A stretch of 37,006 nt of DNA from Pseudomonadota bacterium (GTDB lineage: Bacteria; Pseudomonadota; Gammaproteobacteria; Burkholderiales; Burkholderiaceae_C), in the NCBI GenBank assembly GCA_021841865.1, contig JAKCDM010000019.1, positions 1-37,006 of the forward strand, read 5' to 3'. The translations under genes were made by a program, and so were the position numbers. This document shows positions 1 to 37,006 of the stretch, piece by piece; positions within the stretch are counted from its first letter, which is position 1, and every line of letters begins with the position of its first letter. The notes under the pieces are model-generated. The model had not been told where the DNA came from. It worked only from the letters and a program-made list of their open reading frames with translations, and ran no database searches.

Positions 1-103
1 CACCGCCCTTGCTGGTGACCACGTTCTTGTAGCGCTCGACCATCGCACCGACCTGTTCGCTCTGGTCCGGATGGATGATGAGCACGATTTCATAGTGACG
101 CAT
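1..103 (-). CDS. rpsF: 30S ribosomal protein S6, N-terminal part (runs off the window)
   Basis: The frame begins [18 protein letters not shown], the usual first beta strand of ribosomal protein S6, and continues for 34 codons to the window edge, so only the N-terminal third is present. S6 binds 16S rRNA with S18 in the platform of the small subunit. The start is fixed by a good Shine-Dalgarno (AGGAG, 109-113 on the minus strand) six bases before the ATG. In this group rpsF normally heads an rpsF-priB-rpsR-rplI operon, which would lie beyond the left edge. The promoter is 116 bases upstream, after the end of ppsA. Confidence 0.93.
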
Positions 104-218
104 GACTTCTCCTTGCCCCCACCAGGCAGGCGGGGTTTCTTTGCGGATCAAGCCACCCAGGCGCAACGCGACGAGGCCACTCTGTCGTCGCAAGCCCTGG
201 TGTGGCAAAGAACTCTCA

Positions 219-227
219 AGTATAGCA
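219..227 (-). promoter_or_regulatory. Probable extended -10 promoter of rpsF
   Basis: The minus strand reads TGCTATACT here: a TATACT -10 box (219-224) preceded by the TGn extension. No clear -35 hexamer is found at the usual distance, which is tolerated by extended -10 promoters. It lies between the ppsA stop (240) and the rpsF start (103), giving a leader of about 110 nt. Inferred from sequence only. Confidence 0.55.
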
Positions 228-239
228 AAAGAACAACGC

Positions 240-2630
<2,391 letters not shown>

Positions 2631-2849
2631 GAGATACCCTCAATAGAATGAACAAGAATTCGTGCGCCTGCCGCGGTGGGCCACGGAGATCGTCGGATCC
2701 CGAGGCATCGGCGCGCAGGAACCGCTCCTGGCGCTCGCGTGCGTGACCGGCGACTGTGGTTCGAGTTCTCCGGCACGGTCCGACGCGAGCGCTATGCGCG
2801 ACAGGCATGTTGCAGGGGATTCTAGTGTGCTGATCTTGTGCAGTGCGAC

Positions 2850-3668
2850 ATGCCCAACCGCTCCGTGTTTTTCGTCTCCGATGGAACCGGCATCACGGCC
2901 GAGACCTTCGGCAACTCCATCCTGGCCCAGTTCGACCTGCAGCCCCACCGCGTGCGCCTGCCCTTCGTCGACGATGCCGACAAGGCGCGCGCGGCCGTGG
3001 CGCGAATCGACCAGGCCGCGCGCCAGGAGGGGCATCCGCCGGTGGTGTTCATCACCCTGGTCGACCCCGAGGTGCGCGAGGTGATCCGCGGCTGCAACGG
3101 ACTGGTGCTGGACATGTTCACCACCTTCGTCGAGCCGCTCGAAGTGGCATTCGGCATCAAGTCCAACCACCGCATCGGCCAGTTCTCCGACATCTCCCGC
3201 AGCGAGCGCTACCACACGCGAATGGACGCGATCAATTTCGCGCTGATGCACGACGACGGCCAGTCGTCACGCAACCTGGCGCTGGCCGACGTGATCCTGG
3301 TCGGCGTATCGCGCAGCGGCAAGACGCCGACCTCGTTGTACCTGGCGATGCAGCACGGGGTGCGGGCCGCCAACTATCCGCTGATTCCCGAGGATTTTTC
3401 GCGCATGGCGCTTCCCGGCGACCTGCTGCCGCACCGCGACAAGCTGTTCGGCCTGAGCATCGCCCCCGAACGCCTCAGCGAGATCCGCAACGAGCGCAAG
3501 CCCGGCAGCCGCTACGCGTCGCTGACCAACTGCACCGAGGAAGTGGCCGAGGCCGAGCGCCTGATGCGCCGCGAGGGGGTGCGCTGGCTGTCGTCCACCA
3601 ACAAGTCGATCGAGGAAATCGCCACCACCATCCTGCAGCAGATCCGCCCGGATCGGCTGGAATACTGA
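2850..3668 (+). CDS. ppsR: PEP synthase regulatory protein (bifunctional kinase / pyrophosphorylase)
   Basis: A 272-residue protein of the DUF299 family (MPNRSVFFVSDGTGITAE start). It inactivates PEP synthase by ADP-dependent phosphorylation of the Thr next to the catalytic His, and reactivates it by phosphate-dependent removal. The P-loop GVSRSGKT is at residues 152-159 and the family segment SNHRIGQFSDISRSERYHTR at about 105-124. I chose ATG 2850 because known members start at this MPxR; a GTG twelve bases upstream (2838) is in frame and cannot be excluded. Head-to-head with its target ppsA, the classical arrangement. Confidence 0.95.
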   Translation: MPNRSVFFVSDGTGITAETFGNSILAQFDLQPHRVRLPFVDDADKARAAVARIDQAARQEGHPPVVFITLVDPEVREVIRGCNGLVLDMFTTFVEPLEVAFGIKSNHRIGQFSDISRSERYHTRMDAINFALMHDDGQSSRNLALADVILVGVSRSGKTPTSLYLAMQHGVRAANYPLIPEDFSRMALPGDLLPHRDKLFGLSIAPERLSEIRNERKPGSRYASLTNCTEEVAEAERLMRREGVRWLSSTNKSIEEIATTILQQIRPDRLEY

Positions 3669-3694
3669 TCCTTCGGCTCCCCCCACTGTCAGCC

Positions 3695-4753
3695 ATGGTC
3701 ATCGAAACGCAGCAGCCCCCGAAGAACGAATACCTGCTGGGTTTCGCGTCGACCCAGCAGCATCGCGAGCAGCGGGAATCCCTGCTGCCGGTGGACCCCA
3801 CCCGCGCCACGCTGCCCTTCGGCGTGGTGCTGGTCGACGCGTCGGCCGACGTGTCCTCGTCGATGGCGGACGATCCGCGCCTGCGCGTGCTGCCGCTGGC
3901 CGTGCGCTGGCCGGGGCGCAGCCTGGTGGACAAGGGCGTGCGATCGCGCCTGCGGCATCTGGGCCGCGAGGCCCTTCGCGGAGCGCGCGTCGCCGCCCCG
4001 GGCGTCGATTCGCTGGAATATCGGCTCTACCCGCCGCTGGCCGTCAACGCCGACTGGCTGATCCACCTCGGCACCCGGCGCGAACTGGTCGACGTGGCGC
4101 AGCCGCTGCAGGAACTGCTGCAGACCCACGGTGACGAGATCCGCGACATGCGCAGGCAGCGCTGCCTGGACGAGCAACTGCATCTGGTGCTGGCCGAGAG
4201 CGGCTCGCTGCTGGCCGGCACCGCGCTGCAGGCACGCCTGCTGCTGCGCATGCTGCATGCCCGCATCCCTCCGGCGGAGGTCGCGCGCCGCGCCCAGGGC
4301 CTGCGCGAGCACACCAGCCTGTGGCTGCTGCCGCAGCACCCCGGCGACACGCTGGAGTCGCTGCAGCGCCTCGACGAGCCCGCGCTGGCACCGTGGCAGC
4401 AGGCCTGCGCCAGGCCCTTGCGCCACCTGCTTCGCCGCTCGCCGGTGCTGCAGGTCGACGCCCGCGGCATGTTCTGCGACCACCGAGCCAAGAGCTGGCG
4501 AGCCTCGGCGAACCTGGTGTTCGACCAGGTGTCGCAGTTGCTGCGCGAACGCAATGCCCCGGGGGCGTGGCTGCAGCTCAGCCTGGACGGCAGCCTGCGC
4601 GAACTGCAGGCCTGGCCGGAATTCGAGGCCCTGCGCAAGCAGGCCGCGGCTTCGCACGCGACCATGCATCTGACGCACATGAGCCCGGCCGGGCGCATCT
4701 GGGCTTCGGCCGGTTCGCTCAGCGTCGCGCTGTACCTGCCGCCGGCGAGCTGA
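3695..4753 (+). CDS. DegV-like protein, divergent
   Basis: A 352-residue soluble protein. Residues about 48-85 (VVLVDASADVSSSMADDPRL, then VLPLAVRWPGRSLVDKG) resemble the DegV N-terminus, in which a DS/DAS-AD motif is followed by VVPLxV and a YxDG segment. The central LAGTALQARLLLRMLHARIP and the following EVARRAQGLREHTSLWLLPQ match the DegV helix and the strand before its second domain. DegV proteins bind fatty acids and in Firmicutes (FakB) present them to a kinase; no FakA is seen here. The usual TSxPS lipid-binding segment is not recognisable and the C-terminus is unusual, so function is uncertain. It begins 26 bases after ppsR on the same strand and is probably cotranscribed with it; its stop converges on the methyltransferase at 4770. 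Confidence 0.7.
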   Translation: MVIETQQPPKNEYLLGFASTQQHREQRESLLPVDPTRATLPFGVVLVDASADVSSSMADDPRLRVLPLAVRWPGRSLVDKGVRSRLRHLGREALRGARVAAPGVDSLEYRLYPPLAVNADWLIHLGTRRELVDVAQPLQELLQTHGDEIRDMRRQRCLDEQLHLVLAESGSLLAGTALQARLLLRMLHARIPPAEVARRAQGLREHTSLWLLPQHPGDTLESLQRLDEPALAPWQQACARPLRHLLRRSPVLQVDARGMFCDHRAKSWRASANLVFDQVSQLLRERNAPGAWLQLSLDGSLRELQAWPEFEALRKQAAASHATMHLTHMSPAGRIWASAGSLSVALYLPPAS

Positions 4754-4769
4754 GCGCACGGCAGCGGCT

Positions 4770-5555
4770 TCAGCGCGCCGCCGCGGCCAGGCGCTGGCGC
4801 ACCCCTTCGTACAGGCACACGGCGGCGGCGGCCGCCACGTTGAGCGACTCGATGCTGCCCGTCTGCGGGATGCCCACGCCGGCATCGCAGCGCGCCAGGA
4901 TGTCCGGCGCGACTCCGCGTCCCTCGTTGCCGAACACCCAGGTCACGTCGCCGCGCAGGTCGAGTTCGTACAGGCCGTGGCGCGCCTGCGCCGCGGTGGC
5001 GTAGCAGGGGCGCGGCAGCCGCGCCTCGATGTCGCTCCACAGCAGGTCCTCGACCAGCGGCAGCGCGAAATGCGCCCCCATGCCGGCGCGCAGCACCTTC
5101 GGCGTCCAGGCGCCGGCGCAGCCGCGCAGGCAATAGACCACCCCGGCACCTGCCGCAGCCGCGGTGCGCAGCAGGGTTCCCACGTTGCCGGCGTCCTGGA
5201 TGCGATCGAGCACCACGGCCACCCCGGGACGTGGGCTGCCCGCCTCGGGGCGGCGCAGCAGCAGACCCACCGCGGGCCCGTGCTGCAGCGTCGAGAACTG
5301 GCGAAACAGCGCCTCGCCGACGCACACCACGCACTGATCGCCGACGCGCTCGGCCAGCTGCGCGATCTCCGGATCCCGCAGCGCCGGCTCGGTGCACACC
5401 AGCGCCTGCGCCGGCAGCCCGGAATCGAGCGCGGCTCGCGCCAGATGGATGCCCTCCAGCCAGGCCTGGTCGAGGCGTCGCACCGCGCCCGGGTCGTGAG
5501 CCAGCGCCCGCAGGGTCCGGCAAAGCGGGTTGTCGGCCGACTCGATGCGCCTCAT
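4770..5555 (-). CDS. TrmH/SpoU-family RNA 2'-O-methyltransferase
   Basis: A 261-residue SPOUT (knotted) methyltransferase that transfers a methyl group from SAM to a ribose 2'-OH in rRNA or tRNA. Its three signature blocks are visible: VLDRIQDAGNVGTLLRTAAA (motif 1), WVFGNEGRGV (motif 2) and IPQTGSIESLNVAAAAAVCL (motif 3, SAM-binding knot). The N-terminal about 100 residues form the substrate-recognition domain, beginning MRRIESADNPLCR as in RlmB/TrmH-like proteins of the YsgA/TsnR type. The exact target base cannot be read from the sequence. The ATG overlaps the rnhB stop as ATGA, so it is the last gene of the rpsB-to-lpxB operon and translationally coupled. A second SPOUT enzyme, rlmB, is at 21608. 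Confidence 0.9.
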   Translation of the reverse strand: MRRIESADNPLCRTLRALAHDPGAVRRLDQAWLEGIHLARAALDSGLPAQALVCTEPALRDPEIAQLAERVGDQCVVCVGEALFRQFSTLQHGPAVGLLLRRPEAGSPRPGVAVVLDRIQDAGNVGTLLRTAAAAGAGVVYCLRGCAGAWTPKVLRAGMGAHFALPLVEDLLWSDIEARLPRPCYATAAQARHGLYELDLRGDVTWVFGNEGRGVAPDILARCDAGVGIPQTGSIESLNVAAAAAVCLYEGVRQRLAAAAR

Positions 5556-6160
5556 GCCAGGCCCTCGACTGCGCCGGCGCGCGCGGCCGAGGCCCGCCGC
5601 ACCGGCGCGAAGCTGCGCCGGTGCTCGGCGCAGGGGCCGAGCTGCTGCAGCGCCCGCAGATGCTGCGGGGTGCCGTAGCCGAAATGCTGCTCGAAGCCGT
5701 AGCCCGGGTATCGCCGGGCGAGTTCGGCCATGTGCGCGTCCCGCCACACCTTGGCGACGATCGACGCGGCACTGATCACCGGCTCGCTGGCGTCGCCGCC
5801 GACCACCGTGCGCACCGCAACGTCCAGCGCCGGGGCCTGGTTGCCGTCGACCAGCACCAGTGTCGGGCGCAGGCGCAGGCCGTCGACCGCGCGCCGCATG
5901 GCCAGCATGGTCGCGCGCAGGATGTTGTGCTGGTCGATCTCGTGCGCGCTGGCCGTGCCGATGCACAGGTCCACGCAGGCATCGCGTATCGCCAGGTCCA
6001 GCGCCTGCCGTCGCCGCGGCGACAGCACCTTGGAATCGGCCAGGCCCGGCGGCATGCGCCGGGCATCGAGAATCAGCGCGCAAGCGGCCACCGGGCCGGC
6101 CCAGGTCCCGCGCCCGACCTCGTCGCAGCCGGCCAGCACCAGCGCGCCCTGCTCGCTCAA
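5552..6160 (-). CDS. rnhB: Ribonuclease HII
   Basis: A 202-residue RNase HII, which nicks RNA-DNA hybrids 5' of ribonucleotides embedded in DNA. Acidic catalytic residues sit in AGCDEVGRG (Asp13, Glu14), in LVDGN, and in the AKVWRDAHM segment; the SAASIVAKVWRD block is the family hallmark. I take the TTG at 6160, which overlaps the lpxB stop (TTGA) and gives a normal N-terminus; an in-frame GTG at 6139 is an alternative just before the first motif. Its stop overlaps the downstream methyltransferase start. Location after lpxB is conserved in beta- and gammaproteobacteria. Confidence 0.94.
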   Translation of the reverse strand: MSEQGALVLAGCDEVGRGTWAGPVAACALILDARRMPPGLADSKVLSPRRRQALDLAIRDACVDLCIGTASAHEIDQHNILRATMLAMRRAVDGLRLRPTLVLVDGNQAPALDVAVRTVVGGDASEPVISAASIVAKVWRDAHMAELARRYPGYGFEQHFGYGTPQHLRALQQLGPCAEHRRSFAPVRRASAARAGAVEGLA

Positions 6161-7344
6161 GAGACCGCCTCCTGCCGCGCGCCACCCGCGGATCGGGCCC
6201 CTGGGGCCAGCCCGGCGGCCTCGGCGATGGCCTGCGCCGCCAGCGCCGCCGTCGGGCGAAGCAGTTCGCCGTGCATGTGCTCGAAGCGCTCGCGCAGGCG
6301 CTCGCGCCGGCCCGGGTCGTCCAGCAAGGCCTGCGCGCTCGCCGCCAGCGCCTCTCCGGTGCAGGCGTCCTGCAGCAGCTCGTCGACCAGGAACTCGCGC
6401 GCCAGGATGTTGGGAAGCCCGACCCACGGCAGGTAGCCGCGGTTTTTCATCAGGCGCCAGGACAGCCACGGCAGGCGGTAGCCGATGACCATCGGGCGCT
6501 TGTAGAGCGCGCACTCCAGCGTGGCGGTGCCGCTGGCCACCAGCGCCAGGTCGCAGGCCTCGAGCACGCCATGCGAATCACCGACCACCCACTGCAGCTC
6601 GAGCTCGGGGTGCCGCTGCGCCATCGCGCGCAATGCCGGCAGCAGCCCGGAGTGGGCCACCGCCACCAGCACGCGCATGCCGCGGGCCCGCTGCAGGCGC
6701 TCGGCCGCCTGCAGGAAAGCCGGCGCGATGTGCTGCACCTCGCCGGCGCGGCTGCCGGGCAGCAGCGCCAGAACGCCGGCGGGGGCCGCTGCGCAAGCCA
6801 GGCGGGCACGTGCCGCCTGGGCGTCCGGGTGCAGCGCGATCACCTCCGCCAGCGGATGCCCGATGTAGGTCGCTCGCACCCGCGTGCCGGCATACAGCTC
6901 GGGTTCGAAGGGGAACACGCACAGCAGGTGGTCGACCGCGCGTTCGATCGCCTGCATGCGCTCGCGGCGCCAGGCCCAGATCGACGGGCTGACGAAATGC
7001 ACGGTCGGGATGCCACGCTCGCGCAACCGGGTCTCGAGCGCGAGGTTGAAATCCGGCGCGTCCACGCCGACGAACACCGCCGGCGGCTGTTGCAGCAGGC
7101 GCCGCGTCAGGCTGGCGCGCATGCGCAGCAGCTCGGGCAGCCTCGGCAGCACCGCGGCGAAACCGTTGACGGCCAGGCGCTCGCTGTCCCACCAGGCGTC
7201 GAAGCCGCTCGCACGCATTCGCTCGCCGCCGATGCCCGCGCAGTGCACCCCGGCAAAGCGGCGCTGCAGCTCGGCCACCACGTGCGACGCCAGCAGGTCG
7301 CCCGACGGCTCGCCTGCGACCATCGCGACAAGCTTCGCGTCCAT
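6157..7344 (-). CDS. lpxB: Lipid-A-disaccharide synthase
   Basis: A 395-residue GT19 glycosyltransferase that joins UDP-2,3-diacylglucosamine and lipid X into the lipid A disaccharide at the inner membrane. The N-terminus reads MDAKLVAMVAGEPSGDLLAS, the nucleotide-fold start of LpxB; later blocks include VGVDAPDFNL, HFVSPSIWAW and LLPGSRAGEVQ. ATG 7344 is preferred over an in-frame start at 7380, which would add a non-conserved 12-residue lead inside lpxA. It begins 16 bases after the lpxA stop and its TGA overlaps the rnhB TTG. Confidence 0.97.
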   Translation of the reverse strand: MDAKLVAMVAGEPSGDLLASHVVAELQRRFAGVHCAGIGGERMRASGFDAWWDSERLAVNGFAAVLPRLPELLRMRASLTRRLLQQPPAVFVGVDAPDFNLALETRLRERGIPTVHFVSPSIWAWRRERMQAIERAVDHLLCVFPFEPELYAGTRVRATYIGHPLAEVIALHPDAQAARARLACAAAPAGVLALLPGSRAGEVQHIAPAFLQAAERLQRARGMRVLVAVAHSGLLPALRAMAQRHPELELQWVVGDSHGVLEACDLALVASGTATLECALYKRPMVIGYRLPWLSWRLMKNRGYLPWVGLPNILAREFLVDELLQDACTGEALAASAQALLDDPGRRERLRERFEHMHGELLRPTAALAAQAIAEAAGLAPGARSAGGARQEAVS

Positions 7345-7360
7345 GCCCTGCGGCCCGCGC

Positions 7361-8155
7361 TCAGGGGCGCACGATTCCACGCTGGCTCGACTGCACGAAT
7401 TCGAGCAGCCGGCCGAGGTCGCCGGCGGCGTCGGAGTCCTGCGCGGACTGCTCGCCGCGCAATTGCTCGCAGGCCTGCTCCAGGCTCAGGCCCTGGCGGT
7501 ACAGCGCGCGGTACGCGCGCCGCAGCACCGCGATGCGCTCGGGCGAGAAGCCGCGGCGACGCAGCCCCTCGGCGTTGATGCCATGCGGCGCGGCCGGCGA
7601 GCCGCCGAGCAGCAGGAACGGCGGCACGTCCTGGGTCAGCACGGAGTGGATCCCCGCCATCACGTGCGCGCCCACGTGCACGAACTGGTGCACCCCGGTG
7701 AAGCCTCCCAGCACCGTCCAGTCGCCGACGTGCACATGCCCGGCGAGCTGCGTGCTGTTGGCGAAGACCACGTGGTCGCCCACCTGGCAGTCGTGCGCGA
7801 CGTGCACGTAGGCCATGATCCAGTTGTCGTCGCCCACGCGGGTGACGCCGACGTCCTGCGACGTTCCCAGGTTGAAGGTGCAGCACTCGCGGATCGTGTT
7901 GCGCGAGCCGATGTGCAATTCGGTGGGCTCGCCGGCGTACTTCTTGTCCTGCGGGACCGCGCCCAGCGAGCAGAAGGGATGAATGACATTGTCGCGACCG
8001 ATGCGAGTGTGTCCCTGCACGACCACATGCGACAGCAGGCGCGTTCCGGAGTCGATTCGCACGTGCGCGCCGACCACGCAATACGGGCCGATCTCGACGC
8101 CGTCGGCGATCTCGGCGCCGCGCTCGACCAGGGCGGTGGGATGGATCAGGCTCAA
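7361..8155 (-). CDS. lpxA: UDP-N-acetylglucosamine acyltransferase
   Basis: A 264-residue left-handed parallel beta-helix acyltransferase, first committed step of lipid A synthesis: transfer of an R-3-hydroxyacyl chain from ACP to the 3-OH of UDP-GlcNAc. Hexapeptide repeats run from residue 5 to about 185 (IHPTALVERGAEIADGVEIG and onward). The catalytic His is in AHDC (His121). The C-terminal helical part begins near GINAEGLRRRGFSPERI. It follows fabZ by 22 bases; fabZ and lpxA draw on the same hydroxyacyl-ACP pool. Confidence 0.98.
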   Translation of the reverse strand: MSLIHPTALVERGAEIADGVEIGPYCVVGAHVRIDSGTRLLSHVVVQGHTRIGRDNVIHPFCSLGAVPQDKKYAGEPTELHIGSRNTIRECCTFNLGTSQDVGVTRVGDDNWIMAYVHVAHDCQVGDHVVFANSTQLAGHVHVGDWTVLGGFTGVHQFVHVGAHVMAGIHSVLTQDVPPFLLLGGSPAAPHGINAEGLRRRGFSPERIAVLRRAYRALYRQGLSLEQACEQLRGEQSAQDSDAAGDLGRLLEFVQSSQRGIVRP

Positions 8156-8177
8156 TGCTTTGGCTCCCGCCGCGCGC

Positions 8178-8624
8178 TCAGTCGATCAGGCGTTCGGTGC
8201 ACATCAGCTCGGCCTCGGCGACCATCTCGTCGCCCACGCGCGCCTGCGCCTGGAACTTGTAGATGTTGCGCATGTGCCGGCTCAGGCGAACGTCGAGCAG
8301 CAGCTGGTCTCCCGGCTCCACCGGACGCTTGAAGCGCGCGCCGTCGACTCCGACCAGGTAGTACACCGAATCCTCGGCGGCCTGCACGTCGAGCGTGCCG
8401 AAGGCCAGGATCCCGGCGGCCTGCGCCAGGGCCTCCAGGATCAGCACCCCGGGCATGATCGGCTTCTGCGGGAAATGACCCGTGAAGTACGGCTCGTTGA
8501 ACGACACGTTCTTGTACGCCAGGATTCGCTCGCCCTTGACGAATTCGACCACCCGGTCGACCAGCAGGAAGGGATAGCGATGCGGCAGGAGTTTCTGGAT
8601 CTGGTTGATGTCGAACACGGTCAT
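8178..8624 (-). CDS. fabZ: 3-hydroxyacyl-ACP dehydratase FabZ
   Basis: A 148-residue hot-dog fold dehydratase of type II fatty acid synthesis. The active-site block YFTGHFPQKPIMPGVLILEA carries His50 and Glu64. The N-terminus MTVFDINQIQKLLPHRYPFL is typical. Its ATG overlaps the lpxD stop (ATGA, 8621-8624). It removes water from the same R-3-hydroxyacyl-ACP used by LpxA and LpxD, so co-expression balances phospholipid and lipid A synthesis. Confidence 0.98.
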   Translation of the reverse strand: MTVFDINQIQKLLPHRYPFLLVDRVVEFVKGERILAYKNVSFNEPYFTGHFPQKPIMPGVLILEALAQAAGILAFGTLDVQAAEDSVYYLVGVDGARFKRPVEPGDQLLLDVRLSRHMRNIYKFQAQARVGDEMVAEAELMCTERLID

Positions 8625-9703
8625 GGCTTGTCGTGGGCGGGGTTGTTCTGGGACTCGAGCCTGCTCTCGAGCCTGCGGATGCGCTCGCGCAACTCGGCGA
8701 GATGACGCAGTGCTGCGGCGTTGGCGGACCAGTTCTCATGGCGGTCCAGCGGAAAGGCGCCGGTGTAGTGCCCCGGTTGGCGCACCGAGCGCGACACCAG
8801 CGACATGCCTCCGATCACCGTGCGATCGGCGATCTCCAGGTGGCCGGCGATGCCCACGCCACCGCCGATGAAGCAGTACGCCCCGATGCGCGCGCTGCCG
8901 GCGATGCCCACGCAGCCGGCCAGGGCCGTGTGCGCTCCGATCTGCACGTTGTGGGCCACCTGCACCAGGTTGTCGATCTTCACGCCGTCGGCGATTCGCG
9001 TGTCGTCGAGCGCGCCGCGATCCACCGTGGTGTTGGCTCCGATGTCGACATCGTCGCCGATGACCACGCTGCCGGTCTGGGCGATGCGCACCCCGGCTCC
9101 GCGTTCGTCGCGAGCCCAGCCAAAACCGTCGGCCCCGACCACCGCGCCGGGGTGCAGCGTGCAACGCTCGCCGATGCGGCAACCGTGCATCACCACGCTG
9201 CGCGGCAGCAGGCGCGTATCGGCCCCGATCACCGCGCCGGCACCGACGAAGCAGCCGGCTCCGACATGGACACGCGCCCCGATCACGGCGTCGCGCTCGA
9301 TCACCGCGCAGGCATCGACATACGCGTCGTTCGCCACCCGGGCGCTGTCATGCACGACCGCGGTGGCGTGGCGTCCCCGCATGGGCTCGGGGGCATCGAG
9401 TTGCTGCAGCCACTGCGACAGCCGCGCGTAGTACAGGTACGGATCGACAGCCTGGATGACCGCTGCGAAGCGCGCATCGGGTGCGACGCCCTGCGGGACG
9501 ATCACGCACGACGCGTGGCTGTGCTCGAGCTGGCGACCCTGCTCGGCGCGCGCCAGGAAGGCCACGTCGCCGGCCTGCGCGCGTTCCAGCGGCGCGAAGC
9601 GCAGCACACGAACCGACGCGTCGCCGTGCAGGGTCCCGCCCAGGCGCGAGACGATGTCGGCGACCGGCAGGCCCTGGCCTGCGCCCGAAGGCAGCTGGCT
9701 CAT
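8621..9703 (-). CDS. lpxD: UDP-3-O-(3-hydroxyacyl)glucosamine N-acyltransferase
   Basis: A 360-residue LpxD, third step of lipid A synthesis, adding an amide-linked hydroxyacyl chain. Residues 1-100 form the uridine-binding domain (ADIVSRLGGTLHGD, LRFAPLERAQAGDVAFL). Hexapeptide repeats of the beta-helix run from about 110 to 310. The catalytic His is His251 in QVAHNVQIG. The C-terminal helix (ELRERIRRLESRLESQNN) is the ACP-binding helix. Both ends overlap neighbours by four bases (skp upstream, fabZ downstream), so translation of the three is coupled. Confidence 0.97.
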   Translation of the reverse strand: MSQLPSGAGQGLPVADIVSRLGGTLHGDASVRVLRFAPLERAQAGDVAFLARAEQGRQLEHSHASCVIVPQGVAPDARFAAVIQAVDPYLYYARLSQWLQQLDAPEPMRGRHATAVVHDSARVANDAYVDACAVIERDAVIGARVHVGAGCFVGAGAVIGADTRLLPRSVVMHGCRIGERCTLHPGAVVGADGFGWARDERGAGVRIAQTGSVVIGDDVDIGANTTVDRGALDDTRIADGVKIDNLVQVAHNVQIGAHTALAGCVGIAGSARIGAYCFIGGGVGIAGHLEIADRTVIGGMSLVSRSVRQPGHYTGAFPLDRHENWSANAAALRHLAELRERIRRLESRLESQNNPAHDKP

Positions 9704-10266
9704 TTGCTTGCGGTCTGTGCGTCGAGCGCCTTCAGGACCTTGTCGGTGATGTCGATGCGCGGGTTCACGTAGACGGCCTCCTGAAAGATGATGTCGTAGT
9801 GACCCTGCTCGGCCACCTGCTTGACCACCTTGTTGGCCTTGTCCAGCACGGCCGCCAGCGCCGCGTTTCGCCTGGCGTTCAGGTCCTCGGCGAACTCGCG
9901 CTGCTTGCGCTGGAAGTCCCGGTTGAGATCGGCGAGCTGCTGCTGCGCGTTGGCGCGGTCGCTGTCGCTCATCACCGGCCCGTCCTTGTCCAGCTTCTGC
10001 GTCAGGGCCTTGATGCGCGCGGCCATGTCGCGCAGGTTCTTGTCACGCTGCGAGAACTCGGCCTCGAGCTTGTGCTGCGCCGCCTTCGCGAGCAGCGAGT
10101 CCTTCAGGATGCGCTCGGTGTTGATGAAACCGATCCTGTCGGTGGGCGCGCCGGCGGCGGAACTGGCCACCGGTGCCGCCTGGGCCGCCGCGGCGCCCGC
10201 GAACAGCCCGCCGACCAGCAGCGCCGCGGTGGCTGCCCGACGCATGGCGAATGGGAACAACTTCAT
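9700..10266 (-). CDS. skp: Periplasmic chaperone Skp/OmpH
   Basis: A 188-residue periplasmic holdase for unfolded outer-membrane proteins. The Sec signal peptide MKLFPFAMRRAATAALLVGG ends near the alanine-rich stretch at residue 30. The mature protein has the strand IGFINTERILKDS followed by a long charged helical hairpin (residues about 70-150, rich in K, D, Q and A), the tentacles of the Skp trimer. ATG 10266 is chosen because it gives the signal peptide directly; frames upstream of it overlap bamA. It lies 10 bases after bamA, its functional partner. Confidence 0.94.
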   Translation of the reverse strand: MKLFPFAMRRAATAALLVGGLFAGAAAAQAAPVASSAAGAPTDRIGFINTERILKDSLLAKAAQHKLEAEFSQRDKNLRDMAARIKALTQKLDKDGPVMSDSDRANAQQQLADLNRDFQRKQREFAEDLNARRNAALAAVLDKANKVVKQVAEQGHYDIIFQEAVYVNPRIDITDKVLKALDAQTASK

Positions 10267-10276
10267 GGCGTGCCTC

Positions 10277-12562
10277 TCAGAACGCGGTGCCGACGGTGAA
10301 CTGGAAGGTCTGCGTCTGGTCGCCGGGGCGGGTGCGCACCGGCTTGGCAAGACTGAACTTCAACGGGCCGATGGGTGAGATCCACGACACCGCGATACCC
10401 ACCGAGGCCCGCAGGTCGCTGAGCTGGATCTTCTGGTTCTCGCCCCACACATAGCCGCTGTCGAGGAAGGTCGACATGCGCAGGCTGCGGTCGGCGCCCG
10501 ACCCCGGGAACGGGAACTGGTACTCGATGTCACCGGCCAGCAGCTTGGCCCCGCCCAGCGCATTGCCCTGCGCGTCGTGCGGCCCCAGCGAGCTTTGCTG
10601 GAAGCCTCGCACCGACCCGATGCCCCCGGCGTACAGGTACTTGAACACCGGCAGCGGCTGGCCGTTGAGCCCGCGCGCGTAGCCCACCAGGCCGTTGACG
10701 GCGAGGTCGGTCAGACGGGTCACCGGGAAGAATTGCTCGTACTGGTAACTGACCCGCGCGTAGCGCAGGGTTCCGAAAGGGCTGTAGTCGCCGCTCAGGC
10801 GCTGGTAGCGACCGTCGGTGGGCACCAATGCGCTGTTGCGACTGTCGCGCTGCCAGCCGATGGTCAGCGGGTAGCCGGTCGAGGTCTGCCCGAATTCGTT
10901 CACGTAGGAAATGTACGCAGCCGGGGCTCCCGGAGACAGGTCCAGCGTGTACTGCTCGAGACCGACGCCGAAGAACACGCGGTCGAGTTCCGTGAAGGGA
11001 ACCCCGAACTGCACGCTCAGGCCCGGCGTGACGATCTTGTAATTGTTGCCCTGCGATGTGTAGGGTCGAATGGTGCGGTAATAGGCGCTGAGGGTTCGGC
11101 TGATTCCGTCCTGCGTGAAATAGGGATTCGTGCTGCTCAGCGCGAGGGTGCGGTAATAGCTGGAGGTATCGAGGCTCAGGCTCAGGTTGTTGCCGCTGCC
11201 GAACACGTTGTCCTGCGAGATCGACGCGTTGAACGACAGCTTGTTCGCGCTCGAGAAGCCCACGCCCAGGCCGAGCATTCCGGTGGGCTTTTCCTTGACC
11301 CGCATGTTCAGGTCGACCTCGTCGTCGGTCCCCGGGACTTCCTCGGTGCCCATTTGCACGTCCTGGAAGAAACCCAGGCGGTCCACGCGGTCGCGCGACA
11401 GCTTGATTCGATCGGCGTCGTACCAGGCATCCTCGAACTGGCGGAACTCGCGCCGGATCACCGTGTCGCTGGTGCGCGTGTTGCCACCGATGTTGATGCG
11501 GCGCACGTAGATGCGCCGCCCCGGGTCGGCGGTGATGGTGAAGAACGCCTGGTGATTCGCGCGGTCGATCTGCGGCTGCGGCTCGACGCGGGCGAACGCG
11601 TAGCCGTACACGCCGAACTTGTTGACCATCGCCTTGACGCTGTCGTTGAGCTTCTTGGCGCTGTAGGTGTCGCCGGGCTTGAGCTCGACCAGAGCGCGAA
11701 ACTGGTTGTCGAGGCCGAGGTAGTTGCCTTCGAGCTTGTAGCCCGACACGACGTACTTCCTGCCCTCGTGCACGTTGACGGTGATGGCGATCGAATCCTT
11801 GTCCGGCGACAGCGCGACCTGGGTCGACTCGATGCGGAAATCGAGGTAGCCGCGGTCGAGGTAGTACGAGCGCAGGGTTTCCAGGTCCGCGTTGAGCTTG
11901 GCGCGGGAATACTGGTCCGACTTGGTATACCAGCTCAGCCAACCTGGCGTGGACAACGAGAACAGGTCGAGCAGCGTGCCTTCGCTGAACACGTGGTTGC
12001 CGACCACTCGCAGCGAGCGGATCTTGGCGACCGCCCCTTCCTGCACGTTGAAGGTCACGTCGACGCGGTTGCGCTCGAGCGGCGTGACCGTGGTGGTCAC
12101 GGTCGCGCCGTAGTAGCCCTTGGCCAGGTATTGCTGCTTGAGCTCCTGCTCGGCGCGCTCGATCAGCGCCTGGTTGTACGGCTGCGCTTCACCGAGGCCC
12201 ACCTGCTTGAGCGCGGCCACCAGATTCTTCTTCGGGAACTCCTTCGTGCCGACGAAATCGACGTTGGCGATCACCGGGCGTTCCTGCACAACGACCGTGA
12301 CCACGTCCCCGGTGGTGCGGATGCTCACGTTCTTGAACAGCCCGGTGGCGAACAGCGCGCGAATCGCGGCGGCTCCGAGTTCCGGCGTGTACTGGTCGCC
12401 GATGCGAAACGGCAGGTAGGTGAACACCGTGCCCGGCTCGGTCCGCTGCAGGCCGTCGACACGGATGTCCTTGATGACGAAGGTATCGGCGGCGTAGGCC
12501 TGGGCGCAGGCCATGGCGACGACGGCCACGGCAGTACCCTGCAATGCGTGACGAAGCCTCAA
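10277..12562 (-). CDS. bamA: Outer-membrane protein assembly factor BamA
   Basis: A 761-residue Omp85 protein that inserts beta-barrels into the outer membrane. The signal peptide MRLRHALQGTAVAVVAMACA is cut near AYA-ADTF (residue 24). Five POTRA domains span about residues 25-420 (first strand FVIKDIRVDGLQRTEPG). The barrel follows, with the conserved VRGF motif of loop 6 in GGIGSVRGFQQSSLGP and the C-terminal phenylalanine (FTVGTAF) that marks an outer-membrane barrel. It stands 21 bases after rseP and before skp, the standard order. Confidence 0.98.
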   Translation of the reverse strand: MRLRHALQGTAVAVVAMACAQAYAADTFVIKDIRVDGLQRTEPGTVFTYLPFRIGDQYTPELGAAAIRALFATGLFKNVSIRTTGDVVTVVVQERPVIANVDFVGTKEFPKKNLVAALKQVGLGEAQPYNQALIERAEQELKQQYLAKGYYGATVTTTVTPLERNRVDVTFNVQEGAVAKIRSLRVVGNHVFSEGTLLDLFSLSTPGWLSWYTKSDQYSRAKLNADLETLRSYYLDRGYLDFRIESTQVALSPDKDSIAITVNVHEGRKYVVSGYKLEGNYLGLDNQFRALVELKPGDTYSAKKLNDSVKAMVNKFGVYGYAFARVEPQPQIDRANHQAFFTITADPGRRIYVRRINIGGNTRTSDTVIRREFRQFEDAWYDADRIKLSRDRVDRLGFFQDVQMGTEEVPGTDDEVDLNMRVKEKPTGMLGLGVGFSSANKLSFNASISQDNVFGSGNNLSLSLDTSSYYRTLALSSTNPYFTQDGISRTLSAYYRTIRPYTSQGNNYKIVTPGLSVQFGVPFTELDRVFFGVGLEQYTLDLSPGAPAAYISYVNEFGQTSTGYPLTIGWQRDSRNSALVPTDGRYQRLSGDYSPFGTLRYARVSYQYEQFFPVTRLTDLAVNGLVGYARGLNGQPLPVFKYLYAGGIGSVRGFQQSSLGPHDAQGNALGGAKLLAGDIEYQFPFPGSGADRSLRMSTFLDSGYVWGENQKIQLSDLRASVGIAVSWISPIGPLKFSLAKPVRTRPGDQTQTFQFTVGTAF

Positions 12563-12583
12563 ATTAACCTCGGCGTGGGTTTT

Positions 12584-13948
12584 TCAATGGAACGGCCCGA
12601 GCACACGGGCGATATCGTTGTACAAGGCCACCGCAATCATCAGTGCGATCAGAGCCAGACCGCCTTGCTGCAGCCGCTCCTGCACGCGTTGCGGGACCTT
12701 TCGGTGCGTCAGGATCTCGACCGCATAATACAAGAGATGCCCCCCATCCAAGACCGGTATGGGAAGCAGGTTGAGAACCCCCAGACTGAGGCTGACGACG
12801 GCCAGGAAGCTCAGGTACGGCGCCCAGCCCAGCGCGGCGCTGCGCCCGGCATAGTCGGCGATGGTCACCGGGCCGCTGAGTTCGTTCAACGACGCCTGCC
12901 CGATCACCATGCGCCCGAGGGTGCGCAGGCTGAGCGCGCTGAGCTCCCACGTGCGCCGAGCCCCCTGCTGCAACGCGGGCCACGGTGCCAGACGCACCAG
13001 GACCGTGGGCACGCGAGCATCGAGCAGCGCGCCGATGCGCCACTGCGCCACCCCGCGCGCACCGGGCTGCGCACGCGCTCGCACGACCACGTCGATTCGC
13101 CTGGCGCCGCGCTGGATGTGCAGGGTCAGCGCCTGCCCCCGCGATTGCGCGATGGCGCGAAGCAGCGCGTCGGCGTCGATCGGCTGCGGCCCCGGGGCCT
13201 GGGGCCCGGCCCCGAGCACCAGGTCGCCGGCACGCAAGCCGGCGAGCGCCGCTGCGTCCCCGGCGAGCACGCGCTCGATGCGCACCGGCGCCGGCTGCAG
13301 ACGCAGGCCGAAGCGGCGCAGGAAATCGGGCGATCCCGCGTCTGCGGAATCGGCACGGAAATCGAGTTGCAGGTCCTGCTCCCGCCCGGCTTCGCGAACG
13401 CGCAACTCGACGCGACGCCCGTCGAGCGCCGCCTGTTGCAGGCGCAACTGCAGTTGCGGCCACGACTGCACCGAACGCGTTTCGCCGGCGATGGTGGTGG
13501 CCAGCACGCGCTGGCCCGGGTGCACGCCGGCGGCGGCCGCGGGCGTGCCGGCCGGAGCCGCGCCGAGCAGCGGCAGCGGCTCGCGCACGCCGAGCATGCC
13601 GACCAGCGCGAACAGCAGCACGGCCAGCAGCAGGTTGGCGGCCGGCCCGGCCGCAACGATCCACGCCCTGCGCCAAGGCCCCTGGCGGTTGAAGGCGCGC
13701 GGCAGCTCGGCCGCGGCCACCGGCGCCTCGCGCTCGTCGAGCATGCGCACGAAACCGCCCAGCGGGACCGCAGCCAGCACGAATTCGGTCTGGTCGGCGC
13801 CGAAGCGCCGCCGCAGCAGTGCCGGTCCGAATCCGATGGAAAACTTCAGCACCTTCACGCGGCACGACAACGCGGCCAGGAAATGCCCGGATTCGTGTAC
13901 CGCGATGAGCAGCGCGAGGGCGAACAGGAAGGCCAGCAGGGTCAGCAT
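12584..13948 (-). CDS. rseP: Site-2 protease RseP
   Basis: A 454-residue intramembrane zinc metalloprotease that cuts anti-sigma factor RseA to release sigma-E under envelope stress. HESGH at residues 18-22 in the first membrane helix gives the zinc ligands and catalytic Glu; the third ligand is in the C-terminal helix in PVLDGGHLLYY. Two PDZ regions lie between (about 115-320). The start ATG has no clear Shine-Dalgarno; the 78 bases before it, back to the dxr stop, are not otherwise assigned. Confidence 0.95.
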   Translation of the reverse strand: MLTLLAFLFALALLIAVHESGHFLAALSCRVKVLKFSIGFGPALLRRRFGADQTEFVLAAVPLGGFVRMLDEREAPVAAAELPRAFNRQGPWRRAWIVAAGPAANLLLAVLLFALVGMLGVREPLPLLGAAPAGTPAAAAGVHPGQRVLATTIAGETRSVQSWPQLQLRLQQAALDGRRVELRVREAGREQDLQLDFRADSADAGSPDFLRRFGLRLQPAPVRIERVLAGDAAALAGLRAGDLVLGAGPQAPGPQPIDADALLRAIAQSRGQALTLHIQRGARRIDVVVRARAQPGARGVAQWRIGALLDARVPTVLVRLAPWPALQQGARRTWELSALSLRTLGRMVIGQASLNELSGPVTIADYAGRSAALGWAPYLSFLAVVSLSLGVLNLLPIPVLDGGHLLYYAVEILTHRKVPQRVQERLQQGGLALIALMIAVALYNDIARVLGPFH

Positions 13949-14026
13949 CGGCGATGGGACGGGAGTTCGGCGCAGGCGCGCCGGCCCTTCGCGGAGCCGC
14001 CGCGCGCAGCAGCCATTGTGCCCGGT

Positions 14027-15202
14027 TCAGCGCGCCACCGCGCGTACCTGGGTCGAAGCCTCGCGGCGCGCGCTTGCGTCGAGCTCGAGCAATGCGCCGA
14101 GTTCCTGCGCGTGGCTGTCGCCCAGGCGCTCGAGGGTCGATGCATTGACCCGATGGATGTCCGTGAAGCCCAGCGCGCCATCGAGGAAGGCCTGCACCGC
14201 CACCTCGTTGGCTGCGTTGAGCACCGCGCAGGCCCCGCTGGGCATGCGCAGCGCCGCGTAGGCCAGGCCCAGCCCGGGAAAGCGCGCGGCATCCGGGCGC
14301 TCGAATTCGAGTCGGCCGACCTGCGCCAGGTCCAGCCACGAGCTGCCCGAGGCCATGCGCCTGGGCCACGACAGGCCGTAGGCGATCGGCGTGCGCATGT
14401 CGGGGGCTCCGAGCTGCGCGACGACCGAGCCGTCGTGGTACGTGACCATCGAATGCACGATGCTTTGCGGATGGATCAGCACCCGGATGCGATCGGCCGG
14501 CATCGCGAACAGGTGGTGCGCCTCGATGACCTCCAGCGCCTTGTTCATCATGGTCGCCGAGTCGACCGAGATCTTGCGCCCCATGCTCCAGTTCGGGTGG
14601 GCGCAGGCCTGCTCGGGCGTGATGGTCGCCAGCTGCGCCGGATCGGTGCGCCGGAACGGTCCGCCCGACGCGGTCAACGTGATCTCGCGCACATCGCGCG
14701 CCCAGCATTCGCGCTGCTCGGGCAGGCTTTGCAGGATCGCGCTGTGCTCGCTGTCGATGGGCAGCAGCTCGCCACCGCCGTCGCGCATGGCCTGCATGAA
14801 CAGGTCGCCTGCGACGACCAGCGATTCCTTGTTGGCCAGCAGCACGCGCTTGCCGGCCCGCGCCGCGGCCAGCGCGGAGTCGAGCCCGGCGGCGCCGACG
14901 ATGGCCGCCATGACCATGTCGGTCTGCGGGGCCGCCGCCACCTGCACCAGCGCCTGCGCACCCGCCAGCACCTCGGTGCGGCAGCCGTGCCCGCGCAGCG
15001 AGCGCTCGAGGCGCGCGGCAGCCTGCGCGTCCTCCAGCACCGCGAACTCCGGCGAGAACTCCAGGCACTGCTCGAGCAGGCGGGAGTCGCTGGCGCGAGC
15101 CCCGAGCGCGAACACGTCGAAGTCGTCGCGGTGCAGGCGCAGCACCTCCAGCGTGCTGCAGCCGATGGAGCCGGTGCTTCCGAGAATGGTCAGACGTTTC
15201 AT
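14027..15202 (-). CDS. dxr: 1-deoxy-D-xylulose 5-phosphate reductoisomerase
   Basis: A 391-residue NADPH-dependent enzyme that makes 2-C-methyl-D-erythritol 4-phosphate, committed step of the non-mevalonate isoprenoid route. The Rossmann start is [20 protein letters not shown]. Further blocks are [12 protein letters not shown], the metal/substrate segment [17 protein letters not shown] and [20 protein letters not shown]. The ATG overlaps the cdsA stop (ATGA). Its product feeds UppS, encoded two genes upstream. Confidence 0.98.
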
Positions 15203-16020
15203 GGCACCAGCAACATGACCACCGGCAGCAGCGGAAGCAGCGCGTCGATGCGGTCCAGCACCCCGCCGTGCCCGGGCAGCAGTCCGCTGCTGTCCTTCAC
15301 GCCGGCGCGGCGCTTGAGCAGGGATTCGAACAGGTCCCCGGCCACCGTCAGCGCCGCAAGCAGCGCGCATGCCAGCAGCGCCGGGCCCAGCCCGTAGCGC
15401 GCGCCCAGGCGCGCGCCCAGGGTGTGTCGCAGCTCGGGAACCCGCGCGCACACCACGGTGTAGACCAGCACGCCGAACAGGCCGCAAAACGCGCCGGACA
15501 TCGTCTTGCCCGGACTGATGCGCGGCGCCAGCTTGCGCCCGCCGATCGCACGCCCGCCGAAATAGGCCGAGACATCGGCCACCCACGCCAGCATCAGCAC
15601 CGACACCAGGAACTGCACGCCCATGGCCCGGGCATGCCAAAGGGCCATCCACGCGGCGAACAGGATGACGAATCCGAGCAGGCACAGCACCACCGGAGCG
15701 CCGAACGCGCGCGGCAGGCTGGCGCGCGGCAGGCTGCCCAGCAGCAACGCGGCCCAGGCCAGTGCCGCCAGCGCGAAGCTGGCATCCGGGTCGACGCTGG
15801 CCAGCGGGGACAGCAGCACCCCGGCGACCGTCAGCAGCCACACGCCGGCCCAGGCCAGCGCGCGCGGACCGCGCATTCCGGCCAGGCGCGCCCACTCCCA
15901 CATGCCGGCGGATGCGAACACCGCGGCGGCCGCGCCGAAGGCGCGCGCGCCGGTGAAGGCCAGCAGCGGCAACAGCACGGCCAGCAACACGAAGGCGGTG
16001 ATCAGTCGGGTGCGCAGCAT
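15199..16020 (-). CDS. cdsA: Phosphatidate cytidylyltransferase
   Basis: A 273-residue polytopic inner-membrane enzyme making CDP-diacylglycerol, precursor of all phospholipids. About eight hydrophobic helices are visible. The C-terminal signature runs [28 protein letters not shown] in two parts: KR-x-KD and PGHGGxxDRxD. ATG 16020 ([13 protein letters not shown]) starts directly at the first helix; longer frames run into uppS. A small in-frame duplication, LPRAS followed by LPRAF, lies near residues 95-105. Confidence 0.95.
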
Positions 16021-16039
16021 CGGGTTGCGCCGGCAGGCT

Positions 16040-16783
16040 TCAGGCCACTCGAAGCCCGGAGTCGTCGGATCCGGGCGGCACGCCGCCGAAGCGGCGTTCG
16101 CGGTGCGCGAAATCGGCCAGCGCGTCCGCGAGGGATTTTTCATCGAAATCCGGCCACAGCGTGCTCGTGAAATACAACTCGGTGTAGGCGAGCTGCCACA
16201 ACAGGAAGTTGCTGATGCGGTGGTCGCCTCCGGTGCGGATCAGCAGGTCCGGCTCGGGAATGTCGGCCAGGCACATGTGGCGTGCCAGGTTCTGCTCGCT
16301 CATCTCCAGCCCGGCGAGCTGCACCGCCCTCGCCGCCTGCGCGACATCCCAGCGCCCGCCGTAGTTCAGCGCCACGTTCAGGCGCAGACGCGGGTTGTCC
16401 ACCGGGGCCTGTTCCGCGCGCGTCATCAGCTCGCGCATCTGCTCGTGCAGCGGGCTGCGGTCGCCGATGAAGTGCAGCACCACGCCCTGCGCGGCGAGTT
16501 CCACCGTCTCGCGCTGCAGCGCCTGCAGGAACAGCTCCATCAGCGCGCCCACCTCGTCGGCCGGGCGCTGCCAGTTCTCCGACGAGAACGCGAAGACCGT
16601 CAGGTACTGCACGCCATGCTGCACGCAGCCGCGCACCAGGCGCTTGAGGGCGTCGGCGCCGAACTTGTGGCCGGCGGTGCGAGGCAGCAGCCGGCGCGTG
16701 GCCCAGCGGCCGTTGCCGTCCATCACCACGGCCACGTGACGCGGCACGACAGCGGGCTTGCGGGGGGATCGCTTGCTGGACAC
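16040..16783 (-). CDS. uppS: Undecaprenyl diphosphate synthase
   Basis: A 247-residue cis-prenyltransferase making the C55 lipid carrier for peptidoglycan and O-antigen. The family start RHVAVVMDGNGRWA contains the catalytic Asp (about residue 22); further blocks are TVFAFSSENWQRP, LRLNVALNYGGRWD and PDLLIRTGGDHRISNFLLWQ. No ATG lies before the first motif, so a GTG is needed: 16783 is chosen (19 bases after frr); GTGs nearer the motif and an opening up to 16852 inside frr are alternatives. Confidence 0.95.
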   Translation of the reverse strand: MSSKRSPRKPAVVPRHVAVVMDGNGRWATRRLLPRTAGHKFGADALKRLVRGCVQHGVQYLTVFAFSSENWQRPADEVGALMELFLQALQRETVELAAQGVVLHFIGDRSPLHEQMRELMTRAEQAPVDNPRLRLNVALNYGGRWDVAQAARAVQLAGLEMSEQNLARHMCLADIPEPDLLIRTGGDHRISNFLLWQLAYTELYFTSTLWPDFDEKSLADALADFAHRERRFGGVPPGSDDSGLRVA

Positions 16784-16802
16784 GTCAGGGGCTGCGGCTT
16801 GT

Positions 16803-17363
16803 TCAGACGGCCATGATCTCGGCTTCCTTCTGCGCGATGGCCTTCTCGACATCGGCGATGAAGCGGTCGGTGAGCTTCTGCACCTCTTCCTGCGCCCTGC
16901 GCTCGTCGTCCTCGGAGGCCTCCTTGGCCTTGACCAGGTCCTTGAGCTGCTGGTTGGCGTCGCGCCGCAGGTTGCGCACGGCGACCTTGGCGGCCTCGCC
17001 TTCCTGCTTGATGACCTTGACCAGGTCGCGTCGGCGCTCCTCGGTCAGCGCAGGCATCGGCACCCGGATCAGGTCGCCCTGGGTCATCGGGTTGAGCCCC
17101 AGGTCGGAATCGCGAATCGCCTTCTCCACGGCCTGCACCATCTTCTTCTCCCACGGCTGCACGCTGATCGTGCGCGCGTCGAGAAGATTGACGTTGGCCA
17201 CCTGGTTGATCGGCATCGGGCTGCCGTAGTAGTCGACCGTGATGTGGTCGAGCAGCCCCGCGTGCGCGCGGCCGGTGCGCACCTTGCTCAGGTCGGTGCG
17301 CAGGGCCTCAAGGGACTTGAGCATGCGCTGCTCGCAGTGTTTCTTGATGTCGGCGATGGTCAT
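16803..17363 (-). CDS. frr: Ribosome recycling factor
   Basis: A 186-residue RRF, the usual size, which with EF-G splits post-termination ribosomes. It starts [20 protein letters not shown] and includes [20 protein letters not shown], the [15 protein letters not shown] hinge block, and a C-terminal helix ending in KEAEIMAV. It follows pyrH by 23 bases. The order tsf-pyrH-frr-uppS is near-universal in proteobacteria. Confidence 0.98.
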
Positions 17364-17386
17364 ATTGCGGACTCGGGTTGCATGGG

Positions 17387-18097
17387 TCAAAGGTGCACCA
17401 GGGTGCCCTCGGGCTCGCCCTGCACCACGCGCAGCAGCGCGCCGGGCTTGAAGATGCTGAACACGCGGATCGGCAGGCCCTGGTCGCGGCACAGCGCGAA
17501 CGCCGTGGCGTCCATCACCTGCAGGCGCTTGACGATGGCTTCGTCGAAGCTGATCTGCTCGTAGCGGGTGGCTTGCGGGTCGCGCGCCGGATCGGCGGTG
17601 TAGATGCCGTCCACCTTGGTCGCCTTGAGCATGACCTCGGCGCCGATCTCGGCGGCCCGCAACGCGGCCGCCGTGTCGGTGGTGAAGAAGGGGTTGCCGG
17701 TGCCTCCGGCGAAGATCACCGACTTGCCTTCCTCGAGATACTGCAGCGCCTTCGGGCGAACATAGGACTCGACCACCTGGTCGATGCTGATGGCCGACAT
17801 CACGCGCGCCACCAGCCCCGCATGGCGCATCGCGTCGGCCAGCGCCAGCGAGTTCATCACGGTCGCCAGCATGCCCATGTAGTCGGCCGTGGCGCGGTCC
17901 ATGCCGACGGCGCCTCCGGCGACTCCGCGGAAGATGTTCCCGCCGCCGATGACGACCGCCAGCTGCACGCCGCGGTGCACGACCTGGGCGATGTCCTCGA
18001 CCATCTTCATGATGGTCGAGCGGTTGATGCCGTAGGGGTCATCCCCCATCAATGCCTCGCCCGACAACTTGAGCAACACACGCTTGTAACCGCTCAT
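17387..18097 (-). CDS. pyrH: UMP kinase
   Basis: A 236-residue hexameric amino-acid-kinase-fold enzyme converting UMP to [23 protein letters not shown] is the N-terminal phosphate-binding strand; [14 protein letters not shown] and [20 protein letters not shown] are the nucleotide and UMP loops. ATG 18097 gives the canonical start; an upstream in-frame ATG (18145) would add 16 residues that do not fit the family. 66 bases separate it from tsf. Confidence 0.98.
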
Positions 18098-18163
18098 GCC
18101 TGGGTTCTCCGCGAGATGGGGCGAATCGATGGGGGACGTATGCAAGCGGCGCTGCGCAGGGCT

Positions 18164-19072
18164 TCAGGCACCGCGCGCGGCGGCCATCTGGGCAGCGACC
18201 TCGTCGGCGAAATTCTCCGACTTTTTCTCGATGCCCTCACCCACCACGTACAGCGTGAAGCCCAGCACGCGGGTCTTCGCCGCGGCCAGCATCTGCTCGA
18301 CCGTCTGCTTGTCGTTCTTCACGAAGGCCTGGTTGAACAGCGAGACCTCCTTGAGGTACTTCTGCACCGAGCCCTCGACGCGCTTGGCGACGATCTCGGG
18401 GGACTGCACCGGACGCCCCTCGGCGCGCGCCTTGTCGGCGTCCTCGGCGGCCTTCTGCGTGGCGATCGAGCGCTCGGTCTCGATCAGCGCGGCGGGCACG
18501 TCGGCGGACGACAGCGCCACCGGCTTCATCGCCGCCACGTGCATCGCGACGTCCTTGGCGGCCACCGGGTCGCCGTCGAACTCGACGACCACGCCGATGC
18601 GCGTGCCGTGCAGGTAGCTGGCCAGGCTGGCGCCCGACGCGAAGCGCTTGAAGCGGCGGATGGTCATGTTCTCGCCGATCTTGCCGATCAGCGTCGTGCG
18701 CTGCGCCTCGATGGAACTGCCGTCGACCTCGAGCGCCGACAGCGCGGCGACGTCGGCCGGGTCGCGCTCGGCGACAAGTCGCGCCAGCAGGTTGCCGAAA
18801 GCCAGGAAATCGTCGTTCTTGGCGACGAAATCGGTCTCGCAGTTGATTTCCACGATGGCGCCGGCGGTGCCGTCGATGTGCACCGCGACGATGCCCTCGG
18901 CGGTGACGCGCGCGGCGGCCTTGCTGGCCTTGCTGCCGAGCTTGACGCGCAGCAGTTCCTCGGCACGACCCATGTCGCCCTCGGCCTCGGTCAGCGCCTT
19001 CTTGCACTCCATCATCGGGGCGTCGGTCTTGGCGCGAAGTTCAGCGACCATGGATGCGGTGATTGCCGCCAT
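18164..19072 (-). CDS. tsf: Elongation factor Ts
   Basis: A 302-residue guanine-nucleotide exchange factor for EF-Tu. The N-terminal UBA-like domain [20 protein letters not shown] continues to [20 protein letters not shown]; the core holds the TDFVAKN block that contacts EF-Tu. Start ATG 19072 is backed by an AGGAG eight bases upstream. It is separated from rpsB by 117 bases containing a strong hairpin (19105-19126). Confidence 0.98.
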
Positions 19073-19104
19073 ATTGCACTCCTGATTCGATCCTGGATTG
19101 AACA

Positions 19105-19126
19105 AGGGGGCTGCGAACAGCCCCCT
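19105..19126 (-). terminator. Perfect 9-bp hairpin with UUCG loop between rpsB and tsf (attenuator-like)
   Basis: On the minus strand AGGGGGCUG and CAGCCCCCU pair perfectly over nine base pairs around a UUCG tetraloop, an especially stable combination. The following bases (UGUUCAAUCC) are not a real U tract, so complete intrinsic termination is unlikely. Partial termination or RNA 3'-end protection of the rpsB message is more plausible, making less tsf than rpsB. Confidence 0.65.
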
Positions 19127-19189
19127 GTGAAAACATTGCCCGGCTGCCGGAGCGGCCGGTTGCGGGAACCGTATGCCCGGACCCGGCTC

Positions 19190-19948
19190 TCAGGCCGCGG
19201 GCGGCTCGTCGGCGACCTCGACGAACTCGGCGCCCTCCTCGGAGGCGGTCTGCACGACCTCGCTCAGCGCGTCGTTGCGGCCCTCGAGGATGGCGTCGGC
19301 GATTCCGCGGCAGTACAGCGCGACGGCCTTGCCCGAGTCATCGTTGCCGGGAATGACGTGGTCGATGCCGATCGGCGAATGGTTGGTATCCACCACGCCG
19401 ATAATGGGAATACCCAGCATATGGGCCTCTTCCACGGCGATCTTGTGGTAGCCGACGTCGATCACGAACATCGCGTCCGGCAGCGCGTTCATGTCCTGGA
19501 TGCCGCCGATGGACTTCTCCAGCTTGGCAAGCTCACGCTGGAACATCAGCTGTTCCTTCTTGGTCATGTGCTCCAGCGCGCCTTCGGCGATCTGGGTCTG
19601 CATGTCCTTGAGTTTCTTGATCGAGCCCTTGACGGTCTTGAAGTTGGTGAGCATGCCGCCCAGCCAGCGCGAGTTCACGTAGGGCATGCCGCAGCGCTCG
19701 GCCTCGGCCTGCACGATCTCGCCGGCCTGACGCTTGGTGCCCACGAACAGGATCGTGCCGCGACGCGCCGCCATCTGGCGACCGTACTTGCAGGCGTCCT
19801 GGAACAGCGGCAACGTCTTCTCGAGGTTGACGATGTGGATCTTGTTGCGGTGCCCGAAAATGTAGGGCGCCATCTTCGGGTTCCAGAAACGGGTCTGGTG
19901 GCCGAAGTGCACGCCGGCCTCGAGCATTTCACGCATGGAAACGGACAT
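19190..19948 (-). CDS. rpsB: 30S ribosomal protein S2
   Basis: A 252-residue S2 protein. It begins [20 protein letters not shown] and has the family blocks [39 protein letters not shown] and [20 protein letters not shown]. The C-terminal tail is acidic ([16 protein letters not shown]). AGGA lies about nine bases before the ATG. First gene of the large minus-strand operon that extends to 4770. Confidence 0.98.
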
Positions 19949-20146
19949 CTCTGATTCCTAGGTTGGGTCTGAAAGACGGCCCCTCACCCGCGCGGTGCGG
20001 GGCATTTCGCCCTCACCCGCGCCGGGCACCTGGTCGGGCCGGTTCGCGAATTTCGCCGCGCTTTCGCATCGCCTCGAGGCTACCCCTTGAAGCTGATGCT
20101 GCGCCGCGGCGGCTTGCCGCAAGCCGAAAACGGCCTCCGACAAAAC
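19949..20146 (-). promoter_or_regulatory. Long rpsB mRNA leader with a 13-bp direct repeat
   Basis: From the predicted start site (about 20146) to the rpsB ATG the leader is about 198 nt. It holds two copies of GCGCGGGUGAGGG in the RNA (plus-strand 19981-19993 and 20010-20022), 29 bases apart, with complementary CCCCGC between them so that alternative GC-rich pairings are possible. In E. coli S2 represses its own operon through the rpsB leader; whether this leader does so is inference. Together with the promoter and the hairpin at 20236 this accounts for the 354-base gap between rpsB and the DUF3422 gene. Confidence 0.45.
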
Positions 20147-20152
20147 CTTGGC

Positions 20153-20158
20153 ATTATA
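20153..20158 (-). promoter_or_regulatory. Consensus -10 box of the rpsB operon
   Basis: The minus strand has a perfect TATAAT here, in an otherwise GC-rich region, correctly oriented toward rpsB. No good -35 hexamer is seen at 16-18 bases; the upstream bases are GC-rich. Likely main promoter of the rpsB-tsf-pyrH-frr transcript. Confidence 0.6.
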
Positions 20159-20235
20159 GACACGATCACGGCCCGGCCTCGCTGCCCTGCAGCATCGAAG
20201 TCGCCGCCGGCGGCAGGCGCTATGCTGCCGCCCCG

Positions 20236-20270
20236 GCCCCGGGCAGCGAACGCGTGTCGCTGCCCGGGGC
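20236..20270. other. Perfect 13-bp inverted repeat upstream of the DUF3422 gene
   Basis: GCCCCGGGCAGCG (20236-20248) is exactly repeated in inverted orientation at 20258-20270, around a 9-base loop AACGCGTGT that itself holds the palindrome ACGCGT. It ends 32 bases before the DUF3422 ATG. There is no T tract on either side, so it is not a standard intrinsic terminator. It may be a 5'-UTR stem-loop of the plus-strand gene or a binding site. Confidence 0.6.
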
Positions 20271-20302
20271 ACCCGACCGCCCCCCGCATCCCGTCGTCCG
20301 TC

Positions 20303-21586
20303 ATGCAAGAACACGCACTGCGCCAGCAACTGCACAACGAAATCCACGCCCGCCCGTTCGAGCGCCTGCCCGCGCCGTGCCTGATCACCCACATGGCCTT
20401 CCTGGCCGATCCGGCGCAGCAAGGCGTCTCGCGCGAGCACCTGTGCCGGCTGCTCGACGACCACCACCTGCCGCGGCCGGCCGACGACAGCAGCTTCTAC
20501 TCCGCGCAGGTCGGGCCGGTGCGCCTGCGCTGGGAGCGCCATGGCGAGTTCGTCTCCTACACCTTCATCCGGCCCGGCCTGCCCGACGGCGCGCCTGACT
20601 GGTTTTCCGTGTCCGCGGCCGGCGCGCTGTCGGACGCGTGGCGACAGCAGATCCCCGGCGAGCTGCTATGCGCCATCCACACCGCGCTGCCGGCCGAGAT
20701 CGCCGATACCGAGGACTGGCCTGCGCCGGAATTCGACTCCGTGCTCGACGGCGACGCGCTGGTGGCCTCCGAGGCCGCCGACCGCCAGGCCCGGGTCTAC
20801 AGCGACCTGCGAATCCACGCCGACGGATTCGCCCGTTTCGTCGTGCTCACGCGCGAGATCTCGGCGCGCCGCCGCGGCCGACTGGTGCAGCGACTGCTGG
20901 AGATCGAGACCTACCGCATGCTGGCGCTGCTGGCGCTGCCGGTGGCTCGCTCGATCGGTCCGCAACTGGCCGGCGCCGAGAGCGAACTGGCCCAGATCAT
21001 GGACGCCATCCGCCGCGCCGAGGGCGAGCGCGACCGCCAGACCCTCGAGCAGCTTTCGGGGCTGGCCTCGAATGTCGAAGGCTTGTACGCACGCCACCAC
21101 GCGCGCTTCACGGCCGCCGCCGCGTACTACGACCTGGTGGGCCGGCGCATCCAGGACCTGCACGAGGCGCCGTTCGGCGGGCTGCAGACCCTGGGCCAGT
21201 TCATGGACCGGCGCCTGAGCCCGGCCATGCAGACCTGCGCGCACACTGCGCGCCGACTGCAGGGCCTGTCGGAGCGCATTTCACGATGCTCCAACCTGCT
21301 TCGCACCCGTGTGGAGGTGCAGATGCAGCAGCAGAACCGCGAACTGCTCAGCTCGATGAACCGGCGGCAGTACCTGCAGCTTCGGCTGCAGCAGACCGTC
21401 GAGGGCCTGTCGGTGGCGGCGATCACCTACTACGCGTCGTCGCTGGTCGGGCACCTGTTCGGCGCGGCGCGCCACTGGCTGCATGTCGACCCGGAGCTGG
21501 CGCAGGGGCTTTCCATTCCCGTGCTCGGACTGCTGGTCTGGCTGGGCCTGCGACGCGCCCACAAGCAGCTCGCCGAGCGCTGCTGA
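20303..21586 (+). CDS. DUF3422 family membrane-anchored protein
   Basis: A 427-residue protein recognised as DUF3422, a family of unknown function in alpha- and betaproteobacteria. It starts MQEHALRQQLHNEIHARPFE; the NEIHARP segment is the family hallmark. The N-terminal about 180 residues look globular (SFYSAQVGPVRLRWERHGEF, then YTFIRPG). A helical region rich in R, E and Q runs from about 230 to 355 and is probably coiled coil. Two hydrophobic segments near the C-terminus (about residues 370-390 and 397-417) would anchor it in the inner membrane with a short basic tail. ATG 20303 has no clear Shine-Dalgarno; earlier in-frame sequence lacks homology. It diverges from rpsB and converges on rlmB. 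Confidence 0.85.
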   Translation: MQEHALRQQLHNEIHARPFERLPAPCLITHMAFLADPAQQGVSREHLCRLLDDHHLPRPADDSSFYSAQVGPVRLRWERHGEFVSYTFIRPGLPDGAPDWFSVSAAGALSDAWRQQIPGELLCAIHTALPAEIADTEDWPAPEFDSVLDGDALVASEAADRQARVYSDLRIHADGFARFVVLTREISARRRGRLVQRLLEIETYRMLALLALPVARSIGPQLAGAESELAQIMDAIRRAEGERDRQTLEQLSGLASNVEGLYARHHARFTAAAAYYDLVGRRIQDLHEAPFGGLQTLGQFMDRRLSPAMQTCAHTARRLQGLSERISRCSNLLRTRVEVQMQQQNRELLSSMNRRQYLQLRLQQTVEGLSVAAITYYASSLVGHLFGAARHWLHVDPELAQGLSIPVLGLLVWLGLRRAHKQLAERC

Positions 21587-21607
21587 GTACCCCCAGGGCC
21601 GGGCCGG

Positions 21608-22363
21608 TCAGGCCGGCGACGCGCCGGCATCGGCGCCTCGCTGGCGCACCGCCTCGAACAGGAACACGCCGGCCGCCACCGAGACGTTGAGACTGTCGAC
21701 GCTGCCCTGCATCGGGATGCGCGCCAGCCGGTCGCAGTTTTCGCGCACCAGGCGGCGCAGCCCGCTGCCCTCCGCGCCCAGCACCAGCGCCGTGGGCTCG
21801 CGCAGGTCGCAGGCGTACAGGCTGGCGTCGACCTCGCCGGCGGCGCCCACCACCTGCACGCCGCGTTCGCGCAGGCCGGCCAGCGCGCGCGCCATGTTCG
21901 TGACCATCAGGTAGGGCACCGTGTCGGCGGCGCCGCTGGCCACCTTGGCAACCACCGGAGTAAGCCCGACTGCGCGGTCCTTCGGCGCGAACACCGCGTG
22001 CACTCCGGCCGCATCGGCGCTGCGCAGGATGGCGCCGAGATTGTGCGGGTCGGTGACGCCGTCGAGCCCCAGCAGCAGCGGCGTGCCCTGCGCGGTGTCC
22101 AGCACCGCGTCGAGCGTCGTGGGTTGGGCCAGCGCCTCGACGCGCGCCACCACGCCCTGGTGGCGGCGATCGGCGACCAGCGCATCCAGGCGCGCCGAAT
22201 CGACGGACTGCGCAGCCACCCCGGCCTGCTCGGCGCGCGCCAGCAACTGGCGCATGCGGGCGTCGTGGCGCGATGCGTCGATCAACAACTCGCGCACGCT
22301 TTGAGGGGCCGCGCGCAAACGCGTGGCGACGGCATGAAATCCGTACAGCAGCTTGAGGCTCAT
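21608..22363 (-). CDS. rlmB: 23S rRNA (guanosine-2251-2'-O)-methyltransferase
   Basis: A 251-residue SPOUT methyltransferase. The N-terminus MSLKLLYGFHAVATRLRAAP is the RlmB substrate-binding domain start (G-H-A-V). Motifs are LDGVTDPHNLGAILRSADAA, LVLGAEGSGLRRLVRENCD and IPMQGSVDSLNVSVAAGVFL. It methylates G2251 in the P loop of 23S rRNA. Its ATG overlaps the stop of the upstream ABC ATPase gene (ATGA), an unusual partner; rlmB more often follows rnr. Confidence 0.92.
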   Translation of the reverse strand: MSLKLLYGFHAVATRLRAAPQSVRELLIDASRHDARMRQLLARAEQAGVAAQSVDSARLDALVADRRHQGVVARVEALAQPTTLDAVLDTAQGTPLLLGLDGVTDPHNLGAILRSADAAGVHAVFAPKDRAVGLTPVVAKVASGAADTVPYLMVTNMARALAGLRERGVQVVGAAGEVDASLYACDLREPTALVLGAEGSGLRRLVRENCDRLARIPMQGSVDSLNVSVAAGVFLFEAVRQRGADAGASPA

Positions 22364-23118
22364 GGAAGCACCGATTCGCGCGGGCCGTGGCGCACGACGC
22401 GCCCGGACTGCAATTCCAGCACCGCGTCGCAGCGCGCGGCGAGCTGGGGGTCGTGGGTCACCAGCACCAGCGTGGTGCCTTGCTGGCGCTGCAATGCGAA
22501 CAACAGGTCGATGATGCGCGCCCCGGTGGCGGCATCGAGGTTCCCGGTGGGCTCGTCGGCCAGCAGCAGCCCCGGGCGCGTGACGAAGGCGCGCGCCAGC
22601 GCGACGCGCTGCTGCTCCCCGCCGGACAGCACGCCCGGCTTGCGATGCTCGCGCCCGGCGAGGCCGACCCGCGCGAGCATGTCCCGGGCCGCCTGCAGCG
22701 AGTCGCCGGGCCTGCCCGCGATGTCGAGCGCCAGGCTCACGTTGTGCAGCGCATCCACGTGCTCGATCAGCTGGAAATTCTGGAACACGAAACCGAGACG
22801 CGCAGCGCGAAGCGCGGCGCGCCGGTCCTCGTCGAGGGCGAACAGGTCGACGCCGTCGATCCACACCTTGCCCGAGCTCGGCAGGTCCAGCCCGGCGAGC
22901 AGGCCCAGCAGCGTCGACTTGCCCGAGCCCGACGGGCCGACGATGGCCAGGCTGGCGCCGGGCGCCAGGTCCAGGCTCACGTCGTCGAGCACGACCAGCT
23001 CTCCGGAAGCGTCGCGCACCGCCTTGCGCAGATGCTGGGCGACAATGGCGGCTTGCGAATTCGCGGAGGGCCCGGCTGAGCCTGGCCCGGTGAGGACTGC
23101 TGATTGTTTCGAGGACAT
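22360..23118 (-). CDS. ybbA: ABC transporter ATP-binding protein, YbbA/LolD type
   Basis: A 252-residue ABC ATPase of the MacB/LolD/YbbA class, which works with FtsX-like permeases in lipid or lipoprotein handling. Walker A GPSGSGKST is at 61-69, Q-loop Gln113, signature LSGGEQQ at 164-170, Walker B LLLADEP at 184-190, and the switch His222 in LVTHD. The first 25 residues are not conserved and low in complexity, so the true start may be further in, but no ATG is available there. Divergence from tesA reproduces the E. coli tesA/ybbA pair, yet the ybbP permease that normally follows is absent and rlmB takes its place. Confidence 0.88.
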   Translation of the reverse strand: MSSKQSAVLTGPGSAGPSANSQAAIVAQHLRKAVRDASGELVVLDDVSLDLAPGASLAIVGPSGSGKSTLLGLLAGLDLPSSGKVWIDGVDLFALDEDRRAALRAARLGFVFQNFQLIEHVDALHNVSLALDIAGRPGDSLQAARDMLARVGLAGREHRKPGVLSGGEQQRVALARAFVTRPGLLLADEPTGNLDAATGARIIDLLFALQRQQGTTLVLVTHDPQLAARCDAVLELQSGRVVRHGPRESVLP

Positions 23119-23121
23119 GGC

Positions 23122-23778
23122 ATGCGACGTCGTTGGAGCTTCATTCTAGGAATTGTGTTGCTGGGCATGCTGCCGCTGCGCGCCGCCGACGCCGCCGCGG
23201 CGCCGGCTGCCCCGGTCGTGCTGGTCATCGGCGACAGCCTGTCGGCGGGCTACGGACTGGAGACCGGCGCAGGCTGGGTGGCGCTGCTGCAAAGGCGACT
23301 GCACGACAAGGGCCTGGACTGGCGCGTGGTCAACGCCAGCATCAGCGGCGAGACCACCGCCGGCGGAATGCAGCGCCTGCCGGCGCTGCTGCAGCGCGAC
23401 CACCCCCGCGTGGTGGTCGTCGAACTCGGCGGAAACGATGCGCTGCGCGGTCTTTCGCTCGCCGCCACCGAGTCCAACCTGCGTTCCATGGTCAGCGCCT
23501 GCCAGTATTTCGGCGCCCGCGTGCTGCTGGTCGGCATGCGAATCCCGCCGAACTACGGCCCGGCCTACACACGCGGCTTCGAACAAATCTTCCCCCGCGT
23601 CGCGCGCCTGCAGCACGTGCCGCTGGTGCCGTTCCTGCTGGCCGATGTCGTGGGCCACCCCGACTGGTTCCAGGCCGACGACATCCACCCCACCGCGAAG
23701 GCCCAGCCGGTGATGCTCGATACCGTGTGGCCGCTGCTCGAGCCGCTGCTGCGCGAGCGGCACAGCGGGCACAAATGA
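23122..23778 (+). CDS. tesA: Periplasmic acyl-CoA thioesterase I / lysophospholipase (SGNH hydrolase)
   Basis: A 218-residue SGNH hydrolase. The signal peptide MRRRWSFILGIVLLGMLPLR is cut near AADA (about residue 24). Block I GDSLSAGYGL gives nucleophile Ser39, SGETTAGG gives the oxyanion Gly, GGND gives Asn105, and DDIHPT gives Asp187 and His189. A GAGG seven bases before ATG 23122 fixes the start. Only three bases separate its start codon from that of the divergent ABC ATPase gene. Its stop overlaps the mnmH start (ATGA). Confidence 0.93.
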   Translation: MRRRWSFILGIVLLGMLPLRAADAAAAPAAPVVLVIGDSLSAGYGLETGAGWVALLQRRLHDKGLDWRVVNASISGETTAGGMQRLPALLQRDHPRVVVVELGGNDALRGLSLAATESNLRSMVSACQYFGARVLLVGMRIPPNYGPAYTRGFEQIFPRVARLQHVPLVPFLLADVVGHPDWFQADDIHPTAKAQPVMLDTVWPLLEPLLRERHSGHK

Positions 23779-24848
23779 ACCCGCTCCTGCTCGAAGCCGA
23801 CGAGGCGCTGTCGGGCCTGCAGGGCTTCGACGCCGTGCTCGATGTGCGAAGCCCCGGCGAGTTCGCGCTGGACCACATGCCGGGAGCGCTCAACTGGTGG
23901 GTGCTCGACGACGAGCAGCGCGCGCGAGTGGGCACGCTGTACAAGCAGCAGGGATCGTTCGAGGCCAAGCGCCTGGGCGCCGTGCTGGTGGCGCGCAACA
24001 TCGCGCTGCACATGGAGCATGGCGCCGCCGCGTGGCCGCGCCGCCAGCGCGTGCTGGTGTACTGCTGGCGCGGCGGCAACCGCTCCGGCGCCATGGCCCA
24101 CGTGCTGGCGCAGGTCGGCTTCGCCGTCAGCCTGGTGCGCGGCGGCTACAAGGCGCTGCGCGCGGCGCTGGTGCGCCAGCTGCAGCAGTTCAGCGACCGG
24201 CAGCGCCTGGTCGTCGTCTGCGGGCCGACCGGCTGCGGCAAGAGCCGCCTGCTGCAGGCGCTGCACGCCGGCGGCGCGCAGGTGCTCGACCTCGAGGCGT
24301 TGGCCGCGCATCGCGGCTCGGTGCTCGGCGCCATGCGCGACGAGGCACAGCCGTCGCAAAAGGCCTTCGAGACCCGCATCTGGGAACGCATGCTCGGCTT
24401 CGACCCCGGGCGCCCGGTCTACGTCGAGAGCGAAAGCCGCAAGATCGGGCGCCTGCAGGTGCCGCCGGCGCTGATCGAGCGCATGCGCGCCGCCGAGTGC
24501 CTGCGCGTGGAGGCCGAGCCCGACGTGCGCGTGCAGGTGCTGCTCGGCGACTACGCCGACATGATCGCCGACCCGCCCGAGCTGCAGCGGCGCCTGCAGA
24601 CCCTGCATGTGCTGCGCGGCGCGCAGGCCGTCGCGCGCTGGCAGGGCCTGGTCGCCGACGGGGCCTTCGAACAGCTCACGCGCGAACTGCTGCAACAGCA
24701 CTACGACCCGAGCTACGGAGCGTCGATGCAGCGCAACTACCAGGGTTTCGCGCAGGCGCCCCGGCTGTGCGTGACCGACCCCGCCGGGTTCGGGGAGCTC
24801 GCCGCGCAAGTGCGGGGGCTTTTCGAACCGGCGCAGGCAGCAGCCTGA
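23775..24848 (+). CDS. mnmH: tRNA 2-selenouridine synthase
   Basis: A 357-residue MnmH/SelU (YbbB) protein. The N-terminal rhodanese domain (about 1-135) has the catalytic Cys97 in VYCWRGGNRSG, the same number as in E. coli. A P-loop domain follows with GPTGCGKS at residues 150-157. It replaces sulfur by selenium in 2-thiouridine at the wobble position of certain tRNAs, via a geranylated intermediate, using selenophosphate. Selenophosphate synthetase (SelD) must be elsewhere in the genome. Coupled to tesA by a four-base overlap; the stop lies 14 bases from the convergent hydrogenase-like operon. Confidence 0.95.
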   Translation: MNPLLLEADEALSGLQGFDAVLDVRSPGEFALDHMPGALNWWVLDDEQRARVGTLYKQQGSFEAKRLGAVLVARNIALHMEHGAAAWPRRQRVLVYCWRGGNRSGAMAHVLAQVGFAVSLVRGGYKALRAALVRQLQQFSDRQRLVVVCGPTGCGKSRLLQALHAGGAQVLDLEALAAHRGSVLGAMRDEAQPSQKAFETRIWERMLGFDPGRPVYVESESRKIGRLQVPPALIERMRAAECLRVEAEPDVRVQVLLGDYADMIADPPELQRRLQTLHVLRGAQAVARWQGLVADGAFEQLTRELLQQHYDPSYGASMQRNYQGFAQAPRLCVTDPAGFGELAAQVRGLFEPAQAAA

Positions 24849-24862
24849 AGCAGCTCAGCGCC

Positions 24863-25408
24863 TCAGCGTCGCTGGCGAACCAGCTCCAGCAGACCCTGCA
24901 GGACCCGCAACGGAGGCACCGGGCAGCCGGGAATTCGCAGGTCCACCGGCAGCACTTCGGACACCCCGCCGCACACCGCGTAGCTGCCGGCGAACTCGCC
25001 GCCGTCGGCCGCGCAGTCGCCCAGCGCGACGACCAGGCGCGGCTCGGGCATGGCCTCGTAGCTGCGAAGCAGCGCGTCGCGCATGTGCAGGGTCACCGGC
25101 CCGGTCACCAGCAGCACGTCGGCGTGCCGCGGACTGGCCACGAAGCGCAGGCCCCGCCCCTCGATGTTGTAGTAGGGGTTGGACAGCGCCCCCAGCTCGA
25201 ACTCGCAGCCATTGCACGAACCGGCATCGACCACGCGCACCGCGAGCGAACGGCTCAGCAGGCGCAGCAACTCGGCGTCGATGTGCTCGCGTGCGACGGC
25301 GCCAGGCTCGAGCGCCGGCGACGCGCCAGCCGACCCGGAGGGCGGTTCGACGACCGGCTCGGCGGAAATCGGGCCGACACGAGCGACCCGGCGCAGGATG
25401 TGCCACAT
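24863..25408 (-). CDS. Hydrogenase-4-like small subunit (HyfI/HycG/NuoB family)
   Basis: A 181-residue homologue of the NuoB/hydrogenase small subunit, shorter than E. coli HyfI. Four cysteines for the proximal 4Fe-4S cluster are in place: Cys65 and Cys68 in AGSCNGCEFEL (the CxxC spacing of group 4 hydrogenases, not the adjacent pair of NuoB), Cys132 in GDC and Cys162 in IPGCPVPP. Residues about 14-45 are a Pro/Ser/Ala-rich extension. It should pass electrons between the cluster and whatever the large subunit binds. Last gene of the six-gene operon, four bases after the large subunit. Confidence 0.88.
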   Translation of the reverse strand: MWHILRRVARVGPISAEPVVEPPSGSAGASPALEPGAVAREHIDAELLRLLSRSLAVRVVDAGSCNGCEFELGALSNPYYNIEGRGLRFVASPRHADVLLVTGPVTLHMRDALLRSYEAMPEPRLVVALGDCAADGGEFAGSYAVCGGVSEVLPVDLRIPGCPVPPLRVLQGLLELVRQRR

Positions 25409-25412
25409 GGTT

Positions 25413-26936
25413 TCAGGTGTCGTGCCCGGAGTACGACAGGTTGAAGGATTTGTTGATCAGCGGGAAGTCGGCGATGATGTCTTGCGTGGCCGCGAGTTCC
25501 ACGGCCGGCCAGTTCTGCCACGACGCATCGTGCGCGTGGGCCTGCGCCACGCGCCCGTCGGCGTCCAGGCGCAACGCCACCAGCACGGGGCCGCGCCAGC
25601 CCTCGACCAGTCCCAGCGACCAGCCACGCGCGAAGCCCGCTGCCCGCCCCGGCCAAGGCGCGCGAAGCGCGCCGGTCGGCAACGACAGCAGCAGCTCGCG
25701 GCACAGACGCAGCGATTCGAACAATTCTTCGAAGCGCTGCGCCATGCGCGACGCGACGTCCCCGGCCGTCTGCAGCGGCACGCGCAGCTCATGGCCCGCA
25801 TACAGCGGCATGTGGCGCCGCAGATCGATGTCCTGCCCGCTGGCGCGGGCGGCCAGCCCCAGCATGCCCAGCTCGCGGGCGAGCGCGGGCGCCACGCGGC
25901 CGGTGGCCCGGAGCCTGTCCTGCAGCCCCGCGTGCTGGTCGAAGGCCGCCAGCAGCACGCGCGCATCGTCGGCCAGGCGAAGGCATTGCGCGTCGAGCGC
26001 GCCCAGCGATGCCGGGGCAATGTCGCGGGCGACGCCCCCGGGGCACAGCGCATCCATCGGCCAGCGCGCGCCGAAGGCCTGCTGGTTCACGCGCAGCACC
26101 TGTTCCTTGAGCATCGAGAACTGCGACTGACCGAAGGTCAGCCCGGTGTCGCCCGCGATGGCCCCGATGTCGCCCAGGTGGTTGGCGATGCGCTCGCGCT
26201 CGAGCAGCAGCGCGCGCAACTGTCGCGCCCTGGGCGGCGCCTGCAGCCCGGCGGCGGCTTCCAGCGCCATGCAGCAGGCCCACGCGCCGGCCACCGTGCT
26301 GTCGCCGCTCAGGCGCGCCGCCAGGCGCACCGCGGCCGCGGCATCGCGGCGCTGAAACAGCCGCGCCACGCCCTTGTGGGTCCAGCCCAGGCGCTGCTCC
26401 AGGCGCAGCACCTGCTCGCCGAGCAGCGAGAAGCGGAACTGTCCCGGCTCGATGATGCCGGCGTGCACCGGGCCGACGTTGATCTCGTGCACGCCCTGGC
26501 CTTGCACCTCGACGTACTCGTAGGGCTCGGCATGCTCGCCGCGGCGCCGCTCGCCGGCGTCGGGGCGCAGCGGGTGCCAGTCGGCGCTCCAGGCCTGGTG
26601 CCGAAGCCAGGGGCGCGGGTCCATGCCCTGCGCGAGCGGACCCAGCAGGTCGCGCAACGCGCGCTGCAGGCGCTGCGCGACCGGAAACCACGCGTGCAGG
26701 CCGGGGTAGCGCCCGCCGGCGCCCACGTCGAGCCGGGCCAGCAGCAGGCCTTGCTCGCGCAGCCACAACCCGAATACCACGCTGCCTCCCTGCTCCGCCG
26801 GCTCCCCCCACAGGCTGAGCAGGCGCGCGCCTTCGTCGTGCAGTTGCTGCGCGCTGCGCGCCCACTCCGAGGCATCGAGCCGAAGCTGCGTCAGCGGCAG
26901 CTCGAGTTCGGCCGTCAGCAAGCAGGACTCGCTCAT
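25413..26936 (-). CDS. Hydrogenase-4-like large subunit lacking the Ni-Fe cysteines (HyfG/HycE, NuoCD-like)
   Basis: A 507-residue fusion of a NuoC-like domain (about 1-140, with YPGLHAWFP and a DLLGP segment) and a NuoD/hydrogenase-large domain (EINVGPVHAGIIEPGQFRF onward). Aligned by eye with E. coli HycE, the first nickel-binding CxxC falls on Ser210-Gly-Asp-Ser213, and the C-terminal CxxC (DPCYSC in HycE) falls on LSYSG, that is Ser501 and Gly504. All four Ni ligands are thus missing, and with them the basis for hydrogen turnover. The frame is open and otherwise well conserved, so this is not decay. It matches the Ehr (energy-converting-hydrogenase-related) class. Its ATG overlaps the stop of the HyfF homologue. 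Confidence 0.88.
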   Translation of the reverse strand: MSESCLLTAELELPLTQLRLDASEWARSAQQLHDEGARLLSLWGEPAEQGGSVVFGLWLREQGLLLARLDVGAGGRYPGLHAWFPVAQRLQRALRDLLGPLAQGMDPRPWLRHQAWSADWHPLRPDAGERRRGEHAEPYEYVEVQGQGVHEINVGPVHAGIIEPGQFRFSLLGEQVLRLEQRLGWTHKGVARLFQRRDAAAAVRLAARLSGDSTVAGAWACCMALEAAAGLQAPPRARQLRALLLERERIANHLGDIGAIAGDTGLTFGQSQFSMLKEQVLRVNQQAFGARWPMDALCPGGVARDIAPASLGALDAQCLRLADDARVLLAAFDQHAGLQDRLRATGRVAPALARELGMLGLAARASGQDIDLRRHMPLYAGHELRVPLQTAGDVASRMAQRFEELFESLRLCRELLLSLPTGALRAPWPGRAAGFARGWSLGLVEGWRGPVLVALRLDADGRVAQAHAHDASWQNWPAVELAATQDIIADFPLINKSFNLSYSGHDT

Positions 26937-28429
26937 GACGCGCCTCCCAGCAGCACCGCGGCAGCGGCATGCCAGGCAGCCGCGACGAAGCCGGGAATCC
27001 ACAAGCCGAGCATCAGGACCAGCGCCAGGTGCACCCAGGCCGGCAACAACCAGGGGCGCCGCGCCAGCGTGCGCAGCGGCACCTCGCGCGTGCGCCCGAA
27101 CACCATCGGCTGCACGCGCCACAGCACCGCCGCCAGCGCCACCAGCAGGCCCAGAAGAAGGGGCACCACACTCCAGGCGGCGACCGTCACGGCGCTGCCG
27201 AGGATCAGGAATTCGCTGACGAACACGCCGAAGGGCGGCAGCCCGACGATTCCCAGGGCCCCCAGCAGCAGCACCCAGCCCAGCGCCGGAGAGCGTGCGC
27301 GCAGGCCGCGGATCGCATCCAGCGCCGGCGTGCCGGCCTTTTGCGACGCGTGCCCCACGCTGAAAAAGATCGCGCTCTTGGTCAATGCATGCACGCACAG
27401 GTGCAGCAACGCGCCGAAGGTGGCCAGCGGCGTGCCCAGGCCGAAGCCGAAGGTGGCCAGGCCCATGTGCTCGATCGAGGACCAGGCGAACAGGCGCTTG
27501 GCATCGCGCTGGCGCCACAGCAGCAGCGACGCGAACAGCACCGAGACGACGCCGAAGCCCTGCAGCAGAAGCCCGGGCCACGCCGCGTGCACGCTGCCCT
27601 GCACGAGCACGCGCAGGCGCAGCACCGCGTACAGCGCCACGTTGAGCAGCAGGCCCGACAGCACCGCCGACACCGGCGTGGGCCCTTCGGCGTGCGCGTC
27701 GGGCAGCCAGCTGTGCAGCGGCACCAGGCCCACCTTGGTGCCGTAGCCGACCAGCACGAACACGAAGGCGGCTCCCATCGCCGCCGGCTCCAGCGCGCCG
27801 CGCGCGGCGGCCAGTCGGGTCCACAGCAGCGCCTGCGCCCCCTGACCGCCCAGCACGCGCTCGGCCGCGGCGTACACCAGCACGGTGCCGAACAGCGCGA
27901 GGGCGAGGCCGACTCCGCACAGGATGAAGTACTTCCACGCCGCCTGCAGCCCGGCCTGCGTGCGGTACAGGGACACCAGCAGCACCGTCGACAGCGTGGC
28001 TGCCTCCATGGCCACCCACAGCAGTCCCAGGTTGTTGCTCAGCAAGGCCAGCAGCATCGTGAACACGAACATCTGGAACATCGCGTGGTACAGGCGCAGT
28101 CGCTGCCCGCCCAGGCGGCCGGCCGCCTGTTCGACCCGCATGTACGGCACCGAGAACGCAGCGGTCCCGGCCGCCACGAAGGTGGTCAGCACGACCAGGT
28201 AGGTGTTGAGCGCGTCGGCGTACAGCTGCCCGCCCAGCGCGCTCAGCGGCCCGTCGACGGCGACCGCCACGCCCAGCACGCAGGACAACGCGAAACCGAG
28301 CACGCTGAAGCCCAGGTTCAGCAGGTCGGCGCCGGCGCGCAGGCCCAGCCAGGCCAGCGTGGCACTGCCTGCCAGCGGAAGCGCCAGCATCGCCGCCGGA
28401 AGCCACTGCAACTGCAGCGTCGCGTGCAT
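26933..28429 (-). CDS. Hydrogenase-4-like antiporter subunit (HyfF family, NuoL/M/N-like)
   Basis: A 498-residue inner-membrane protein with about 14 hydrophobic helices, related to Mrp antiporter and complex I pumping subunits. Typical proton-path residues are present: Glu142 in WVAMEAATLSTVLL and Lys232 in GYGTKVGLVPLHSWLPDAHA, plus the broken-helix segment FAWSSIEHMGLATFGFG. It starts two bases after the HyfE-like gene. Together with the HyfB-like subunit it should move protons or sodium ions. Confidence 0.9.
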   Translation of the reverse strand: MHATLQLQWLPAAMLALPLAGSATLAWLGLRAGADLLNLGFSVLGFALSCVLGVAVAVDGPLSALGGQLYADALNTYLVVLTTFVAAGTAAFSVPYMRVEQAAGRLGGQRLRLYHAMFQMFVFTMLLALLSNNLGLLWVAMEAATLSTVLLVSLYRTQAGLQAAWKYFILCGVGLALALFGTVLVYAAAERVLGGQGAQALLWTRLAAARGALEPAAMGAAFVFVLVGYGTKVGLVPLHSWLPDAHAEGPTPVSAVLSGLLLNVALYAVLRLRVLVQGSVHAAWPGLLLQGFGVVSVLFASLLLWRQRDAKRLFAWSSIEHMGLATFGFGLGTPLATFGALLHLCVHALTKSAIFFSVGHASQKAGTPALDAIRGLRARSPALGWVLLLGALGIVGLPPFGVFVSEFLILGSAVTVAAWSVVPLLLGLLVALAAVLWRVQPMVFGRTREVPLRTLARRPWLLPAWVHLALVLMLGLWIPGFVAAAWHAAAAVLLGGAS

Positions 28430-28431
28430 GC

Positions 28432-29115
28432 TCAGCCCTCCGGCGGCGGCGACGCCGGCCACTCGAGACTGTCGAACTGTTCGCGGATGCGCAGCACGAA
28501 CACCCCGAGCACGAACACGCCCACCAGCAGGTCGAGCCCGATGCCCAGCTCCACGACCATCGGCATGCCGCGGGTAGCCGCGGTGGCCGCGAACAGCAAG
28601 CCGTTCTCCATGGCCAGGAAGCCCAGCACCTGGGCGATGGCGTTGCGCCGGCTGATCATCATCAGCAGCGCGAGAAACACCACCGCCATGGCGATGCCCA
28701 GCAGTCCGCGCGTGGCGGCGTGCGCCAGGTGGGCCAGGGGCTGCGCCAGCGCGAACGCGCACAGCACGAGCGCCATGCCCAGCAATTGCATCAGGGGAAT
28801 GTTGAACAACGGCTCGATGTCCCATTGCGCGTGCAGGCGCCGGGTCAGGCGCAGCAGCACCCAGGGCAGCACGATCACCTTGAGCAGCAGCGCGAGCAGC
28901 GCCGAACCGTACAGCTCCGGCTGCGCCGAGCTCCAGCCCACGAGCACCGAAGTCAGCGCGAGCAAGGCCCCCTGCCACGCGAACAGCCAGATCAGACCCA
29001 TCACCCGGCGCTGCGACAGCATCGCGAACGACAGCAGCAGCAGCAGCGCCGCGAACAGGTGGATCCACGACAGCACCGGCGACGACACGGCCAGCGCGGA
29101 GAGACTGGAGTGCAT
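28432..29115 (-). CDS. Hydrogenase-4-like membrane subunit (HyfE family)
   Basis: A 227-residue protein with about seven hydrophobic helices, HyfE type: WIHLFAALLLLLSFAMLSQR at the start, NAIAQVLGFLAMENGLLFAA in the middle, and VELGIGLDLLVGVFVLGVFV near the end, the last two being NuoK-like segments. ATG 29115 gives a five-base gap after the HyfC homologue; an in-frame GTG at 29124 would overlap that stop (GTGA) and add three residues. Confidence 0.87.
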   Translation of the reverse strand: MHSSLSALAVSSPVLSWIHLFAALLLLLSFAMLSQRRVMGLIWLFAWQGALLALTSVLVGWSSAQPELYGSALLALLLKVIVLPWVLLRLTRRLHAQWDIEPLFNIPLMQLLGMALVLCAFALAQPLAHLAHAATRGLLGIAMAVVFLALLMMISRRNAIAQVLGFLAMENGLLFAATAATRGMPMVVELGIGLDLLVGVFVLGVFVLRIREQFDSLEWPASPPPEG

Positions 29116-29120
29116 GGCGT

Positions 29121-30074
29121 TCACGGCTCGAGCATCAGCCCCACCCACAGCCCGAGCACGGCCAGCAGGAAGGCGGTGGCGAGGAATTCGGGCGCCCGGA
29201 ACACGCGCAGCTTGGCGCTGCTGGTTTCCACCAGCGCGATGCCGCCACCGGCCAGCGCGAGCTTGCACGTCAGCGCGACCGCCGCCGGCAGCAGCCACGC
29301 CAGGCTCCGGCCGCCAGACGCCAGCCCCCACGGCGCGAACATCGCGTAGCCCATGCAGATGTAATTGAACATCTTCAGGCTCTGCGCCCATTCGATCAAG
29401 GCCAGGTGGCGCCCCGCGTACTCGAGCACCATGGCCTCGTGGATCATCGTGAGCTCCAGGTGCGTGCTCGGGTTGTCGACCGGCAGGCGAGCGTTCTCCG
29501 CCAGCAGCACCATGACGAAGGCAACGGCCCCGAACGCCAGCGCCGGGTGAATGCTCGGCCCGCGCGCCTGCAGGGCCTCGGCCAGCACCGGCAACTGGGT
29601 ACTGCCGGCGAGCAGCGACGCGCTGAACACCACCATCAGCAGCGCCGGCTCGGCCAGGAAACCCAGCATCATCTCGCGCCGCGCGCCGAGCCCGCCGAAC
29701 GCGCTGCCCGGATCCATCGCCGCCAGCGCCTGGAACACGCGCGCCAGCGCGAACAGGCCGACCAGCGCGACGGCATCGGCCACCGAGGCCAGTGGAAGAT
29801 CCGTGCTCAACGACGGGATGATGGCGGCGGCCGCGCTCATGCTCGCGAGCTGCACGTACGGCACGGCACGAAACAGCGGGCTGGCGCCGTCGGGCAGGAT
29901 CGGCTGGCGCCGCAGCAGCTTGCGCAGGTCCCGATAGGGCTGCCACAGCGGCGGCGCGGAACGATTCGACAACCACGCCCTGCACTGCGCGACCCAGCCC
30001 GACAGCAGCGGCGCCAGCAGCAGCGCGGCCAGCACGCTGAGCACCTGGGTGACGAGGGCGTCGAGCAGGCTCAT
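29121..30074 (-). CDS. Hydrogenase-4-like membrane anchor (HyfC/HycD family, NuoH-like)
   Basis: A 317-residue polytopic protein of the NuoH/HycD family that links the hydrophilic arm to the membrane arm. Conserved cytoplasmic-loop blocks are LGARREMMLGFLAEPALL (129-146) and ENARLPVDNPSTHLELTMIH (193-212), with acidic residues typical of the quinone-cavity/coupling region, followed by EAMVLEYAGRHLALIEWAQ. Its ATG overlaps the HyfB-like stop (ATGA). Confidence 0.9.
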   Translation of the reverse strand: MSLLDALVTQVLSVLAALLLAPLLSGWVAQCRAWLSNRSAPPLWQPYRDLRKLLRRQPILPDGASPLFRAVPYVQLASMSAAAAIIPSLSTDLPLASVADAVALVGLFALARVFQALAAMDPGSAFGGLGARREMMLGFLAEPALLMVVFSASLLAGSTQLPVLAEALQARGPSIHPALAFGAVAFVMVLLAENARLPVDNPSTHLELTMIHEAMVLEYAGRHLALIEWAQSLKMFNYICMGYAMFAPWGLASGGRSLAWLLPAAVALTCKLALAGGGIALVETSSAKLRVFRAPEFLATAFLLAVLGLWVGLMLEP

Positions 30075-32095
30075 CGCAGCACCACGATGAGCAACAGCAG
30101 CAGCGTGCCGAAGGTGTAGATCAGGTAGCCGGCCATTCCCACCCCCTGCACGCGCCCGAGCAGGCGCGCTGCGCCGAGCACGCCGCGCGCCACCGCCGCG
30201 TACGCGCGGCTTCGCAGCGGGTCGGCGATGCTTTCGCGGTAGACCGGCTGCGCCTGCTGCGGATCGGGCGCCTGCACGTGCAGGTCGAACAGCGGCGCGA
30301 ACAGGCGCCGCACCGGCTGGCCGAAGCCCTCGGCACTGTCCTGCATGCGCGGCGAACCCGGCAGTTCCCCGCAGGCCCACAACGGCGCGCGCCGGATGCG
30401 TGCGCCGCGCCACGAGTGGGCCGCCAGCACGCCCGCTGCAGCCAGCGCCAGCCCGAGCAGGACCAGCGCGAGCGGATCGAAGGTGGCTCGTTGCGCCGAA
30501 ATCGGCGCCAGGCGCGACCAGCCGGGGCCGGTGGCGACTGCGCTGCCCAGCAGCGGCAGCTCGACCAGCCGGATCAGGCGCAGCACCAGCCCGGGGAACA
30601 GACCGGTCGACACGCCGGCGACCGCCAGCCACAGCAGCCCGGCGCGCTGCGCCCAGCCGGGATCGTGCGCGGCCTGCAGCCCCGGCTCGCGCGCACGCCC
30701 CAGGAAAATGACCCCGTAGAACTTGACCATCACGTAGGCGGCCAGCGCGGCCACCAGCACCAGCAGCGCCGCGCCCAGCGCCACGAGCATGCCCAGCAGC
30801 GCCTGCGGCAGCGCCGGCGACTGCACGAAGGCCTGCAGCAGCAGCCACTCGGCCACGAAACCGCCGAACAACGGCAGGCCGGCCATGGCCAGCGTCGCGG
30901 CCAGCGTGGTCCAGCCGACCCACGGCATGCGCTGCAACAGGCCGCCGAGCCGCCCCAGGCTGCGCTGGCTGGTGGCATGCATGACCGAGCCGGTGGCCAG
31001 GAACAACAGGTTCTTGACCATGGCGTGGTGCAGCAGGTGGAACAGCATGGCGGCCAGCGCGAGCGCGGCCAGCGCGGGAAGTCCGGCGGCGCGGAACACC
31101 AGGGTCAGCCCGAACGCCGCGAAGGCCAGGCCCATGTTCTCGATGGACGAGTACGCGAGCAGGCGCTTCATGTCGTCCTGCACCGCCGCGTGCGCCACCG
31201 CTCCCAGCGCACCGGCGAGTCCCAGCGCCAGCAACAGCAGGCCCCAGGCCATGCTGTCGACGTGCAGCAGGTCCAGGCTGGTGCGCAGCAACGCGTACAT
31301 CGCCGTTTTCAGCATCACCGCGCTCATCAGCGCCGATACCGGCGACGGCGCCGCCGGATGGGCCTCCGGCAGCCATGCATGCAGCGGAACCAGCCCGGCC
31401 TTCGCGCCGAAGCCGAGCACGGCCAGCAACATCGCGGCCGAGGCCACCCACGGCGGCAGCGCGGCGTGCCGCATGGCGTCGAAGGACAAGCCCTGCAGCC
31501 AGTCCTGCGAATGCGGGGCCGCTGCGTGCCCGAGCAGCGTGAACATGAGCAGCAGGCACAGTCCGCCCAGATGTGCCATCAGCAGGTACAGGAAGCCCGC
31601 GTCGCGCACCTCGGGCATGTCATCTCGCGTGAGCACCAGCAGGTACGACGCGACGGCCATCAACTCCCAGGCGAGCAGGAAGCCGAAGGCGTCGGCGGCG
31701 AGCACGACCAGCGCCATGGCGCCCAGGAACACGTGGTACAGGCAGGCGATCTGCCCGGGCGGCGCGCCCTCGCCGTCGCGGAAATAGCCGCTGGCGAACA
31801 CCGAACTGCCCAGGCTCGACGCGCCGATCAGCAGCAGGAAAAAGCCCGACAGCGAATCCAGGCGCCAGCGCAGCACGAACCCGGACGCGCCCAGGCCAAG
31901 GCTCGCCTCGGCCGGCGGAGCGAACACGGCGAGCAGGCCGGCGACGGCGACGACCCCGCAGACCACGGCCCCTGCCGGGAACACCCCATGCGCAGAGCAG
32001 CGCGTGCAGTTCGGGCGCACCAGCGCGGCCAAGCCCAGCAGCAGCCAGACGACAACCGCGCCAAGTTCGACGGCAAGCAGCAACGCGGGGTTCAT
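30071..32095 (-). CDS. Hydrogenase-4-like antiporter subunit (HyfB/HycC family, NuoL-like)
   Basis: A 674-residue inner-membrane protein, close to E. coli HyfB in length, with about 16 helices. Proton-path residues include Glu144 in FLLAWELMAVASYLLV and Lys232 in GFGAKAGLVPLHAWLPEAHP; the broken-helix block is LLAYSSIENMGLAFAAFGL. The last about 100 residues form the lateral extension typical of HyfB, ending in a hydrophobic helix. First gene of the six-gene operon. The bases before the ATG (GCCCACC) offer no Shine-Dalgarno, so translation may be leaderless. It diverges from the RHH regulator gene across the dyad at 32103-32151. Confidence 0.9.
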   Translation of the reverse strand: MNPALLLAVELGAVVVWLLLGLAALVRPNCTRCSAHGVFPAGAVVCGVVAVAGLLAVFAPPAEASLGLGASGFVLRWRLDSLSGFFLLLIGASSLGSSVFASGYFRDGEGAPPGQIACLYHVFLGAMALVVLAADAFGFLLAWELMAVASYLLVLTRDDMPEVRDAGFLYLLMAHLGGLCLLLMFTLLGHAAAPHSQDWLQGLSFDAMRHAALPPWVASAAMLLAVLGFGAKAGLVPLHAWLPEAHPAAPSPVSALMSAVMLKTAMYALLRTSLDLLHVDSMAWGLLLLALGLAGALGAVAHAAVQDDMKRLLAYSSIENMGLAFAAFGLTLVFRAAGLPALAALALAAMLFHLLHHAMVKNLLFLATGSVMHATSQRSLGRLGGLLQRMPWVGWTTLAATLAMAGLPLFGGFVAEWLLLQAFVQSPALPQALLGMLVALGAALLVLVAALAAYVMVKFYGVIFLGRAREPGLQAAHDPGWAQRAGLLWLAVAGVSTGLFPGLVLRLIRLVELPLLGSAVATGPGWSRLAPISAQRATFDPLALVLLGLALAAAGVLAAHSWRGARIRRAPLWACGELPGSPRMQDSAEGFGQPVRRLFAPLFDLHVQAPDPQQAQPVYRESIADPLRSRAYAAVARGVLGAARLLGRVQGVGMAGYLIYTFGTLLLLLIVVLR

Positions 32096-32102
32096 GGTGG
32101 GC

Positions 32103-32151
32103 TTGTATGCGCATGCTATTCACATGCGATGTGCTTTGCATGGTAATACAA
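32103..32151. promoter_or_regulatory. Concentric dyad operator covering both divergent promoters
   Basis: Two nested inverted repeats share the same centre (32127). The outer arms are TTGTATGCGCATGC (32103-32116) and GCATGGTAATACAA (32138-32151), matching in 11 of 14 positions. The inner pair is CACAT-GCG-ATGTG (32121-32133). Overall 17 of 24 symmetric positions pair. Each outer arm carries an outward-reading -10-like box: TACAAT on plus (32147-32152) and TACAAG on minus (32107-32102). A start site seven bases past the minus box would fall on the ATG of the HyfB-like gene, in line with the lack of Shine-Dalgarno sites on both genes. Most likely the binding site of the adjacent RHH protein (inference). 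Confidence 0.65.
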
Positions 32152-32162
32152 TGCCAGACATC

Positions 32163-32423
32163 ATGGAACAACGAACCACCCGGCTGACCGTTCTGATCGA
32201 TCCGCGCAAGAAGGAACTGTTCGAGCAGCTGTGCGCCCGCGAGGACCAGACACCGTCACAGGTCGTTCGACGTCTGATTCGCTCGTACATCGAACAGCGC
32301 CTGGGGCGCCCATGGCAACCCGGCGAGCCGATTGACGCCTTGCTTGCGCTGGAGTCGCCCGCCGCCGACGGCGCCCGCGGCGCGTCCGGGAACGCGCCGC
32401 GGGCCTTGCCGAAGGCTCCCTGA
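32163..32423 (+). CDS. Ribbon-helix-helix (CopG/Arc/MetJ-type) transcriptional regulator
   Basis: An 86-residue protein. RTTRLTVLIDPRKKELFEQL is a typical RHH beta strand (TTRLTVLID, alternating residues contact DNA) followed by helix A; TPSQVVRRLIRSYIEQRLG is helix B, with the S-x-x-V-R-R-L-I pattern of RHH domains. Residues after about 50 are low-complexity and probably disordered. An in-frame ATG at 32151 is possible, but it lies inside the operator; 32163 fits the predicted start site better. No toxin gene is adjacent, so it is not an antitoxin on present evidence. It diverges from the hydrogenase-like operon and probably controls it and itself. Confidence 0.8.
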   Translation: MEQRTTRLTVLIDPRKKELFEQLCAREDQTPSQVVRRLIRSYIEQRLGRPWQPGEPIDALLALESPAADGARGASGNAPRALPKAP

Positions 32424-32440
32424 CGCCGATGCAGGCGGGT

Positions 32441-32549
32441 CGGGCGCAGCCCGGCCCTGGGGGCGGTCTCAAGGAAACGCAGGGCCGCCCCAAGTTTCCT
32501 TGACCCCCTGGGGGGCGGTGCCGGGCGCAGCCCGGCCCTGGGGGCGGTC
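32441..32549. repeat. REP-like block with two identical 28-bp repeats between convergent genes
   Basis: A 28-base unit beginning CGGGCGCAGCCCGGCC is present twice without mismatch (32441-32468 and 32522-32549). Each can fold as CGGGC-GCA-GCCCG. Between them CAAGGAAAC (32470-32478) is inverted as GTTTCCTTG (32494-32502), and CCCAAGTTT (32489-32497) is inverted as AAACTTGGG just past the block (32553-32561), followed by the palindrome GGGTC-T-GACCC (32559-32569). Such GGGTCTGACCC/AAACTTGGG units look like dispersed REP elements. The block fills the 124 bases between the RHH gene and the convergent lipoprotein gene and could act as a two-way terminator. Confidence 0.6.
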
Positions 32550-34458
32550 AATAAACTTGGGTCTGACCCACGTCGAGCGCGCCGGTGAGATCGCTGACCA
32601 GGTAGGTCAGCGGACTGGCGGCGACCAAGGGATAGGCCGCGAACGAAACCTGGGGCTCGGCCGAGTCCAGGGTCACGGTGCGGGCGCTGCGCTGGAAACT
32701 CCACGAGCCATTCGAGCCCTGGACGAAATCATCCAGCGCCACGACATCGCCCCGCTCCAGGCCCACGGTCCTTCCCGAAGGGGTCGCCGTCGGCTGGAAT
32801 CCCGTGACGGCATAGGAGTCGACGCCAGCGCTATCGTTCATGACCACGCGCAGGTAGCCGCTCATGAAGAACTGCCGGTTCGGGTTCCACAGATGGGCGG
32901 GAATCAGGTAGCCCAGCGAGGCCTGTCCGCGCAGCACCGACGGATCGGGCAGCAGCGCCACGGCGGAACCTTGCAGCGTCGGCCATTGGGCGCTGAGGTC
33001 GAAGCTGAACTGCCAGGTCGGCGCCCCCGGATCATGGGTGTAGCTCGTCGCCGGCTGCATCGTTTCCTCGCAAGGCTGCTGCGCTGGCGATGCCGCCTCG
33101 TAGACCGTGCAGCTCGGGCTTCCCGCGGCCACCAGGACGGCGTCGAAGCTGTTGGTCACCGTGGCGTCGAAGGATGCGCCGACCACGGGCTGCGTGGCCA
33201 CGCTGGCGGTGAGCTGGGGCTGCTGGGCCTTGTAGAAGTCGTAGTAGGCCGGAAGCAGGGAGTTCACGTAGCCGGGAGCGAACGCGCTCTGCCCACCGAT
33301 CAGCAGGTGTCCGGCGTAGTCGATCGACGGGTAGTTGGCCATCATGGCCGGAAAGTACACGCTCAATCCGGTCGCCTGGCTGTCGCTGTAGCTGGCCCGG
33401 TCGTAGACCACGGCCGCCTGGGTCGCACGGATCACGCCATCGGCTGCCGTGCTGAGCGCGGCGTCCGCTCCGAAGGACTTGAGCAGGGCCGACTGCGTGT
33501 TGCCGACCCACAGCAGTTCATCGACCAGGTCGGTCGGGCTCGTGGAAGGCTCGACGAAATTCTGTCCCATGAAGTCGAGGGAGCGCATGCGCGCATCCGC
33601 CAGCACCTGCCAGGCCAGCACCGAACGCGCCGCGTACGGCTGCAGCGCGCTTGCATACGAGTCCATCGCCTGCACCAGGGCGGGCATGGCGTGCAGGTCC
33701 ACCACGGACAAGGTGGTCGGGTCCACCAGATTCTGGCCCATGTAGGCATCGACGATGTCGCGCCCGATCGTGGCGCCGCTGGCGCCAGGCAGTGCCTGCA
33801 AGGAGGACAGCCACGGCGTGTAGTCCCAGCCTTCGCTGGGCTCGACATCCTGCGATGCCACCAGGTAGTGGGCATAGGGGGAAAGGGCTGAAGCGACCTC
33901 GGCATCGGCCATCAGGCAGGCGTCGAAGCCGATCACGGAGAATTGCGTCCCCGAGCCCTGCACGGCCTGCGTCAGCTGCCCGAGCGTCATGGTCGTGCCC
34001 GTGACCTCGTCCGAGCCGAAACCTCCGTTGGGTCCACCGCCGTGATCCCACAACACCAGCATGTAACGGTTCGCGGGGTAATGGCTCACTCCCCAGCGGA
34101 GAAAATCGCGCAAGGTCGAGCCGCGCCCCATGTCGATCCCGCTGTCAGGACCCAGATCCTGCAACTTCTGCAACTTGCCATTGCTCACCAGGTAGCGCTG
34201 TACATGGGTCCAGTCGATTCCCAGCGGCCCGGCCTGGCTGTCCGCGCCGCCGGTTTCCAGCACGATATTCAATTGACTCGTGCGCGAAACTGCCAGCATT
34301 TGCTCGATATTCGTGCTGGCTGCCTGCCCGTCACTCTCCAGGTTGCTTCCGACCATGTAGACGAGCACCGTGTCCGTCACATTTCCGGAACCACCGCCGC
34401 AGGAAACCAGCAGCAACGCGCCGAGGCTCGCCGCGAGGCATTTGAGAATACGGAACAT
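32548..34458 (-). CDS. Clostripain-family (peptidase C11) lipoprotein
   Basis: A 636-residue exported cysteine peptidase. The signal peptide MFRILKCLAASLGALLLVSC ends in a lipobox with lipidated Cys20, followed by a glycine-rich linker. The caspase-like C11 domain (about 28-400) starts TVLVYMVGSNLESDG and has the catalytic pair His139 (VLWDHGGG) and Cys181 (IGFDACLMAD). The C-terminal about 220 residues look like beta-rich accessory domains. C11 enzymes usually cut after Arg or Lys. An AAGGGG ribosome site precedes the ATG. The last residues (QTQVY and the stop) are encoded by the REP-like block, so the original 3' end may have been altered. Monocistronic; base composition looks less GC-rich than flanking genes. 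Confidence 0.85.
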   Translation of the reverse strand: MFRILKCLAASLGALLLVSCGGGSGNVTDTVLVYMVGSNLESDGQAASTNIEQMLAVSRTSQLNIVLETGGADSQAGPLGIDWTHVQRYLVSNGKLQKLQDLGPDSGIDMGRGSTLRDFLRWGVSHYPANRYMLVLWDHGGGPNGGFGSDEVTGTTMTLGQLTQAVQGSGTQFSVIGFDACLMADAEVASALSPYAHYLVASQDVEPSEGWDYTPWLSSLQALPGASGATIGRDIVDAYMGQNLVDPTTLSVVDLHAMPALVQAMDSYASALQPYAARSVLAWQVLADARMRSLDFMGQNFVEPSTSPTDLVDELLWVGNTQSALLKSFGADAALSTAADGVIRATQAAVVYDRASYSDSQATGLSVYFPAMMANYPSIDYAGHLLIGGQSAFAPGYVNSLLPAYYDFYKAQQPQLTASVATQPVVGASFDATVTNSFDAVLVAAGSPSCTVYEAASPAQQPCEETMQPATSYTHDPGAPTWQFSFDLSAQWPTLQGSAVALLPDPSVLRGQASLGYLIPAHLWNPNRQFFMSGYLRVVMNDSAGVDSYAVTGFQPTATPSGRTVGLERGDVVALDDFVQGSNGSWSFQRSARTVTLDSAEPQVSFAAYPLVAASPLTYLVSDLTGALDVGQTQVY

Positions 34459-34591
34459 GCACAGCCCCTTGACGGAGGAGGAGGATCGAAGGCCCCCTGC
34501 CCCCCGGAAAATCAGGGCGTCGACGCGCTGCGCGCTGCGGGATCAAATGTATCGCCATTTCCGAACCCGCTGCGCGACGCCTCGCGGAGCG

Positions 34592-34618
34592 CCTCCATTT
34601 TCCCAGCGGAAAAGGAGG
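34592..34618. other. Stem-loop with one bulge between dusA and the C11 peptidase gene
   Basis: CCTCC, a bulged A, then TTTTCC (34592-34603) pairs with GGAAAAGGAGG (34608-34618) around the loop CAGC: 11 base pairs. No U tract follows in the minus-strand sense. It lies in the 281-base gap between the peptidase start and the dusA stop, which otherwise shows nothing I can name. It may end dusA transcripts or protect them. Confidence 0.4.
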
Positions 34619-34739
34619 AATCAAGCCCCGCAATGATCGGGAAGATAATCAGCCATTTACAGGCCATTGAAATACCGGAGGGGGCCGCGCGACGGACCCA
34701 CGTCATCGCGCCTGCGCGTGGCGTCCGCGGGCTCGAAAC

Positions 34740-35765
<1,026 letters not shown>

Positions 35766-35777
35766 GGCACGTATTGT

Positions 35778-35837
35778 CGCGCAACCCGCGCTCGCGCAAC
35801 CCGCGCCCATGCAACTCGCGCTCACGCAAGCCGCGGT
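35778..35837. repeat. Four tandem copies of a 15-bp repeat upstream of dusA
   Basis: The unit CGCGCAACCCGCGCT (35778-35792) is followed by CGCGCAACCCGCGCC, CATGCAACTCGCGCT and CACGCAAGCCGCGGT, ending at 35837. The array begins 12 bases before the dusA GTG and so lies in its promoter or leader. The first two copies differ at one base; copies three and four are more diverged. A partial fifth unit (CGCGC) follows. The rest of the gap to the hemerythrin-like gene (35838-36013) is GC-rich with nothing recognised. Confidence 0.75.
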
Positions 35838-36013
35838 CGCGCGGGGACCGGCATGCAAGGCCCTGCGCGCCGGCGCGGTGCGCGGCTACGGTGCGCGGGT
35901 AGGTGCACATCGCACCGCTGGCGCCACACGCGCCCGCCCCGGCCCACCGAAGGGCCGCCCACCTCGCCGCCAAACCCCCTTGGGTTCGGCGCTCCCTGCT
36001 CAGCGCCTCGTGC

Positions 36014-36451
36014 TCAGCGCTTCTTCGCCTCGGCGAGCTCTTTCTCGATATGCTCGAGCTGCTTCGCGCTCAGGGTCTTCTCCGCCTTCGGAAACAGCCC
36101 CTGTTCCTCCTCGGCGATGTGGTGTTCCAGGTTCTCCTGCAGCACGGTGAGCTTCGCCTTCCAGGCCTGGTCGTCGAAGTCCAGCGACTCGAGCTCGTCG
36201 AGCAGCATGTCCACCACATGGTGCTCCTCGTAGGCCTCGAGGGTCAGGTCACGCGTGGCCTTCCTGTGTTCCAGTGGTGGGTACAGCAGTTGCTCCTCGA
36301 GCTTTTCATGCAGCTCGAGCTCGGCCTTCAACGTGGCCAGCATCTCGCGGCGCTGCCTTTTTGCCGACGCGGACGTCTGCAGCAGGCGCTCGATCAGGTC
36401 CTTGACCGTTTCGTGGTCCTTGATCAGCAATGCAAACGGCTTGTTTTCCAT
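36014..36451 (-). CDS. Hemerythrin-like HHE domain protein
   Basis: A 145-residue all-helical protein with metal-ligand histidines and acids in HHE pattern: KDHETVKDL (His13), ELHEKLEEQLLYPPLE (His48 with Glu52), EEHHVVDMLLDELE, and EHHIAEEEQGLFP. Such domains bind a diiron centre and are linked to oxygen, nitric oxide or redox stress handling. The C-terminal helix (KTLSAKQLEHIEKELAEAKK) is charged. A GGAGGG lies about 10 bases before the ATG. It follows the DUF1328 gene on the same strand by 96 bases, in which I see no promoter or terminator I can defend. Confidence 0.88.
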   Translation of the reverse strand: MENKPFALLIKDHETVKDLIERLLQTSASAKRQRREMLATLKAELELHEKLEEQLLYPPLEHRKATRDLTLEAYEEHHVVDMLLDELESLDFDDQAWKAKLTVLQENLEHHIAEEEQGLFPKAEKTLSAKQLEHIEKELAEAKKR

Positions 36452-36547
36452 GGGATCGTGCCCTCCGGTTCGTGAACGAAGGCGCCCCGCGGACCAGGCG
36501 CTGCCTGATCGCCGGCCGGAGCGCCGCGACCATCCAAGCTCGACCCG

Positions 36548-36712
36548 CTACTTGTTCGCCATGAAATGCATGACGACGCTGATCACAAAACCGATCGCAG
36601 CCACCAGGAAAATGATCTTCGCAATTCCTGCGGATGCTGAGGCAATCACGCCAAAACCAAAAAGTGATGCCACCACCGCCACGAGCAGAAACACTCCAAC
36701 CCATCTCAGCAT
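36548..36712 (-). CDS. Small DUF1328 membrane protein (YtjA-like)
   Basis: A 54-residue protein with two transmembrane helices: MLRWVGVFLLVAVVASLFGF and IAKIIFLVAAIGFVISVVMH, joined by a Gly/Ala/Ser-rich turn; these match DUF1328 members, often induced by stress. GAGGAG lies seven bases before ATG 36712, which excludes the longer upstream frame. A TAGAAT -10-like box is at 36760-36765 on the minus strand, with no good -35. Confidence 0.88.
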   Translation of the reverse strand: MLRWVGVFLLVAVVASLFGFGVIASASAGIAKIIFLVAAIGFVISVVMHFMANK

Positions 36713-36793
36713 CGAAAGCTCCTCGGGATTTGCAACCCCTTCGCGGGTCCAAGGAAACATTCTAGAAGCCGTGCGTCTGCGACATTTACCATT

Positions 36794-36827
36794 TGCAACA
36801 CACCCATTTGGGCCGCGTGGTGTTGCA
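36794..36827. other. 8-bp inverted repeat upstream of the DUF1328 gene
   Basis: TGCAACAC (36794-36801) is exactly inverted as GTGTTGCA (36820-36827), centres 26 bases apart. It lies upstream of the -10-like box at 36760 and downstream of the 5S terminator, so it could be an operator for the small stress-type gene. Weak evidence. Confidence 0.3.
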
Positions 36828-36873
36828 TCTCCGCACTCGGCCATCGGGTGGTCGCGATGCTTCTCGGCGGCCC

Positions 36874-36907
36874 AAAACAAAAAGCCCGGCTACTTGCGTA
36901 GCCGGGC
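36874..36907 (-). terminator. Intrinsic terminator of the rRNA operon
   Basis: On the minus strand a perfect 10-bp stem GCCCGGCTAC / GTAGCCGGGC (36884-36893 with 36898-36907) around GCAA is followed by TTTTTGTTTT (36883-36874). Located about 33 bases past the 5S rRNA 3' end. Textbook rho-independent terminator. Confidence 0.93.
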
Positions 36908-36940
36908 CGGGTTTCTCTGAGCGTGGAGCTCGGAAGAGGG

Positions 36941-37006
36941 AGCCTGACGATGTCCTACTTTCACACGCGAATGCGCACTATCATCGGCGCTGAGGCGTTT
37001 CACGGT
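36941..37006 (-). rRNA. rrf: 5S ribosomal RNA, 3' part (runs off the window)
   Basis: The minus strand reads GTGAAACGCCTCAGCGCCGA, then a divergent helix, then GTAGGACATCGTCAGGC, matching the second half of betaproteobacterial 5S rRNA (the GTGAAACGCC...AGCGCCGATG and AGTAGG...GCC blocks). The 5' half and presumably 23S and 16S lie beyond the right edge. The exact 3' end is uncertain by a few bases. Confidence 0.92.

Follow-up and report, generated by a model that had tools for sequence, protein, structure and literature searches.

The 37,006-nucleotide stretch of DNA analysed here (the window, a contig of a Pseudomonadota bacterium) encodes a complex related to group 4 hydrogenases, in which the ligands of the Ni-Fe centre have all been replaced and the site they occupied has become another, conserved one. 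Its operon comprises six genes. HyfI supplies the ligands of a single [4Fe-4S] cluster, HyfB and HyfF keep residues of the ion path, and the large subunit has no nickel ligands. The sequence features tested identify the complex as an Ehr and set it apart from hydrogenases, complex I and MBS. As to function, we put at about even chances a nickel-free, redox-coupled ion pump of the Ehr class, to which no direction (energy-conserving or energy-consuming) is assigned.

Organisation of the operon

Six minus-strand genes running from position 32095 to 24863 encode HyfB-, HyfC-, HyfE-, HyfF-, HyfG- and HyfI-like proteins, and profile and PDB matches extend the homology to group 4 hydrogenase and complex I over the whole complex. 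The features are as follows:

32163..32423, plus strand: divergent ribbon-helix-helix (RHH) protein of 86 aa, a possible regulator, 67 bases from hyfB
30071..32095, minus strand: HyfB-like antiporter-type membrane subunit, 674 aa (NCBIfam hydrogenase 4 subunit B, 694.6 bits, cut-off 667)
29121..30074, minus strand: HyfC/NuoH-like membrane anchor, 317 aa (PF00146, 4.4e-31; best PDB match HycD, 7z0s_D, 2e-40)
28432..29115, minus strand: HyfE-like membrane subunit, 227 aa (NCBIfam NF008556, 1.3e-24, 87.3 bits, below the cut-off of 136)
26933..28429, minus strand: HyfF-like antiporter-type membrane subunit, 498 aa (NCBIfam hydrogenase 4 subunit F, 678.4 bits, cut-off 543)
25413..26936, minus strand: HyfG/HycE-like large subunit without Ni-Fe ligands, 507 aa plus stop, the main feature
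24863..25408, minus strand: HyfI/NuoB-like small subunit, 181 aa (PF01058, 1.8e-28; HycG, 7z0s_G, 9.2e-34)

The preliminary description of this DNA had placed the large-subunit gene correctly in coordinates, strand and frame (25413-26936, minus, 507 aa), and the frame is intact, with zero internal stops. Its further claim of a coupled operon is borne out by a 4-base overlap (ATGA) of the hyfG-like gene with the end of hyfF, an arrangement that hyfC repeats on hyfB, and its view of the gene as maintained is supported by purifying selection (dN/dS of 0.24, 0.34 and 0.35 against three same-genus copies, Nei-Gojobori) and by strong matches in 27/27 same-genus genomes, one of them partial. The host assembly is a draft of 212 contigs, 92% complete and with 5.5% contamination. 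It contains no PF00346 match other than the Ehr large subunit, complex I NuoD being seemingly absent, and a second, NuoD-like PF00346 match is present in 25/27 same-genus genomes; the absence from the draft is probably an assembly gap.

No counterparts of HyfA, HyfD, HyfH or HyfJ lie between hyfB and hyfI, and no formate dehydrogenase was found among the identified neighbours in the window. A gene for a tRNA 2-selenouridine synthase follows on the opposite strand. Upstream, the 67-base spacer between hyfB and the RHH gene (32096-32162) contains the inverted repeat CGCATGCTATTCACATGCG at 32110-32128, a possible candidate operator; a promoter scan found 0 sites with 0.3 expected. An RHH homologue (L021:15764-16003) matches RHH_9 at 2.6e-22, and RHH_9 genes were recovered at 10/114 loci by the gene caller and at 16/100, the window included, by ORF clustering. 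Still further upstream, a 636-aa minus-strand gene (32551-34458) gives a weak clostripain-like match (1.4e-07) far below the cut-off.

The family set comprises 120 loci (the window, 13 relatives, 80 named contigs, 6 plasmids and 20 class genomes), and all six genes were detected in 101 of them; of the 19 incomplete loci, 16 have no room at a contig end, and L107, L112 and L119 miss a gene despite room. HyfI retains Cys65, Cys68 and Cys132 in 116/116 loci and Cys162 in 115/116 (one gap), with the CNGC spacing of hydrogenases, so that one [4Fe-4S] cluster is expected. The motif CxxCxxCxxxC occurs in called genes at 2/120 loci, and nowhere in the interval that reaches from 8 kb before the large-subunit start to 4.5 kb after it. 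In the antiporter-type subunits, HyfB (n=114) keeps Glu144 in 108 loci, Lys232 in 111, Lys263 in 92 and Glu416 in 113, and HyfF (n=115) keeps Glu142 in 110, Lys232 in 112 and Glu406 in 115. A loop of HyfC reads DNPSTHLELTMIHE in place of the E. coli EAEQEL motif, follows the pattern DNPxTHLELTMIHE in almost all of 104 loci, and is 3 residues longer than that of HycD.

The vacated Ni-Fe site

In a phmmer alignment against the PDB (7z0s_E, E 2.3e-41), S210-G-D-S213 aligns with CGIC of HycE and S501-Y-S-G504 with CYSC, and a MAFFT alignment with HycE, HyfG and NuoCD places both CxxC motifs in the same columns. Both replacement motifs had been read exactly in the preliminary description, and the alignments with HycE, HyfG and NuoD-type proteins leave all four nickel positions of the window protein without cysteine. 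Cys221, Cys222 and Cys298, which had been named there as conceivable substitutes, are placed elsewhere and are neither invariant nor nearly so across the family. The four ligand positions together contain no cysteine in 110/120 loci, one in 10/120 and two or more in none, a count that retains two rows, probably truncated or mis-framed, in which several fixed columns show out-of-family residues. The missing cysteines are neither chance nor sequencing error. Among the 120 loci, position 210 is S in 99, C in 9, A in 9, R in 2 and V in 1; position 213 is S in 92, T in 22, A in 5 and C in 1; position 501 is S in 101, A in 10, N in 6, W in 2 and a gap in 1; and position 504 is G in 116, A in 3 and a gap in 1. 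Nearby residues are nearly fixed, with D212 in 118/120, N495, K496, S497, Y502 and D506 in 117/120 each and N499 in 116/120, which argues that the nickel site was turned into another conserved site rather than merely decaying. Glu163, aligned with MbhL residue 21, is likewise kept in 118/120. That the protein is a dead or structural remnant without a catalytic role, as might be thought with no donor gene seen nearby and the substrate not known, is very unlikely in view of the purifying selection, the persistence in all 27 same-genus genomes (one match partial), and the near-invariance of pocket and cluster residues across distant carriers.

The C-terminus differs as well, the protein ending one residue past D506 in 117/120 loci, with the maturation peptide absent. 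In HycE this peptide is removed by the maturation protease, which cuts after Arg537. The last residue of the structure model aligns with HycE 537, hycE encoding 569, and a solved-structure chain range ending at HycE 537 agrees with such a cut. The available part of a paper on the maturation protease is also consistent with it (PMC7654741).

The family is carried at strong scores by 38/60 genomes (that of the window and 59 relatives). HypD, which is needed for the Ni-Fe cofactor, was found in 15 of these 38 carriers and not found in 23, the window's own 92% complete draft included; draft genomes may miss genes, and the 23 also include the near-complete G014 (3 contigs), G034 (1), G043 and G058. 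Among 274 class genomes HypD is present in 16/34 carriers versus 91/240 non-carriers (p 0.35), the 34 being 36 matching genomes less G207 and G299, whose weak matches were judged to belong to other clades; a link of the family to Ni-Fe maturation was rejected, with no dependence either way. The lost ligands, the absent maturation peptide and the persistence of the gene where HypD was not found make a Ni-Fe site of the known kind impossible, as had been claimed beforehand. A true [NiFe] hydrogenase with shifted ligands, to which HycE as closest solved relative and the 15 carriers with HypD might point, is on the same evidence extremely improbable, its site cysteines being absent and HypD not found in the other 23.

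Comparison with known systems

In 2013 Marreiros and co-workers reportedly presented Ehr as connecting complex I with the group 4 hydrogenases. The earlier assignment of the window complex to this class agrees with the available portions of published Ehr descriptions, in which these are group-4-like complexes without Ni-Fe motifs and of unknown function (PMC4378227, PMC10284858, PMC12342949). The Sulfobacillus Ehr is alike in that six genes are syntenic, those near the large subunit showing homology to nuoH, nuoL, HyfE and HyfB (PMC4378227); the Ehr of Sulfobacillus, Nitrospira and Geobacter are likened to the window complex by published description, not by sequence. Another electron-transfer role has been suggested for Ehr (PMC10432482), formate raised the abundance of all Ehr subunits of Geobacter relative to conditions containing hydrogen (PMC7894505), H2 did not raise Ehr expression in N. 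moscoviensis (PMC12342949), and an FDH-Ehr partnership has been proposed in Riflemargulisbacteria and Saganbacteria (PMC6349859).

Formate hydrogenlyase-2 (hydrogenase 4, Hyf) of E. coli is similar in sequence to the window operon and has its genes in the same order (B, C, E, F, G, I); the window operon differs in lacking HyfA, D, H and J, the nickel ligands and the C-terminal peptide, and in its HyfC loop. HycE is the closest solved relative of the large subunit. Complex I (NuoCD, NuoB, NuoH, NuoL/M/N) resembles the complex in fold, in the absence of nickel ligands and in its protein end. However, the quinone-head residues of complex I are absent, with G211 for Tyr87 and I162 for His38 (T. 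thermophilus numbering, read from the alignment), the small subunit has CNGC instead of adjacent cysteines, and the six genes include no NADH module.

A sulfane-sulfur or polysulfide reductase like MBS would share the loss of nickel and would suit carriage by Thiomonas, a genus with a sulfur-oxidiser lifestyle, and by other sulfur oxidisers; we regard it as decidedly unlikely. Pyrococcus MBS, in the available part of its description, is a nickel-less group-4 relative with antiporter-type subunits and a precedent for such a complex acting on another substrate, but it has three cluster cysteines, no Glu21 equivalent and two of the four large-subunit cysteines (PMC7684303), as opposed to the four cluster cysteines, Glu163 and complete lack of residual site cysteines in the window complex. 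Since all four HyfI cysteines are present, an MBS-type open cluster is not expected here, and Methylobacter, Rhizobium and Paraburkholderia are carriers too.

Distribution and phylogeny

A pattern scan of named genomes returned at least 582 stretches encoding a relative at E <= 1e-3, and the best 80 of these, retained for analysis, bear titles of Beta- and Gammaproteobacteria, Nitrospirae and Acidobacteria; Methylobacter, Rhizobium, Paraburkholderia and Thiomonas are among the carriers. At E <= 1e-20, 64 plasmid records contain relatives, from Rhizobium, Azospirillum, Cupriavidus and other genera; Rhizobium johnstonii 3841 (plasmid pRL11, L129) and Cupriavidus metallidurans CH34 are laboratory strains among the carriers. 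A quick tree was built from 69 rows, in which the 45 of the window family form one clade with support 100, and this and two other cysteine-less clades stand apart from HycE, HyfG and L037 with support 99, in a tree rooted on NuoD that has only three NiFe references (support 38 as a group) and carries a long-branch warning. A single loss of nickel would be the simplest history, though not a proven one, and it is from this grouping of three nickel-less clades away from HycE and HyfG that we infer the 'repurposed' enzyme of the preliminary description.

The tails of the two other cysteine-less clades are MDYAINEASFGL and FQDFPII. The second clade (L033-L036, L182-L185), HycE-like and also present in the genus of the window, has a MDYAINEASFGL-like tail ending in DR; its member L036 has a small subunit with a fused 4Fe-4S ferredoxin domain, with CrcB and DUF190 genes alongside. 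The third (L039, L186-L188, L199) has the FQDFPII tail and also ends in DR. L194-L196 and L201, which occupy a long branch, are NuoD-like proteins that carry the motifs RICVPDP and DACPPEVDR and resemble neither complex I nor hydrogenase.

Neighbouring genes and inorganic carbon

Genes flanking the operons were called by a codon-usage script written for this analysis, which may miss genes. SulP profiles hit 16/114 loci, and 17 of the 19 hits, at 15 loci, fall within the first three genes upstream on the same strand as the operon, a class comprising 161/1063 flanking genes (binomial 1.5e-12, assuming an independence that these hits do not have). SulP is also the commonest Pfam family among the scanned upstream neighbours (9/61, the 61 being from 71 same-strand ones). 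The label of L023 is a STAS domain only and that of L065 a 160-aa contig-edge fragment, leaving about 14 loci with an upstream SulP gene or piece. By eye, from pairwise identities, the SulP proteins fall into four groups, and 9 changes on a quick family tree are required to account for the label, with L023 counted; SulP of L101 scores above the sulP cut-off and far below that of BicA. In L101 (+2 bases) and L023 (-4 bases) hyfB is directly adjoined by a gene for a Cam-type gamma-carbonic anhydrase of 186 aa, whose VIH and AHxSxVHGP stretches fit the zinc histidines of Cam; L095 has a partial copy 4.4 kb upstream. These being the only such cases in 120 loci, the link to Ehr is rare. Cam-like matches occur in 37/274 class genomes, close to the Ehr-linked enzyme only in G184 (76%) and G069 (58%, with a stop), and in G184 the distance from this enzyme to a RuBisCO gene is about 5 kb, and to Ehr about 1.07 Mb. 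At L203:8806-9363 a Cam-type carbonic anhydrase adjoins hyfB, and ahead of it come a STAS protein that stands alone and a CitMHS transporter containing TrkA-C domains.

Upstream genes in some loci also include CitMHS, TauE, Usp and cytochrome bd. Spermidine-synthase-like genes (16/114 loci by profile; 9/21 flank hits close upstream in the orientation of the operon, binomial 0.002), RHH_9 and DUF1275 (7/114 loci) are judged weaker signals. Spermidine-synthase-like genes stand beside the operon in L051-L054, L073, L126, L127 and L131, some with universal stress protein genes.

These neighbours raise an alternative in which the complex would act on behalf of inorganic carbon or some other anion, HyfB and HyfF conducting an ion flow that powers CO2 hydration or is paired with an anion permease. 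In its favour are the repeated upstream position of SulP in several groups, the abutting carbonic anhydrases and the enzyme near RuBisCO in G184. Parts of complex I are similarly reused in NDH-1MS. DAB2, as far as the available text describes it, is a further precedent for such reuse and resembles the window complex in a NuoL-like membrane part (PMC13144422), and relatives of the window operon have carbonic anhydrase or SulP genes alongside in some cases. The window complex differs from DAB2 in its complete HyfG/HyfI redox core, and neither SulP nor carbonic anhydrase adjoins its operon. No beta-carbonic anhydrase was found among 1765 called genes near the operons (query E. coli Can), the CitMHS/TrkA_C and TauE neighbours fit sulfate or sulfite equally well, and RuBisCO large chain is as common with Ehr (19/34) as without (120/240; Fisher p 0.58, 274 class genomes). 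Autotrophy as a simple explanation was ruled out by this last comparison. The near-invariant cluster cysteines, too, favour redox chemistry, and we consider the inorganic-carbon alternative unlikely. The same low probability attaches to an Ehr redox core coupled to capture of inorganic carbon or a related anion with SulP and Cam-type enzymes, whose genes would have been recruited several times. A search of the literature by titles and abstract openings, covering few subscription journals, found no paper joining SulP, carbonic anhydrase or DIC to Ehr or complex I, nor one on a Thiomonas hydrogenase-4 with lost cysteines.

A nickel-free redox-coupled pump

The nickel-free pump draws support from the fold and closest relatives, the cluster cysteines, the ion-path residues of HyfB and HyfF, and the six-gene synteny. 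In such a mechanism a soluble electron carrier would dock on HyfI, whose cluster would exchange electrons with a substrate bound where HycE holds its Ni-Fe centre, in a pocket probably lined by Glu163, Arg208, Gly211-Asp212-Ser/Thr213 and the C-terminal NKSxNxSYSGxD tail. Protons may travel via Glu163, and movement of the HyfC loop would then drive ion transfer in HyfB and HyfF. The substrate would most likely be a membrane quinone or other small organic acceptor, bound in a manner unlike that of complex I. Against the pump stand the electron donor, not seen nearby, the absent quinone residues of complex I, and the poor modelling of parts of the pocket, residues 157-164 and 501-507 being of low confidence.

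Implications

The annotations given to relatives of the operon are hydrogenase 4, formate hydrogenlyase, NADH-quinone oxidoreductase or nickel-dependent hydrogenase. With E. coli HycE as query, the 24 best-scoring places in the 274 class genomes all belong to the nickel-less family, so that matches of this sort can mislead when hydrogen metabolism is deduced from them. For acidophilic Sideroxydans, a formate hydrogenlyase containing subunits of a group 4 hydrogenase has been inferred (PMC5178258), and nickel-less family loci L078, L085 and L086 come from the same bacterial group. The window complex adds to a known, widespread class, and its conserved pocket motifs, together with the SulP and carbonic anhydrase neighbours of its relatives, provide targets for direct tests of the role of Ehr.
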